NCBI GenBank assembly: GCA_937871295.1 | Contig: CALMRE010000167.1 | Location: forward strand, 1-51,606 | Reading direction: 5' to 3' | DNA length: 51,606 nucleotides | Source of the DNA: an uncultured bacterium | Lineage (GTDB): Bacteria; UBP6; UBA1177; JAKLFG01 | Shown: positions 1-51,606 of the stretch, one piece after another | Layout: every line of letters begins with the position of its first letter | How positions within the stretch are numbered: the stretch's first letter is position 1 | Position numbers and translations under genes: made by a program | The notes under the pieces: model-generated | Database searches by the model: none | What the model was told of the DNA's origin: nothing | Seen by the model: only the letters and a program-made list of their open reading frames with translations

Positions 1-655
1 GTTCGGTTACCCAGTAGTTCGCGTAGGTACCGGTCTCCCAGGTCTCGTTCAGGCCCACGGTGGCCGCTGTGCGATGATCGATGTTGATGCCGACGTAGTC
101 GTCGGTGCAGTCGGCGCCGTCGCATACGGTCACCTTGAAGGTTAGGGTCTCGGGGTTGGTGATGATCGGCACCCGGAAGGTCGGGCTCACGGTATTGGGG
201 TTGTTTAGGGTCACCGAGAGGGTACCACCCGATTGGGTCCACGCGTAGGTCAGGGGGGAAGGCCCGCTGTCGGGGTCGCTCGAACCGGCCGCCGTCAGCG
301 TCACCACCTGCCAGTCGACCGCGTTCTGGTCGGAACCGGCGTTGGCGATCGGCGGCATGTTCGCCCGGAGTATGCCGTCCGGTTCGGGAAGCGGCGCGAC
401 CGGCTGGAACGTGGCGACATCGCGCAACGGCCGCCCGAACAGCGTGGCGAAGAAAAGCGCCTGCTGATCGCTCTCCCACGGCTCCTCTTCGGGAACGAGC
501 GCGCCGTCCTGTTCGGTCATCTCGACCGGATCGGTCGCCGCCTGCGCCTGAATACCGCACCCCTCGTCCTCCTGCCCCTCGACGCACTCTTCGCCGCACG
601 AGACAAAAAGGAACACCATCGCCGTCAACACAACGACCAACCAACTGGTTTTCAT
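1..655 (-). CDS. PKD/REJ-like domain lipoprotein, 3' part outside window
   Basis: The reading frame opens at the ATG at 655 and stays open to the window edge, so the C-terminus is missing. The product starts with a type II signal peptide (hydrophobic residues 5-18, FVSC with Cys20 as the likely lipidated residue). A Glu/Asp-rich linker follows to about residue 75. From about residue 100 there is a PKD/K319-like immunoglobulin fold, recognised by PPIANAGSDQ, LTAAGSSDPDSG, LTYAWTQ and the closing TFKVTVCD. Such domains occur in surface adhesins and in multidomain secreted enzymes. What lies after the domain cannot be seen, so a C-terminal catalytic or adhesive module remains possible. A strong promoter at 689-717 suggests it is transcribed alone. 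The product is presumably anchored to the outer membrane; its function is unknown. Confidence 0.8.
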   Translation of the reverse strand, partial: MKTSWLVVVLTAMVFLFVSCGEECVEGQEDEGCGIQAQAATDPVEMTEQDGALVPEEEPWESDQQALFFATLFGRPLRDVATFQPVAPLPEPDGILRANMPPIANAGSDQNAVDWQVVTLTAAGSSDPDSGPSPLTYAWTQSGGTLSVTLNNPNTVSPTFRVPIITNPETLTFKVTVCDGADCTDDYVGINIDHRTAATVGLNETWETGTYANYWVTE

Positions 656-688
656 GATCGACCCCTACAAAAGAAAAAACCCGGCGGG

Positions 689-717
689 ATTATACCCTTC
701 CGAGACCGGAAAAGCAA
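689..717 (-). promoter_or_regulatory. sigma70-type promoter for the PKD lipoprotein gene
   Basis: Read on the minus strand: TTGCTT (717-712), a 17-base spacer, then a perfect TATAAT (694-689). The start codon lies about 34 bases downstream. The spacer holds a short inverted repeat (TTCCG-4-CGGAA), which could be an operator. Confidence 0.65.
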
Positions 718-789
718 GGCAAAAAGAGACATCTTAACTATTTGATATCGCTTGCTATTAACGGCAATTATTTTATATGGAAAACGGGG

Positions 790-2187
790 TCAATTCACGG
801 CGTTCTTAAAAACGAAGGGATAGGTCACCACGACGATGCCTCCTCCTTTGGGCGCCGGGAACCGTATCTTTTTAATGGTGGAGGCGACGCAGGCTTCGAC
901 CGCTTCGCTCTGCATGGTGCTCCGTTCGACCTTCGAGGTTGAGACCTGTCCCGTTTTCGAGATGGTGAAGTTGATGGCGATCTTGCCGAAAAGCGTCGGC
1001 ACCTTGTTCAGTTCCTTTTCGTAGCACCAGCGGACCTTGGCAAGGTTCTGTTTCACGTAGAAGTCGATGATGGCGCGGTCGAGCGCCCCCATGATGCCCG
1101 CCTGCCCGCCGCCGGCCGATATCTGCGCGAGTTCCTTGCCGCCGATACGCCCCTCCTTCATGCCGTAGCCGATCGTACTGCCGTCGCCGCCCCGACCGCG
1201 GGTAGCCATGCCGCCGATGGTCATCGCATTACCTCCACCGCCGGTCGCAAAACCACGCGTGCCAAGACCGCCGGTACCGAATTGGTCGACGCCGGTGATG
1301 CCGGTCACCGAACCCAATATCCGGTCAAGCCCCGCACCGGTCGCACCGCCGCCGAACACCCGTTCTATCACCCGCGCGCCGCTGGTCAATGCCCCCATGA
1401 TGCCGGAACTCTGCGCGACCTTTTCATCGATCGTTTTGCGTGACGATCCTTGCGAGTTCGCGACCCGACTGGTCTTGGAACCGACGCGCCCCTCCTCGCC
1501 GAGAGATTTGCGCGCCTGCGCCGCATCGGGCAGACCGTCGATCTTCTTCTTGAGGATGACCTTCTTCTCCGGTTCGATCTTTTCGATGATCGGCTCCTCG
1601 GCCGGAATGTTCACGAAGATACCACCCTGCTCGACCGTTACGAAATCGGCCTCGATGGGCGGCGTTTCGATGATCGAATTCACGAGGATCATACCGACCG
1701 CGAAGACCAGCAGGAAGAGCGACACCATCGGAGTATCGAGTTGTTCGAGGAGCGCCGCCGGCCGCACCTTCTCGCGCCCCGTCATCCGGATGGCGAGCGT
1801 CACCGGCCCGAACTCGAGCACCGCGCCGCAGCCCGCATCGAGCATCAGTTCGTCGCCGTGTTCGTCGAGATACTCCCCCACTTCGCGCGAACTATCCGGG
1901 GTGTAGATGCGCCCTTTCATGGCGCGGGAAAGCATGAGCGTCACCACCCCGTCGCGCATCGTGATCAGTTCGTGGAGCGGCTCATCCCACACCGATTCAT
2001 CCACTACGATATCGGCCTCATCGGCGTACCCGATGCTCACCGCGCCGCGCGCCGCGATGACCTCCATCAAGGCCCCGTTCCAGATGACCCGGATCTCCGG
2101 GTAATTCCGTGCCGCCGACAGCTCCCCCTGCTGCGGGACCGGGATGAGGGGAAGATCATAGAGCAGGCGTCTTCTTGAAGCGTTCAT
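790..2187 (-). CDS. AgmX/PglI C-terminal domain protein with FHA-like N-terminus (TonB-like transducer)
   Basis: This 465-residue protein has an FHA-like cytoplasmic part (about 30-135), one membrane helix (about 153-172), a Lys/Glu/Pro-rich periplasmic stalk (175-235), a Gly-rich stretch (240-360) and a C-terminal domain (370-465). The last domain has the AgmX/PglI signature: RWCYEKEL, GKIAINFTIS, a second Cys in VEACV and IRFPAP. It is structurally akin to TonB C-terminal domains and is typical of myxobacterial-type envelope machines. The Gly-rich stretch contains SSGIMGAL and GIGG/TRGRGG elements that recur in the upstream VWA protein. The two genes are 15 bases apart with GGAGGG before this ATG, so they form an operon. 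Energy transduction or assembly of a surface complex is inferred, not shown. Confidence 0.8.
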   Translation of the reverse strand: MNASRRRLLYDLPLIPVPQQGELSAARNYPEIRVIWNGALMEVIAARGAVSIGYADEADIVVDESVWDEPLHELITMRDGVVTLMLSRAMKGRIYTPDSSREVGEYLDEHGDELMLDAGCGAVLEFGPVTLAIRMTGREKVRPAALLEQLDTPMVSLFLLVFAVGMILVNSIIETPPIEADFVTVEQGGIFVNIPAEEPIIEKIEPEKKVILKKKIDGLPDAAQARKSLGEEGRVGSKTSRVANSQGSSRKTIDEKVAQSSGIMGALTSGARVIERVFGGGATGAGLDRILGSVTGITGVDQFGTGGLGTRGFATGGGGNAMTIGGMATRGRGGDGSTIGYGMKEGRIGGKELAQISAGGGQAGIMGALDRAIIDFYVKQNLAKVRWCYEKELNKVPTLFGKIAINFTISKTGQVSTSKVERSTMQSEAVEACVASTIKKIRFPAPKGGGIVVVTYPFVFKNAVN

Positions 2188-2202
2188 AACACCCTCCTTC
2201 AG

Positions 2203-4113
2203 TTAGTGTTCTTTTCCGGCATCGGCCGACCGTCCCGCCGCATCGGAAAGCAGTTCCGCCTTCTCGACCAGCCGCAGGAACTCGGCCCGATACCCTTCGT
2301 CATCGACTCCTTTCGCCCCCTTCGCCGCCGCGGTGACCGCCTTCCAGTCGAATTTCCCGGCGTAGGGCGATCTCTTGAGCAGCATCCCGAACCCGACCAC
2401 CGCCGCCGCGAACCGCACATCCTCCGGCGCCTCGGCGAAGGCACGGCGCGCAGAGACGCTCACGGCGCGGCTGATGAGTCTGCTCGTCTCCTCTTTCGGC
2501 ACCTTGTAGCGCAGTTTTACCAGCGCCAACTCATCGGCGGGAACCGCAGTGGTGTCGGCCTGTTTCTGATACCGGAGCGGATCGACCGCCGGCAGTTCCG
2601 CCGACCCGGCCGGGACGATCTCGTAGAGCGCCGTCACGGTGTGCCCCGCGCCGATCTCGCCCGCATCCTTTTTGTCGTCGTTGAAATCCTCCTTGGCCAG
2701 ACGGCGGTTCTCGTAGCCGATGAGCCGGTAGGAAGCTACCGCCTTGGGATTGAACTCGATCTGTATCTTGACATCCTTCGCGATGGTCAGGAGCGTTCCG
2801 CCGATCTGTTTGACGAACACCTTCTTCGCTTCAAGCAGGCCGTCGATGTAGGCGTAGTTGCCGTTCCCCTTGTCGGCCAGTTTCTCCATCTTGGCATCTT
2901 TGTAGTTGCCCATGCCGAAGCCGATGACCGAAAGGAATATCCCCTTTTTGCGCTTCTCTTCGATCATCTTCACCAGCGTCGCATCGTCGGAGACGCCGAC
3001 ATTGAAATCGCCGTCGGTGGCGAGGATGACACGGTTGTTGGCGTTCGCCGCGAACATCTCACCGGCGGTCTTGTAGGCGAGTTCTATCCCTTCGGCGCCC
3101 GCCGTACTGCCTCCTGACCGCAGATTGTCGATCGCATCGAGTATCTTTTTCTTGTCGTTCCCCGCTGTGGGCGCGAGAACCTGCCCCGCCGCACCGGCAT
3201 AGACCGTTATCGCGACGCGGTCCTGCGGCCGCAGTTCCTTCACCAGCAGTGAGAATGCCTTCTGCAGGAGCGGCAGTTTGTTTGGATCCTGCATCGATCC
3301 CGACACATCGATGAGGAAGGTCAGATTCGCGGGCGGCATCTTTGCCGTCGCCACCTCCTTGCCCTTGAGGCCGACCTGCAGGAGAAGATGACCGTGCGCC
3401 CACGGGCAGTCGGCGAGGGTGGTGCTCACCGAGAACGGGTCGCTCCCCGACGGCTCCGGATAGCGGTAGGAGAAGTAGTTGATGAGCTCCTCGATGCGGA
3501 CCGCGTCGATGGGCGGCAACTGATCGGTGGTGAGGAAGCGCCGCACATTGGCGTAACTCGCGGTGTCGACATCGATGGAAAAGGTCGAGAGCGGATCGTG
3601 GAGCGCCGAGCGGAAGCCCTCCTCCTCTTTTCCTTCGTACTGTTCGGTGTTGTCGCTGTAGGACTGCACCACCGCCGCGCCGGCGGCACGACCGTAGGCA
3701 TGGAAGGTCATCGAGCCGTAGCCGTAGCCCTGTCCCGACGCACCGCGACCGCGCGTGCTGAGTCCGCCGATACCGAGCGCATTGCCGCCGCCACCGGTGC
3801 CAAAGCCGCTCACCTCGCCGCTCTTTGTCGCCCGCATAATGCCGCTACTTAGCACTACTTTGTCCATCGCCCGCCGCGCCGATCCCTGCGCATTGGCGAC
3901 GGCACTCTTCTTTTCCACCGGGACGGCCGCCTCGGTCACCGGTTCTTCTTTCTCCAGCGCCTTGATCTCTTCCCTGATGATCAACGAATCGTCGAACTGC
4001 ACCGTCGCATCGGGCTCTGCGAACGCACGGTCGGCCATATCGCCCACCTCACAGGCGAAGAAGGCGACGATCATCGCGACCGCTACCGTCATGACATTCA
4101 CCAGCTTTCTCAT
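2203..4113 (-). CDS. YfbK-like von Willebrand factor A domain lipoprotein
   Basis: The 636-residue product starts with a lipoprotein-like signal (Cys21 in FFAC). The ATG at 4113 was chosen because GGAGGA sits directly upstream; an in-frame ATG four codons earlier overlaps that ribosome site. A Gly-rich segment (about 70-135: ANAQGSARR, SSGIM, GGGGNALGIGG, TRGRG) is followed by a YfbK-type N-terminal region (STFSIDVDTASYAN at 176-189) and a VWA domain with a complete MIDAS (DVSGS, 269-273). The C-terminal third matches the DUF3520 region of this family (about 500-630). VWA lipoproteins of this type bind protein partners through the metal site. Sharing the Gly-rich motif with its operon partner suggests that both parts work in one envelope complex (inference). 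Confidence 0.85.
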   Translation of the reverse strand: MRKLVNVMTVAVAMIVAFFACEVGDMADRAFAEPDATVQFDDSLIIREEIKALEKEEPVTEAAVPVEKKSAVANAQGSARRAMDKVVLSSGIMRATKSGEVSGFGTGGGGNALGIGGLSTRGRGASGQGYGYGSMTFHAYGRAAGAAVVQSYSDNTEQYEGKEEEGFRSALHDPLSTFSIDVDTASYANVRRFLTTDQLPPIDAVRIEELINYFSYRYPEPSGSDPFSVSTTLADCPWAHGHLLLQVGLKGKEVATAKMPPANLTFLIDVSGSMQDPNKLPLLQKAFSLLVKELRPQDRVAITVYAGAAGQVLAPTAGNDKKKILDAIDNLRSGGSTAGAEGIELAYKTAGEMFAANANNRVILATDGDFNVGVSDDATLVKMIEEKRKKGIFLSVIGFGMGNYKDAKMEKLADKGNGNYAYIDGLLEAKKVFVKQIGGTLLTIAKDVKIQIEFNPKAVASYRLIGYENRRLAKEDFNDDKKDAGEIGAGHTVTALYEIVPAGSAELPAVDPLRYQKQADTTAVPADELALVKLRYKVPKEETSRLISRAVSVSARRAFAEAPEDVRFAAAVVGFGMLLKRSPYAGKFDWKAVTAAAKGAKGVDDEGYRAEFLRLVEKAELLSDAAGRSADAGKEH

Positions 4114-4202
4114 GGCATCCTCCATCGGGTCGGTTGATAAAAAGCACCCTGCACATCTCGACTCTGCGCTATTTTTCCGGCGCGCTCGACCCGTTCGGGA
4201 AG

Positions 4203-4216
4203 GAAGAACATTCTTC
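4203..4216. promoter_or_regulatory. 14-bp palindrome in divergent intergenic region
   Basis: GAAGAA-CA-TTCTTC is a perfect 6-bp inverted repeat with a 2-base centre. It lies between the divergent VWA-lipoprotein and PpiC genes and could be an operator. There is no direct evidence of function. Confidence 0.25.
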
Positions 4217-4282
4217 AATGATATCGGCGTCCGGCCTTGCAAGACAGCACCGGCCGCGCAAAAAGGAGGGCGTTGAAATAAC

Positions 4283-4310
4283 TTGTGCAACCGCCGATTT
4301 TCATTACAAT
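4283..4310 (+). promoter_or_regulatory. possible promoter for the PpiC-lipoprotein/prfB genes
   Basis: TACAAT (4305-4310) lies 16 bases after a weak TTGTGC (4283-4288). The start codon at 4333 is 22 bases downstream, close but workable with the GGAG at 4323. Confidence 0.4.
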
Positions 4311-4332
4311 CGCCCCCGTTATGGAGTCTGTG

Positions 4333-5166
4333 ATGCGTTATGCCATCGTCACCCTCTTTCTTGCGGTCCTGCTGATCGCCTGCGACCGCGAAGGGGATCA
4401 GAACATCATGTATCTCTTCAGGGGCGAGGTGACCACCGTCACCGAGTTCCGCCGCGAGTACGAGGAGTGGATCAGCGCCTCGGGCCGCGCCGACAGCGCC
4501 GACCTGCGCCGCAGTTTCCTCGACAACCGTATCATCGACGAGATACTCTACGGCAAAGGGAAACTGGAGGGGATCGAATACCTGCCCGACATCAAAGAGA
4601 AGGTCCGGGCCTACCAGCGCCAGCTCATCATCGACAAAACGCGCGAACGGATAGACCGCGACCTCTACCCTATCAATGAGGAGACGATCCGGAAATACTA
4701 CGCCGAACATAAGGAGCGCTTCGTCCGCGACAAACTCTATCGACTCTACGCGATACGCACCAAGAAAAAGGAGCGCGCCTTCGAGGCCTACGAACTGCTC
4801 GCCAAGCAGGGGGCCAGCATCCGCCTCCTTTCGGCCCGCTATTCCGACGACAAGCGGCTGGCCGACATGAACGGCGACTGGGGGCTGTTCAGCGACGATG
4901 TGATGGACGATTCGTGGAAAACGGCGGTGCTCCAGAAGCGGATCGGCGATATCGTCGGCCCGGTGCGCGACAGCGAGAACTACTGGACCGTCATCGAACC
5001 GGCCGGTTTCGCCTACAAGCGGGAACTATCCTTCGAACGGGCCTATCCGCTCATCGTCCGCGAACTGGCGAACAGCGCGGGCGACGACAAGTGGCGCCTC
5101 TACCGCGAAAAACTCCTGCGCGAACACGGCGTAAGGGTCAATGAGAACAATCTGCAGTGGAAATAA
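4333..5166 (+). CDS. PpiC/SurA-like peptidyl-prolyl isomerase lipoprotein
   Basis: The 277-residue product carries a lipobox (LLIAC, Cys17). The ATG at 4333 is preferred over in-frame ATGs at 4285 and 4321 because GGAG lies 7 bases before it and the signal peptide then starts correctly. An N-terminal helical region (about 25-110, with many Arg/Lys/Glu) resembles the SurA-type chaperone part. A parvulin-like domain follows (about 125-225), marked by IRKYYAEHKERF, ARYSDD, GDWGLF and IGDIVGPV. This is the usual layout of periplasmic foldases that help outer-membrane and secreted proteins mature, fitting the large exported protein set nearby. Its 3' end overlaps or abuts the start of prfB, suggesting co-transcription. 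Catalytic activity is not certain, since parvulin-like domains in this family are often only chaperones. Confidence 0.75.
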   Translation: MRYAIVTLFLAVLLIACDREGDQNIMYLFRGEVTTVTEFRREYEEWISASGRADSADLRRSFLDNRIIDEILYGKGKLEGIEYLPDIKEKVRAYQRQLIIDKTRERIDRDLYPINEETIRKYYAEHKERFVRDKLYRLYAIRTKKKERAFEAYELLAKQGASIRLLSARYSDDKRLADMNGDWGLFSDDVMDDSWKTAVLQKRIGDIVGPVRDSENYWTVIEPAGFAYKRELSFERAYPLIVRELANSAGDDKWRLYREKLLREHGVRVNENNLQWK

Positions 5167-5168
5167 CG

Positions 5169-6284
5169 ATGACCTTGTCGATGCGCGAAATAGATCAGGC
5201 GGTCAAGGAACTGACCGAGAAACGGGCGACGCTGAACAGTTCGCTCGAGATCGACCGGAAACGGCACCGTCTCACCGAAGTGGAGCGGCAACTGCTCGAC
5301 CCGTTGGTCTGGAACAACACCGATAAGATGGCCGATCTGAACCGCGAGAAACGGCTGTTGCAAAGCGGCCTGACCATCTTCAACGCTTTCGACGCGGCGA
5401 TGGACGAACTGACCGTGACCATGGAGTTCGTCAAGGAGGACGCCGGGATGGCGGCCGAGGCCGAGGCGCATATCCTGACGGCGCAGGAGCTCGTCGGGAA
5501 ACTCGAGTTCCAGAAGATGCTCGGCGGCAAGACCGACGCGAACAACGCGTTCCTTTCGATAAACGCCGGGGCCGGCGGCCGCGAATCGCAGGACTGGGCG
5601 ACGATGCTCCTGCGGATGTATCTGCGCTGGGCCGAACGGCGCGGGATGCAGGTCGAAGAGATGGACCGGGCGACCGGCGACGACGCGACCGGCATCAAAA
5701 GCGTCACGATCCTCATCACCGGCGACTACGCCTACGGCTACCTCAAGGCGGAGATCGGCGTCCACCGGCTGGTCCGCATATCGCCCTTCGACGCCAACAA
5801 GCGGCGGCACACCTCGTTCGCCAGCGTCTTTGTCACCCCCGAAATAGACGACTCCATCGACATACAGATAGAGGAAAAGGACCTCAAGATCGACACCTAC
5901 CGGGCGAGCGGCGCCGGCGGCCAGCATATCAACAAGACCGATTCCGCCGTCCGCATCACCCACCTGCCGACCAACTCCGTGGTGCAGTGCCAGAACGAGC
6001 GGTCACAGCATAAGAACAAGGCGACGGCGATGAAGATGCTCCGCTCGAAGCTCTACGAACTGGAGTTGGAGAAGAAGGCGGCCGAAAGCGCGGCGCAGGA
6101 AAAGAGCAAGATGGGGATCAACTTCGGCAGTCAGATCCGTTCCTATGTCGTCCATCCCTATAAAATGGTGAAGGATCACCGGTTCGATTTCGAGACCGGC
6201 AACGCCGAGGCGGTCCTCGACGGCGCCGAGATACTCGACCGCTTCATGGAAGATTTTCTGCTCAGAACGGGCAGTCCGAAGTAA
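5169..6284 (+). CDS. prfB: peptide chain release factor 2
   Basis: RF2 recognises UGA and UAA stop codons and triggers release of the finished peptide. With the ATG at 5169 the protein has 371 residues and aligns without gaps at both key sites: the stop-codon-reading SPF at 205-207 and the catalytic GGQ at 250-252, the same numbers as in E. coli. The N-terminal coiled domain (to about 115) and the GSQIRSYV block near the C-terminus are also present. A GTG at 5157 inside the previous gene is an alternative start. Unlike most prfB genes, the frame is open from the start with no CTTTGA slippage site near codon 25, so the usual autoregulatory +1 frameshift is absent. It is downstream of the PpiC gene and likely translated from the same mRNA. 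Confidence 0.96.
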   Translation: MTLSMREIDQAVKELTEKRATLNSSLEIDRKRHRLTEVERQLLDPLVWNNTDKMADLNREKRLLQSGLTIFNAFDAAMDELTVTMEFVKEDAGMAAEAEAHILTAQELVGKLEFQKMLGGKTDANNAFLSINAGAGGRESQDWATMLLRMYLRWAERRGMQVEEMDRATGDDATGIKSVTILITGDYAYGYLKAEIGVHRLVRISPFDANKRRHTSFASVFVTPEIDDSIDIQIEEKDLKIDTYRASGAGGQHINKTDSAVRITHLPTNSVVQCQNERSQHKNKATAMKMLRSKLYELELEKKAAESAAQEKSKMGINFGSQIRSYVVHPYKMVKDHRFDFETGNAEAVLDGAEILDRFMEDFLLRTGSPK

Positions 6285-6292
6285 CCGAACAA

Positions 6293-6338
6293 ATACCTGA
6301 CAAATTTCTTGACATACCTTACAAAATACCGTACGGTA
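6293..6338 (+). promoter_or_regulatory. three operator-like direct repeats ending in a 12-bp palindrome
   Basis: Three related 12-mers occur: ATACCTGACAAA (6293-6304), ATACCTTACAAA (6314-6325) and ATACCGTACGGT (6326-6337), spaced 21 and 12 bases apart. The last forms part of the perfect palindrome TACCGTACGGTA (6327-6338). They surround the predicted -35 and cover the -10, as expected for a repressor site controlling the DNA-metabolism pair downstream. Confidence 0.5.
6309..6337 (+). promoter_or_regulatory. promoter of the radical SAM/DUF4130 operon
   Basis: A perfect TTGACA (6309-6314), 17-base spacer and TACGGT (6332-6337). The weak -10 lies inside the palindrome at 6327-6338. Confidence 0.5.
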
Positions 6339-6363
6339 GTTCTGTTGTCACGGAGGAGCACCG

Positions 6364-7605
6364 GTGGATATCGAGAAGAAATTGCAGATACTCGGCGCGG
6401 CGGCGCGGTACGATGTATCGTGCTCGTCCAGCGGCAGTAAACGCCCCACGCCGAAAGGCGGCACCGGCAACGGCGTCTCGTGCGGCATCTGCCACTCGTG
6501 GGCCGACGACGGCCGCTGCATCAGCCTCCTCAAAACGCTCTTCACCAATGTCTGCATCCACGACTGCGCCTACTGCGTGAACCGCCGGTCGAACGACATC
6601 CCGCGCGCCGCCTTCACCGTGACCGAGATCTGCGAACTCACGATGGAGTTCTACCGCCGCAACTATATCGAAGGACTGTTCCTCAGTTCCGGCGTGATGC
6701 GGAGCGCCGACTACACGATGGAGCGCCTCACGCTCGTCGCGAAGAAACTGCGCGAAGAGTACCGTTTCGGCGGCTACCTGCACCTGAAGGCGATACCGGG
6801 GGCAAGTCGCGAACTCATCCGGCAGGCGGGGCTCCACGCCGACCGCATATCGGTGAACATCGAACTGCCGACCGAAAAGTCACTCCTCCTCCTTACCGAT
6901 AAAACAAAGGACGACATCATGCTCCCGATGGGCGAGATATCGTCGGCGATAGTGGAGAATCGCGACGAGCGCAAACACCTCCGCTCGGCGCCGCGCTTCG
7001 CCCCGGCCGGTTCGTCGACCCAGCTCATCGTCGGGGCGACCCCGGAGAACGACCATCAGATCGTGCGGCTGTCGGAGGGGCTCTACAACCGCTTCGGTCT
7101 CAAGCGGGTCTACTACTCGGCCTTTGTCCCGGTATCGAGCGACAACCGCCTCCCGGCGCTCGCCACCCCGCCGCTCCTGCGCGAACACCGGCTCTATCAG
7201 GCCGACTGGCTCATGCGCTACTACGGCTTCACGGCGGGCGAGATACTCGACGACCGGACGCCGTTCCTCGACGAGGAGATGGACCCGAAAAGCGCATGGG
7301 CCCTGCGCAACATCCACCTTTTCCCTATCGATACCCAGACCGCGCCGTATGAAACGCTCCTGCGGGTCCCCGGCATCGGGGTCCGGAGCGCACAGCGGAT
7401 CGTCATCGCGCGGCGACATACCCGCCTCGGCTACGACGACCTCAAGAAGATCGGCGTGGTGATGAAGCGGGCGAAACATTTCCTCACCGTGGGCGGCCGG
7501 ACGCTGTTGCCGGGGTCCGGTCGCCCGCTTCGCCTCATCCGGCGCGACCTCGTTACCCGGGCGATGCTCGGCCCCAGTCTGCAACTCAACCTCTTTGCCG
7601 CATGA
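6364..7605 (+). CDS. putative DNA modification/repair radical SAM protein (TIGR03916 family)
   Basis: The 413-residue protein starts at a GTG preceded by GGAGGAG at good spacing. It has a radical SAM cluster motif of the C-x3-C-x2-C kind at Cys64, Cys68 and Cys71 (CIHDCAYC), with further conserved Cys40, Cys43 and Cys52. A TIM-barrel core follows (FLSSGVMRS, GYLHLKAIPG, RISVNIELP). Near 335-360 there is a helix-hairpin-helix DNA-binding motif (LLRVPGIGVRSAQRIV). This layout defines the TIGR03916 family, whose reaction is not known but which is thought to act on DNA. It overlaps the next gene by ATGA, so both products are made together, as in other genomes where the two families are neighbours. 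The operator-like repeats upstream suggest induced expression. Confidence 0.88.
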   Translation: MDIEKKLQILGAAARYDVSCSSSGSKRPTPKGGTGNGVSCGICHSWADDGRCISLLKTLFTNVCIHDCAYCVNRRSNDIPRAAFTVTEICELTMEFYRRNYIEGLFLSSGVMRSADYTMERLTLVAKKLREEYRFGGYLHLKAIPGASRELIRQAGLHADRISVNIELPTEKSLLLLTDKTKDDIMLPMGEISSAIVENRDERKHLRSAPRFAPAGSSTQLIVGATPENDHQIVRLSEGLYNRFGLKRVYYSAFVPVSSDNRLPALATPPLLREHRLYQADWLMRYYGFTAGEILDDRTPFLDEEMDPKSAWALRNIHLFPIDTQTAPYETLLRVPGIGVRSAQRIVIARRHTRLGYDDLKKIGVVMKRAKHFLTVGGRTLLPGSGRPLRLIRRDLVTRAMLGPSLQLNLFAA

Positions 7606-8357
7606 GCGCCCAATACGCTTACGACGGCTCGTTCCCCGGACTGCTCTGCGCACTCTGCGCGGCGCTGACGGCGCAGGAACGGCCGTTTGACATCGTCGCC
7701 GATCGGGAACTCCAGCCGATGCTCCTCGCCCCGACCATCCCCATCACGACCGATGAAGATCGGGCGGACCGTTTCATGGTGCGGATCGACGCGACTATGG
7801 GGCGTCATGTCCGGCGCAACCTCGTCCGCACCTTTCTATCGGACATACCGGGACGCGAACTGCTCATCTACGACTATCTCTCCTTCATTCGTGAAAAAGG
7901 CCCGCGCGCCGACGGTCACCTCACCCACCTCGCCGTCGCGCCGGTCCACGCCGTCGCCCGGCAGGTGACGGTCGAGGCGCACCGGCTGACCGGTATGGCC
8001 CGATTCACCCGCGTCGCCGGGGAACTGCTCGTGGCGGTGATGGAGCCGCGCCACCGGGTGCTCCCGCTCATCGCGCCGCACTTCACCCGCCGCTTCCCGG
8101 CCGACCGGTGGGTCATGCTCGATGTCGGGCGCGGCGCCGGGCTCTATTGGGACATGAAGGAACTGCACGAAGTGGAGACCGGTCCCGAGACGACGCATCT
8201 TCTCAACACACCGCCCGATAGTGCAACGGGCGATATCTACGAAAAGATGTGGCGGCAGTATTTCAAGGATATCGCGATACCGGAACGGAAGAACCCGCGC
8301 TGTCAGAAGCGCTTTATGCCGACCCGCTATTGGAAGTATCTGACCGAGAAACGCTAG
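7602..8357 (+). CDS. DUF4130 / TIGR03915 probable DNA metabolism protein
   Basis: The product has 251 residues. The N-terminus has the family start (YDGSFPGLLCALCAAL) and the C-terminus its most conserved part: YEKMWRQYFKDIAIPERKN, then QKRFMPTRYWKYLTE. In other bacteria this family sits beside, or is fused to, proteins with uracil-DNA glycosylase-like domains and the radical SAM partner, so it is thought to process DNA. The start codon lies in ATGA at the end of the preceding gene, showing translational coupling. It meets the opposing sensor-kinase gene tail to tail, the two stop codons sharing one CTAG. Its biochemical role is unknown. Confidence 0.85.
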   Translation: MSAQYAYDGSFPGLLCALCAALTAQERPFDIVADRELQPMLLAPTIPITTDEDRADRFMVRIDATMGRHVRRNLVRTFLSDIPGRELLIYDYLSFIREKGPRADGHLTHLAVAPVHAVARQVTVEAHRLTGMARFTRVAGELLVAVMEPRHRVLPLIAPHFTRRFPADRWVMLDVGRGAGLYWDMKELHEVETGPETTHLLNTPPDSATGDIYEKMWRQYFKDIAIPERKNPRCQKRFMPTRYWKYLTEKR

Positions 8358-10711
8358 CGCGACCGTATCAGCGACGCCGCCAGACGGCCGATATCTTCGA
8401 TGTTGTAGGGTTTCGGCAGGATGCCGACGAAACCGTAGCGTTCGTACTGCGCCGTCACCGGCGAATGGGAATAACCGGTCGATACCACCGCACGGACCTG
8501 CGGGTCCAACTTCTTGAGTTCGCCGATCGCCTCTTCGCCTCCCATGCCGCCCGGCACGGTAAGGTCGAGGATGACCAGATCGAAGGGGAGTCTTTCGGCC
8601 ATCGCGCGGCGATAGCGTTCAATCGCCTCGCGGCCGTCGGGAACGAGCACCGGATCATAGCCGAGATAGCGCAGCATCGACCCGAGCGTCTGGCGGATGA
8701 GTTCGTCGTCGTCCATCACCAGCACACGGCCGCTCCCGGTGCGAACCTCTTCCGCGCGGCTTTCGGAGAGCGGCGCCGCGTCGGCCTCGACCGGCAGGAA
8801 AACGGTGAAGGTGGTCCCCTGTCCGACGGTCGAATCGACCGTCACCACCCCGCCGTGACGCGAGAGTATCGAATAGGCGACCGCGAGCCCGAGCCCGGTG
8901 CCGTCCGGTTTGGTGGTGAAATAGGGGTCGAATATGTGCGCCAGATGTTCCGGCGCGATGCCGGGACCGGTATCGGCGACCGTCACGGCGATGTACTGGC
9001 CCGGCCCGAGCCGCCCCGCCATCTCGCCGCCCTGCGCGTTGCGGACCCGGAGCATCAGCGAACCGTTCCCCTTCATCGCCTGCACCGCGTTGATGAGGAG
9101 ATTGTTGAACAGTTGCGTCAACTGCCCCTCGTCGGCCGTGAGCACCCGCAGATCGTCGGCGAAAAGGATGTCGGCCTTGACGGCGCTTCCGGCGAGCGAG
9201 AACGATACGCATTCGTCGAGCACTTTGCGGATATCGACCGGGCGCCGGACCGGATGGCCCCCCTTGGCGAAGGTGAGCAGTTGCCCCGTCAGGTGCTTTG
9301 CCCGCAGGGTCGCCTGTTCCGCCTTCGCGAGTACCTCGTGCATCTTATGGCCCGGATCGACCAGATAGCGCGACAGGCTGATACTGCCGAGGATGCCGGT
9401 CAGGTAGTTGTTGAAATCGTGGGCGATGCCGCCGGCAAGAAGGCCGAGCGACTCGATGCGCTGGGAACGGCGCGTTTCCTCTTCATACTGCCGTTTGCGG
9501 GTGTTGTCGCGGAACACGAGCACCGCGCCGACGATGTTGCCGTCGCGGTCGCGTATGGGGGCGGCGCTGTCTTCGATGACCACCTCGCGGCCGTCCCGGG
9601 CAAGGAGCAGGGTGGCATCGGCAAGCGCCTCGACCTCTCCGCTCTCGAGAACCTTTCTGACCGGATCGATCGCCGTCTGGCGGGTGCGTTCATCGACGAT
9701 GCGGAACACCGCGTCGAGCGGCAGACCCGCCGCATCGGCATTGCGCCAGCCCGTTATCTGTTCGGCCGCCCCGTTGAGCAGTACGATATGTCCCCCGGTG
9801 TCGGTGGTGATGACCCCGTCGCCGATGCTCGCGAGCGTCACCGCGAGCCGCTCCTTCTCCTCGCTGATGGCCCGCTCGAACCGGCCGCGCTCCTCGATCA
9901 TCCGGTTGGCCGATTCGGCCAGCCGCGACAGTTCGCTGAAATAGAAACCGCCCGGCTCGATACGGATATTGCGCGTCGCCGCCCGCTCGAAGAAGGAAAG
10001 GAACGACGCGATGATCCGTTCGACCCGCTTGGACACGAACACGAAGGCGACATGCAGCAAAAGGACTATGAGGAACAGCGCCCCCAGAAAGACCGCGAGA
10101 TGGTGCCGCACTTTTTCCCAGAGCGCCTGCCGCTGCTGTTCGACCTCCTTTTCGATGTCGTCCAGATAGATACCCGCGCCGATCACCCAGCGCCACGAGG
10201 GGATCATTTCGACATAACTCAATTTGCGGTAGCGCTCCTTCCAGTCGCCGCGGTGCATGTCGTATTCAATGAAATCGCCCCCTTTGGTGACCGCTTCGGC
10301 GAACTTGCGGTACAGGCCGTCCATGTCGGAGTAGCCCGCCTTGAGGAGGTTCATGCCGCGGTCGGGACCCGCCAGCACCATGCCGTCCTCCTGCAGGATG
10401 AAGATATACCCGCCGTTGCCGAAGGTGATGCCGTTGGCCCAGTTTGCCATTTCCGTCTTGATGTCGGAACCGCAGTCGGGATGATAGTGCTGACCGAACT
10501 CGACAAAGCGGACGACGCGCTGGACCTCGCGTTTTATCTGCTCTTTGCGCAACTGGATGCTTTTTTCGCGGAATTCGACTGCGTCGCTTTTGTAGGCGGC
10601 GTAGTCCAGACCGACGGTATAGGCGCCGAGAATGATGGTGAAGACCATCATCGTGAGCATCACGCTCATGATGGTCATGCGGACGAAACTACGCTTGAGT
10701 TTGAATATCAT
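8354..10711 (-). CDS. hybrid sensor histidine kinase (Cache-HAMP-like-PAS-HisKA-HATPase-REC)
   Basis: This 785-residue membrane protein has an inner-membrane helix (about 12-34), a periplasmic sCache-type sensor (about 40-190, with GYIFILQEDGMVLAGP and WRWVIGAGIYL), a second helix (204-227), a linker, a PAS domain (290-405), a HisKA domain with phospho-acceptor His431 (GIAHDFNNYL), an HATPase domain (N-box around 537-541, DTGPG at 580-584, GTGLGLAV at 604-611) and a receiver domain with phospho-acceptor Asp716 (LVILDLTVPGG). Cache domains usually bind small organic ligands. No separate output regulator is next to it, so the partner is unknown. It has its own promoter (10740-10768) and is probably not part of the ars-hgc transcript. 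Confidence 0.93.
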   Translation of the reverse strand: MIFKLKRSFVRMTIMSVMLTMMVFTIILGAYTVGLDYAAYKSDAVEFREKSIQLRKEQIKREVQRVVRFVEFGQHYHPDCGSDIKTEMANWANGITFGNGGYIFILQEDGMVLAGPDRGMNLLKAGYSDMDGLYRKFAEAVTKGGDFIEYDMHRGDWKERYRKLSYVEMIPSWRWVIGAGIYLDDIEKEVEQQRQALWEKVRHHLAVFLGALFLIVLLLHVAFVFVSKRVERIIASFLSFFERAATRNIRIEPGGFYFSELSRLAESANRMIEERGRFERAISEEKERLAVTLASIGDGVITTDTGGHIVLLNGAAEQITGWRNADAAGLPLDAVFRIVDERTRQTAIDPVRKVLESGEVEALADATLLLARDGREVVIEDSAAPIRDRDGNIVGAVLVFRDNTRKRQYEEETRRSQRIESLGLLAGGIAHDFNNYLTGILGSISLSRYLVDPGHKMHEVLAKAEQATLRAKHLTGQLLTFAKGGHPVRRPVDIRKVLDECVSFSLAGSAVKADILFADDLRVLTADEGQLTQLFNNLLINAVQAMKGNGSLMLRVRNAQGGEMAGRLGPGQYIAVTVADTGPGIAPEHLAHIFDPYFTTKPDGTGLGLAVAYSILSRHGGVVTVDSTVGQGTTFTVFLPVEADAAPLSESRAEEVRTGSGRVLVMDDDELIRQTLGSMLRYLGYDPVLVPDGREAIERYRRAMAERLPFDLVILDLTVPGGMGGEEAIGELKKLDPQVRAVVSTGYSHSPVTAQYERYGFVGILPKPYNIEDIGRLAASLIRSR

Positions 10712-10739
10712 CCGTCCTTCCCGTTTACCGGTACGGCGA

Positions 10740-10768
10740 AGTATAGCCGGAAGCGCTTTTTATTGCAA
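10740..10768 (-). promoter_or_regulatory. promoter of the hybrid kinase gene
   Basis: Minus strand: TTGCAA (10768-10763), 17 bases, TATACT (10745-10740). It lies between hgcB and the kinase start at 10711. Confidence 0.65.
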
Positions 10769-10792
10769 CTGATTTTTGAGGGATGCCTTTCC

Positions 10793-11056
10793 CTAGCCGC
10801 AGCAGGCCTCTTTGCCGGAGATACGCGACCGGATGAGGGCGTAGGCGCAACCGACACCGGCGTTGACCGCTATCGCCTCGACCGGACAGTTCTTTTGGCA
10901 CGCGCCGCACTCCATGCAGGCGCCGCGATCGACCATGACCGCCTTCCGGTCGGTCACCGCGAACACCCGGTGCGGGCAGACCTCGGCGCACCGGCCGCAG
11001 CCGATGCATTTCTCCGCATCGAGTTTCAGCGTCACCACCGACTCCAGATATCTCAT
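10793..11056 (-). CDS. hgcB: mercury methylation ferredoxin HgcB
   Basis: HgcB is a small 2[4Fe-4S] ferredoxin that feeds electrons to the corrinoid of HgcA so that it can methylate Hg(II). The 87-residue product has both cluster motifs (CIGCGRCAEVCP from residue 17 and CMECGACQKNCP from 47). It also has the features that set HgcB apart from ordinary ferredoxins: the extra lone Cys70 after the second motif (NAGVGC) and the Cys pair at the very C-terminus (Cys85-Cys86 in EACCG). The ATG at 11056 overlaps the hgcA stop codon as ATGA, which matches the tight pairing known for these genes. A longer in-frame opening inside hgcA is a shadow. No clear terminator follows, and the kinase gene 81 bases on has its own promoter. 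Confidence 0.93.
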   Translation of the reverse strand: MRYLESVVTLKLDAEKCIGCGRCAEVCPHRVFAVTDRKAVMVDRGACMECGACQKNCPVEAIAVNAGVGCAYALIRSRISGKEACCG

Positions 11057-12081
11057 GAGAGCCACCCCCGCGCCATATCGACGATGTAGAGAATAACGCC
11101 GACCGCGAACCAGATGATCAGCAGCCACGTGTAGCGCCGTATCTCCTCCTTCACCCCCGACGGCGAGGTGAAGGCGGTCGAACCGGTGAAGTTGAAGACA
11201 AGGAACGCCACGACCGGCGGCAGGAGCGTCAGGTGGCGCGCCGCCGTGATGAGGTCGGCCGGGAAGAGGGCGATCATGAGAAGCGCCCACAGCACACCGC
11301 CCGCCAGCCCCTTGAGGACGAACGACCGGAACGGGAAGAGCGGCAACGCCAGCGGCACGACGACCGCCCCCATGAGGACCGCGCCGATAAGCGGCACGAC
11401 GGCGGCCCAGAACGGCGCGGCGTGAAGCGCCCAGAGCCACACCCCCGCCGCGAACGCCGCGAGGAGTATCCGCCACGACAGGACCAGTTCTATCGGCACG
11501 ACGGCGACCCGGTCGCCGATACCGAAACGGACGCGCCGCATATCGTCATTCGCCCGCATATCGGCGGCGAGGAATCCTTTCAGGTCCGCTATCCGGACCG
11601 GGCCGTAGACCACATCGAAGCCGGTGAGTTGTTTGACGTGGTGGGCCGAAACGCCCGGCGCGCCCAGTTGCGGCACGATGAGGCGGCGATGCTTCACGAT
11701 CTTATCAAGACGCGCTTCTTTCACCATCCGCGCTATCTCGCCGGTCCCGAAGGTCCCCTTCCCCGCCGCGCACCAGACATTGATGCCGCGCGTATCGAGG
11801 ACCAGCACCCAGAGATCGAGCCCGGCGCAGGCGGCGCGGACCATGTCGACCGTGAGTGTGTAGTTGGCGGTCACGATGACCGGGCTTTCGGGGGTCGGTG
11901 AGCCGATGCGGTAGAGCGCCGGTTCGGTACGGTACTGCCGCCTGCGCCAGCCGAACCGGACGAGTATGTTCCCGATACGGTCGCCGCACGAAAGCGTTGT
12001 CGGCAAGCGCTGCGGATCGCCGGGGATCGTGATGGCGGCCGGAGAAAATATCGGAGAACCTTGTTGGGGGGACAATACCAT
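11053..12081 (-). CDS. hgcA: mercury methylation corrinoid protein HgcA
   Basis: HgcA carries the methyl-cobamide that methylates inorganic mercury. The 342-residue product shows the family hallmark, the cap-helix motif NVWCAAGK at 101-108, where Cys104 is the predicted lower cobalt ligand. It is followed by GTFGT. The N-terminal soluble corrinoid-binding domain runs to about 190. The C-terminal half has about five membrane helices (roughly 195-340) and a conserved loop (FNFTGSTAFTSPSGVKEEI). The ATG at 12081 is chosen because GGGAGGA is 4-6 bases before it; an upstream in-frame start would lie in acr3. The acr3 stop is only 10 bases upstream, so hgcA looks like the eighth gene of the arsenic operon. 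This predicts that the organism can make methylmercury, if anaerobic and supplied with cobamide. Confidence 0.94.
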   Translation of the reverse strand: MVLSPQQGSPIFSPAAITIPGDPQRLPTTLSCGDRIGNILVRFGWRRRQYRTEPALYRIGSPTPESPVIVTANYTLTVDMVRAACAGLDLWVLVLDTRGINVWCAAGKGTFGTGEIARMVKEARLDKIVKHRRLIVPQLGAPGVSAHHVKQLTGFDVVYGPVRIADLKGFLAADMRANDDMRRVRFGIGDRVAVVPIELVLSWRILLAAFAAGVWLWALHAAPFWAAVVPLIGAVLMGAVVVPLALPLFPFRSFVLKGLAGGVLWALLMIALFPADLITAARHLTLLPPVVAFLVFNFTGSTAFTSPSGVKEEIRRYTWLLIIWFAVGVILYIVDMARGWLS

Positions 12082-12091
12082 CGTTCCTCCC

Positions 12092-13153
12092 TCACCCGGC
12101 CGCAGGGAACCAGTGGCGGGTGCGGTTGGCGATCCGGACAAGCGTCAGCATCACCGGCACCTCGACGAGCACCCCGACGATGGTGGCGAGCGCCACCGGC
12201 GAGGTAGGACCGAAGAGCGATATCGCGACCGCGACCGACAGTTCGAAGAAGTTGGACGCCCCGATCATCCCGGCGGGAGCGGCGATGTTGTGGCAGAGTT
12301 TCAAGGCGCGGCACGGAAGATAACTGACGAAGAAGATGAGGAAGGTCTGGATGGTGAGCGGTATCGCGATGAGGAGGATGTGCAGGGGGTTGTTGAGGAT
12401 GACATCACCTTGGAACGAGAAGATGATGACGAGCGTGAGGAGCAGTCCGCCGATCGTCACATTATTGAACTTGGTGATGAATTTTGTGTTGAAATACTCT
12501 TCGCCCCGGCTTTTGATCACCACCTTGCGGGTGAAACTGCCCCCCGCGAGCGGGATGACGACGAACAGAAAGACTGAGAGCAGTAAGGTGTCCCACGGAA
12601 TGGTCACACCGCTGATTCCCAGAAGGAACGCAACGATAGGCGTGAAGGCGATGAGTATGATGAGATCGTTGGTCGCCACCTGCACCACCGTATAGGCGGG
12701 GTTGCCCTTCGTCAGATGGCTCCAGACAAAGACCATCGCGGTACAGGGTGCCGCGCCGAGCAGTATCGCGCCGGCCAGATAATCCTTTGCCAGTTCGGGG
12801 GAAATAAGTGATTGGAACACCACGAAAAAGAAGAACCACGCAATGGCATACATCGTGAAGGGCTTGATGAGCCAGTTGGCGATCCAAGTGACGAACAGCC
12901 CCTTCGGGTTCTTCCCGACATCCTTGATGCTCGCGAAATCGACCTTCATCATCATCGGGTATATCATCAGCCAGATAAGGATCGCGATGGGAATGGAGAC
13001 CTTCGCATACTCGAACCGGCCGAGGAAGGCGGGGATCGCGGGGGCGAATTTCCCGATGAGCACCCCGGCCACCATGCACAGAACGACCCACACGGTCAGG
13101 TACTTTTCAAAAAAACCGATGCCGCCGGTCGCGGTCTTTTGTTCGGCGCTCAT
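12092..13153 (-). CDS. acr3: arsenite efflux permease, ACR3 family
   Basis: The 353-residue, roughly ten-helix membrane protein exports arsenite. It is assigned to ACR3 (bile acid:sodium symporter superfamily) rather than ArsB by its length and by motifs: IWLMIYPMMMKVDF, the conserved AAPCTAMVFVWSHL with essential-type Cys137, and GASNFFELSVA near 290. The start follows a good GGAGGT. It lies 13 bases after arsC and 10 bases before hgcA. Arsenate reduction by ArsC supplies its substrate, so the two form a working detoxification pair. Co-transcription with hgcA makes arsenic-responsive expression of mercury methylation likely. Confidence 0.95.
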   Translation of the reverse strand: MSAEQKTATGGIGFFEKYLTVWVVLCMVAGVLIGKFAPAIPAFLGRFEYAKVSIPIAILIWLMIYPMMMKVDFASIKDVGKNPKGLFVTWIANWLIKPFTMYAIAWFFFFVVFQSLISPELAKDYLAGAILLGAAPCTAMVFVWSHLTKGNPAYTVVQVATNDLIILIAFTPIVAFLLGISGVTIPWDTLLLSVFLFVVIPLAGGSFTRKVVIKSRGEEYFNTKFITKFNNVTIGGLLLTLVIIFSFQGDVILNNPLHILLIAIPLTIQTFLIFFVSYLPCRALKLCHNIAAPAGMIGASNFFELSVAVAISLFGPTSPVALATIVGVLVEVPVMLTLVRIANRTRHWFPAAG

Positions 13154-13166
13154 GATTGACCTCCGT

Positions 13167-13601
13167 TCAGAGGGCGTTCCGTTGGGACGCCCCTACAAAA
13201 AGGATTATTTTTTGTTTTATCGCGTCGCGCACGGCGATGGTCGCCGCCAGTTTCTCCTCGAACGATCCGGTGAGCGCCGATGGATCGGGAAAACCGAAAT
13301 GGAGCCGCTGTCCGGTACCGGGGACGAAGGGACACCGCTCGGCCGCCGTTTCGTCGCAGACGGTAATGAGGTGGTCGAACTTCTCGCCCCGGTCGATGAA
13401 CTCCTCGACCGCTTTTACGCGGTTGGCCGAGATATCGATGCCGTCCAAGCGCATCGCCTCGACAACGACCGGATTGAGTTTCCCCGGCTCGATACCGGCG
13501 CTACGGGCCTCGAAGCGACCGCCGCCCAGCACGTTGAGGTACGCCTCGGCCATCTGCGAGCGGGCCGAGTTGTGGATACAGACGAACAGTACGCGGATCA
13601 T
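13167..13601 (-). CDS. arsC: arsenate reductase, thioredoxin-coupled (LMW-phosphatase type)
   Basis: The enzyme reduces arsenate to arsenite with electrons from thioredoxin. The 144-residue product has the P-loop CIHNSARS (Cys8 to Ser15), the DP pair of low-molecular-weight phosphatase folds (FPDPSAL) and the two further redox cysteines Cys82 and Cys90 (VCDE, ERCPF) that relay the disulfide in this class. Two adjacent ATGs occur; the second (13601) has the better distance from GGAGGG. The last nine or so codons, including the stop region, are derived from a palindromic repeat (13172-13196), so the normal C-terminus seems to have been replaced. It sits between the ArsP-like permease and acr3 in the ars operon. 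Confidence 0.95.
   Translation of the reverse strand: MIRVLFVCIHNSARSQMAEAYLNVLGGGRFEARSAGIEPGKLNPVVVEAMRLDGIDISANRVKAVEEFIDRGEKFDHLITVCDETAAERCPFVPGTGQRLHFGFPDPSALTGSFEEKLAATIAVRDAIKQKIILFVGASQRNAL
13172..13196. repeat. small palindromic repeat, copy 1
   Basis: A hairpin with 9-bp arms (13172-13180 and 13184-13192, one G-T pair) and a 3-base loop is followed by CTAC. The same layout recurs at 18743-18765. It forms the last codons of arsC. Confidence 0.5.
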
Positions 13602-13610
13602 CATGCCCTC

Positions 13611-14906
13611 CTAGAAAAGTGCGCCGTAGGCCATGCCGGTGATGGTCGCCATCACGATGACGAGCGATACGAATACCGCGGTCATCTTCGTGCCGATGAC
13701 CGTGCGGATGACGAGCATATTGGGGAGCGACAGCGCCGGACCGGCAAGGAGCAGGGCAAGCGCCGGGCCTTTTCCCATACCGCTTCCCATGAGCCCCTGC
13801 ACGATGGGAACCTCGGTCAGCGTTGCGAAATACATGAAAGCGCCGACCACCGAAGCGAAGAAGTTCGAGAACAGCGAGTTACCGCCGACCAGTCCCGCGA
13901 CCCATTCATTCGGAATTATCCCTTCGTTCCCCGGCCGCCCGAGCAGAAATCCGGCGACGAAGACCCCCATGAGGAGGAGCGGCAGTATCTGTTTGGCGAA
14001 GCCCCACGAAGCCGACATCCACGAGCCATTCTCCTCGTCGGCGCTCGATGCCGACCACATCATGCCGAGAAAGCCGGCGGAGAAGGCAAAGAGCGGCTCA
14101 TGGGGAAGGAGGATCGCGAAGATCGCGGAAACAACGCCGGTCGCGACGATCTTCCACGGCTTATGCGCATACCAGACGACCAGCACGACACCGAACAGAA
14201 GCGCGGCGACGGCGGTGACGATCCACTTCACCTGAAAGATCGACCACCAGAGACCCTCCTGCACATCGGGTTTACCCCAGTTGGCAAAAACCAGTATCGC
14301 TACCATGAAAAAGAAATAGATGATGGTCTGGTAGAGTGGACGCCCTGCCTCTTCGGGCGGCAGTTGTATCCCGGCGGTGCGCGCCTCCTCCTCCTTGCGG
14401 AAGATGAGCGCCATGATAAGGCCGATGACGACCGAGAAGAGGATCGCCCCGACCGCGCGGGCAAGCCCGATCTCGAAGCCGAGGATACGGGCCGTGAGGA
14501 TGATGGAAAGAACGCTGATCGCCGGGCCGGAGTAGAGGAACGCGACGGCGGGACCGAGTCCCGCGCCGCGCTTGTAGATGCCGGCGAAAAGCGGCAGTAT
14601 CGTGCAGGAGCAGACGGCGAGAATGGTGCCCGATATCGACGCGACGAGGTAGGCGACCCATTTTTTCGCCCCCGCGCCGAGGTACTTCATCACCGCGTTC
14701 TGCGACACGAAGACCCCGATGGCCCCGGCGATGAAAAAGGCGGGGACGAGACACAGGAGGACATGTTCCTGCGCATACCATTTCACCAGTTCGAGCGCCT
14801 CGGTGATGGCGTTATCGAACCGGTGTACGCCGACCGGCAGGAAAAAGGCGGCGAAAAACACCGCAATGATGATGCCGAGCGGTTTTATCTCTTCTTTCCA
14901 GTTCAT
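13611..14906 (-). CDS. DUF318 permease, ArsP-like (organoarsenical efflux)
   Basis: The 431-residue protein has about ten membrane helices and belongs to the DUF318/COG0701 permease family. It keeps the family cysteine block (LAVCSCTILPLFAGIYKRGAG) and a second repeat-like half with LTEVPIVQGLM. Members inside ars operons (ArsP) export trivalent methylated or aromatic arsenicals; other members move different metals. The location between arsG-like and arsC genes supports the arsenic role. The start has AAGGAGT about ten bases upstream. A link to methyl-metal chemistry is tempting because hgcAB lies in the same operon, but that is inference. Confidence is high for the family and moderate for the substrate. 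Confidence 0.85.
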   Translation of the reverse strand: MNWKEEIKPLGIIIAVFFAAFFLPVGVHRFDNAITEALELVKWYAQEHVLLCLVPAFFIAGAIGVFVSQNAVMKYLGAGAKKWVAYLVASISGTILAVCSCTILPLFAGIYKRGAGLGPAVAFLYSGPAISVLSIILTARILGFEIGLARAVGAILFSVVIGLIMALIFRKEEEARTAGIQLPPEEAGRPLYQTIIYFFFMVAILVFANWGKPDVQEGLWWSIFQVKWIVTAVAALLFGVVLVVWYAHKPWKIVATGVVSAIFAILLPHEPLFAFSAGFLGMMWSASSADEENGSWMSASWGFAKQILPLLLMGVFVAGFLLGRPGNEGIIPNEWVAGLVGGNSLFSNFFASVVGAFMYFATLTEVPIVQGLMGSGMGKGPALALLLAGPALSLPNMLVIRTVIGTKMTAVFVSLVIVMATITGMAYGALF

Positions 14907-14921
14907 GGTATATCCGACTCC

Positions 14922-15599
14922 TTAAATAAACTGTATGCCGAACACATGGACGATGGTCAGGTAGACGCCGACCACGATGATGATGACGCCGAAGGCTATC
15001 CGTATCGGTTTTTCCCAGCGGGTGACGGCGTTGAAGGCGGTCGCGAGCGCCGTACTGCCCAGCGACAGGGCGACGGCGAAGGCGATGACCGGCACCGCCG
15101 TCCCGATGCCGTAGATGAGCGGCAGGGCGACCGGCGATGACTGCTGTATCGCCAGCGGTATGAGCGATCCGAAAAAGAGCGCCGCCGAAACGGGGCAGAG
15201 GGCGAGGGCGAACAGGAAGCCCATCAGCACCGCGCCGGCAAGGCCAAATTTGGAGAAATCGCGCTGGGTCTTGTTCCCGGGAAGGTTCACCGAGATAAGT
15301 TCGACGAGGAACAGCCCGACGATGATGAGAAGCGGGCCCAAGAGTTTCGGCATATAGATCTGGAGCCAGATCGACACCTTCGGTATCGAAAGGAGGCTCT
15401 GCACCACGATGAAGGCGATCGCCACATAGGCGACCATCCGGCCGATGGTGTAGAGGGCCGCAGATAGAAAGACCGACCGTTTATCGCCGAGGGTCCGCGA
15501 GATGTAGGACACCGCCGCGATGTTGGTGGCGAGCGGACAGGGGCTTACCGAGGTAAGGATGCCGAGCCACAATGCCCCGATGATGGCCGCAACGGTCAT
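14922..15599 (-). CDS. ArsG-like efflux permease (CcdA/DsbD superfamily)
   Basis: The 225-residue, six-helix protein resembles the CcdA/DsbD membrane core, with a Cys-Pro in each half (TSVSPCPLATNIAAV and ALCPVSAALFFG). In the arsEFG group of genes, such a protein (ArsG) is reported to export aromatic arsenicals formed after nitro-group reduction. It starts in ATGA overlapping the end of the ArsF-like gene, so the two are translationally coupled. The alternative reading is a true CcdA that passes electrons to the periplasmic ArsF-like thioredoxin-fold protein; the sequence alone does not separate the two. The surrounding operon favours an arsenic role. Confidence 0.8.
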   Translation of the reverse strand: MTVAAIIGALWLGILTSVSPCPLATNIAAVSYISRTLGDKRSVFLSAALYTIGRMVAYVAIAFIVVQSLLSIPKVSIWLQIYMPKLLGPLLIIVGLFLVELISVNLPGNKTQRDFSKFGLAGAVLMGFLFALALCPVSAALFFGSLIPLAIQQSSPVALPLIYGIGTAVPVIAFAVALSLGSTALATAFNAVTRWEKPIRIAFGVIIIVVGVYLTIVHVFGIQFI

Positions 15600-16087
15600 A
15601 ACCCGTTCTCCGCGCGGAACTTCTTTATCTCGTCGGCAATATAGAGTTTGAAGCGCATCTCGTCGCGCTTGAGGTCCCATACCTCATCGAGATTCTTCCA
15701 TTTCACCTCTTTTCCGCCCTTCGCCGCCGAGAGGATGACCTGCTTGGTGTAGAGTTTGTAGTCATCGATGAAGTGCTCATTGGCCGGTTCTTCGTAGTTC
15801 ACCATACTCCACCGGATGGCTCCGCTCTTCAGTTCGGCCGCGAACTGTTCGTTCACCGCCTCTCTGGTCAGCCGCTCGATGGTGAGGCAGGAATGACAGC
15901 GGAACGAGGTGTGGAAATAGTAGACGGTCAGTGAGCCGCCGGGAATTCCCGCCTCTTTCTTCACCTCGGCCGCCGGAGCGACCGGGGCCGTCTCTTTCGC
16001 CGGAGCGCCGCCGCCGATGACGGCATACACGATCCCCGCCGCCGCGAACAGAACCAGCAGTATCGTCACGATCTTCTTTGCGTTCAT
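15596..16087 (-). CDS. ArsF-like thioredoxin-fold protein
   Basis: The 163-residue protein has an N-terminal membrane helix or signal anchor (about 6-25), a short Ala/Pro linker and a thioredoxin-like domain. That domain contains VYYFHTSFRCHSCLTIE, i.e. a CHSC redox site, and FIDDYKLYTKQVIL. This pattern matches the ArsF family, described as a subunit of nitrophenyl-arsenical reduction. The active site faces the periplasm if the helix is an anchor. An upstream in-frame TTG at 16102 is possible, but the ATG at 16087 with AGGAGG is more natural. It is coupled to the permease by ATGA and follows the small thioredoxin-like gene by 11 bases. The three together resemble arsEFG. Confidence 0.78.
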   Translation of the reverse strand: MNAKKIVTILLVLFAAAGIVYAVIGGGAPAKETAPVAPAAEVKKEAGIPGGSLTVYYFHTSFRCHSCLTIERLTREAVNEQFAAELKSGAIRWSMVNYEEPANEHFIDDYKLYTKQVILSAAKGGKEVKWKNLDEVWDLKRDEMRFKLYIADEIKKFRAENGL

Positions 16088-16098
16088 CGCCTCCTTCC

Positions 16099-16332
16099 TC
16101 AAGCCAGAAGTTTCTTTATCTCGGCGATCGGCGGCACCTTTCCCGCCAGTTTTACCACGCCGTCCACCACCAGCGCCGGTGTGGACATGACGCCGAAGCC
16201 GACGATCTCATTGATGTCGGTCACCTTGATCAGTTCGTACTCAATGCCGAGTTCCTGTGCCGCCGTCTCGGTCATTTGCGCCAGTTGTTTGCACTTGGGA
16301 CAGCCGGTCCCGAGTATCTGCAGTTTCATCAT
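16099..16332 (-). CDS. small thioredoxin-like protein (TM0996/MTH895 glutaredoxin-like family)
   Basis: The 77-residue cytoplasmic protein is a minimal thioredoxin fold with redox site CPKC (KLQILGTGCPKCKQL) and the cis-proline turn MSTPALVVDG. Such proteins accompany CcdA-like permeases and ars genes. Here it is first after arsR and probably corresponds to the ArsE position of arsEFG, or supplies electrons to ArsC. The start was set at the first of two adjacent ATGs, with GGAGGAG six bases upstream. Spacing to its neighbours is short (20 bases after arsR, 11 before arsF-like). Confidence 0.85.
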   Translation of the reverse strand: MMKLQILGTGCPKCKQLAQMTETAAQELGIEYELIKVTDINEIVGFGVMSTPALVVDGVVKLAGKVPPIAEIKKLLA

Positions 16333-16352
16333 CGTCTCCTCCCTCCGGGGTG

Positions 16353-16709
16353 TTAGGTACACTTACACAGCGGCTTGTTTCCCTTGCGGGCAAGCCACGA
16401 ATCCAGTTTCTTTTTCAGCGCGGCGTAGGGTTTCGAGTCGAAGTGTGTCTGTATGCTTTTCACGATACCCGCCTCCAGCGGCGGCAGATCGGACGAAATG
16501 CGGTAGTAGACCCAGACCGCCTCGCGCCGGTCCTCAAGGATACCCGCCTGCGTCAGATAGCGCAGATGGCGCGACGCTTTCGACTGGGTAAGTTCCAGCA
16601 CCGTCAGGATGTCGCAGACGCACAACTCCTCGCGCCACGACAAAAGCGCGAGGATCGCAAGCCGCGTATCGTCGGCCAGCGCCTTAAAAAATCTCGCTTC
16701 TTTCTTCAC
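16353..16709 (-). CDS. arsR: ArsR-family metalloregulator
   Basis: A winged-helix repressor that leaves DNA when arsenite or antimonite binds. The product (118 residues from the GTG at 16709) has the As(III)-site motif ELCVCDI with Cys30 and Cys32, the recognition helix region TQSKASRHLRYL and a C-terminal CKC that may add metal ligands. The GTG is preferred because GAGGAG lies 7 bases upstream. An ATG at 16724 and a TTG at 16727 are in frame, but the ATG would leave no room for a ribosome site and falls in the operator. As first gene of the nine-gene run it should control the whole unit including hgcAB, via the operator at 16724-16743. Confidence 0.93.
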   Translation of the reverse strand: MKKEARFFKALADDTRLAILALLSWREELCVCDILTVLELTQSKASRHLRYLTQAGILEDRREAVWVYYRISSDLPPLEAGIVKSIQTHFDSKPYAALKKKLDSWLARKGNKPLCKCT

Positions 16710-16723
16710 GGAACGACTCCTCA

Positions 16724-16743
16724 TCAAATAACCGCTTATGCGA
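16724..16743 (-). promoter_or_regulatory. ArsR-type operator
   Basis: Imperfect inverted repeat on the minus strand: TCGCATAA-GCGG-TTATTTGA (arms match at 6 of 8 positions). The ATAA/TTAT core is typical of ArsR/SmtB sites. It starts at the edge of the -10 element and reaches the start region of arsR, as expected for autoregulation. Confidence 0.6.
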
Positions 16744-16770
16744 GTATATGAAGAGGAGGCGGGAAGTCAA
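16743..16770 (-). promoter_or_regulatory. promoter of the ars-hgcAB operon
   Basis: Minus strand: TTGACT (16770-16765), 16-base spacer, TATACT (16748-16743). It is the only strong promoter seen ahead of the nine-gene run and overlaps the end of the GIY-YIG-like gene upstream. Confidence 0.7.
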
Positions 16771-17765
16771 GGAGAACTTTGTTTTTTCTCTTTTGCCTTG
16801 CGCAGATGGCCTTTGATCATGTCGATCAGGAAGAGTGTAAAAAAGGTGGACAGGATGACCGCCACCAACGTTATCAGCAGACTTTTCGCCGCGAATATGA
16901 TGTAGAAACAGCCCATATCGGTCAGGGCAAGCAGCAGCATCTCCCACACCATCGATCGCGGCTCTTCGGCCTTGACCTTCGACACGCTGAAGTTCTTTTC
17001 CCTGACCGGCGCAGGAGCCGCCGGTTCCTGTTCCGTTTTCTTTATCTCCTCCATGCGGCGACGCACTTTTTCGGCATCCTGCTGAACCTCCTCCCGTTTC
17101 TCGCGCCGCCGTTTTTCCTCCTGTAGCCTGCTCAGTTCTTCCTTCGCCGCGTCACTCTGGCGCGCGACGCTCAACACCTCCTCGATATCCCCGCCGCTCC
17201 GTTCGTCCCTTTTTTTCTCCGCAGCTTCCTCGTCGGAGGATCGCGGCGATATCACGGGAGTCTCTATCGCCTTCCGTATCGCCGCCGCCAGTTCCACGGA
17301 ATCCCGCTCTTCATAACCTTCGGTTCTTGCCGGGTCGGACATTTCTTCTCCCGTCCCCTCCCGTTCTCCTATCCCCGTCCGGCTCGCCGCGATCGTTTCG
17401 GACGCACTGCCGCCCGACGCCCCCGGATCGGAGCGTTTCACATGCTCGACCCCTCTGATGGTCTCGGAAAAGATACGGTTCTTGCCTATCGCCTCGCGTA
17501 TGGCGACGGCCGCATCCTCGGGCGGACAGCGGAACCACTCCTTCCATTCGTGCCTTCCCTCCCGCTCCAACTTGCGGCAGGCGATCAGTTTATACCAGTG
17601 AGGGTTATCGACCGACACGGCATACTCGACGATGAAGGGCTGTTCGGGCGACTCTTTACTCATCTGGCGCGCCCGCCAGGAAGGCTGTTTGACCGAAAAA
17701 GTGATGCGGCACAGATCAGGGACCACGGGATTGGTAACGACGAACACCCATCCGCGAACTTTCAT
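16767..17765 (-). CDS. membrane-anchored GIY-YIG-like (T5orf172/MUG113-type) protein
   Basis: The N-terminal 95 residues resemble the T5orf172/MUG113 branch of the GIY-YIG nuclease fold: GWVFVVTNP in place of GYVYVLSNP, PDLCRITF in place of a VKIGKT-like strand, then RARQMSKESPEQPFIVEYAV and EWKEWFRC. The Gly-Lys-Thr strand is lost and the two Tyr are replaced, so nuclease activity is doubtful. A long charged linker and predicted coiled coil follow (about 100-255, rich in Glu/Arg/Lys), then two membrane helices (about 270-318) and a basic tail. So a nuclease-like head is tethered to the inner membrane, facing the cytoplasm. A promoter lies at 17813-17841. Its stop falls in the ars promoter. 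No known family with this full layout is recognised. Confidence 0.7.
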   Translation of the reverse strand: MKVRGWVFVVTNPVVPDLCRITFSVKQPSWRARQMSKESPEQPFIVEYAVSVDNPHWYKLIACRKLEREGRHEWKEWFRCPPEDAAVAIREAIGKNRIFSETIRGVEHVKRSDPGASGGSASETIAASRTGIGEREGTGEEMSDPARTEGYEERDSVELAAAIRKAIETPVISPRSSDEEAAEKKRDERSGGDIEEVLSVARQSDAAKEELSRLQEEKRRREKREEVQQDAEKVRRRMEEIKKTEQEPAAPAPVREKNFSVSKVKAEEPRSMVWEMLLLALTDMGCFYIIFAAKSLLITLVAVILSTFFTLFLIDMIKGHLRKAKEKKQSSP

Positions 17766-17812
17766 CGGTCCACCTCCGGGGCATTGCGTTGCGGCACATA
17801 CGGCACAACAAG

Positions 17813-17841
17813 ATGTTAGCCGATAGGAGGCGCCAAGTCAA
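17813..17841 (-). promoter_or_regulatory. promoter of the GIY-YIG-like gene
   Basis: Minus strand: TTGACT (17841-17836), 17 bases, TAACAT (17818-17813). The start codon is 47 bases downstream, preceded by GGAGGTGG. Confidence 0.6.
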
Positions 17842-17950
17842 TCATTGAAGAAAGAATAACTGCACTTCAGTAACGGCTCCGCGACAAGTTATCTGCGGCG
17901 CGGGGCGAAAAAATTGACTTCGCACCCCCCTTCACGGCATGGTAGGGACC

Positions 17951-19168
17951 ATGAGCGTACTCTTCGCGATCATCTATCTGCTCGGCGCCGGACAGGGGGC
18001 GTTCCTCAGCATCCAACTCTTCCTGCGGCCCGAGAACCGGCGCGCCAACCGCCTGCTGGCGGTATTGCTCGGCATCTTCGCCCTCAACCTCTTTGAGCTG
18101 TTCCTTGAAGAGATGGGCTACTACCGCCTCTTCCCGCATATGCTCTGGAGTTTTACCTCGGCACCGTTCCTCTACGGCCCGCTGATATTCCTCTACGCCG
18201 GGACGCTCACCGGTCGCTTCACCCGCTTCAAGGCGATCTATTTACTTAATTTCGTTCCGTTCTTCCTCCATTTTGCGACGATCCTCCCCTTCTATCTCAA
18301 GACCGGCGATTTCAAGATCGCGGCCTACGACCACTACCTCGTTTCGGGTTTTCCGACCACCTTTAAGCCGCTGTTCACCTATTCGCTGAAACTGCTCCAC
18401 TACGGCCTCTACCTCGGCCTCACGCTTGGCCTCATCGCCCGCTACCGCCGCGAGATGGAGGAACAGTACTCCGAACTGGAACGGCTCGACCTCGGGTGGC
18501 TGAAACTGCTCGCTATCGTCAACCTCGCGATGATCGGCATATTCATCGCCACCGTTACCGGCCACGGACTCGAGATCATCACGATGACCCACGGCATCAC
18601 CCGCATCAGTTACCTCTGGGACACCGCGCTCATCTACACCGTCGGCATCCTCGCGGTGCGGCAGGCGCCGATATTCAACGAGTACCGGCGGATCATCGAA
18701 CCGGTCGAACCACCGACCCCGCAACCGGGCGAACCACCGGATGGGCGGACGCCGTCCGCCCCTACAGATGCCGTTCAACAGACCAAGGTCAAATACGAAA
18801 AAAGCCGCCTCGACGACCATATCGCCGACGCCTACCTCGCCGAGCTGACCACCCACATGCGGACCGCCAAACCCTACCTCAACAGCGAACTGGGGATCAA
18901 GGAACTGGCGACCGCCATCGGGCTGACCGAACATGTCCTTTCGCAGGTCGTCAACGGCCGCGCCGGGATGAATTTCTTTACTTTCGTCAACAACTTCCGT
19001 ATCGAAGAGGCCCAGCGACTCCTCGCCGACCCGTCACGCAAAGAGGAGAATATACTCGCCGCCGCGTTCGAGTCGGGCTTCAAATCGAAGTCGCACTTCA
19101 ACACGCTCTTCAAGAAGACGACCGGCCTCACCCCGCGCGAATTCCGCCGCCAGAAGGTCGGCCGCTAG
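17951..19168 (+). CDS. membrane-bound AraC-family transcriptional regulator
   Basis: The 405-residue protein has six or seven membrane helices in its first 230 residues, a Pro-rich linker (about 250-275) and an AraC-type double helix-turn-helix at the C-terminus (about 300-405: LNSELGIKELATAIGLTEHVLSQVVN, then ILAAAFESGFKSKSHFNTLFKKTTGLTP in separate parts). Such 7TM-AraC proteins are thought to sense a signal at the membrane. The start at 17951 is preferred over 17939 because TAGGGA is next to it. Codons for DGRTPSAPT in the linker come from a palindromic repeat inserted in frame (18743-18765). The 3' end shares a CTAG with the opposing subtilase stop. Its targets are unknown; the divergent GIY-YIG gene is a candidate. 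Confidence 0.85.
   Translation: MSVLFAIIYLLGAGQGAFLSIQLFLRPENRRANRLLAVLLGIFALNLFELFLEEMGYYRLFPHMLWSFTSAPFLYGPLIFLYAGTLTGRFTRFKAIYLLNFVPFFLHFATILPFYLKTGDFKIAAYDHYLVSGFPTTFKPLFTYSLKLLHYGLYLGLTLGLIARYRREMEEQYSELERLDLGWLKLLAIVNLAMIGIFIATVTGHGLEIITMTHGITRISYLWDTALIYTVGILAVRQAPIFNEYRRIIEPVEPPTPQPGEPPDGRTPSAPTDAVQQTKVKYEKSRLDDHIADAYLAELTTHMRTAKPYLNSELGIKELATAIGLTEHVLSQVVNGRAGMNFFTFVNNFRIEEAQRLLADPSRKEENILAAAFESGFKSKSHFNTLFKKTTGLTPREFRRQKVGR
18743..18765. repeat. small palindromic repeat, copy 2
   Basis: Arms GGGCGGAC and GTCCGCCC (perfect 8 bp) with a GCC loop, followed by CTAC. It has the same layout as the copy at 13172-13196 and lies in frame in the linker of the AraC-type regulator. Confidence 0.5.
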
Positions 19169-21147
19169 AGCACCAGCGTACAACCACAACCGGTAGAACC
19201 TTCCTCTTCGACCACCGCGTCATCCGGGGTTTCCGCCGTATCATTGGCCGGATAGGAATCATAGGAAGAATCGGACTCAGAGGACATGTCGGACTCAGAG
19301 GAATCGTTGTCGGTCACGCTATCGTCGCCGGTCACGGTGTCAGTCACCGTATCGTCCGTTTCATCGGGAGTTTCAGATAGGTCTTCGTCGACCGGTTCGT
19401 TGTCGATCAGTTGATCCTCGTCCGTTAGGTCGCTTTCGTCGTTTATGTCCTTTTCTCCCTCTTCATCGGCCATCAGCGCGTCGTTGTCGGTGGTCGGATC
19501 GTCGCTGAAATCCCAGCAGTCGGCGACGGTGCAGGGCGACGACTCGTCGATGTCCTGTTGTATCTCATCGGTGATGGCGCCGCCGCCGAGGATCCACGCT
19601 TTGGCGATGGCGCGCAGGGCGTTGATGCGGCCGTAACCGTAGTTGTCGCTGTGGCCGTCAGCATCGTAGCCCGCCGCGCCGCTGTTTATCTTGTCGGCGG
19701 TACCGACGATGATGTCGCGCACCTGCAGAGCACTGAGCGCCGGATTGGCCTGCAGGATGAGCGCCGCGATCCCCGACACCAGCGGCGCCGCCGAGGAGGT
19801 ATGCGAGAAGCGGTAGCTGTAGCGTCCCCACCAGCCGTCGCCCCCCGCGACGGGACTGTCGGGATTCCAGCCGGCGGTATCGTGGCACCCGGAGGCCGGG
19901 GTCTCGCCGTCGTCAAGACAGGCCGGCCGGATGAAATTATCGGTGCTCCAGATGCGGTCGTAGTAGAGGGTACTCGACTGCCGTTCGCCGCCGCTGGTCG
20001 GAGCGACGATATCGAGCGCCGCGCCGTAGTTGCTGAAATCGTAGCGGACCCCCTGACTGTTCGAGGCGCCCACCGCCACCGCGTTCGGATGGGTGGCAAG
20101 CCCGTTCCACGCGAAGTCCTCCCCCGAGTTGCCCGCCGCAAAGACGATGACGGTCCCCTTGCCGTCGCGGCCGGTGGTGGTGATGTGCTCGACCAGCGCG
20201 CTGAAATAACTCGACGGCAGGGTGTCGTCGGGACCCCACGAACAGTTGATGACATCGGGATCCTGCGCCATGACCCAGTCGAATATCTGGTCGAAATAGG
20301 CGTCGGCCGCGAGCCCCGTCGATGTCGGATCGGCCGCCATGCGGGCCGCGATCAGACCGCAGCGGGGGCAACTGCCGGTGAGTCCAAGCCCGTTGTCGCC
20401 GCTCGCGACCGCCAGCCCGGTCACCATCGTCCCGTGGAAGTTGCCGGTATCGACCGTTTCGGCGAAGAGATTCCCCGTCTCGACCGGGCCGCCGAAATTA
20501 TTCGAGGCGATATAACGGTCGACAAGGTCCTCGTGAAGCAGGTCGAAGCCGTCGTCGATGACCGCGAGCCGCATCCCGGCGCCGAGGTCGCTCACCCCCG
20601 AAACGATACCGAGGAGCTGCATGAGTCGCCACCCCTCCGCCACATGGGCGTTGTCGCCGCCCCGGATCTGCGCCTTGCCGTCCAGCGAGGTGTAGGGGCC
20701 GTCGCTGTGGATGTTCCACTGATCGCTAAAGTACGGGTCGTTGGTGGTCAGCGGATCGATACCGTAAAGGTTTATCTTAGTATATACGCTCGGTTCGGCC
20801 GCCAGCACCGCCCCCGAATCGTAGAGCGCCGCCGCCACGCTGATCGGGTCGCCCGCGGTGTGAACATAGAACCAGCCGGGCACCGCCAGTCGCCGCACGA
20901 GCGTCAGTCTGTTATTATTTAGTAGTTCCGAGAGGTTGGAATCATCCGGAACTTTGATGTAGAGGTTCGAGGCAAGGAGCTGTGCCGCCCGGGCGCCGGG
21001 AAAATGGACCAGCGCCAGACCACCGGCGGTCACCCCGAGCCGTTCGACCGTTACCGGTTCATGTCCCCGGTAAAAATGGTCGCCGACCGTACCGGCCGCC
21101 GCCATCGCCCCCACCGCCGTCAGAATAGCCGCCAGAATCAACCGCAT
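19165..21147 (-). CDS. secreted subtilisin-like serine protease (S8) with CGC tail
   Basis: The 660-residue protein has a signal peptide (1-19), a pro-region (to about 135) and an S8 protease domain with the triad Asp198 (AVIDDGFD), His238 (NFHGTMV) and Ser451 (HTSSAAP), plus oxyanion Asn340 (AAGNSG). The usual Gly before Thr-Ser is His here. After about 545 an Asp/Ser/Thr-rich linker of about 110 residues leads to the last residues EEEGSTGCGCTLVL. A very similar end closes the protein encoded at 22858-24813. The ATG at 21147 follows AGGAGGT at 7 bases. The protease is probably held at the cell surface through its tail and may process neighbouring exported proteins (inference). The stop codon shares a CTAG with the opposing AraC-type gene. 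Confidence 0.92.
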   Translation of the reverse strand: MRLILAAILTAVGAMAAAGTVGDHFYRGHEPVTVERLGVTAGGLALVHFPGARAAQLLASNLYIKVPDDSNLSELLNNNRLTLVRRLAVPGWFYVHTAGDPISVAAALYDSGAVLAAEPSVYTKINLYGIDPLTTNDPYFSDQWNIHSDGPYTSLDGKAQIRGGDNAHVAEGWRLMQLLGIVSGVSDLGAGMRLAVIDDGFDLLHEDLVDRYIASNNFGGPVETGNLFAETVDTGNFHGTMVTGLAVASGDNGLGLTGSCPRCGLIAARMAADPTSTGLAADAYFDQIFDWVMAQDPDVINCSWGPDDTLPSSYFSALVEHITTTGRDGKGTVIVFAAGNSGEDFAWNGLATHPNAVAVGASNSQGVRYDFSNYGAALDIVAPTSGGERQSSTLYYDRIWSTDNFIRPACLDDGETPASGCHDTAGWNPDSPVAGGDGWWGRYSYRFSHTSSAAPLVSGIAALILQANPALSALQVRDIIVGTADKINSGAAGYDADGHSDNYGYGRINALRAIAKAWILGGGAITDEIQQDIDESSPCTVADCWDFSDDPTTDNDALMADEEGEKDINDESDLTDEDQLIDNEPVDEDLSETPDETDDTVTDTVTGDDSVTDNDSSESDMSSESDSSYDSYPANDTAETPDDAVVEEEGSTGCGCTLVL

Positions 21148-21343
21148 ACCGATACCTCCTTTGCAGGTCACTGGTCACTCACTACTATAAAAATCGTCGA
21201 AAATCGGCCGCACAGGGCGGTCAATGCCCATTCCCGAGGTTTCAGAACCTTTATTTTGTCCTCACCGGCGGCCCGGAACGAAAAAAACCAAAAAGAGCGG
21301 TCTGGTGTATCTGAGAAACATTCTTTCCTACGGAGGAAGTACG

Positions 21344-22846
21344 ATGTCGAAATTCAGTTGGGCGATCCCGGCGATGATCCTGTCTCTCCTGTTCATCTCC
21401 TGTACCGTCGCAGAGGAACCGGGCGAGACGACCGACGACCTGACCGTCGCCGATACGGCGGGCGGCGATGACGGCGACACCACCGCGTCGGCCACCTGCG
21501 GCGACAACATCACCAACGGCACCGATGTCTGCGACGGCGACGCGGTCGACTGCACGACGCTGGGCGACTTCACCGGCGGCCTCGCGGTCTGCAAGAGCAA
21601 CTGCACCGGCTACGACACCACCAACTGCGTGAAAGAGACCTCCGAGGGGACGACGCCCGACAGCGACACCCCCGGCGCGACCGACGACGGCGCGGTGATA
21701 TCCGACGAAGACCCGGGCGTGTTCGACAAGAACGCCGGCGGCTTCTGGACCGATCCCGACACCTATCTCATCTGGGAAGAGCCGATGGGCAATCAGGGGG
21801 CGGGCGGCATGGGGCCCACACACGCCAACGCCGAGAAATACTGTAATGACCTCGTCCTCGCCGGGGCAAAGGACTGGCGCCTGCCGACCATCGACGAACT
21901 GCGGACCCTCGTGCGCGGCGTTTCCACCACCATGACCGGCGGCACATGTCCCACCACCGAGGCATGCTCCAATCAGGACACCTGCAATAAAGATAAGGAC
22001 AACACGCAGGGCTTCGGCAATTCGTGTCTCGGCTGTCAGGCGCTCGCCGACACCTACGACCCGGCGTTCAGTTACCTCGAATCGTCCGACTGCCAGCTCA
22101 CCGACCGCCAGTTGACCAACCTCGAATGTTACCGCGTGCCGCGCCTCACCGGTCCCTGCGACGGCGACTGGTCCGCCACCCCGAACACCAGCACCACCGG
22201 CACGCAGACCAAGGCTTTCTGGTATCTCAACTTCAAGCGCGCCCTCATCAACAGCGACGCCGATCTTTTGAGCGGCGCCAACTGGGTCCGCTGTATCCGC
22301 GCCGGAACCGTGGACGATATTCCCGAGGGGCAGACCGACTATCCGCCGGTCGCGTCGAGCGAATGTATCCGCGACCTCGACTGTCCGGTCGAGAAATACT
22401 GCGTCGAGAATCAGTGCATCCTCATCCCCGAGGAGACCTGGCTCGACAGCGTAAGCGGCCTTACCTGGCAGACCTTCCCGGCGAAGAAGACCTGGGCCGA
22501 CGGCATCGCCTACTGCGATGCGCTCGATCTGGGCGGTTCGGCCGATTGGCGGCTCCCGACCATCGATGAACTGAAGACGCTCTCCTCCTGCACCGCGACC
22601 GCGACCTGCGGCATCACCGATTCCTGCGCCGGCTACACCGCCTGCAACGGCGGCAGCGCCGACTGCACAGGGTGCGCGAGCGGCAACTACCTCCCCGAGA
22701 TACTGGGGCTCGACATCCAGAACCACTGGTCGGCGACCGAAGAGACGCAGACCGCCACCGAGAACGCGTGGACGCTCAACTTCAGCACGAGCAAGGTCGG
22801 CTATCTCGATAAAGGCTGGGAATTCACCGTCCGCTGCGTGCGGTAA
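21344..22846 (+). CDS. cysteine-rich lipoprotein with two DUF1566 (Lcl-type) domains
   Basis: The 500-residue product begins with a lipoprotein signal (LLFISC, Cys20) and an acidic Thr/Asp linker. Next comes a Cys-rich module of the kind CGDNITNGTDVCDGD...CKSNC...TNC (about 45-95), common in deltaproteobacterial surface proteins. Two DUF1566 domains follow, each with the signature DWRLPTIDEL (about 175-200 and 395-420) and each broken by a Cys-rich insert. DUF1566/Lcl domains are related to lectin-like or legume-ligand folds, so carbohydrate or protein binding at the surface is plausible. GGAGGAAG precedes the ATG. It is 11 bases ahead of the next exported protein, so both are likely co-expressed. 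Confidence 0.82.
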   Translation: MSKFSWAIPAMILSLLFISCTVAEEPGETTDDLTVADTAGGDDGDTTASATCGDNITNGTDVCDGDAVDCTTLGDFTGGLAVCKSNCTGYDTTNCVKETSEGTTPDSDTPGATDDGAVISDEDPGVFDKNAGGFWTDPDTYLIWEEPMGNQGAGGMGPTHANAEKYCNDLVLAGAKDWRLPTIDELRTLVRGVSTTMTGGTCPTTEACSNQDTCNKDKDNTQGFGNSCLGCQALADTYDPAFSYLESSDCQLTDRQLTNLECYRVPRLTGPCDGDWSATPNTSTTGTQTKAFWYLNFKRALINSDADLLSGANWVRCIRAGTVDDIPEGQTDYPPVASSECIRDLDCPVEKYCVENQCILIPEETWLDSVSGLTWQTFPAKKTWADGIAYCDALDLGGSADWRLPTIDELKTLSSCTATATCGITDSCAGYTACNGGSADCTGCASGNYLPEILGLDIQNHWSATEETQTATENAWTLNFSTSKVGYLDKGWEFTVRCVR

Positions 22847-22857
22847 AGGAGTATAAC

Positions 22858-24813
22858 ATGCGCAAACTCATTCTTCTGGCCACGATCCTCATCACGGCGG
22901 CGCTTGCGGCCGAAACGGTCGAAGGCGATACGCTCGGCCCCGCGGTCTCGAAGATCGGCGACCGCGAACTCAAATGGGAGGACGGCGCCCACGATTTCTT
23001 CGTGATGTTCAAAAGTCTCCTTTCGCGTCAGTTCGACACCGCGTCGAGCCAGACCAACATGCAGCCCGACACCTGTCTGGACGGTTCGACCTTCACCCTG
23101 AGCGATCTCAACATCCCGCCCGACGCCTACATCACCGACGCCTTCCTCATCTGGAACGGCGCGGTGCCGCTGGAGGCGCTCGATGCCGCCACCGACAACA
23201 CCGTCACGCTCCGTTTCACCGGCGCCGGCGGCGCGGCGCTGGAGCGTGAGATAACGGCGGGCGATGCACAGCTCCTCGGCGGCGAGAAGGGCTTCCCGTT
23301 CGAAGGAACGCGGCTCCTGCGCCAGATCGTCAACGAAGATCACACCGGCTATGTCGATAGCGAACTCGCCTACTTCACCTACCGCGTCGACATCACCGAT
23401 TTCTTCGCCGAACTGCACGCCAAAGGGCGCGAACTGGGCCTTGCCGACGGCGCGAGTCTCGCGGGCGACTACACCGTTTCGGGACTCGACTGCACCAACC
23501 AGACCTTCCCCTATCTCCAGAACACCTCGCTGGTGAGCAACTGGGCGATCGTCTTCGTCTACACCTCCAACGCCCCCGGCATGAACCCGAAAAAGATATA
23601 CCTCTACAACGGACTCAAACTCTACAACCATGAACAGACCCCGGTGACCGTTTCGGGATTCCAGTTACCCGACAGCCCGGTCATCCGCCTGACGCTCATG
23701 GTATCCGAAGGCGATTCGGACCTCTATGTGGCCGACGCCGAACATATGCTCCCCGAAGGACTCGATTTCCGCGGCAGGCCCGATCTGCCGTGGGCGCCGG
23801 TCTTCAACATCTGCCATCCGCACCGCGAACCGTTCGCGTTCGGGCAGAAAGGCTACGACGACATCTTCAACTCGATATCGAGTTTCTACAACTGGGACGG
23901 CGATCAGGTCTACTGCATCGGCGGGCTCACCACTGCCCCGGGCGATACCGACCCCGCGACGGCAGAGTGGGCGATCGATGTCGACACCTTCATCCTGCGG
24001 CCGACCGATTTCCCCGGCCATTTCGCGCCGGGCGACACCGACCTCGAATTCAACATCCGCGCCAATCAGGATATGGTGGTGACCAACCTGATGATCGTAT
24101 CGGTCGACACCAAACCGGCGTCGTTCGACATCCCCGCCACGGAGGAGAAGAGTTACTGCTCCTGCGCCGACGCCGCCCTCTCGTTCTGTGACGGGTCGCC
24201 GCTCTACTACCTCATCCGGGTCGAGAACTGGGGCGAAGCGGTGGCGACTCAGGTCACCGTCCGCGACGCGATACCCGGCGAAGTGGACTACCTCCCCGGC
24301 ACCACCGAGGTGGGCTACGACGCGGTCGGCAACGGCGAACCGCAGTGGCACACCGTCGCCGACGATGCGGGCATATCGCCGGTCGTAGCGGGGCTCATGG
24401 TCGCCGATACGCTTCAGCCCTGCGTGGGCGGCAGTTGTTCCGAACGCTATTTCGTCCGGTTCAAGGTCCAGCCGAAAGAGGGGCTTCCCAAAAATGTCGT
24501 GATCAACAACACCGCCGAGATATTCGACGCCGGGACCGCCGCCTACTTCACCAACAGCAATGTGCCGGTGCGGCTCCGCAAGGCGCTCGTCTGTCCGTCG
24601 GCCGAAGTCTGCGCATCGCCCGACCGGTGCGATCCGGCGTGCGGCGGTTGCATCGGGGCGACCGAAGAACCGGTGACCGACGACACCGCGACGGCCGACG
24701 ATGAAGGGACGGCCGACAGCGTGGTACCGGTGAACGATTCTGATAATCCCGAAGTGAGCGATGAGGTGATCGAAGAAGAACCCAACGCCTGCGGTTGCAG
24801 CGTAATCGGGTAA
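22858..24813 (+). CDS. secreted DUF11-like repeat protein with CGC C-terminal tail
   Basis: The 651-residue product has a signal peptide (1-18). A long N-terminal region has no recognised domain but contains SNWAIVFVYTSN and AFLIWNGAV, which recall surface proteins with repeat-associated beta domains. A DUF11-like conserved-repeat domain follows (about 455-570: YLIRVENWGEAVATQVTVRD, INNTAEIF in separate strands), then a Cys-rich knot (CPSAEVC...CDPACGGC), a Thr/Asp/Glu linker and the terminal EEEPNACGCSVIG. The tail is like that of the subtilase at 19165-21147. It follows the DUF1566 lipoprotein in an operon and ends in a clear terminator. A structural surface protein is the best guess. Confidence 0.8.
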   Translation: MRKLILLATILITAALAAETVEGDTLGPAVSKIGDRELKWEDGAHDFFVMFKSLLSRQFDTASSQTNMQPDTCLDGSTFTLSDLNIPPDAYITDAFLIWNGAVPLEALDAATDNTVTLRFTGAGGAALEREITAGDAQLLGGEKGFPFEGTRLLRQIVNEDHTGYVDSELAYFTYRVDITDFFAELHAKGRELGLADGASLAGDYTVSGLDCTNQTFPYLQNTSLVSNWAIVFVYTSNAPGMNPKKIYLYNGLKLYNHEQTPVTVSGFQLPDSPVIRLTLMVSEGDSDLYVADAEHMLPEGLDFRGRPDLPWAPVFNICHPHREPFAFGQKGYDDIFNSISSFYNWDGDQVYCIGGLTTAPGDTDPATAEWAIDVDTFILRPTDFPGHFAPGDTDLEFNIRANQDMVVTNLMIVSVDTKPASFDIPATEEKSYCSCADAALSFCDGSPLYYLIRVENWGEAVATQVTVRDAIPGEVDYLPGTTEVGYDAVGNGEPQWHTVADDAGISPVVAGLMVADTLQPCVGGSCSERYFVRFKVQPKEGLPKNVVINNTAEIFDAGTAAYFTNSNVPVRLRKALVCPSAEVCASPDRCDPACGGCIGATEEPVTDDTATADDEGTADSVVPVNDSDNPEVSDEVIEEEPNACGCSVIG

Positions 24814-24823
24814 AATCAGATAC

Positions 24824-24878
24824 AACCGAAACATTTATGGTTTTCACCAAAAGTTTCGGTTATACAAGAAACTTTTTT
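24824..24878 (+). terminator. intrinsic terminator with a competing upstream hairpin
   Basis: The terminator proper is AAAAGTTTC (24849-24857), a 10-base loop, GAAACTTTT (24868-24876), running into T6 (24873-24878). A second perfect 9-bp pairing, AACCGAAAC (24824-24832) with GTTTCGGTT (24853-24861), uses part of the first arm and cannot form at the same time. Confidence 0.7.
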
Positions 24879-24932
24879 GCGGCCTTCACCACGATGAAAC
24901 TCGTCCTCAAGAAACCTTGAGAACTACCGGTG

Positions 24933-25835
24933 TCATTTCCAGGGACCGGAGGCGATCCAGCGACCGAGGAACGGCTTCTTTTTCGCGTGTGCTTCGACGA
25001 CCGGCCCAAGGAACGCGGCGACCGCCACTACGACCAGCGCGAATGACGCGGGGACATCACTCGGCGATATCCTCTTTATGAAAGCACTCCACTGAACCTG
25101 ATGATTCTCCGCGAAAAGGTCGGAGAAGGCTACGATCGGATCGGGTACGGGCGTATCCCGCTTTGACAATGTCCGAGCTATCGCCTCAAGCAGAACGGCA
25201 CCGTCGAAATCAAATCGACGGGAAAGCCACCAGATATCGTGAAAATCTTTCATCCGACTATTCAACTGGCCGTGGGTCAGCATGGCATGGAGTTTTTCAG
25301 CGATGGCACTTTCACGGCTATAGCACGAGATGATGGGCGACGGAAGATCGAGAATGGTGGGAAAGCTCTGTTTTTGAGGCGGGGGATAGACCGGATCACC
25401 GAACCCGATGTCGATCTGGAGGTGGAGTCGCATCGTATCGAGAAGCGCCGGTATCTGAACACGAAGGCCATGGTACTCCGCCCCTTCGGTTATCCGTTCG
25501 ATCACCATGTCGGCGGCAGAAAACGAAAGTCCGTCCGGCTCAACCTCGCTCGACAACACTTCCCGTATCACTACGGCGGTCGCAGCCTCTTCGTTCGATA
25601 CCCGGCCGAGGAGATCGATATCCATGGTCGCCCGTGCCTCCGGCGCCTGCCAGACCCGCAGCATAAGCGCCCCCTTCAGGACAAAATTCTCTTTCTGCGG
25701 CGAGCGCGACAAGCGATAGAGGAATCGCTCCATGAGGTAACTTTGCACGATCTCCTGAAAAGAGCGGTTCCTCTCGCGGGCCTTGTTGAGGAGCCGTTGC
25801 CGCACCGAGGCCGCCACATCCTTTATCGGTTTCAT
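24933..25835 (-). CDS. abiEii: AbiEii-type nucleotidyltransferase toxin
   Basis: The 300-residue protein has the DNA-polymerase-beta-like nucleotidyltransferase fold of AbiEii/MenT toxins: KGALMLRVW followed by the metal-binding TMDIDLLGR (DxD near 72-74) and the later KLHAMLTHG and RMKDFHDIWWLS segments. Such toxins block growth by modifying tRNA or other nucleic acids and can protect against phage. The start codon overlaps the AbiEi stop as ATGA, the normal antitoxin-then-toxin order. The C-terminal 25 residues have a hydrophobic patch and a basic end that differ from typical members. Confidence 0.88.
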   Translation of the reverse strand: MKPIKDVAASVRQRLLNKARERNRSFQEIVQSYLMERFLYRLSRSPQKENFVLKGALMLRVWQAPEARATMDIDLLGRVSNEEAATAVVIREVLSSEVEPDGLSFSAADMVIERITEGAEYHGLRVQIPALLDTMRLHLQIDIGFGDPVYPPPQKQSFPTILDLPSPIISCYSRESAIAEKLHAMLTHGQLNSRMKDFHDIWWLSRRFDFDGAVLLEAIARTLSKRDTPVPDPIVAFSDLFAENHQVQWSAFIKRISPSDVPASFALVVVAVAAFLGPVVEAHAKKKPFLGRWIASGPWK

Positions 25836-26431
25836 AGGAGCGCCTCCAGATAAGGTTTCATGAGCCGTTCCACGCGACAGATGCGCCCGTATCTCAGAAG
25901 CGCATCGATATCGAACCTCCGGCGTGTCCGGTAGAGTTTCAGCGACTCGGTGAAGATATCAAAACCTATCTTGTTGCGGAACTTGAGGCAATCGGCGATC
26001 GTTTTCTCCGGACTGAATATGCGCACGGCAATGCCGTCGAACAGATGCTCCTCAACACCCGCCGAAAGACTTTCTTCCGAGAAACGGAAAACCGACAGCG
26101 GCGGGAAATCTATGCGCGGACTCCGCGCCGATGAAGCGATGGCAATAGAAACGGTGGCGGGTCTTTGCGTGGTCAGGTTATGGAAAGAGAGCGCCGAAAC
26201 AAGGCAAATAACGGCATGCGGCACACGCGCGGCGACGGTCGCAATGTCGGGTTGCGCAAGTTCCGGCAGATCGGCGAGCCGGAATATACCCCGCGAAACG
26301 GTCGTCAGTTGCCCCGTGTCGCGAAGAAGATAGAGCGTTCGCGGGTGAATGCCTTTTTTTATGGCGGCGGTAGTATGGATGATACCGCCGGATCGCTCAA
26401 TGATCTTCAGTGCCTTCTGGTCAACCTGCAT
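25832..26431 (-). CDS. abiEi: AbiEi-type antitoxin/transcriptional regulator
   Basis: The 199-residue product has an N-terminal winged helix (about 5-50: IIHTTAAIKKGIHPRTLYLLRD in two helices, then LTTVSRGIFRL) and the AbiEi C-terminal region (VPHAVICLVSALSFHNLT, SPEKTIADCLKFRNKIG). It represses its own operon and, together with AbiEii, forms a type IV toxin-antitoxin pair. The ATG at 26431 is chosen for AGGTGG upstream; a GTG at 26440 is less likely. The 205-base region upstream holds a weak inverted repeat (GTAA-9-TTAC at 26456-26472) that could be its operator. Confidence 0.88.
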   Translation of the reverse strand: MQVDQKALKIIERSGGIIHTTAAIKKGIHPRTLYLLRDTGQLTTVSRGIFRLADLPELAQPDIATVAARVPHAVICLVSALSFHNLTTQRPATVSIAIASSARSPRIDFPPLSVFRFSEESLSAGVEEHLFDGIAVRIFSPEKTIADCLKFRNKIGFDIFTESLKLYRTRRRFDIDALLRYGRICRVERLMKPYLEALL

Positions 26432-26550
26432 GGTTTCCACCTACAAGCGAGGTAAGTAATGTCTATAGTTACGAACAATCACAGACGCTATTATCCGCAA
26501 CGCAGGACGAAATGCAAGTATTTATTTCAATCGCCAACACGGAAAAACGG

Positions 26551-26593
26551 AAAGTGGTCTTGTTTTTAATTGGTTTTTTCAGCAGACCACTTT
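26551..26593 (-). terminator. long-loop hairpin, probable terminator
   Basis: Perfect 10-bp inverted repeat AAAGTGGTCT/AGACCACTTT with a 23-base T-rich loop. On the minus strand it is followed by CCGTTTTT. It lies downstream of the DUF3147 pair and upstream of abiEi and so could separate the two units. A shorter hairpin (GCGGGA/TCCCGC, 26612-26629) precedes it. Confidence 0.45.
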
Positions 26594-26636
26594 AAGGCAT
26601 ATTCGAGGGCGGCGGGAATGATATCCCGCGAACGAT

Positions 26637-26993
26637 TCACGGGACCAGTTCGACGCCGAACCGTTTCGCGATGAACACCGTGACAACGAAACAGACGGCG
26701 GTCAGCACCACCGAAAGGCCAAGCGCACTCCAGAAACCGATGCCGCGCCGTAGCAACCACGGCATGACGAGGAACATCGGCAGGGTCGGGATGACATACC
26801 AGAAGGTGTAGTAGGCGTGGTTCGCCACTTTCTCGGGCCCCTGTTTCTCAGCGTAGAGCCAGAACATCACCATGATGGTGACGAGCGGCAGCGACGCGAG
26901 GAGCGCGCCGAGTTTGTCGGAGCGTTTGGCGAACTCTGACACGACGACGACCACGAGCGCCGTCACGGCATATTTAACGATAAGAAGTGTCAT
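26637..26993 (-). CDS. DUF3147 family small membrane protein
   Basis: The 118-residue protein has four predicted membrane helices and the DUF3147 pattern (SEFAKRSDKLGALLASLPLVTIMVMFW in two parts, TFWYVIPTLPMFL). The family has no known function. It starts in ATGA overlapping the stop of the upstream small membrane protein, so the two are made together and may form a complex. Confidence 0.8.
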   Translation of the reverse strand: MTLLIVKYAVTALVVVVVSEFAKRSDKLGALLASLPLVTIMVMFWLYAEKQGPEKVANHAYYTFWYVIPTLPMFLVMPWLLRRGIGFWSALGLSVVLTAVCFVVTVFIAKRFGVELVP

Positions 26994-27304
26994 GCGGTCA
27001 CCTTTTTAATTGCGTAGCCGAGGGCGGCGCCGAGGAGGAGGGTCATTATAGATATAGGTATAAGGGAAAATGGTTCTTTGGCGGCGATGAGGATGGCGGC
27101 GGGGGTCAGCAGGAGAAATGAGATGGCGATGCCTTTGAGCGGGGCGGGCAGTTGCAGGTCGGTCCGCTGGATGAAGAATCCGGCGATCACCCACAGGCAG
27201 AAGGCGGAGGCGTCGGCCTCCCACGGCAACCCTTGCGCCAGCATCGGTATCACATCAATTATTCCGGCGACCGCGCCGAAAATGAGGCCGAGATAGGATT
27301 TCAT
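26990..27304 (-). CDS. small four-helix membrane protein, unknown function
   Basis: The 104-residue protein has four membrane helices (GLIFGAVAGIIDVIPML, AFCLWVIAGFFI, ISFLLLTPAAILIA, IPISIMTLLLGAALGYAI). The ATG at 27304 is preferred over the upstream in-frame start because it removes a charged Gly-rich leader and gives a typical membrane-protein start. It is first in a two-gene operon with the DUF3147 protein (ATGA overlap) behind the promoter at 27330-27357. No function is recognised. Confidence 0.75.
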   Translation of the reverse strand: MKSYLGLIFGAVAGIIDVIPMLAQGLPWEADASAFCLWVIAGFFIQRTDLQLPAPLKGIAISFLLLTPAAILIAAKEPFSLIPISIMTLLLGAALGYAIKKVTA

Positions 27305-27329
27305 TCCACCACCGCGCTGAGACACCGCA

Positions 27330-27357
27330 ATACTAGCAAATCGGCATGAGGAGTCAA
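27330..27357 (-). promoter_or_regulatory. promoter of the small membrane-protein operon
   Basis: Minus strand: TTGACT (27357-27352), 16 bases, TAGTAT (27335-27330). Confidence 0.6.
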
Positions 27358-27378
27358 CAGATTGAGTATCCGCTAAAG

Positions 27379-30102
27379 TTATTTCTCTTCTATGATGCTG
27401 AGGAACGCATCGGTGCCGCCCATGCTGAGATTGCCGTCAAACGCGCTGCTGGTGGCCCCGACAACGAATATCCGGTCGTCGGGATCGATGGCGACGGCAT
27501 TGCCGTAATCATTCAACCCCGATCCCCACTGTTCGGCCCACAGTTGTGTACCGGTCCCATCAACCTTGACGAGGAAGATATCGTAGCCGCCCCTGCTTTG
27601 GTTCTCATCCAACGCACCGGATGTATACCCGGTGACGAAAACGGCCCCTGAAGAAGAAACGGCGACACCGGTCCCTTCCTCCATCGCGGAGGAACCCCAT
27701 TGTTTGCTCCATTCTTGTGTGCCATCCGAGCGCCACTTGGTAAGAACCATGTTCTGATCGCCGAGAATGGTGAGGGGACTCGTTTGGCTATCAGTATAGT
27801 CACCGGTTTTACCGGTCACATAGATGTTCCCCGCGCCGTCCACGGCGACCGCGTTGCCGACATCATTGTATTTGGTGCCCCATTGTTTGGTCCATACCTT
27901 GGTCCCGTCCGGAGAGAACTTGGTCAGGAAGGCATCTTTGCAAGAAATGTGGAAGCATTGAGTTATATGCATTCCTGAACACATAACGCACGCGGCCCCC
28001 GCATTTGTGTTGCCGTCGAGTTCGCCATCAGTATACCCGGTCACGAAGACATTTCCCGCGATATCGACCGCAATCCCCTTGCTTGCCTCCAAGCTGAAGG
28101 AGTCCGATCCCCATTGCCGGGTCCACACTTTGGTGCCGGAGTTATTAAACTTGGCAAGGAACATATTGACTTCGCCCGCGGGAGTTTGCCCGTCGATGGA
28201 TCCATCCGTATAGCCTGCTACGAAAATGTTCCCCTCTTTATCAATAGCGACGGCATGGCCGCTATCTTCTTCCGATGTTCCCCACTCCCTAGTCCATTCT
28301 CTCTCACCATCGCCATCCCATTTCGAAAGAAAAACATCGTAGCCTCCGGCGTTGGTTATGTTGCCGTGGAGTACGCCGCCGGTATATCCCGTCATGAAAA
28401 TGACGTTCGCGGCATCGATGGCTATCGAGTTACCAATGTCATAAGCCGCCGAACCCATTTGACGACTCCATGCCCGCGTACCGTCGGGAAGCCATTTGGT
28501 CAGGAAGATATCGATACCGCCCGCCGTCGTGTTGCCATGTATCGAACCGTCGGTACTGCCGGCGACGAAGATGTTCCCGCCGCTATCGATGGCGAGCGCC
28601 GTCGCCTGATCGGCGGCATTGTTCCCGTAAAAAAGGGCGCTCCATCCCGCCGTGCCGGTACTGTCCCAGATACCGGCGAACAGATCGTAGTTCGACCCTG
28701 CGGTCATTATCTCGTAGCCGGTCACCGCTATCGTGCCGTCATAGGAACGGATCAGATCGGCCGGGACCGTCGTACCGATGTCGGCGGTCCATAATGCGGC
28801 ACCGTCGAAATCGTATTCGGCGAGCGTCGCGCCTCCCGCAACGATAAGGCCCGATGCATATCCATCGAGCCCGCCGAGACTATCGTCGCCGATCTCCCCC
28901 CATTGTCGCGTCCAGAGTATCTGCCCCGCCATATCGAGCCGCGAGAGGAATACATCGGAACAGTAGTCGTATCCGCAGGAACCGCCCGCATTAACATTTC
29001 CTTCAAAGGATCCCTGTGTGGTCCCGGCAATGAACACGCTGCCGTCATCGGCAACGAATATCTCTTCCGGGATATCCTCGGCATCGTACAAACCCCACTG
29101 TACGGTGTCTATCCGGACCCCGTCGGCGGTGAAACGGGAAAGAAAGATGTCGTGACAATCGGCACACCCCACCATTCCCGACCCGGGAGGGAATTCCATA
29201 CAATTGCAACGGCCACCGGCGTTAGTGTTGCCGTCGAGGTCGCCATCGGTGCCGCCGGCGACCAAAATGTCGCCGTTGGGCGCAACCGCGACCGCAGAAC
29301 CGTACCCGGTCGCCTCTTCGCCCCATTGCACGGTCCATATCTCATTCCCGTCGGCATCCCACTTCGCAAGCAATATCGAGTTATTGACGCTTCCGGCGAG
29401 CAGCACGTTCCCCTCGCTGTCGAGCGTCATCCCCCGCACGAAATCCTGCCATTCGGTACCCCATTGCTTCGTCCACAACTCGACACCGGCGCTGGTCCAC
29501 TTGGTAACGAAAATGTCCTTGTAACCCCCGGCGAAGTCGGCATTGTCTCCCAACGAACCGGCGGTGACACCGGCGACGAAGAGGTTTCTCTCCGCATCGA
29601 TCGCCATTGCCCGCACCCAGTCATCCTCCTCAGTTCCCCACTGCCGGGTCCACAGGAGAGTACCATTTCCGGTTATTTTCATGAGAACGAGATCGTCCCC
29701 GCCCCGGTTCTGATGACAGTTAAAATAAGCATCGGTGCTCCCCGCGATATAGATGTTGCCGGAAGGGTCGACCGCTATCGCTTTTCCGATATCGAGACTT
29801 TTCATCCCCTCACCGCCCCACTGATGCGTAAGCCGTATCACGCGGCCGGTATCGACCGGCTTCGGCTCACTCCCCTGAGAACAATTCTCTTCCGGCAAAA
29901 GATCCTCATCCACCGGCAGAGCATTCTCGGCAGTGGCATCTTCTTCCGGTACCGCGACCAGATCATCGCTTTCGGGGGCGGTATCGCCGTCGTTCACCGC
30001 AACCGGCTCATCGGTACCGGTACGCACCCTCCCATCGGTACAGGCGGCGACCATCGCGATGATCGCCAAACTTTCCAACAGCGACAGCCAAGATCGTTTC
30101 AT
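27379..30102 (-). CDS. SBBP-repeat lipoprotein with 14 repeat units
   Basis: The 907-residue product has a lipoprotein signal (MVAAC, Cys21) and an acidic linker (to about 85). The rest is built of about 14 SBBP (beta-propeller) units of 50-65 residues. Each starts near W(T/S)(R/K)QWG and contains AVDxxGNIFVAGYTDG and a (D/N)(I/V)FL(S/T)K strand. Two middle units (ADIG..., LFYG...) are degenerate. Three units carry Cys-rich inserts at the same loop, one containing CADCH. Fourteen units would fit two seven-blade propellers. Such proteins are secreted and are thought to bind partners or ligands. The ATG follows GGAGA, with a strong promoter at 30129-30157. Confidence 0.88.
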   Translation of the reverse strand: MKRSWLSLLESLAIIAMVAACTDGRVRTGTDEPVAVNDGDTAPESDDLVAVPEEDATAENALPVDEDLLPEENCSQGSEPKPVDTGRVIRLTHQWGGEGMKSLDIGKAIAVDPSGNIYIAGSTDAYFNCHQNRGGDDLVLMKITGNGTLLWTRQWGTEEDDWVRAMAIDAERNLFVAGVTAGSLGDNADFAGGYKDIFVTKWTSAGVELWTKQWGTEWQDFVRGMTLDSEGNVLLAGSVNNSILLAKWDADGNEIWTVQWGEEATGYGSAVAVAPNGDILVAGGTDGDLDGNTNAGGRCNCMEFPPGSGMVGCADCHDIFLSRFTADGVRIDTVQWGLYDAEDIPEEIFVADDGSVFIAGTTQGSFEGNVNAGGSCGYDYCSDVFLSRLDMAGQILWTRQWGEIGDDSLGGLDGYASGLIVAGGATLAEYDFDGAALWTADIGTTVPADLIRSYDGTIAVTGYEIMTAGSNYDLFAGIWDSTGTAGWSALFYGNNAADQATALAIDSGGNIFVAGSTDGSIHGNTTAGGIDIFLTKWLPDGTRAWSRQMGSAAYDIGNSIAIDAANVIFMTGYTGGVLHGNITNAGGYDVFLSKWDGDGEREWTREWGTSEEDSGHAVAIDKEGNIFVAGYTDGSIDGQTPAGEVNMFLAKFNNSGTKVWTRQWGSDSFSLEASKGIAVDIAGNVFVTGYTDGELDGNTNAGAACVMCSGMHITQCFHISCKDAFLTKFSPDGTKVWTKQWGTKYNDVGNAVAVDGAGNIYVTGKTGDYTDSQTSPLTILGDQNMVLTKWRSDGTQEWSKQWGSSAMEEGTGVAVSSSGAVFVTGYTSGALDENQSRGGYDIFLVKVDGTGTQLWAEQWGSGLNDYGNAVAIDPDDRIFVVGATSSAFDGNLSMGGTDAFLSIIEEK

Positions 30103-30128
30103 CCCATTTCTCCGTGAATGCCTGATGC

Positions 30129-30157
30129 ACTATAACAAAGAGGCGTAACGATGTCAA
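30129..30157 (-). promoter_or_regulatory. promoter of the SBBP lipoprotein gene
   Basis: Minus strand: perfect TTGACA (30157-30152), 17 bases, TATAGT (30134-30129). Confidence 0.75.
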
Positions 30158-30185
30158 AAGGAAAATGAGTTGATTTTAGGGGAAT

Positions 30186-31325
30186 TTACAGCGTGTAGCT
30201 GTACTTGAACTCCATGAGCCCCTGATAGAACATCGGGAAGTCCTTTGTCTTGATGGCGTCGAGGATGCAGTCGCCAAAGAGCGACGACTGATATTTTTCG
30301 GTCTCGAAGTAGATATCGATGATCTTGCCGGAACCGGCCACGCGCACCTTCATCCACATCTGCCCCATCAGGTTCTTGTCGCCCTGCTGAAGCCGTTCCT
30401 GATAGCACTGCGTGATATTCGGAATGAACGAATTCATGTGGATGCCGATGATCTTCGAGTCGATCATCTCCGGAAGCGCCGACTCGCGGCCGCCCCAGTA
30501 GCGCGCCAGCTCCTTTTCATCCGGCGGTTCGTTGACATAGTCCTTGTCCTCGGGACGCGGCGGCCGCTTGATGAGGTTACCCTCGACCTGCGCCTGCCGC
30601 TGCATCATCGCGACGATGTCGTTGAAGCCCTTGTTCTTCGCCTTACCGAGCGCCGTTTCGCCCGTTTTGTAGTTGATGCGGTTGATGTCGGCGCCGTAGG
30701 AGATGAGATACTTCACCACCTCGGCGTGACCGTTGGCGGCGGCCCACATGAGCGCCGATTCGCCGTTGACGTCGGTATCGTTGACGCGGGCCCGTTTGTT
30801 GAGGAGCAGTTCGCACAGCGCCTTGTGGCCGTAACGCGCCGCATCCATGAGCGGCGTCTCCTTGAACTGGTCGCCCTGATTGACATCACTGCCGTTGGCG
30901 ATGAGGAAATCCACGACCTCCTTATGTCCCTTCTTGGTCGCCCACATCAGCACCGGTTCGCCCCGGTCGGTATCGATGGCGTTGGTGTTGGCGCCGAGCT
31001 GGACGAGGAACTTCACCACCTCGAGGTGTCCGCGCTGGGCGGCCCACATGAGCGCCGTCTGGCCGCGCGCGTTGGGTTTATTGATGTCTCCGCCGGTGTT
31101 GTAGAAGGTCTTGACCGCGGCAAGATCCCCTTCGCGGGCCGAGCCGACGAATTCGTCGATCTCATCCTGCGTCTTGGGCGCACCCGCGACCGGTTTGGCC
31201 GCCGTAGCCTCGACGGAGGCGGAATCTCCCTCTTTGGCCGCCGTAGCCTCGCCCGCCGGTTGGGCCGACGAACAGGCGAGAGCAAGCAGGAACAGCGCAC
31301 ACACGATGATGAACAATTGTCTCAT
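30186..31325 (-). CDS. ankyrin-repeat lipoprotein with AgmX-like C-terminal domain
   Basis: The 379-residue product has a lipobox (ALAC, Cys18), an Ala/Glu linker, five or six ankyrin repeats (about 58-240; for example GQTALMWAAQRGHLEVVKFL in the second) and a C-terminal domain (about 290-379). The last part resembles AgmX/PglI or TonB-like ends: ITQCYQERLQ, MWMKVRVAGSGKIIDIYFET and a second Cys in FGDCILDAI. The pairing of periplasmic ankyrins with this domain is not a family I recognise. It starts at an ATG with GGGAGA upstream and has its own promoter. A role in protein contacts at the outer membrane is inferred. Confidence 0.8.
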   Translation of the reverse strand: MRQLFIIVCALFLLALACSSAQPAGEATAAKEGDSASVEATAAKPVAGAPKTQDEIDEFVGSAREGDLAAVKTFYNTGGDINKPNARGQTALMWAAQRGHLEVVKFLVQLGANTNAIDTDRGEPVLMWATKKGHKEVVDFLIANGSDVNQGDQFKETPLMDAARYGHKALCELLLNKRARVNDTDVNGESALMWAAANGHAEVVKYLISYGADINRINYKTGETALGKAKNKGFNDIVAMMQRQAQVEGNLIKRPPRPEDKDYVNEPPDEKELARYWGGRESALPEMIDSKIIGIHMNSFIPNITQCYQERLQQGDKNLMGQMWMKVRVAGSGKIIDIYFETEKYQSSLFGDCILDAIKTKDFPMFYQGLMEFKYSYTL

Positions 31326-31353
31326 GGGGTTCTCCCTTCGTTAAGAACGCTCG

Positions 31354-31382
31354 ACCGTATCAGAAAAACAACGGAGGGGCAA
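31354..31382 (-). promoter_or_regulatory. promoter of the ankyrin-AgmX lipoprotein gene
   Basis: Minus strand: TTGCCC (31382-31377), 17 bases, TACGGT (31359-31354). It abuts the divergent promoter at 31388-31416. Confidence 0.45.
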
Positions 31383-31387
31383 ATTTT

Positions 31388-31416
31388 TTGACCTCGGCGG
31401 CACTTTGGGCTATGCT
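31388..31416 (+). promoter_or_regulatory. promoter of the 5'-nucleotidase-like gene
   Basis: TTGACC (31388-31393), 17 bases, TATGCT (31411-31416); the start codon is at 31450. Confidence 0.6.
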
Positions 31417-31449
31417 CGGACCCGTTCATAACCTTCCGGGGGAACCGAG

Positions 31450-33003
31450 ATGAAAAAGATCTTTGTAGCGTTCGTGTTCGCGGCCCTGCCGATGCTCCTT
31501 TCGGCCGAGGACCCGCGGCTGGCGACCGTCATCTTCACCAACGACACCCACGGCATGGCGTGGGCCTACGACGAACCGGATAATCCGGGCGTCGGCGGGC
31601 TGGCCGCAGCCAAGACGGTGATAGACCGCATCCGCGAGGAGTCGCAACTGTCCAACGGCGACACGGTGCTTGTTTCGTCGGGCAACATCACCATGGGCGA
31701 CCCGCGCTCCAACATCTGCGAGAATGTCCCCCTCATTAAAGGAATGAGCCTCATCGGCTACGACGGCATGGCGGTCAGCAACCATGAGTTCGACTTCGGG
31801 CTCAAGGTGTTCCGCAAGATGCAGAAGGAGGCGAACTTCCCCTTCCTGTCGGCGAATCTGTTCGAGAAAGGGCAGAAAAAGCCGATGCTGCAGGAGTTCG
31901 TCGAGAAGAAACTCACCAACGGCCTCAAGGTCGCGATATTCGCCGTCACCACCCCCGAAACGGCCAAGATCACCGAGGTAGGGCTTAAGGGGGAAGTGAC
32001 GGTGGCCGACCCGATAGAACGGGCGAAGAAACTGGCGACCGAACTGAAGAGCCGCAACGATGTGGTGATCGTGCTGTCGAATCTCGGCTACTACGACAGC
32101 GACAGGTCCTTCGACGGCTATCCGGCCGACAAACTGCTCGCGAAGAACCTCGCGGGCGTCGCCGATCTCATCGTCGGCGGCCACACCAAGACCCATCTGG
32201 ACAAGCCGGTGGTCGAGGCGGGCATCCCGATAGTGCAGACCGAAGGGCTCGGCAAGTGGATCGGCCGCTTCGATCTTTACATTCTCGGCGGCAAGGTGAC
32301 GCAGACCAACTACAAACTCTACCCGGTCAACGTCAAAAAGAAGGTCGGCAAAGGGCAGTTCGAACTGGTCGGCACCAAGGTGAAGGAGAACCCGGCGGTG
32401 CTCGAACTGCTGAAAAGTTTCAGTTGCGAGTTCTCGACCCAGCCGGTGGGCGAGACCGAGATGGAGTTCGTCGGCAAGAAGGAACTGCTCCGCTTCCGCG
32501 AGGCCGAACTGGGCGACACCATCACCGACATCATGCGGACCCGCACCGGCGCCGACATCGCCTTCGTCAACGGCGGCGGCATCCGGCAGGGGCTCAAGAA
32601 GGGACTCGTGACCGAGAAGGATATCTACAGCGTCTTCCCGTTCAACGACACCATCGTCGTGGGACAGGTGACCGGCAACGAACTGCAGGCGATCGCCGAC
32701 CTGTTCGTGGCCAAGAAGGTCGGCAGCGGCGGCTTCCTCCACTTTTCCGGGCTTTCCCTTTCGGCCAACAAGGGGAAGGTGATCGAGATACTCGTGGGCG
32801 GTCAGCCGCTGGAGAAAGAGAAGAAGTACTCGATCGCGATGAACAGCTACCTCGCCGGCGGCGGCGACGGCTACACGATGCTCAAGGAGCTGCGCGACAA
32901 GCGCTTCACCGGGCTGTCGGTCCCCGCCGTCATCGTCGAATACCTCAAGGCCGAGAAGATCATCTCCAAACCCAAGACCGGCCGCGTCACTATTTCCAAA
33001 TAA
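31450..33003 (+). CDS. periplasmic 5'-nucleotidase-like (UshA/CpdB superfamily), altered metal site
   Basis: The 517-residue exported protein (signal peptide 1-19) has the two-domain layout of UshA-type enzymes: a metallophosphatase domain (about 24-290) and a 5'-nucleotidase C-terminal domain (about 330-515, with FVNGGGIRQGL and FPFNDTIVVGQVTG). The first metal motif (NDTHG, Asp32/His34) and the NHEFD block (Asn111-Asp115) are intact. However, the bridging Asp of the usual GD motif is Asn79 (SSGNITMG), the His of the LxHLG motif is Asn211 (LSNLGY), and the last ligand is Lys247 (GGHTKTH). So three of the seven usual metal ligands are changed. It may use a different metal or substrate, or have lost catalysis. 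It has its own promoter. Confidence 0.85.
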   Translation: MKKIFVAFVFAALPMLLSAEDPRLATVIFTNDTHGMAWAYDEPDNPGVGGLAAAKTVIDRIREESQLSNGDTVLVSSGNITMGDPRSNICENVPLIKGMSLIGYDGMAVSNHEFDFGLKVFRKMQKEANFPFLSANLFEKGQKKPMLQEFVEKKLTNGLKVAIFAVTTPETAKITEVGLKGEVTVADPIERAKKLATELKSRNDVVIVLSNLGYYDSDRSFDGYPADKLLAKNLAGVADLIVGGHTKTHLDKPVVEAGIPIVQTEGLGKWIGRFDLYILGGKVTQTNYKLYPVNVKKKVGKGQFELVGTKVKENPAVLELLKSFSCEFSTQPVGETEMEFVGKKELLRFREAELGDTITDIMRTRTGADIAFVNGGGIRQGLKKGLVTEKDIYSVFPFNDTIVVGQVTGNELQAIADLFVAKKVGSGGFLHFSGLSLSANKGKVIEILVGGQPLEKEKKYSIAMNSYLAGGGDGYTMLKELRDKRFTGLSVPAVIVEYLKAEKIISKPKTGRVTISK

Positions 33004-33039
33004 CGACGGTTGCTTGTCGGCCCGGAAGCGATAAAAAAG

Positions 33040-33067
33040 TTGCAATCGCCCAAATCACGAGTATAAA
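33040..33067 (+). promoter_or_regulatory. tRNA-Pro promoter
   Basis: TTGCAA (33040-33045), 16 bases, TATAAA (33062-33067), 20 bases before the mature tRNA 5' end. Confidence 0.6.
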
Positions 33068-33086
33068 AACCGGCGACCATTGAGGT

Positions 33087-33164
33087 CGGGATGTGGCTCA
33101 GCCTGGCTAGAGCACTGCGTTCGGGACGCAGGGGCCGCTGGTTCGAATCCAGTCATCCCGACCA
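33087..33164 (+). tRNA. tRNA-Pro (anticodon CGG)
   Basis: The cloverleaf is complete. The acceptor arm CGGGATG pairs with CATCCCG, the D arm is GCTC/GAGC, the anticodon arm is CTGCG/CGCAG with the 7-base loop TTCGGGA (anticodon CGG), and the T arm carries TTCGAAT. The 3' CCA is encoded. A T8 run (33165-33172) follows immediately and probably ends transcription; it touches the stop codon of the opposing acyltransferase gene. Confidence 0.97.
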
Positions 33165-33171
33165 TTTTTTT

Positions 33172-34281
33172 TCACTTTATCGCCAGAAACACCCTATTGA
33201 CCAAGCGGGCGACCGCATAGAGGAATACCGCCCACAGAAGGAACGCCGGTATCATCCCCGCAAGAGCGGTGTCGATGTGCGGGAAGACCGGGTTGTATTT
33301 GATGAGTAGCGCGCCGTGGATGAGGAATACCTCGTAGGAAACGGTGCCGCAGAGGACCAGCAGCCGGCTTTCATAGCCGCGCTCCCCCGCCGCCCCCATG
33401 ATGATGCAGATCGCCGCCGCGAAGAGCAGATTCTCCCCCTCCTGCAGCAGCAGGAACGGGCCGGCGGCGTAGGGAACGGAGAGATAGAGCCACGGCAGCA
33501 GCAGCAGCTTGAAGAACACGACGAACAGCAACAAGCCCCCGGCGATAAGAACAAGGGGCCGCTCATACCGCTTGAAAAAAGCGGCGACGGCGGTATAGCG
33601 CTCGGCGACCAGACACCCGAGCGGAAAGGCGAAGAACTGGTGGGCGATGGCATACTGCCGGTAGACGAAGAAAAGGAGGAGCGACCCGCCGAAGAGCACC
33701 CAGCCGGCCCGTTTGCCGCGCAGAAGATGATATGACAGGAAAAAGAGTCCGTACCAGATGAGGAGGAAGGTGACATACCAGCGGCCGTAATCGATGTGAT
33801 TGAGCCGCGTGGTGGTGTTGATCCCGGCGAGCGTCATCAGCAGTTCCCCCGCCGAATAGCCACGCCCGAGAAGGAACCAGTCGAGCGGCAGGAGTACGGC
33901 GGTGATGATCCAGTAGGGCACCATGACCCGGACGAGCCGCCGCTTGGCGAACCAGCCGTCGTCGGTATGGCCTTTGCGGAACGACATCGTGAGGCCGAGT
34001 CCCGAAAGGAAGAGGAACAGGAATACCGTTTCGCCGTGCGAGACCAGCAGGGCGTGCTCCCGCGTCACGTGGGTCCAGAGGTGGCCGATGACCACGAGCA
34101 TCGATACGAACCCGCGCAGTTGCAGCGACTGGGCGGGCGACAGAAAGGCGGTCGGCTCACTCTTCCGGAGCGTGAGCAGGATGAGCGCGAAAAAGAGGCC
34201 GAGCAGAAGCAGATTCTGCGCCTCGACCCCGCTCTGCGCCAGTTTGACGGTCTGATAATTGCCGAAATAGGACCCGCTCAC
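33172..34281 (-). CDS. acyltransferase 3 family membrane protein
   Basis: The 369-residue protein has about ten membrane helices and the acyltransferase-3 (OafA/YrhL-like) pattern: LRGFVSMLVVIGHLWTH with the catalytic-type His, then FLFLSGLGLTMSFRKG, RLVRVMVPYW and the C-terminal VSYEVFLIHGALL. Members O-acylate cell-surface sugars such as lipopolysaccharide. The start is a GTG with AGAGGT upstream. It is isolated from polysaccharide genes, so its target is unknown. It runs toward the tRNA gene and ends right at the tRNA terminator. Confidence 0.85.
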   Translation of the reverse strand: MSGSYFGNYQTVKLAQSGVEAQNLLLLGLFFALILLTLRKSEPTAFLSPAQSLQLRGFVSMLVVIGHLWTHVTREHALLVSHGETVFLFLFLSGLGLTMSFRKGHTDDGWFAKRRLVRVMVPYWIITAVLLPLDWFLLGRGYSAGELLMTLAGINTTTRLNHIDYGRWYVTFLLIWYGLFFLSYHLLRGKRAGWVLFGGSLLLFFVYRQYAIAHQFFAFPLGCLVAERYTAVAAFFKRYERPLVLIAGGLLLFVVFFKLLLLPWLYLSVPYAAGPFLLLQEGENLLFAAAICIIMGAAGERGYESRLLVLCGTVSYEVFLIHGALLIKYNPVFPHIDTALAGMIPAFLLWAVFLYAVARLVNRVFLAIK

Positions 34282-34390
34282 CGCGACCTCTGTCGTATTC
34301 CGGCGACAATAGCCGCAGAAAAAATAGTTGTCAAAATAATAGTCGGTGTTATCATAGGCGCGTCATTGTTGTTCTATGTCGGGGTGCCCT

Positions 34391-37342
34391 ATGCAAGCGA
34401 CCATTCGCAACCTCTTTGTTGCCGCGTGTTTTCTCCTTGCCGCCATCGCGCTTGAGGCCGAAACGGTCATCGTGGCCGACATCGAGGACCGGACCGGCCA
34501 ACTGAAACCGGAGGTGCTCGAAGCGTCGCGCGGCCTGCTGGAACAGGCCTATCGCGGCACCGGTAAACACCGGATCGTCGCGGTGGACGGCATGCGCAAA
34601 TATGTCGCCGGCCAGAAAAAGTGGAAAGACTGTTTCCAGATGGAGTGCCAGCTCGCGGCGGCCGGATCGCTCAAAGCCGACCTCGTGGTCACCGCGTCGG
34701 TCGACTTCTTCGCCGGCATCTACACCATGACGGTATCGACCATTACCGTGAAGAATAAGCAGAAGAACGAAGCGGGCGCGGCCGATTTCAACGGCACCGC
34801 CGTCGGCATGAAAACGGCGGTCGAGAAACTCGCCCCCGCCCTCACCGGAAAGAAAATGGCGGCCGCTCCGGCCCCCGCCCCGACCGCCGCTCCGGCCACC
34901 ATCGCCGCTCCGGTCCCGGCGGTCACCATCATCCCGGTGCCGATCCCGGCGCCGAGCGCGGAGGAGAAGAAGTATCAGGGGACCAATTTCAAGGAACCGG
35001 TCAAGGAGACCTACACCGTCCCGGCGATACCGAAGGAACCGGAACTCAAGAAGATACCGAAGGGCAACGTCACCTTCACCAGTCCCATCGCCGCGGTGAA
35101 GATCGCCTTCGCCAAGGGCAAGAAGGAGGAGAAGAACTGCGCCCTCCCCTGCTCCCTCAACACCATCGACCCGGGCGACTATGTGGTCCGTTTCGAGAAA
35201 GAGGGCTACATACCGCGCGAAGAGGTCGTCCGTATCGAGGCCGACAAGACCGTCACGAAGAATATCGAACTCTCGCCGCTGATCGCCGATAAGGCGCAGG
35301 TGAACGAAGAACTCATCGCGGCGGCCAAGGAGGGCGACCTCAAGGAGATGAATCGCCTGTTCGTCCTCGGCGCCGACGCCAACTATCATAATCCCGCCGG
35401 CTACAGCGCCCTGCTGGTGGCCTCCCTTTCGGGGCAGAACGGGGCGGCCGAACATCTCATCAACAAGGGGGCCCGCTTCACCGCGGTCGAGATCGGCACG
35501 CTGCTGCTGATGGTGGTCGAAACGAACAACATCCCGCTCCTCAAACTCATGCTCAAACAAAAGGCCGATCTCAACTACCGCTACGACAACGGCCGGACGA
35601 TACTCTGGCACGCCATCGAGCGTCAGCGCTGGTCGATCTTCGATCAACTGGTCAAGGCCAAGATAGACACCGGGATCAAGGATAATTCGGGGATGAACAT
35701 CCTGATGTGGACCATCGACAACGGGATGGAAAAGGTCGCCCAGATGCTCAAGAACTACGGGCTCAAACTGGAGCCGGGCATCGCCTCGAAGGCCCTGCGC
35801 AATGTGGTATCCAAAGAGAATGTGATCAAACTGCGCACCCTGCTCCCCTTCGTCGCCGATCTCAATCCGGTCTATGAGGACGGCCTGACGCCGCTGTGGT
35901 ACGCCGCCATCAAGGGACGCACCGACATCGTCGACACTCTGCTCGCGGCCGGGGCGAACCCCGATGTCCGGGACAAGAACAAAAAATCGCTCCTCACCTA
36001 CAGCATCGAAACGCGTAAGTTCGACATCGCCAACCGCCTCATCGACCGTAAGATACGGCTCACCACGCAGGAGTCGAATTTCCTGATCCAGAAGGGGGTC
36101 GCCATCGGTGACTCCGAACTGGTCCGCGTCGTACTCAAGGCGGGCGGCAACGTCAACCAGAAATTCGACGACGGGATGACCGCCGTGTGGGTCGCCGCCT
36201 TCAACAACAACCGCGAGATGGTCAGCGTACTGGCGGCGGCCGGCGCCAACCTCAACAGCAAGGATAAGGATGGCCGCACGATACTCATGTGGGCGGTCGA
36301 GAACAACCGTAAGGAACTGGCGCAGGTGGCGCTCGCCAACGGCGCGAACGTGAACCTGCTCGACAACCGGAAACGGACCGCCCTTTCCATCGCCATTGAG
36401 AAGAATAATCTTTCGCTGGTCGATGTTCTGGTCCGCAACAAGGCGCAGGTGAACCTCAAGGACGACAACGGCAATACGCCGCTCCTGATCGCGACGGCGA
36501 CCGGCAACCTGCCGATGGTGCAGGTCCTGCTCGACGGCGGCGCCGGGGTCAATTCGGACGACAAGAACGGCAACACGCCGCTCATCATCGGGGTCCACAA
36601 AGGGTACGGCGACATCGTCCGCATCCTTATCGACAAGGGGGCCGATCTCAACAAGGCGAATCGCGAGAAAAAGACGCCGGTCCACATCGCCGCGATGCGC
36701 GGCGAAAAGGAACTGCTCGAGCTGCTGGTCGAAAAGGGGGCCGAGATGGACAAGCCCGATGCGACCAACGCCACGCCGCTCCTCTACGCCAAACGCGACA
36801 ACCGCTACGATATCGTCGGCTACCTCCTGCAGAAGAACGCCAAGATCACTTCGCGCGAGGAAATGGAGGAACTGTTCGTCTACGCCTGCCAGAACGGCTT
36901 CGATCCGATAGTGGCGAACCTGATCGAGCGCAAGGTCGACATCAACCGCCGCTTCGCCGACGGCTACACCCCGTTGTGGCTGGCCGTCATGAGCGGCAAC
37001 GACAAGATCGTCAAGATGCTCGCCGCCGCCGGCGCCGACATCGAGGCGCGCGACAAGGAGGGGATGACGCCTCTGCTGTACGCGACAGCCAAAAAAGAGG
37101 AGAACGTGGTGCTCGCCCTGCTCAATCTCGGCGCCGAGATCGGCGCGAAGGACAAGGGGCTCAACACCGCGCTCCACTACTGCGCCAGCCGCGGTTTCGT
37201 CCAGTCGGCCGCGATACTCATCCGCAAAGGGGCGAGCCTCAACGACAAGGATGATAAGGGCCGCTCGCCGATGGTGCGCGCCCAGTTCACCGGCAACTAC
37301 GATATCGTCGATATGCTGAAGCGGGCCGGCGCGTACGAATAA
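34391..37342 (+). CDS. very large exported PEGA-ankyrin repeat protein
   Basis: The 983-residue product has a signal peptide (to about 24), an N-terminal domain of the TolB/CsgG-like kind often seen with PEGA domains (about 25-150), a Pro/Ala linker (160-215), a PEGA domain (about 222-297: NVTFTSPIAAVKIAF, DPGDYVVRFEKEGY) and about 20 ankyrin repeats (300-980). The ankyrins are regular 33-residue units such as GNTPLLIATATGNLPMVQVLL. The ATG at 34391 was chosen over 34376 because GGGG lies just before it and the signal peptide then starts well. It is probably a periplasmic or surface interaction scaffold. The shorter ankyrin lipoprotein at 30186-31325 suggests that such scaffolds have a linked job in this cell. 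Confidence 0.88.
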   Translation: MQATIRNLFVAACFLLAAIALEAETVIVADIEDRTGQLKPEVLEASRGLLEQAYRGTGKHRIVAVDGMRKYVAGQKKWKDCFQMECQLAAAGSLKADLVVTASVDFFAGIYTMTVSTITVKNKQKNEAGAADFNGTAVGMKTAVEKLAPALTGKKMAAAPAPAPTAAPATIAAPVPAVTIIPVPIPAPSAEEKKYQGTNFKEPVKETYTVPAIPKEPELKKIPKGNVTFTSPIAAVKIAFAKGKKEEKNCALPCSLNTIDPGDYVVRFEKEGYIPREEVVRIEADKTVTKNIELSPLIADKAQVNEELIAAAKEGDLKEMNRLFVLGADANYHNPAGYSALLVASLSGQNGAAEHLINKGARFTAVEIGTLLLMVVETNNIPLLKLMLKQKADLNYRYDNGRTILWHAIERQRWSIFDQLVKAKIDTGIKDNSGMNILMWTIDNGMEKVAQMLKNYGLKLEPGIASKALRNVVSKENVIKLRTLLPFVADLNPVYEDGLTPLWYAAIKGRTDIVDTLLAAGANPDVRDKNKKSLLTYSIETRKFDIANRLIDRKIRLTTQESNFLIQKGVAIGDSELVRVVLKAGGNVNQKFDDGMTAVWVAAFNNNREMVSVLAAAGANLNSKDKDGRTILMWAVENNRKELAQVALANGANVNLLDNRKRTALSIAIEKNNLSLVDVLVRNKAQVNLKDDNGNTPLLIATATGNLPMVQVLLDGGAGVNSDDKNGNTPLIIGVHKGYGDIVRILIDKGADLNKANREKKTPVHIAAMRGEKELLELLVEKGAEMDKPDATNATPLLYAKRDNRYDIVGYLLQKNAKITSREEMEELFVYACQNGFDPIVANLIERKVDINRRFADGYTPLWLAVMSGNDKIVKMLAAAGADIEARDKEGMTPLLYATAKKEENVVLALLNLGAEIGAKDKGLNTALHYCASRGFVQSAAILIRKGASLNDKDDKGRSPMVRAQFTGNYDIVDMLKRAGAYE

Positions 37343-37349
37343 CCGAACC

Positions 37350-39323
37350 CTACTCCTCTCCCAGCAGCCCTTTATATTCGAAGATGCGGTCGCGCAGTAT
37401 CGCCGCATATTCGAAATCCCATGACTCGGCGGCCCGCTTCATCTCCGACTCGAGTTCGGCGACGCGGCGGGCGAGTTCCTTGCGGGCGAGTTTCTTCAGC
37501 GGCTTCTTCCCCTTGCCGGGGACATGCTCCTCGATGTCGAGGATGGCTTTATTAAGTATGCCCCGCGGCGTGATGCCGTGGGCGGTGTTGAAATCCTCCT
37601 GAATGCGGCGGCGGCGGCGCGTTTCGTCTATCGCCTTTTTCATGCCGTCGGTCACGCGGTCGGCGAACAGGACGGCGCGGCCGTTCAGATTGCGGGCGGC
37701 GCGGCCGATGGTCTGGATGAGCGAATCGCCGCTCCGCAGGAAGCCCTCCTTGTCGGCGTCGAGTATGCCCACCAGCGTCACCTCGGGGATATCGAGTCCT
37801 TCGCGCAGAAGGTTCACCCCGACCAGCACATCGAACAGGCCCCGCCGCAGATCCATCACGATCTTGAGCCGCTCCATCGCGTCGATGTCGCTGTGGAGAT
37901 AGCGCGCCCGGACGCCCCGTTCGTTGAGAAAATCGGTCAGGTCCTCGGCCATCTTTTTGGTGAGCGCGGTCACCAGCACCTTGCCGCCGGCGCGGGTCTC
38001 TTTCACGATCTGGTCGAACAGCACCGGCACCTCTTCGCGCGCCGGCCGGATGTCGATCACCGGATCGAGCAGTCCCGTCGGCCGGTTGATGAGTTCGGTC
38101 ACCTGCGACACCAGTCCTATCTCATATTCCCGCGGGGTGGCCGAAGCGAACAGCACGCGGTCCCAGCGCCGGGTGAATTCGTCGAAATGGAGCGGCCGGT
38201 TGTCGAGCGCCGAAGGGAGGCGGAACCCGTATTCGACCAGCACCTCCTTGCGCGCCCGGTCGCCGTTGAACATTCCGTGGACCTGCGGCAGGGTCACATG
38301 ACTTTCGTCGACGATGAGGAGGAACTCTTTGCCGAAATAGTCCACCAGCGTCGGCGGCGGCTCGCCGGGAGCGCGCCCCGTGAGATAGCGCGAATAGTTC
38401 TCGATGCCGGAACAGAACCCGACCGATTCCATCATCGCCAGATCGTTCTCGGTCCGTTCGCGGATCCGCTGCGCCTCGATGAGCTTGTTGCGCTTCTTGA
38501 ACCGTTCTTCCTGCTGTTCCATCTCGGCGCGGATGCCGGTAATAGCCCGCAGCATCGTCTCCTGTTCGGCGACATAATGGCTCTTCGGATATATCTTGAC
38601 CGTCTCCAGCGACCGGATGCGCCGCCCTTCGAGCGGATCGACGATCAGCACCTCCTCGACGGTGTCGCCGAAATATTCGAGCCGGACGACATATTTCTCT
38701 TCATACGCGGGATGTATCTCGACGATATCGCCGTTCACGCGGAACTTGCCGCGCGACAGATCGAACTGCGTCCGCTCGTACTGGATGTCGGTCAACTGGC
38801 GGCAGAGCCGGTCAAGCGGCAGTTCCATCCCGCGGTGCAGTTCCACCGACATCTCGCGGTAGGATTCGGGACTGCCGATGCCGTAGATGCAAGAGACCGA
38901 CGCGACGATGACGCAGTCGTTCCCTTCGAGCAGTTGGCTGGTGGCGAAGTGACGCATCCGGTCGATATCGTCGTTGCGCGACGAATCCTTCTCGATGTAG
39001 GTATCGCTCGACGGCAGATAGGCTTCCGGCTGGTAGTAGTCGTAGTAACTGATGAAGTAACCGACGCGATTCCGGGGAAAGAACTGTTTGAATTCGCCGT
39101 ACAACTGCCCCGCGAGCGTTTTGTTGTGGGCCAGCACCAGCGTCGGCAGTTTGAGTTCCTTGATGAGATTCGCCATCACGAAGGTCTTCCCGGTGCCGGT
39201 CGCCCCGAGTAGCAGTTCGCGTTTTGAACCGTCACGGAAAGCGCGCGCCAGCCGTTCTATCGCCGCGGGCTGATCGCCCGCCGGGCTGAAGGGGGAAACA
39301 AGATCGAACGGCGAACTGACCAT
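37350..39323 (-). CDS. uvrB: excinuclease ABC subunit B
   Basis: UvrB is the damage-verifying helicase of nucleotide excision repair. The 657-residue protein has Walker A GATGTGKT (40-47), the beta-hairpin region YYDYYQPEAYLPSSDTYIEKD in two halves (about 92-112), helicase motifs (DESHVT, ASATPREYE, QTIGRAARN) and the C-terminal UVR domain that contacts UvrC and UvrA (VAELESEMKRAAESWDFE, split). Length and domain order are normal. It runs tail to tail with the ankyrin gene (7 bases apart). No clear SOS box is seen upstream. Confidence 0.98.
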   Translation of the reverse strand: MVSSPFDLVSPFSPAGDQPAAIERLARAFRDGSKRELLLGATGTGKTFVMANLIKELKLPTLVLAHNKTLAGQLYGEFKQFFPRNRVGYFISYYDYYQPEAYLPSSDTYIEKDSSRNDDIDRMRHFATSQLLEGNDCVIVASVSCIYGIGSPESYREMSVELHRGMELPLDRLCRQLTDIQYERTQFDLSRGKFRVNGDIVEIHPAYEEKYVVRLEYFGDTVEEVLIVDPLEGRRIRSLETVKIYPKSHYVAEQETMLRAITGIRAEMEQQEERFKKRNKLIEAQRIRERTENDLAMMESVGFCSGIENYSRYLTGRAPGEPPPTLVDYFGKEFLLIVDESHVTLPQVHGMFNGDRARKEVLVEYGFRLPSALDNRPLHFDEFTRRWDRVLFASATPREYEIGLVSQVTELINRPTGLLDPVIDIRPAREEVPVLFDQIVKETRAGGKVLVTALTKKMAEDLTDFLNERGVRARYLHSDIDAMERLKIVMDLRRGLFDVLVGVNLLREGLDIPEVTLVGILDADKEGFLRSGDSLIQTIGRAARNLNGRAVLFADRVTDGMKKAIDETRRRRRIQEDFNTAHGITPRGILNKAILDIEEHVPGKGKKPLKKLARKELARRVAELESEMKRAAESWDFEYAAILRDRIFEYKGLLGEE

Positions 39324-39372
39324 ACCGGGACTCCCGTGTCACATCGGGCAACTGTATATCATCGGCTAAAAT

Positions 39373-39400
39373 TTGCAAGCGTCCCGCTCTTTTGTATAAT
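39373..39400 (+). promoter_or_regulatory. promoter of the Sel1-like membrane protein gene
   Basis: TTGCAA (39373-39378), 16 bases, perfect TATAAT (39395-39400); the start codon at 39428 follows AGGT. Confidence 0.7.
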
Positions 39401-39427
39401 GCATTTGAATGTTCGCGAGGTATCCCT

Positions 39428-40243
39428 ATGAACGGCCACGAGGATCAGAAGAAGCCCGGCATGGCGGAACGCTTGAAACTCTACAAGAAACCGAAGCCCG
39501 GCCCGGCGCTTCCCGATAAGGAGGAAAAGATCCCCGAGCCGCTGAAACTTTACAAGAAGCCGAAACCCGACCAACCGGCGTCCGAGTCGTTGGAGATCAA
39601 GGAACCGCTCAATTTTCTTGAACAACTTGAGCAGGAAGAATTCCGGTCGAAATACGAGACCCCCCGCGCAGCTCCGGCGGGGAACGGCAGGGCAAAAAGT
39701 CCCTATGTCGTGCTGGTGGCGCTTCTGTGCCTGCTGGGCGCCGCCTTATTTTATTTCTATTACAAGCCGCCGCCGCCCGAAGTGACCGGCCCGCGCGACC
39801 GCACGACGCTCCTTCCCGCCTGTCAGAAAGGGAACGGTGTCGCCTGCGGCGAGATGGCGTTGCTGGAATATCTCGGGCAGGAACGGCTCGAGGATCTGCC
39901 CAACGGAACCACGCCCAACCCGAACAACGCCTTCGTCTACGCGCGGCTTTCCTGCGCCCGCGATTCGGCGTTCGGCTGTTACCTGATGTGGCGGCTGTGG
40001 ACCGGAAAGAAATCGAACCTGCTGGATGCCGCCTCGGCCGAAGAGACGCTCAAAAAAGGCTGTTCGCTGGAGGGGAAACTGCTCTGTCTTCTCAAGGAGC
40101 GTTTCACGGGCAAACGGGATATCGCCGCCGCCGATCTACGTAAAGCGCTCACCGATGCGGCCGACGGCAAGGATCCGCCGCGTTACAGCAGGAACACCGA
40201 GGAACAACGGCTGTACACCCACTTTCTGGCGACCGAGCAATAA
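39428..40243 (+). CDS. membrane-anchored Sel1-like protein with duplicated LKLYKKPKP motif
   Basis: The 271-residue protein is not a family I recognise. The cytoplasmic N-terminus (1-90) carries the nonapeptide LKLYKKPKP twice, about 25 residues apart. One membrane helix follows (about 93-112), then a Pro-rich step and a periplasmic domain of about 150 residues. That domain has paired cysteines at regular spacing (ACQKGNGVACGEMA, SCARDSAFGCYLM, GCSLEGKLLCLL), as in Cys-stapled Sel1/TPR-like repeats. This suggests a protein that links a cytoplasmic partner, bound through the basic repeat, to the periplasm. It has its own promoter and precedes a thioesterase gene by 12 bases. Confidence 0.75.
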   Translation: MNGHEDQKKPGMAERLKLYKKPKPGPALPDKEEKIPEPLKLYKKPKPDQPASESLEIKEPLNFLEQLEQEEFRSKYETPRAAPAGNGRAKSPYVVLVALLCLLGAALFYFYYKPPPPEVTGPRDRTTLLPACQKGNGVACGEMALLEYLGQERLEDLPNGTTPNPNNAFVYARLSCARDSAFGCYLMWRLWTGKKSNLLDAASAEETLKKGCSLEGKLLCLLKERFTGKRDIAAADLRKALTDAADGKDPPRYSRNTEEQRLYTHFLATEQ

Positions 40244-40255
40244 CGGGAGGGCACC

Positions 40256-40654
40256 ATGGACCGCACTTTCTTGATCAAAAAAGAGGACTGCGACCGTTTC
40301 GGACTGGTCCGCTACCGGCGTTATCTCGACTGGATACACGAGACCCGCGCCGCCTTCATGGAGGAACTCGGCGCAGGAGACGAACTGCTCGCCAGCAAGG
40401 GGATCGACATGGTGACGGTCAACCTCAATCTCCGGAACCTCGAGGCCTGCTGGCAGAACGAGGAGATCGAGATCATCGCGCAACTCAACAAGGTGATGGA
40501 CCACGCCCTCTACTACACCTACACCGGCAGGAACCGCAAAAGCGGCGTCACCCTGTTCATCGCCCAGACCGAGATGTATCCGGTGTCGCACGAAGGACGG
40601 CTCATGAAACTGCCGCCCGAGATCGTCGACGCGCTCGCCTCCCGCGTGGGCTGA
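40256..40654 (+). CDS. acyl-CoA thioesterase, 4HBT (YbgC-like) hotdog family
   Basis: The 132-residue protein has the hotdog-fold start with the active-site loop DCDRFGLVRYRRYLDWIHE, where the usual Asp-x-(n)-His-Val-Asn-Asn-Tyr pattern is loosened to Asp-x-x-Gly-Leu-Val-Arg-Tyr, and strands EIEIIAQLNKVMDHALYY and GVTLFIAQTEMYPV. It probably cleaves an acyl or aryl CoA thioester, but the missing His-Asn of the loop makes activity uncertain. GGGAGG precedes the ATG. It is likely co-transcribed with the Sel1-like gene and ends four bases before the opposing diguanylate-cyclase stop. Confidence 0.75.
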   Translation: MDRTFLIKKEDCDRFGLVRYRRYLDWIHETRAAFMEELGAGDELLASKGIDMVTVNLNLRNLEACWQNEEIEIIAQLNKVMDHALYYTYTGRNRKSGVTLFIAQTEMYPVSHEGRLMKLPPEIVDALASRVG

Positions 40655-40658
40655 CCGT

Positions 40659-42215
40659 CTACCCCGTGCGGACGCAGTTCCGCCCCTCCCCCTTCGCCCG
40701 GTAGAGCGCCGTATCGGCCGCCTGAATAAGCCCGTCAACACTCGCCGTCTCGATCCGGTCGAGACTCGCCACACCGAAACTGGCTGTCGAACGGATCGGC
40801 ATTTCACCGTGCACGACCATGATATCGGCTATTTTCTGGCGCATCCGCTCGGCGATCATTACGGCATTCTCGATACCCGTTTCGGGAAGCAGTATCGCGA
40901 TCTCCTCGCCGCCGTAGCGGCCGACAAAATCGTGGCTGCGCACCGTTTCGATGCAGGCGGCGCTTACCGCCCGTAAGACCGCGTCACCCGCCAGATGACC
41001 CCACTGATCGTTGACATTCTTGAAGTGATCGAGGTCGAGCAGGATAAGGGAGAGCGGCCGCTTGTGCCGCTTAGCGCGGCTCAGTTCCTTGTCGAACTGC
41101 TCCATGAGCGATCGCCGGTTATGCAGACCGGTCAGTCCGTCGAACACCGCTATCTGCTCGAGTCGCCGCATCAGAAGTTCCCGGTCGGTCACATCGCTGA
41201 GCATCAAGGTGCCGCCCACCTTTTTCCCGAAACGGTTCGTTATCGGCGCGAACCGGGCATAGAAGTAGCGCGTCGTTCGTCCGTCATTCAGTTCGATATC
41301 GACCCCCGGGACACCCTCAACGACCTGAGCCGCCAACATCGGAAAAACGGTCAGCACTTCGGCGACCGGCGCTCCAATCGGGGTCTTCGCGAGTATCGGC
41401 AGTATCGCGCTCGCCGCGGTATTGTAATCGACCAGCCGGTCGCGTATATCGAACACGATGACCGCCTCGGCGATGGCGTCGAATACCCGTTCCCGGGCGA
41501 TAGGGACGAGGTCGAGCATCCCGAAACTGAATATGCCGGCCGAAAAGAAAATACCCGCAACGGCGATACCGAGCGGCGCCGTGTCAAGTCCCCACGGGGT
41601 TGTTCCGGAGAGGAACCAGAGATGCATCACCCACGGCACCAAAGCGCCGAGCAGCATGAACAGAGCCCGCCGGCGAGCCGAGGGGGCCGACGATTTCAGG
41701 AACAGTTCGACGACCAGCAGCAGTCCGATGATCGCCGCGGCGTTCACATAGCCCATCGCTATGTGGTACCAGAAACCGGGAACGAAGGTAAGCTGGCCGA
41801 TGCCGCCCATCTGCGCGATCCCGACCGTTGCAAAAAAGAAGGCATGCCACTCATTGGTGGCATTGAACAGAATGGTCAGTATCGGCATGCCGATGAGGAT
41901 GAATCGGACCCATCCGGCCGCCCAATGGTCCCGGCCGGTGTAGCGGAACGACAACAGTAACCAGAACGACGGCAAAGTACCGGCGCCCAGATATTCGATG
42001 ATATTCCATATCCGTATCGTATCCAGCGTACCGCAGAATGCCTGCACCGCGTACCCAAAAGAATACAGGGCCGCGCTCGCCATCATCGCCATGAATGCCT
42101 GAGTGACCGGGAGCTTCCGCTTGGGCCATGCATAGATCACGAGGAACAGCGATAAAAGCGGCGCGACGAAATAGAGATGAGCCACCAGATAGGAATCCCA
42201 GGAGAACTCGCTCAT
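40659..42215 (-). CDS. diguanylate cyclase with 7TM sensor and PAS domain
   Basis: The 518-residue protein has a seven-helix N-terminal sensor of the HisKA_7TM kind (about 10-235), a PAS domain (about 240-350: VFDAIAEAVIVFDIRDRLVDYN, split) and a GGDEF domain (about 360-518). The active site is GGEEI (435-439) and an inhibitory-site motif RSHD lies at 426-429, nine residues before it. So it should make cyclic di-GMP and be feedback-inhibited by it. Its start overlaps the end of the upstream ABC ATPase gene as ATGA. This coupling of an MlaF-like ATPase to a diguanylate cyclase is unusual. Confidence 0.92.
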   Translation of the reverse strand: MSEFSWDSYLVAHLYFVAPLLSLFLVIYAWPKRKLPVTQAFMAMMASAALYSFGYAVQAFCGTLDTIRIWNIIEYLGAGTLPSFWLLLSFRYTGRDHWAAGWVRFILIGMPILTILFNATNEWHAFFFATVGIAQMGGIGQLTFVPGFWYHIAMGYVNAAAIIGLLLVVELFLKSSAPSARRRALFMLLGALVPWVMHLWFLSGTTPWGLDTAPLGIAVAGIFFSAGIFSFGMLDLVPIARERVFDAIAEAVIVFDIRDRLVDYNTAASAILPILAKTPIGAPVAEVLTVFPMLAAQVVEGVPGVDIELNDGRTTRYFYARFAPITNRFGKKVGGTLMLSDVTDRELLMRRLEQIAVFDGLTGLHNRRSLMEQFDKELSRAKRHKRPLSLILLDLDHFKNVNDQWGHLAGDAVLRAVSAACIETVRSHDFVGRYGGEEIAILLPETGIENAVMIAERMRQKIADIMVVHGEMPIRSTASFGVASLDRIETASVDGLIQAADTALYRAKGEGRNCVRTG

Positions 42216-42955
42216 CCCGCCCGTTCCGTGCCGACATCGAAGAAGCGGCGCACGCGGAAATCGTCGGTCCGCATCGCTTCGTCGAGCGTGCCGAGGAACG
42301 CGACCCCGCCGTCGGCCAGCATCAGCACTTTCTGGGCGCTCCGCCGTATCGACAGCAGTTCGTGCGTGACGGTGAAGAAGGTGATCCCCATCTGCTCGTT
42401 GAGCCGGATGAACAGCAGATCGAGTTCGCGGGTGGTCACCGGATCGAGTCCCGCCTGCGGTTCGTCGAAGAAAATGATCTCGGGGTCGAGCACCATCGCC
42501 CGGGCCAGCGCGCCGCGCTTCTTCATGCCGCCCGAGAGTTCCTGCGGTATCTTCTCGCGGTGTTCGTAGAGATTGACCATCGACAGCTTCTCGCCGGCGA
42601 TGTCACGGGCGTCGGCGTCGGAGAAACGGGGAAAATGCATCTTTATCGGGAGCATCACATTCTCTTCGAGCGTCATCGAGTTGAGGAGCGCCGAACTCTG
42701 ATACAGTATGCCGATACGCCGGTAGAAAGCGGTATCCTCCGGCAACGGATGTATGATCTCATCCCCCGCGAAGAATATCTTTCCCGCAGACGGCGGATTG
42801 AGCCCGACGATCGCTTTGAGGAGCGTCGATTTGCCGCATCCCGAGGTGCCGAGCACCACGAACCGCTCCCCCCGCCCGATGGTGAAATTCACCGCGGACA
42901 GGATCACCGTATCGCCGTACCCGACCGTCAGATTTTCGACCGCAAGCAGTGACAT
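42212..42955 (-). CDS. MlaF-like ABC transporter ATPase
   Basis: The 247-residue ATPase has Walker A GTSGCGKST (36-44), the signature LSGGMKKR and Walker B IIFFDEPQAGLDP, and is closest in pattern to MlaF/Ttg2A subunits of phospholipid-transport systems (GMKKR is typical). The ATG at 42955 was chosen for GGGAGG 7 bases upstream; a longer frame lacks a ribosome site and crosses the promoter. No MlaE-like permease or MlaD-like protein is in the window, so the partner is elsewhere or the protein has another role. It is the first gene of an operon with the diguanylate cyclase. Confidence 0.85.
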   Translation of the reverse strand: MSLLAVENLTVGYGDTVILSAVNFTIGRGERFVVLGTSGCGKSTLLKAIVGLNPPSAGKIFFAGDEIIHPLPEDTAFYRRIGILYQSSALLNSMTLEENVMLPIKMHFPRFSDADARDIAGEKLSMVNLYEHREKIPQELSGGMKKRGALARAMVLDPEIIFFDEPQAGLDPVTTRELDLLFIRLNEQMGITFFTVTHELLSIRRSAQKVLMLADGGVAFLGTLDEAMRTDDFRVRRFFDVGTERAG

Positions 42956-42974
42956 AGCGCCACCTCCCGCCGCC

Positions 42975-43003
42975 ATTCTACACAGTTTGGATATTTTTGC
43001 CAA
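42975..43003 (-). promoter_or_regulatory. promoter of the ABC ATPase/diguanylate cyclase operon
   Basis: Minus strand: TTGGCA (43003-42998), 17 bases, TAGAAT (42980-42975). Confidence 0.6.
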
Positions 43004-43039
43004 TAATTGAGGGAGCGCCGCACATCAGCCACAAATAAC

Positions 43040-43067
43040 TTGACCATCCGACCCGCATACTTATGAT
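43040..43067 (+). promoter_or_regulatory. promoter of prfC
   Basis: TTGACC (43040-43045), 16 bases, TATGAT (43062-43067). It overlaps the upstream in-frame ATGs at 43063 and 43066, which supports the later start at 43105. Confidence 0.6.
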
Positions 43068-43104
43068 GCCTTCGATCTTTATTCGGGACGATGCCGGAAC
43101 GCCC

Positions 43105-44700
43105 ATGACCACACTGCACGAAGAGATCGGCAAGCGGAAGACCTTCGCGATCATCAGCCATCCCGACGCGGGAAAAACGACCCTCACCGAAAAACTCCTC
43201 CTCTTCGGCGGGCAGATACAGACCGCCGGCGCGGTCAAGTCGAACAAGATAACCAAATCGACCACCTCCGATTTCATGGCAATAGAGAAACAGCGCGGCA
43301 TATCGGTGGCCACTTCGGTCATGAGCTTCGAATACCGCGACCTCAAGATAAACATCCTCGACACGCCGGGACACAAGGATTTCGCCGAAGACACCTACCG
43401 CACCCTCACCGCGGTCGACAGCGTCATTCTGGTCATCGACTCGGTCAAGGGGGTCGAGGCGCAGACCGAACGGCTGATGGAGGTGTGCCGAATGCGCAGA
43501 ACGCCGGTCATCGTCTTCATCAACAAACTTGACCGCGAAGGTCAGGATCCCTTCGAACTGCTCGACGAGATCGAGGCGAAACTCGCCATCCGGGTCACGC
43601 CGCTTTCGTGGCCGATAAGCCGCGGCCGGACCTTCAAGGGGGTCTACAACCGCTTTGAGCACCGGCTGAATCTCTTCCGTCCCAACAGCGAACGGGTCGA
43701 GAAGGATATCGTGCAGATAGAGGACCTCGCCTCGCCGCTGCTGGACGAACAGATCGACACCTTCGCCGCGAAACTGCGCGAGGACATAACACTGATAGAC
43801 GGCGTGTACGACCGGTTCGACACCGGGGCCTACCTGACGGGCGATATCGCGCCGGTCTTCTTCGGGAGCGCCGTCAACAACTTCGGCATCCGCGAACTGC
43901 TCGACGCCTTCTGCCGGATAGCGCCGGTGCCGCGGCCCCGTATGACCGACACCCGCCTGATCAACCCCGATGAGGCGGCATTCAGCGGCTTCGTGTTCAA
44001 GATACACGCCAATCTCGATCCCAAGCATCGCAACCGCATGGTCTTCGTCCGGGTGTGCTCCGGCACCTTTGAACGGAGCAAATACTACCACCATGTGCGG
44101 CTGGACAAGGAGCTTCGCTTCTCCGCGCCGGTCAGTTTCATCGGCCAGAAGAAAGAGACCATCGACGAAGCCTATCCGGGCGATGTGGTCGGGATATTCG
44201 ATGTCGGGAACTTCAAGATCGGCGACACCCTGACCGAGGGGGAACGGTTCAATTTTCAGGGGATACCCGCCTTCAGCCCCGAGATATTCCGCCTGCTCAC
44301 CAACAAGTCGTTCGAGAAGGTCAAACAACTCGAAAAGGGACTACAGCAACTCACCGACGAAGGGGTCGCGCAACTGTTCGTTCAGGATCAGGGACGCCGC
44401 AAGATCGTCGGCACCGTCGGCCAGCTCCAGTTCGAAGTGCTTCAGTACCGGCTGGAACATGAATACGGCGCGCTGTGCGAATTCGTCCCTTTGTCGTTCA
44501 CCAAGGCCTGCTGGCTGACCGCGAAGGACCAGAAGAAACTCGACGAATTCTGCCGCTACCGCAGTACCGCGATCGCCACCGACAAAGACGGCAACATCGT
44601 TTTCTTCGCTGATTCCGATTATATGCTCAACCATCACCGCGCAGAAAATCCCGATATCGAGTTCCATACCACCTCCGAATTCAAACGCGCGGCGGGATGA
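43105..44700 (+). CDS. prfC: peptide chain release factor 3
   Basis: RF3 is the GTPase that recycles RF1 and RF2 from the ribosome after termination. The 531-residue protein has G1 [14 protein letters not shown]3 DTPGHKDF, G4 NKLDRE and the RF3-specific start [15 protein letters not shown]. Length is normal (about 530) when the ATG at 43105 is used. The alternative ATG at 43063 falls in the -10 of the promoter. Together with prfB at 5169 the window holds two of the three release factors. A RAYT element lies 20 bases after its stop. Confidence 0.96.
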
Positions 44701-44719
44701 GCCGGGGCAAAAGAACTTT

Positions 44720-44734
44720 GGGGTCAGGGCGTTT
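44720..44734 (+). repeat. left inverted repeat of the RAYT element
   Basis: GGGGTCAGGGCGTTT, a perfect inverse of 45749-45763. Confidence 0.75.
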
Positions 44735-44746
44735 ATAGTAAAGTTA

Positions 44747-44775
44747 TTGACAAGCGCTTTTCTCTTTGGTAACTT
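44747..44775 (+). promoter_or_regulatory. promoter of the transposase gene
   Basis: TTGACA (44747-44752), 17 bases, TAACTT (44770-44775); start codon at 44804. Confidence 0.5.
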
Positions 44776-44803
44776 TCCCTGAACCGCTGAACGGAGGTGT
44801 CCC

Positions 44804-45739
44804 ATGGCCCGCCCCCTGCGCATCGCCTACCCCGGCGCCATCTACCATGTCATCAATCGCGGACACCGCCGCGACCCCATCTTCACCTGCGACGACGACC
44901 GCCGCGAATTCCTCCGCCGTCTGCTCCTCGCCGTCCGCAAATACCGCCTCATCCTCCACGGCTGGTGCCTCATGCCCAACCACTTCCACCTCCTCCTCGA
45001 AACGCCCGACGCGAACCTCAGCCGCGCGATGCATACCTTCCAGTCGAGTTACGCCAACTGGTTCCGCATCAAGTACCGCCTCGTCGGGAGCGTGTTCCAA
45101 GGCCGTTACAAAGCGGTGCTCGTCGAGAATACCGAATACCTCCTCATGCTCACCGCGTACATCCACCTCAACCCGGTGCGGGCGAAGATCGTCGACCGGC
45201 CGGAGAAGTTCGCGTGGAGTTCTCACCGCATCTATATCGGCACGGCGACCGATGAGATGACCACCACGGCGCGGGTGCTCGCCGAGGCGGGCGGCGTGGA
45301 GAACCTCATCGACATCATGTGGGATCAGGAACTCGAACCGGAGCAGGTCTACGGCAAGTATTCCATCGTCGGCGGCGAAGATTTCTTCTACGAGATGAAG
45401 GAGAAACTCGACACCGGCAAACTGCCCGACCGACAGGCGGTCCCCGATGTGCGCGGCCTCACTGCGGTCAAGCCCGAAGCGATAGCGGCGGCGGTCTGCG
45501 CGGTGACGGGGGCGACGAAGGATGAGTTGCATCACTCCCGTTCGCGCGCCGTAGCCCGGAAGATATTCTTTTACTTACTCAAGCACGATACGACGATGAT
45601 GATCAAGGAAATCGCAACGATAGCGGGAATGAGCCGCGTGGGGATGAGTGGCGTCCTTTCCAAGTTCGAAAAGGTGCTGGCGGCCGATAGACGGTTGAGG
45701 CAGGTCATTGAGAAGGTGCGGCAATCGTACCGGCATTAA
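44804..45739 (+). CDS. REP-associated tyrosine transposase (Y1_Tnp family)
   Basis: The 311-residue protein belongs to the single-strand HUH transposases of the RAYT group. The start YPGAIYHVINRG, the HUH metal motif MPNHFHLLLE (about 62-71) and the helix with the likely catalytic Tyr (SSYANWFRIKY, about 85-95) are present. The C-terminal third has a DnaA-like or helix-turn-helix region (IKEIATIAGMSRVGMSGVLS), a common fusion in this group. Length is normal for the larger subgroup and no frameshift is seen, so it may be active. GGAGGT precedes the ATG. RAYTs usually move or maintain short palindromic repeats. Confidence 0.92.
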   Translation: MARPLRIAYPGAIYHVINRGHRRDPIFTCDDDRREFLRRLLLAVRKYRLILHGWCLMPNHFHLLLETPDANLSRAMHTFQSSYANWFRIKYRLVGSVFQGRYKAVLVENTEYLLMLTAYIHLNPVRAKIVDRPEKFAWSSHRIYIGTATDEMTTTARVLAEAGGVENLIDIMWDQELEPEQVYGKYSIVGGEDFFYEMKEKLDTGKLPDRQAVPDVRGLTAVKPEAIAAAVCAVTGATKDELHHSRSRAVARKIFFYLLKHDTTMMIKEIATIAGMSRVGMSGVLSKFEKVLAADRRLRQVIEKVRQSYRH

Positions 45740-45748
45740 CTATACAAG

Positions 45749-45763
45749 AAACGCCCTGACCCC
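45749..45763 (-). repeat. right inverted repeat of the RAYT element
   Basis: AAACGCCCTGACCCC, the perfect inverse of 44720-44734, starting 10 bases after the transposase stop. Confidence 0.75.
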
Positions 45764-45778
45764 TGATGACGAAATATT

Positions 45779-45806
45779 TTGACAGGTCGACACAAAAACC
45801 TATAAT
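45779..45806 (+). promoter_or_regulatory. consensus promoter of the cysteine-rich lipoprotein gene
   Basis: Perfect TTGACA (45779-45784), 16 bases, perfect TATAAT (45801-45806). It begins 16 bases outside the right repeat of the RAYT element. Confidence 0.8.
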
Positions 45807-45853
45807 TCGGATTCGACAGAGAGGGTATAGGTTAACAGTTCAGGGAGCGGATC

Positions 45854-46843
45854 ATGAGAGTGACTATTCTTTCCCTTGTCGCGCTGACGGCGATCCTCCT
45901 TCTCTCCATCCCCTCGTGTGGAGAAGATGAGGTGGAAGGTTGTCCCGCAGTGGGGCAGATCGACTGTAACGGGTCAATATTGCAGGAATGCACCGCCGTA
46001 GGGTGGCTCTTTCTTTCCGACTGCGCCGCGAACAATATGCGCTGTACCCGTCCACAAAGCGGGCCGGCCGCCTGCGTGCCCATGGTCTGCGGCGACGGCT
46101 ATGTCGACACGCCTATCGGCGAAGTGTGCGACGGCGACTGGAAACCGTGCGTCGAGATAGATCCGAATCTCTACAGCAGCGGCGAAGTCATCTGCGCGTA
46201 CGACTGCTCTCAATATATAACGAACGGCTGCGGACTCAAGGCCGATTGCGGTAACGGCGAAGTGGGAGTGGGCGAGGTTTGCGACGGTGGCCAGCGTTTG
46301 TGCAAAACGATCCTCAATGAGGACCAGCTTCCCCTTTATGAAGGCGGCGTGGCCGCATGTTTGAGCGACTGTTCCGGTTATGATAGTTCCACCTGTCTGT
46401 CTCCCTGTCCCGACGACAATAAGTTCTGTCTCCAACACAACGGCAGGAAATGGTCCAGTCTGGTCACAGCCGGCTCCTTAAACGAACTCGATACGCTCTG
46501 TCAGTCGATGGGCGGTCGTCTGCCGACCATATCGGAACTTCGCTCTATCATTCATTCTTGCCCCGTCCTCGAACCAGGCGGCGGCTGTCCCATCAGCGAA
46601 ACCTGTACGACCGACGATTGCTGGACCACCGAATGTACCGAAGGGTGCTATGACGACGAGGGGCTCCTCGCCTCATTTTCGGCCTTCGGCGATTATGGAG
46701 ATCTCCTATCGTCCACTTGGCGTAGCCAGACAGGCCACATCTGGGCAGTCTTTTTCCGGAGTTTTGTCGAAGGCGCCGAGGTTACTATAGGAGCCCAATC
46801 AACCTATGACCCGATGGGATTAGAAGCCCGCTGTACCCAGTGA
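45854..46843 (+). CDS. cysteine-rich lipoprotein with DUF1566-like domain
   Basis: The 329-residue product has a lipobox (SIPSC, Cys22). A first Cys-rich module follows (CPAVGQIDCNG, ECTAVGWLFLSDC), then two tandem copies of the CGxG...GEVCDG...C...C module (about 78-125 and 131-180) also found once in the protein at 21344-22846. The C-terminal part (about 195-329) is DUF1566-like, with GGRLPTISELRSIIHSC where the longer protein has DWRLPTIDEL. There are about 30 cysteines in all, presumably in disulfides. It stands alone behind a perfect promoter. A surface-binding role is inferred; the function is unknown. Confidence 0.8.
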   Translation: MRVTILSLVALTAILLLSIPSCGEDEVEGCPAVGQIDCNGSILQECTAVGWLFLSDCAANNMRCTRPQSGPAACVPMVCGDGYVDTPIGEVCDGDWKPCVEIDPNLYSSGEVICAYDCSQYITNGCGLKADCGNGEVGVGEVCDGGQRLCKTILNEDQLPLYEGGVAACLSDCSGYDSSTCLSPCPDDNKFCLQHNGRKWSSLVTAGSLNELDTLCQSMGGRLPTISELRSIIHSCPVLEPGGGCPISETCTTDDCWTTECTEGCYDDEGLLASFSAFGDYGDLLSSTWRSQTGHIWAVFFRSFVEGAEVTIGAQSTYDPMGLEARCTQ

Positions 46844-47012
46844 CCACTCTTTGTTTTTTGACATCCGCAGGGTAGGGAATTACATATGGCGTAACGAGTG
46901 TCGGTGCGCATTCTCGCAACTTCCCCCATTCTCGGGCGCCATTTTAACCGTATCGGCCAATTTTTGCAAATCATTCCCTCTTTTCATCATCAGGTATGCG
47001 GACCCGCTATCC

Positions 47013-47039
47013 TTGACTTTGGCCCGCCTTGCTTATAAG
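47013..47039 (+). promoter_or_regulatory. promoter of hsp20-lon
   Basis: TTGACT (47013-47018), 15-base spacer, TATAAG (47034-47039). No CIRCE element and no clear sigma-32 -10 are seen. The rest of the 228-base gap from 46844 shows nothing else recognisable. Confidence 0.45.
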
Positions 47040-47071
47040 GTATTCCGTTAAAATGTTCGGGCGGTTAGACC

Positions 47072-47512
47072 ATGAGCGAAAGCGGAACTCCCCATTTCAA
47101 GTCCATCAAACTCTATAACAACCTGAAATCAGAGGTTGATCGTCTTATCGATGCCCTTCTGACGCCGATGAACCGCGAACCGGAGGAGGATATCAACTTC
47201 CCGTTCGACATGTACATCGAGAACGACGAAGTGGTCATCGAGGTCGAGATGCCGGGGCTCGAAAAAGAGCAGGTCCACATCGAGGGGATCGACAAGTTCC
47301 TTGAGATAAGCGGCGAAAAAGACACCATAAAACGGAAATACAAGTGCTGTATCGGACTGGAGCGCACCAACGGGAAATACAAGAAACTCATCTACATCGA
47401 GCGCTCGGTCAATATGCAGGCCGCGACGGCCGAACTTGAGGACGGCGTTCTGACCATCCGTCTGCCGCTGGTCGAAGAGAAGCGCGGCAAGAAGATCATC
47501 AACATCGGCTGA
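47072..47512 (+). CDS. small heat shock protein, Hsp20/alpha-crystallin family
   Basis: An ATP-independent holdase that keeps damaged proteins soluble. The 146-residue protein has the alpha-crystallin domain (about 42-138): FDMYIENDEVVIEVEMPGL, the conserved inner strands, ELEDGVLTIRLPL and a short C-terminal IxI-like tail (KIINIG). The ribosome site is weak. It is 10 bases ahead of lon, so one operon joins a holdase to the protease that removes damaged protein, which fits a stress-response unit. Confidence 0.93.
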   Translation: MSESGTPHFKSIKLYNNLKSEVDRLIDALLTPMNREPEEDINFPFDMYIENDEVVIEVEMPGLEKEQVHIEGIDKFLEISGEKDTIKRKYKCCIGLERTNGKYKKLIYIERSVNMQAATAELEDGVLTIRLPLVEEKRGKKIINIG

Positions 47513-47522
47513 GGACACCCAT

Positions 47523-49886
47523 ATGGAACAAGGAACTCCCCCCATCCGCCCCGACCAGATAAAGATACCGCCGCGCCTGCCGGTGCTTGCGCTCAAGGAC
47601 TCGGTCCTCTTCCCCTTCATGATCATGCCGGTCTTCGTGAGCCGCGATTTCTCGATAGCGAGCGTCAATCAGGCGATATCGTCCGAACGGCTGCTGTTCG
47701 TGACGGCGCAGAAGAAACTCGAAGAGGAGGCGATCTCGCTCGAAACGGTCTACGAGGTCGGCTGTGTCGCGTCGATACTCAAGATGCAGAAGCTCTTCGA
47801 CGGCCGCATCAAACTGCTCATTCAGGGCGTTCAGAAGGCGGAGATACAGGAGATCACGAAGGACCAGACCGAGAACTGTTACTACGCCTCCATCGAACCG
47901 ATCATCGAGGTACAGTCGCCCGAGGCGACGGTGCGGATAGAGGCGCTGGTCAAAAATGTGCGCGACGGACTCGACAAACTCACCAACCTCGGCGACAAGA
48001 ACTTCCCCCCCGACATCGTGGCGATCCTCAACAGCGTCACCGATCCGGCGCGTCTGGCCGAACTGGTGGTCAGCCACCTGTCGAACTCCATCGAGATATC
48101 GCAGCGGGTGCTCGAGGAGAACGATGTCCTCAGCAAACTGGCCATCGTCAACGAGTTCATCGAGAAGGAACTGTCGCTCCTCGAGATACAGAACGACATC
48201 CGGTCCAAGGCAAAAGAGCGGATGGGCAAGGCGCAGAAGGAGTACTTCCTCAAAGAGCAGATGAAGCAGATACAGAAGGAGTTGGGGACCGCCGACCCCT
48301 ACAACTATGAACTCGAGGAGTACGCCCAGAAGATAAAGAACAAGAAATTCCCCGAAAATGTACGCGCCGAGGCCGATAAACAACTGACGCGGCTGCGCAG
48401 CATGAATCCGGCGGCCAGCGAGGTGGGCGTCATCAAGACCTATCTCGACACGCTCATCGAACTGCCGTGGGACGACCGCACCGAGGACAACAAGGACCTC
48501 AACAAGGCGCAGACGGTGCTCGAAGAGGACCATTACGGCCTTGAGGATATCAAAGAACGGATCCTTGAATTCCTCGCGGTGCGGCAGGTGAAGGGAAACA
48601 CCAAATCGCCCATCCTCTGCTTCATCGGCCCGCCCGGCGTCGGCAAGACCTCGCTCGGGAAATCGATAGCGCGGGCGCTCGGCCGGAAATTCTACCGGAT
48701 GAGCCTCGGCGGCATGCATGACGAAGCGGAGATACGCGGTCATCGCAGGACCTATGTCGGCGCGATGCCGGGCAAGATACTCGAAGGGATCAAGAACTGC
48801 GGCACCGTCAATCCGGTCTTCATGCTCGACGAGATAGACAAGGTCGGCAAGGATTGGCGCGGCGACCCGTCGTCGGCGCTCCTCGAGGTGCTCGACCCGG
48901 AACAGAACTTCTCGTTCGCCGACAACTACCTCGGCCTTCCCTTCAACCTTTCCGAGGTCTTCTTCATCGCCACCGCGAACTGGGAGGAGACCATCCCGGC
49001 GCCGCTCAAGGACCGGATGGAGACCATCACGCTGGCCGGCTACACCGATCTCGAGAAGATACAGATCGCGCATCGCTACCTCATCCCGCGCCAACTCGAG
49101 AACAACGGACTCACGGCCGACGATCTCAAATTCTCAGACGGGTCGATACTTTTCCTCATCCGCCGCTACACCCGCGAGGCGGGGGTCCGGGAACTGGAAC
49201 GGAAGATCGGCAGTCTCTGCCGCAAGTCGATCACCCTCAAGACCAGCGGCAAAAAACCGCCGAAAAAGGTCACCCCCGAACTCATCGAGAAATATCTCAA
49301 ACTCCCCCCCTTCCCCGAAGAGGAGTTCGTGAAAGAGGAGCGGGTCGGCGTGGCGACCGGCCTCGCGTGGACCATGCACGGCGGCACGACGCTCAAGATC
49401 GAGGTCAACGGCATGGAGGGTACCGGTCAACTCATCCTCACCGGACACCTCGGCGATGTGATGAAGGAGTCGGCCCGCATCGCTCTGTCCTACATCAAGA
49501 GCAACCGCGCCGAATTCGGCCTGCCCAAGGATTTTTCGCTCGAGAAGCGGGATATCCACATCCACTTCCCGGCGGGCGCGGTGCCCAAGGACGGCCCCTC
49601 GGCCGGCATCACGATAACGACCGCCCTCCTGTCGCTCTTCCTCAAAAAGACGGTCAACCCGGCCATCGGGATGACCGGCGAGATAAGCCTGACCGGTAAG
49701 GTGCTCCCCATCGGCGGGCTCAAGGAAAAGATGCTGGCGGCCAAACGCAACGGACTGACCGCCGTCATCGTACCGCAGGACAATCAACCGCTCTACGACA
49801 GCATCCCCGCCGAAATACGCGACGGCATCGGGGTCACCTTCGTCTCCGATTACCGCGAGGTCTTCAAAAAACTCTTTAAGCGTTGA
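47523..49886 (+). CDS. lon: ATP-dependent protease Lon
   Basis: The 787-residue protein has the N-terminal substrate domain (about 15-210), a coiled region, an AAA+ module with Walker A GPPGVGKT (369-376) and Walker B region VFMLDEIDKVG, and the protease domain with the Ser693-Lys736 dyad (PKDGPSAGIT and GGLKEKMLAAKR). The spacing of 43 residues between Ser and Lys is the same as in E. coli. It degrades misfolded and regulatory proteins in the cytoplasm. It lies between hsp20 (10 bases) and thiL (3 bases) in one direction. Confidence 0.98.
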   Translation: MEQGTPPIRPDQIKIPPRLPVLALKDSVLFPFMIMPVFVSRDFSIASVNQAISSERLLFVTAQKKLEEEAISLETVYEVGCVASILKMQKLFDGRIKLLIQGVQKAEIQEITKDQTENCYYASIEPIIEVQSPEATVRIEALVKNVRDGLDKLTNLGDKNFPPDIVAILNSVTDPARLAELVVSHLSNSIEISQRVLEENDVLSKLAIVNEFIEKELSLLEIQNDIRSKAKERMGKAQKEYFLKEQMKQIQKELGTADPYNYELEEYAQKIKNKKFPENVRAEADKQLTRLRSMNPAASEVGVIKTYLDTLIELPWDDRTEDNKDLNKAQTVLEEDHYGLEDIKERILEFLAVRQVKGNTKSPILCFIGPPGVGKTSLGKSIARALGRKFYRMSLGGMHDEAEIRGHRRTYVGAMPGKILEGIKNCGTVNPVFMLDEIDKVGKDWRGDPSSALLEVLDPEQNFSFADNYLGLPFNLSEVFFIATANWEETIPAPLKDRMETITLAGYTDLEKIQIAHRYLIPRQLENNGLTADDLKFSDGSILFLIRRYTREAGVRELERKIGSLCRKSITLKTSGKKPPKKVTPELIEKYLKLPPFPEEEFVKEERVGVATGLAWTMHGGTTLKIEVNGMEGTGQLILTGHLGDVMKESARIALSYIKSNRAEFGLPKDFSLEKRDIHIHFPAGAVPKDGPSAGITITTALLSLFLKKTVNPAIGMTGEISLTGKVLPIGGLKEKMLAAKRNGLTAVIVPQDNQPLYDSIPAEIRDGIGVTFVSDYREVFKKLFKR

Positions 49887-49889
49887 CCC

Positions 49890-50804
49890 ATGCTCGACAA
49901 CCGCGAATGGGCCATCATCCGTGAACTGATGCCGCTCGACGATCCCGCGCATCCCTTCATCGGCGACGACTGCGCCGTGTGGCGCGAAAAAGGACTGCTC
50001 GTCACCACCGACCACATGGCCGAAGGGGTCCATTTCGACCTTTCCTTCATGCCGCCCGACGCCGTCGGCTGGCGGCTCATGGCGGCCAATGCGAGCGACA
50101 TTCTCGCGATGGGATCGCGGCCGAGCCACTTCACGCTCAACCTTGCCTTCCCCGCCGACCGGCAGGAGGCGGCGCGCGGCATCATCGCCGGCATCACTCG
50201 CTTCGCCAAAACGCACGGGCTGACCTGCATCGGCGGCGACACCACCGGCGGGACCACGTTCTTCATCGGCGCGACGATGTTCGGCACGCCGCCCGAAAGA
50301 GCGCTCCTCCGTTCCGGCGCCCGTCCCGGCGACCGGATATATATCGCCGGCGAACCGGGGCTATCGAAGGCGGGCCTGCTGCGCCTGCAACGCGGGCTGA
50401 ACGACGATAACGCGGCAAAACAGCGGTTCCTCTATCCCGATCCCTTCACCCATGCGCCGCTCACCGGCACCCTGAACGCCGCGATAGACCTGAGCGATTC
50501 GCTCGTGACGGAACTCACGCTCCTTGCCAACGCAAGCGATGTCTCGATGGAACTGGCGGCCGAACGGATACCGCTCCACCCGCTGGTCGCTCAGACGGCC
50601 CGCGAACTGGGCCTACCGCTTACCGACCTTCTGCTCACCGGCGGCGAGGAGTTCTTTCTGATAGTTACCGCCCCCGGCGCGCTGCCGGGATGGCATGAGA
50701 TAGGTCTGGTCACCGAACGGAGAACCGATGCGCTTACGATCCGCGACAACGGCGTGCCTGTTGATCCTGCTCGCCTCCCTGTGTGGGACCATTTCGGCCG
50801 CTGA
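49890..50804 (+). CDS. thiL: thiamine-monophosphate kinase
   Basis: ThiL adds the last phosphate to make thiamine diphosphate. The 304-residue protein has FIGDDCAVW with the metal-binding Asp pair, LVTTDHMAEGVHFD, the AANASDILAMGSRP helix, the CIGGDTTGG turn and the late GGEEFFLIVT strand, in the right order for the PurM-like fold. It starts 3 bases after lon with no separate promoter. No TPP riboswitch is seen. Its 3' end overlaps the next gene by 77 bases in another frame. Confidence 0.95.
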   Translation: MLDNREWAIIRELMPLDDPAHPFIGDDCAVWREKGLLVTTDHMAEGVHFDLSFMPPDAVGWRLMAANASDILAMGSRPSHFTLNLAFPADRQEAARGIIAGITRFAKTHGLTCIGGDTTGGTTFFIGATMFGTPPERALLRSGARPGDRIYIAGEPGLSKAGLLRLQRGLNDDNAAKQRFLYPDPFTHAPLTGTLNAAIDLSDSLVTELTLLANASDVSMELAAERIPLHPLVAQTARELGLPLTDLLLTGGEEFFLIVTAPGALPGWHEIGLVTERRTDALTIRDNGVPVDPARLPVWDHFGR

Positions 50805-51189
50805 GCCCTTCTGCGGCTACACCGAGAAGGCGACCGTCGCCCTCAAGACGACCGGCGGAAGCACCCTATCGTTTCGCGCCGGCATCGCCGACACCACGCC
50901 GCTTCACCGTAAAGGGCTCATGGATTGCCCCTCCCTGCCGAAAGGCCGCGGGCTGTTCTTCATCTTCCCCGACCTCTCGGAACGGTTCTTCTGGATGCAC
51001 CATACGAACATGCCGCTCGCGATCGTCTATATCGGCGACGATATGAAGGTCGTTTCGGTGCAACGGGGCGAACCGGGGTCCGAGCGTTCACTGCCGAGCG
51101 GCAGACCGGTCCGCTACGTACTGGAGATAAACTGGTCGGAAGGAACGGGCGTCAAGCCCGGAGACACGGTGAAGGTGTCGTTCGACTAG
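50728..51189 (+). CDS. exported DUF192 family protein
   Basis: The 153-residue protein has a signal peptide (about 1-24, cleaved near ISAAEP) and a DUF192 domain (about 33-150): GLMDCPSLPKGRGLFFIF, FWMHHTNMPLAIVYIG, VRYVLEIN and GVKPGDTV. DUF192 domains are small beta proteins of unknown function in the periplasm of many bacteria. The start lies well inside thiL (77-base overlap), but GGAGA directly before the ATG and the clean signal peptide support it. The stop codon shares a CTAG with the opposing thioredoxin gene. Confidence 0.88.
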   Translation: MRLRSATTACLLILLASLCGTISAAEPFCGYTEKATVALKTTGGSTLSFRAGIADTTPLHRKGLMDCPSLPKGRGLFFIFPDLSERFFWMHHTNMPLAIVYIGDDMKVVSVQRGEPGSERSLPSGRPVRYVLEINWSEGTGVKPGDTVKVSFD

Positions 51190-51569
51190 GCGCCCTTCTC
51201 GAGTTTCTCGAGCGCTTCGGAAAGTTTCAGATAGCCGGTGAGCCCGACGAAGGTCTCGACCGGTTTCCCTTTGTTGAAAAAGACCAGTGTCGGGACCGCC
51301 CGCACCTTGAGCGGGACCAATACCTTGCCGTTCGTGTCGGCCGCGGTATTGAAGGCGCCGACCCGCACCCGCCCCTGATAATCGGTGGCGAACTTGGTCA
51401 CCGTCTTGGCCATCTGGCGGCACGGCATGCAGGTGTTCGAGTAGAAATCGACCAGCACCGGCACGGGCGAGTTCTGTATCGACGCAGTGAAATTATCCGG
51501 ATTTAATTCAACCGGTATAATATGACGTTTCGGCTTCACGGCATCCCAAATAGCGGCAAAAAAACTCAT
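51186..51569 (-). CDS. thioredoxin with CMPC active site
   Basis: The 127-residue protein has the full thioredoxin fold: VPVLVDFYSNTCMPCRQMAK in two parts, with CMPC instead of the usual CGPC, the cis-Pro strand VRAVPTLVFFNKGK and a C-terminal helix. An N-terminal extension of about 25 residues carries a weak hydrophobic patch and a basic stretch (KPKRH), not a clear signal peptide. The Met in the active site may shift its redox potential. The ATG at 51569 was chosen; an upstream in-frame start at 51599 has no better ribosome site. It could serve the thioredoxin-dependent ArsC (inference). Confidence 0.88.
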   Translation of the reverse strand: MSFFAAIWDAVKPKRHIIPVELNPDNFTASIQNSPVPVLVDFYSNTCMPCRQMAKTVTKFATDYQGRVRVGAFNTAADTNGKVLVPLKVRAVPTLVFFNKGKPVETFVGLTGYLKLSEALEKLEKGA

Positions 51570-51606
51570 CTCATCATGACGATAAGTATCAGTGCGCACC
51601 CGCCCG

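Follow-up and report, generated by a model that had tools for sequence, protein, structure and literature searches.

The mercury methylation genes hgcA and hgcB of an uncultured bacterium form the tail of a nine-gene run that is, in all likelihood, a canonical arsenite-inducible ars operon with hgcAB built in under the control of ArsR. The run occupies positions 16709 to 10793 of the minus strand of the window (the whole 51,606-nucleotide stretch of DNA that was analysed, from contig CALMRE010000167.1), in the order arsR, arsE, arsF, arsG, an ArsP_1-family permease gene, arsC, acr3, hgcA and hgcB. The predicted sequence of events is as follows: ArsR would repress one promoter by binding an ATAA-n4-TTAT element over the -10; arsenite, bound at the CxC site of ArsR, would release it from the operator; arsEFG, the permease gene, arsC, acr3, hgcA and hgcB would then be made from one message; ArsC would reduce arsenate and Acr3 would export arsenite; and HgcAB, made mainly under sensed arsenic stress, would contribute to the detoxification of metals and metalloids, methylmercury being its product or by-product.

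Gene order and protein identities

The initial annotation described nine genes in one direction with two ATGA overlaps and gaps of 20 bases or less. Indeed, all nine genes (Table 1) are on the minus strand, and the gaps from arsR to hgcB are 23, 11, -4 (ATGA), 15, 6, 13, 10 and -4 (ATGA) bases; the limit of 20 bases holds for seven of the eight junctions but not for arsR-arsE, where 23 bases separate the genes (20 with the upstream of two adjacent ATG codons). Most genes of the run are preceded by a ribosome site. This spacing, together with a single predicted promoter, argues for the single-operon architecture that had been proposed. The genes hgcA and hgcB have a G+C content of 0.66, compared with 0.57-0.61 for the ars genes, and so the parts may differ in history. 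A Cache-PAS hybrid histidine kinase gene trails the cluster in genomes G000, G001, G002 and G004, regardless of internal order, and is probably a conserved neighbour outside the operon. An assembly chimera is ruled out by the same gene order and the same flanking kinase in two other metagenome-assembled genomes (MAGs), G002 and G004. Elsewhere in the window (19165-21171) there is a subtilase with an Asp/Thr/Glu-rich linker, in which a C-terminal GCGC stretch resembles a surface-anchoring signal.

Table 1. Positions of the genes and control elements of the ars-hgc cluster in the window
Feature	Position	Strand	Evidence or remark
Sigma-70 promoter TTGACT-16-TATACT	16743..16770	-	Promoter scan; kept ahead of ars/hgc clusters in G001, G002, G004, G022
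Putative ArsR operator TATACTCGCATAAGCGGTTAT, 21 bases	16728..16748	-	ATAA-n4-TTAT inverted repeat over -10
arsR, metalloregulator	16353..16709	-	ELCVCDI (Cys30, Cys32), C-terminal CKC
arsE, thioredoxin-like (CPKC)	16099..16329	-	TIGR00412, 107 bits
arsF family	15596..16087	-	NF040494, 112 bits
arsG family transporter	14922..15599	-	NF040495, 255 bits
ArsP_1 (PF03773) permease, family-level placement	13611..14906	-	Pfam, 226.6 bits
arsC, thioredoxin-type arsenate reductase	13167..13604	-	LMWPc family match, Cys triad
acr3, arsenite efflux permease	12092..13153	-	TIGR00832, 383 bits
hgcA, mercury methylation corrinoid protein	11053..12081	-	NF040863, 375 bits
hgcB, mercury methylation ferredoxin	10793..11056	-	NF040864, 122.6 bits
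Cache-PAS hybrid histidine kinase, flanking	8354..10711	-	Own promoter-like site 10768-10740

A search with HgcA and HgcB profile models, which had been suggested as a check, places both proteins above the curated NCBIfam cut-offs (HgcA, 375.1 bits versus 275 for NF040863; HgcB, 122.6 bits versus 99 for NF040864). HgcA has the reported cap helix NVWCAAGK at residues 101-108, with Cys104 as the conserved cysteine, and hydrophobic stretches from residue 191 to 341 in a crude scan that does not separate individual helices, the family being defined by a C-terminal transmembrane domain of five helices. HgcB agrees equally well with its earlier description: it has two CxxCxxCxxxC(P) motifs (Cys 17-27 and 47-57), an extra Cys70 and a C-terminal Cys pair (85-86), corresponding to the diagnostic cluster motifs, extra cysteine of the Cys73 type and C-terminal cysteines of the family (PMC7305189). 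In both predicted proteins the residues of known importance for mercury methylation are present. Weak matches of the HgcA model to probable CFeSP-type proteins in other genomes (e.g. G366, G237 and G313) contain an in-frame stop inside the match, possibly from alignments that overrun the natural protein end.

Curated models also identify the ArsR-type regulator, ArsE, ArsF, ArsG and Acr3. The regulator has an ArsR/SmtB fold, scores 91.5 bits (cut-off 55) with the metalloregulator model NF033788, and carries a CxC pair (Cys30, Cys32) in the ELCVCD of the recognition region, with no third cysteine nearby. The genes first called thioredoxin-like, arsF-like and arsG-like can be assigned specifically to the ArsE (107 bits versus 62, TIGR00412), ArsF (112 versus 60, NF040494) and ArsG (255.4 versus 200, NF040495) families, and Acr3 scores 383.4 bits versus 282.8 (TIGR00832). 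The arsC and arsP-like labels stand in part. ArsC falls under the cut-off of the equivalog model TIGR02691 (105.3 versus 174.3 bits) but probably functions like ArsC, because it passes the LMWPc family model and keeps the catalytic cysteine triad (C9, C83, C91). The permease has an ArsP_1 domain (226.6 bits versus 32.3, Pfam) but passes no NCBIfam equivalog, the nearest models being those of other exporters, far under their cut-offs; its label is weaker than those of the other genes, as ArsP_1 is a broad permease family, and organoarsenical export is predicted at most.

A putative operator ahead of arsR or hgcA

The proposal of a single promoter with an ArsR-type operator agrees with the promoter scan, which places one sigma-70 site, overlapped by a putative ATAA-n4-TTAT operator, before arsR and, on the minus strand, finds no further site until position 10768, downstream of hgcB, where a promoter-like site precedes the histidine kinase gene. 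An internal promoter between acr3 and hgcA was rejected, as the scan finds none; nor does any of its terminator-like matches, which are only in modest excess over those of shuffled sequences, lie at this junction.

Allowing up to three mismatches, the operator element has a single match in the whole of its own genome, and five exact copies of the motif exist in the 28 genomes of the phylum that were compared, each at an ars-hgcAB cluster; as the motif was derived from these same sites, its scarcity elsewhere carries information, but finding it at them does not count as independent evidence. The promoter and operator stand before arsR in G000, G001, G002 and G004; in G022, in which arsR comes later in the run, they immediately precede hgcA. 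That the same putative control element leads either arsR or hgcA, whichever gene comes first, is the strongest new evidence, and from it we infer, as the best account, that hgcAB expression is arsenic-inducible through arsenite control by ArsR, as the initial annotation had suggested. A second copy of the promoter stands before hgcA in G001 with its inverted repeat decayed (34 of 48 bases identical; the next best in the locus has 27), and so control of hgcAB may differ there.

Linkage of hgcAB to ars genes within and beyond the phylum

Among the 28 genomes, hgcA is present in six (in one as a fragment at a contig end). The neighbourhood search that had been called for finds an ars cluster around hgcAB in all six, in four gene orders: G002 and G004 share the order of the window; in G001, from the same genus, hgcAB leads and is followed by arsR-E-F-G, a different permease and a different acr3; G022 has hgcAB, permease, arsE-F-G, arsR, a CDF transporter and acr3; and G018 has hgcAB, arsR, acr3 and arsC. 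The ArsP_1-family permease is encoded in the window, G002 and G004; G001 and G022 encode a distant one. Two unlike types of acr3 (35% identical) are exchanged between clusters of close relatives that otherwise resemble one another (L014 13642-14676; L015 6483-7523), the gene of the window being 95% identical to that of G004 and 35% identical to that of G002. The presence of ars gene sets without hgcAB in G015 and G018 (and in the incomplete G003) indicates that hgcAB is not a necessary part of them; G018 has on a separate contig (L197 6107-9132) a second operon, arsR-ArsP-like-arsE-arsF-arsG. Carriers of hgcA comprise six of the eight genomes with acr3 and none of the 20 without it (Fisher 7e-5, a value that overstates independence because many of the 20 come from a single genus). 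In all six carriers hgcA lies in an ars cluster behind an arsenic-type switch, a hint that the normal work of hgcAB may include defence against arsenic, and the shared physiological task of HgcAB and the ars genes that had been envisaged is plausible.

Beyond the phylum, acr3 lies within the examined flank in 14 of the 79 named hgcA loci closest to the query, and extensive groups of ars genes are found close to hgcAB in Spirochaetes (L078), Bacteroidales (L081), Phycisphaerales (L095), Planctomycetia (L046) and other bacteria (L041, L043). Matches to ars families near hgcA are on the strand of hgcA in 94 of 96 cases at these 79 loci, and in 12 of 12 in another count in other phyla. As the 79 loci are biased toward the query, a broad sample of 386 genomes with 22 hgcA loci outside the phylum was used: acr3 is within 10 kb of hgcA at two of the 22 (L184 and L194), compared with about 0.06 expected (P ~0.002), an expectation that rests on an approximate acr3 density of ~0.14 per Mb and an assumed mean genome of 3 Mb. 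On the HgcA tree, acr3 linkage changes at least 12 times, with eight changes forced by well-supported branches. Across all loci only a minority show the linkage; it is recurrent, above chance and fixed in this phylum. Carriage of hgcA by plasmids or viruses was considered and rejected, with one partial, distant plasmid match and none in viral contigs.

Possible roles of HgcAB

The association of hgcAB with ars genes is itself known: acr3, arsC, arsM and arsR have been placed beside hgcAB in several putative methylators (McDaniel 2020, PMC7438021, Fig. 6), and arsenic-responsive control of hgcAB by ArsR in strain ND132 is cited by PMC10349881 and PMC13362967. In Pseudodesulfovibrio mercurii ND132 and Desulfovibrio strains (Goni-Urriza 2020 and Gionfriddo 2023, via citing papers), an ArsR-family gene accompanies hgcAB as it does here, is co-transcribed with it and reportedly responds to arsenic; in those strains the regulator is placed with hgcAB, whereas in the window hgcAB closes a nine-gene ars operon that includes a reductase, several transporters and arsEF. 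The loci of McDaniel 2020 likewise have arsenic genes directly beside hgcAB, but the accessible text of that paper does not mention arsEFG, an ArsP-type gene, a shared operator or phylum-wide fixation, all of which are present here. The organoarsenical clusters represented by the NCBIfam ArsE, ArsF and ArsG families have arsE, arsF and arsG adjacent and in this order, which here are joined to arsC, acr3 and hgcAB. The arrangement therefore has more precedent than the initial annotation stated. Our literature search turned up no account of the whole operon, of fixation in one phylum or of a shared operator, and no paper joining hgcAB with arsP; what is new is the full operon, the fixed linkage within one phylum despite differing gene orders, and an operator leading either arsR or hgcA. 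The operon bears on the question of what role HgcAB has beyond methylmercury formation, and leads to the prediction that hgcAB expression in these organisms is governed by arsenic levels.

The genes might be chance neighbours, or might have been joined by the traffic of mobile resistance cassettes, with no functional link. The shuffling of modules such as acr3, the unlike G+C of hgcAB and the ars genes, and the ars sets that occur without hgcAB are consistent with this, but linkage in six of six carriers in the phylum, nearly always on the same strand, its recurrence on the HgcA tree and its excess over expectation in the broad sample leave such an origin very improbable and already disfavoured. 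A stronger contender, with somewhat less than an even chance of being correct, is that hgcAB travels with the ars operon solely to share its induction, arsenic marking the settings in which mercury is met and HgcAB acting on mercury alone. HgcAB has the sequence features required for mercury methylation, and genes of metal-resistance clusters are commonly co-regulated without sharing any chemistry; yet the repeated linking to arsenic genes specifically would be left unexplained, and there are no mer genes among the nine.

HgcAB could also be an arsenic-detoxifying corrinoid methyltransferase that acts on As(III) in place of ArsM, its product being exported by the permease or ArsG and mercury being a chance substrate. 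Such a function is a refinement of the arsenite-inducible operon preferred here and compatible with ArsR control, and we regard it as unlikely. It would account for the linkage being fixed in this phylum, for the ArsP_1-family permeases of the clusters and for the Cys tail of HgcB, which would suit soft metal(loid)s. None of the 28 genomes has an ArsM that passes the cut-off, but the search relied on a single ArsM model, PRK11873, and there are weak matches to methyltransferases; moreover, the permease passes no NCBIfam exporter equivalog, and 20 of the 22 hgcA loci elsewhere have no acr3 nearby. Slightly less likely again is the proposition that HgcAB natively serves arsenic detoxification in this phylum, by SAM- and corrinoid-dependent arsenic methylation that replaces ArsM under ArsR control, with methylmercury as a side product.

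With hgcAB fixed among ars genes behind an arsenic-type operator and with no recognisable ArsM, MetH or AcsE, a role in arsenic metabolism becomes directly testable. The sole pterin-binding (PF00809) protein of the 99%-complete own genome (L195 1099-2298) is FolP-like with a dihydropteroate synthase signature, and so MetH and AcsE appear, gaps in the MAG and diverged enzymes aside, to be absent. HgcA is the only CdhD-family match in this genome, which, together with the apparent absence of MetH and AcsE, is consistent with SAM serving as methyl donor for HgcAB, as has been reported (PMC11588087).

Follow-up and report, generated by a model that had tools for sequence, protein, structure and literature searches.

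A short helix-less cysteine tail on exported proteins of one bacterial order and its likeness to the MYXO-CTERM and CaaX signals

The known C-terminal sorting signals of prokaryotes, LPXTG, PEP-CTERM, GlyGly-CTERM, MYXO-CTERM and others related to them, are tripartite by description, and one of the three parts is a membrane helix by which the substrate is kept in place for its enzyme; the JDVT-CTERM and Synerg-CTERM signals are also described as possessing a helix. Proteins with a CaaX box are cytoplasmic and carry their cysteine as the fourth residue from the end. In M. xanthus, the protease MrtX removes the MYXO-CTERM end in a manner that depends on the cysteine motif, and it has been proposed to act once this cysteine has been lipidated by an Lgt-like enzyme (PMC11980579). 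CPBP proteases also cut prenylated CaaX ends, which lack a helix (PMC11980579); since Rce1 cuts such helix-less ends, a CPBP protease needs no helix, provided that the cysteine is lipidated.

Throughout one bacterial order, about 20–30 exported proteins per genome share a tail in which a cysteine is followed within a few residues by the stop codon. Two of them lie in the window, that is, the whole stretch of 51,606 nucleotides that was analysed, which is contig 167 of an assembly of 3.45 Mb (271 contigs, 99% complete) from an uncultured bacterium. An earlier note had described Cys-Gly-Cys ends on this pair, and translation confirms that both proteins terminate in that way. The subtilase (19165..21171, minus strand; Peptidase_S8, PF00082, E 5.6e-41) has a probable start at the ATG at 21147, a Sec signal peptide (MRLILAAILTAVGAMAAA) and, between the protease domain and the tail, an acidic linker rich in Asp, Glu, Thr and Ser (19189..19554, limits approximate); its C-terminus, VVEEEGSTGCGCTLVL, closes on GCGCTLVL, with the tail CGCTLVL at 19168..19188 and the stop TAG at 19165-19167. 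The exported DUF11/DUF7619-type protein (22858..24813, plus strand) consists of the signal peptide MRKLILLATILITAALA, a Cys-containing middle, an acidic Asp/Thr linker (24646..24789, limits approximate) and the C-terminus VIEEEPNACGCSVIG, with the final residues ACGCSVIG; its tail CGCSVIG occupies 24790..24810 and the stop TAA 24811-24813. In genome G001 (GenBank MAG RA.bin96, L079) the copies of both proteins are 89% identical to those of the window, and the tail of the subtilase is unchanged. The window also holds CcdA/DsbD-like and thioredoxin-like genes (14922-16102, minus strand), followed by an ArsR-type regulator (16353-16727, minus strand).

A pattern search of the window's own genome, G000, found further copies. 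CGC[ST]xhx, which like all patterns and ends given below is directly followed by the stop, occurs at 21 places as against 3 for the reversed pattern, and 20 of these coincide with the in-frame end of an open reading frame that has an Asp/Thr/Glu-rich linker. A second subclass, GC[SA]hxhh, is found on some 10 further proteins, and the tail proteins of this genome, about 30 in all, end in CGC[ST]h[VIL][FWLY] or GC[SA]h[TV]h[LIF]. The domains that precede the tails are unrelated and include subtilase, DUF11-type, metallopeptidase, agmatine-deiminase-like, calcium-repeat and propeller domains, among others. The stop codon differs between these genes (TAA, TAG or TGA) and no conservation is seen downstream of it, which indicates that the tails genuinely terminate there; a frameshift or stop read-through masking a helix was considered and rejected, the stops being variable and no in-frame conserved or hydrophobic stretch lying beyond them. 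Over the 60 residues preceding the tail cysteine, the mean content is 17.9 Asp plus Glu and 2.1 Lys plus Arg; of the linker as drawn from the founding pair, the acidic character is general, but the EEE ahead of the tail is not. A protein of 62 residues (L292:501-689:-, G000 contig 159) contains, besides its signal peptide, nothing but the tail GCALTLL with an acidic linker before it, and a DUF11-type protein of G004 (L135:6719-8623:-) has the variant Cys-rich end CCCACSVVW.

Export was called by eye and with a simple rule, without SignalP. By this reading, 24 of the 25 own-genome tail proteins with a complete N-terminus look Sec-exported (22 with signal-peptidase-I-like signals, two with a lipobox), as do all 14 such proteins in G019 and at least 13 of 16 in G001, one of these with a lipobox and the starts of the rest not being clear-cut. 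Cytoplasmic copies were also sought: among 217 open reading frames without an export signal in 400 kb sampled from G008, a loose tail rule picked out 2, one a fragment of an exported paralogue and the other a probable shadow frame, and the tail proteins are nearly all exported. Three of them, L117:2280-4880:+ and L119:2766-7445:+ (G000) and L389:114-1847:+ (G001), bear an N-terminal lipobox in addition to the tail, and would carry two lipid anchors or else leave one of both signals unused.

The arrangement recurs in mirror image among N-terminal lipoproteins. The Lcl_C protein beside the tail genes (21224..22846, plus strand; likely start ATG 21344), a probable N-terminal lipoprotein with the lipobox LLFISC, and an SBBP beta-propeller lipoprotein (27379..30102, minus strand) with the lipobox MVAAC, both lipoboxes being read by eye, have an acidic linker immediately after the lipobox cysteine and no C-terminal tail; lipoproteins of the same genus (L177, L180-L183) have an Asp/Thr linker in this position too. 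The linker abuts the cysteine in both classes, after it in the lipoproteins and before it in the tail proteins, and would look like a spacer beside an anchor. The system of lipobox, Lgt and LspA resembles the tail, in mirror image, in the small residue beside the cysteine and in the hydrophobic residues, and shares with it here the same acidic linker, but the signal of the order is C-terminal and no signal helix is joined to its cysteine.

The distribution of the tail was followed in 386 genomes, of which 28 belong to the phylum of the window, 25 to the order and three to f4, the sole other sampled family of the phylum. CGC[ST]hhF was found at 13, 17, 15, 6 and 17 places in the five genomes of the window's family (sum 68), at 5 in two related genera of the order (g7 and g8, G018 and G022; 3 and 2) and at 7 among the remaining 379 genomes, the reversed control giving 2 across all 386. 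GC[SA]xxhh gave 410 places in the 25 order genomes as against 33 for its reversed control, and was at background in the three f4 genomes (9 as against 8 reversed). In the samples from lineages beyond the order both patterns were at or near control level, a few large genomes lying moderately above it for GC[SA] (G353, 16 vs 4; G242, 13 vs 3). That the tail might be an oddity of the window's family alone is ruled out by the subtilase and metallopeptidase homologues and by the GC[SA] pattern, both order-wide; CGC is an elaboration by the window's family, and what stays constant across the order is (G)C[STA], after which most residues are hydrophobic. NCBIfam and Pfam hold no model for the tail.

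The last tail cysteine usually stands 4 or 5 residues ahead of the stop. In a compiled set of tails, which contains one doubtful entry (PSDGGCSCALIP) and whose regularity is partly built in because it was gathered by patterns, 70 of 72 have Gly before the cysteine and all have Ser, Thr or Ala after it; the last residue is hydrophobic or aromatic in nearly all, with F or L/I strongly preferred; and the spacing is 4 residues in the two-Cys form and 5 in the one-Cys form. The C-termini of the subtilase and metallopeptidase homologues, not having been selected for the tail, provide an unbiased sample. The tail cysteine is present in 27/27 subtilase homologues of the order, 4-8 residues from the stop and exactly five in 17, with ends such as GCALTLI, GCSLTMI, GCSASII, GCSFTAF and GCSCSFISL, and the metallopeptidase homologues end in GCGCTVVF, GCSCRLIF, GCSCGLIY, GGCSILFH and EACSALLI; in all 27 subtilases and in the metallopeptidase homologues that were read, the tail is retained while the adjacent linker diverges. 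The subtilases of the order have no membrane helix (maximal 19-residue hydropathy below 1.0 in the last 45 residues), and the order tails have no basic, Arg-rich end. The idea put forward in the earlier note, that of a distinct minimal signal for sorting, has good support: the tail is present in many copies, sits on exported proteins, is restricted to the lineage, is conserved across orthologues and has no helix. The two outcomes that would have spoken against it, an absence of more copies and a presence on cytoplasmic proteins, were looked for, and both searches favoured the idea.

With MYXO-CTERM (TIGR03901; MrtX/MrtC/MrtP) the tail shares a C-terminal site on Sec-exported surface proteins, an invariant cysteine in a GCGC-type motif, a low-complexity linker before it, dozens of copies per genome and an encoded CPBP protease of the myxosortase family. 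The MYXO-CTERM motif, however, continues into a membrane helix and then an end rich in Arg (PMC11980579), whereas the tail of the order runs for 4-6 residues after the cysteine and stops. Five tail segments and the window proteins gave no match to the NCBIfam MYXO-CTERM model at E values up to 10; lacking the helix, the basic end and the model match, the order tail is not MYXO-CTERM by definition. The separateness of the two that had been supposed from the window nevertheless gives way in f4, where all eight subtilase-type ends read, from three genomes, consist of [GS]C[SN][YF], a membrane helix and basic residues (for example SSCSYSSINNYNYYLSLMLFIFLLIFRRKNNY and SGCSFENSSSSNSIIMILLSILSSLFIFRRKLQ, the basic end being of RRK type). 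As judged from these residues this is the MYXO-CTERM layout, and a myxosortase-like protease is encoded on both sides; in a 400 kb sample of the f4 genome G026, no Cys-helix ends were seen beyond the subtilases. With the helix in f4 and without it in the order, one protein family in one phylum has the signal in both forms, and the order tail is proposed to descend from a MYXO-CTERM-like signal or to be its sister. Tripartite signals being widespread, it would be simpler to suppose that the helix was lost in the order.

The CaaX box and Rce1, both eukaryotic and archaeal, provide the other close parallel, in that a short helix-less end follows the cysteine, a CPBP protease is encoded and hydrophobic residues stand past the cysteine; the proteins of the order differ in being exported, as their signal peptides indicate, in having 4-5 residues rather than 3 after the cysteine and in having no known prenyltransferase. 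JDVT-CTERM with MrtJ and Synerg-CTERM with MrtS also have an invariant cysteine, and the CPBP protein of the order scores on the MrtJ and MrtS models, but below all Mrt cut-offs. Most likely the order tail would work like MYXO-CTERM, or like an extracytoplasmic CaaX box.

As for a processing enzyme, which the earlier note had suggested looking for, a myxosortase-like candidate is at hand, a CPBP/Rce1-family protein encoded in 28/28 phylum genomes (PF02517, E 3e-17), and its role on the tail is putative. The best matches of the order-wide protein in G000 (206 aa, C74:44990-45610) are the myxosortase models (MrtP 94, Mrt_core 84, MrtC 80, MrtS 72, MrtJ 66 and MrtX 53 bits), and these are also the best for its orthologues in G001, G004, G006, G008, G014, G018 and G022 and for the f4 proteins L299 and L301 (Mrt_core 91 and 98 bits). 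The scores lie below every curated cut-off, with 76-85 bits in the order and 91-98 in f4 on Mrt_core (cut-off 100) and about 81-111 bits on MrtP (cut-off 250). The motifs EExxxR, FxxxH and HxxxN are intact (invariant E115, E116, R120, H154, H191 and N195), and the predicted model of the G000 protein has a pLDDT of 92.5; searches of the PDB with this model (Foldseek) and with the profile (HMM) gave no significant match, and neither support nor contradict the assignment. The CPBP gene is not consistently beside tail genes. Being present in both the order and f4 it does not track helix loss, which represents one branch point with no repeated co-gain with the CPBP. Each of the 28 phylum genomes also encodes 3-7 Lgt-family proteins rather than a single one; of these, one is canonical (RLGNFMNSEIVG type) and the others carry RxGC...GCC[FY]G; as these paralogues are phylum-wide, none is singled out and none tracks the tail.

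From such features we infer that the tail proteins are lipidated, cleaved and anchored at the surface. They would cross the inner membrane via Sec, a step for which the signal peptides speak at the sequence level; an acyltransferase, perhaps an Lgt paralogue, would then attach a lipid to the invariant cysteine on the periplasmic side of this membrane; the CPBP myxosortase homologue may recognise the lipidated cysteine and trim [STA]-h-x-h-h in an Rce1-like manner, so as to leave a C-terminal lipid-Cys; and the type II secretion system, whose secretin GspD is found above cut-off in 25/28 phylum genomes, could bring the protein out to the surface in its folded state, there to be held by the lipid with the acidic linker as a spacer. 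Taken whole, this scheme of an order-wide helix-less sorting signal, lipidated on its cysteine, cut by the myxosortase homologue and serving for surface anchoring, is given about an even chance. It has against it that a helix-less soluble exported protein must reach the lipidating enzyme unaided, and that the N-terminal lipobox on at least three tail proteins (L117, L119, L389) would make a second anchor redundant there. A bolder reading, to which we give a little less than an even chance, is that of an order-wide extracytoplasmic CaaX-like box, lipidated on its C-terminal cysteine and trimmed by the myxosortase homologue, which would have arisen by helix loss from a MYXO-CTERM-type signal and whose short form is carried by tens of proteins per genome.

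It is also conceivable, though unlikely, that the tail is neither cut nor lipidated and is a linear tag that stays intact and is recognised by way of its hydrophobic C-terminal residues, the reader being a receptor of PDZ type or one associated with the secretin, such as a component of type II secretion or a protease that processes C-termini. PDZ ligands and the substrates of DegS and Prc have hydrophobic last residues, the last residue of the tail is of this kind with its strong preference for F or L/I, and a type II secretion system is present; such a tag would, however, leave the invariant cysteine and the choice of S, T or A after it unexplained, and the helix and basic end that follow the cysteine in f4 would be illegible to a reader of free C-termini. 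Lipidation by an Lgt-like paralogue followed by no proteolysis, or by a cut made by some protease other than the myxosortase homologue, is distinctly unlikely. The 3-7 Lgt-family proteins per phylum genome, several with RxGC...GCC[FY]G, are in keeping with it, and so is a second CPBP protein confined to f1, the tail-rich family of the window (L127:1238-1870:+, G000 contig 51; L134; L141), which might make the cut. The active site of this second protein is nevertheless degenerate, with QEFLYRG in place of EExxxR (QE for EE) and HxxxN missing, and the protein is absent from genus g4, where GC[SA] tails abound; it is possibly an inactive receptor-like paralogue.

The chance is slim that the tail cysteines form disulfides, intermolecular or to an envelope component, so that a covalent redox tether would take the place of the lipid anchor. 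There are two cysteines in CGC, and the thioredoxin-like and CcdA/DsbD-like genes lie at window 14922-16102, but these adjoin an AraC-type gene and not the tail genes, in most of the order the tail holds just one cysteine (GC[SA]hxhh), and a tether would account neither for the hydrophobic end nor for the homology to a Cys-helix signal. That the tails have no signal function and are a shared relic spread through duplication and domain shuffling is highly improbable: some tail genes are indeed paralogous (the DUF11 set, the metallopeptidase pair), yet the tail is retained on unrelated folds across genera and families although the neighbouring linker is replaced, and in the 400 kb from G008 the non-exported open reading frames were free of it except for the fragment and the one probable shadow frame.

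If the helix-less version works, the helix would be dispensable, and the bacterial CPBP sorting enzymes would be directly linked to the eukaryotic CaaX/Rce1 pathway. As the substrate motif amounts to only about seven residues, questions raised by MYXO-CTERM, such as which enzyme lipidates the cysteine and whether lipidation comes before cleavage, would be easier to test. Annotation that seeks a cysteine with a helix and Arg residues overlooks a surface proteome of about 20–30 proteins per genome.

Among the Lgt-like proteins, L123:2474-6166:- (G000 contig 59) and its orthologues L130 and L136 (1231-1252 aa) join an Lgt-like membrane domain to a Reg_prop-type beta-propeller and an AraC-type helix-turn-helix, and are apparently membrane regulators built on the lipoprotein acyltransferase fold. 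This fusion was considered as the lipidating enzyme and set aside, being regulator-like and missing from most of the order sampled; similar fusions, judged by open-frame length, occur in 4/5 genomes of the window's family. In the window, the subtilase is adjoined by a membrane protein (17939-19168, plus strand) with an AraC-type helix-turn-helix at its C-terminus, and its DNA-binding part is similar to that of the fusion.
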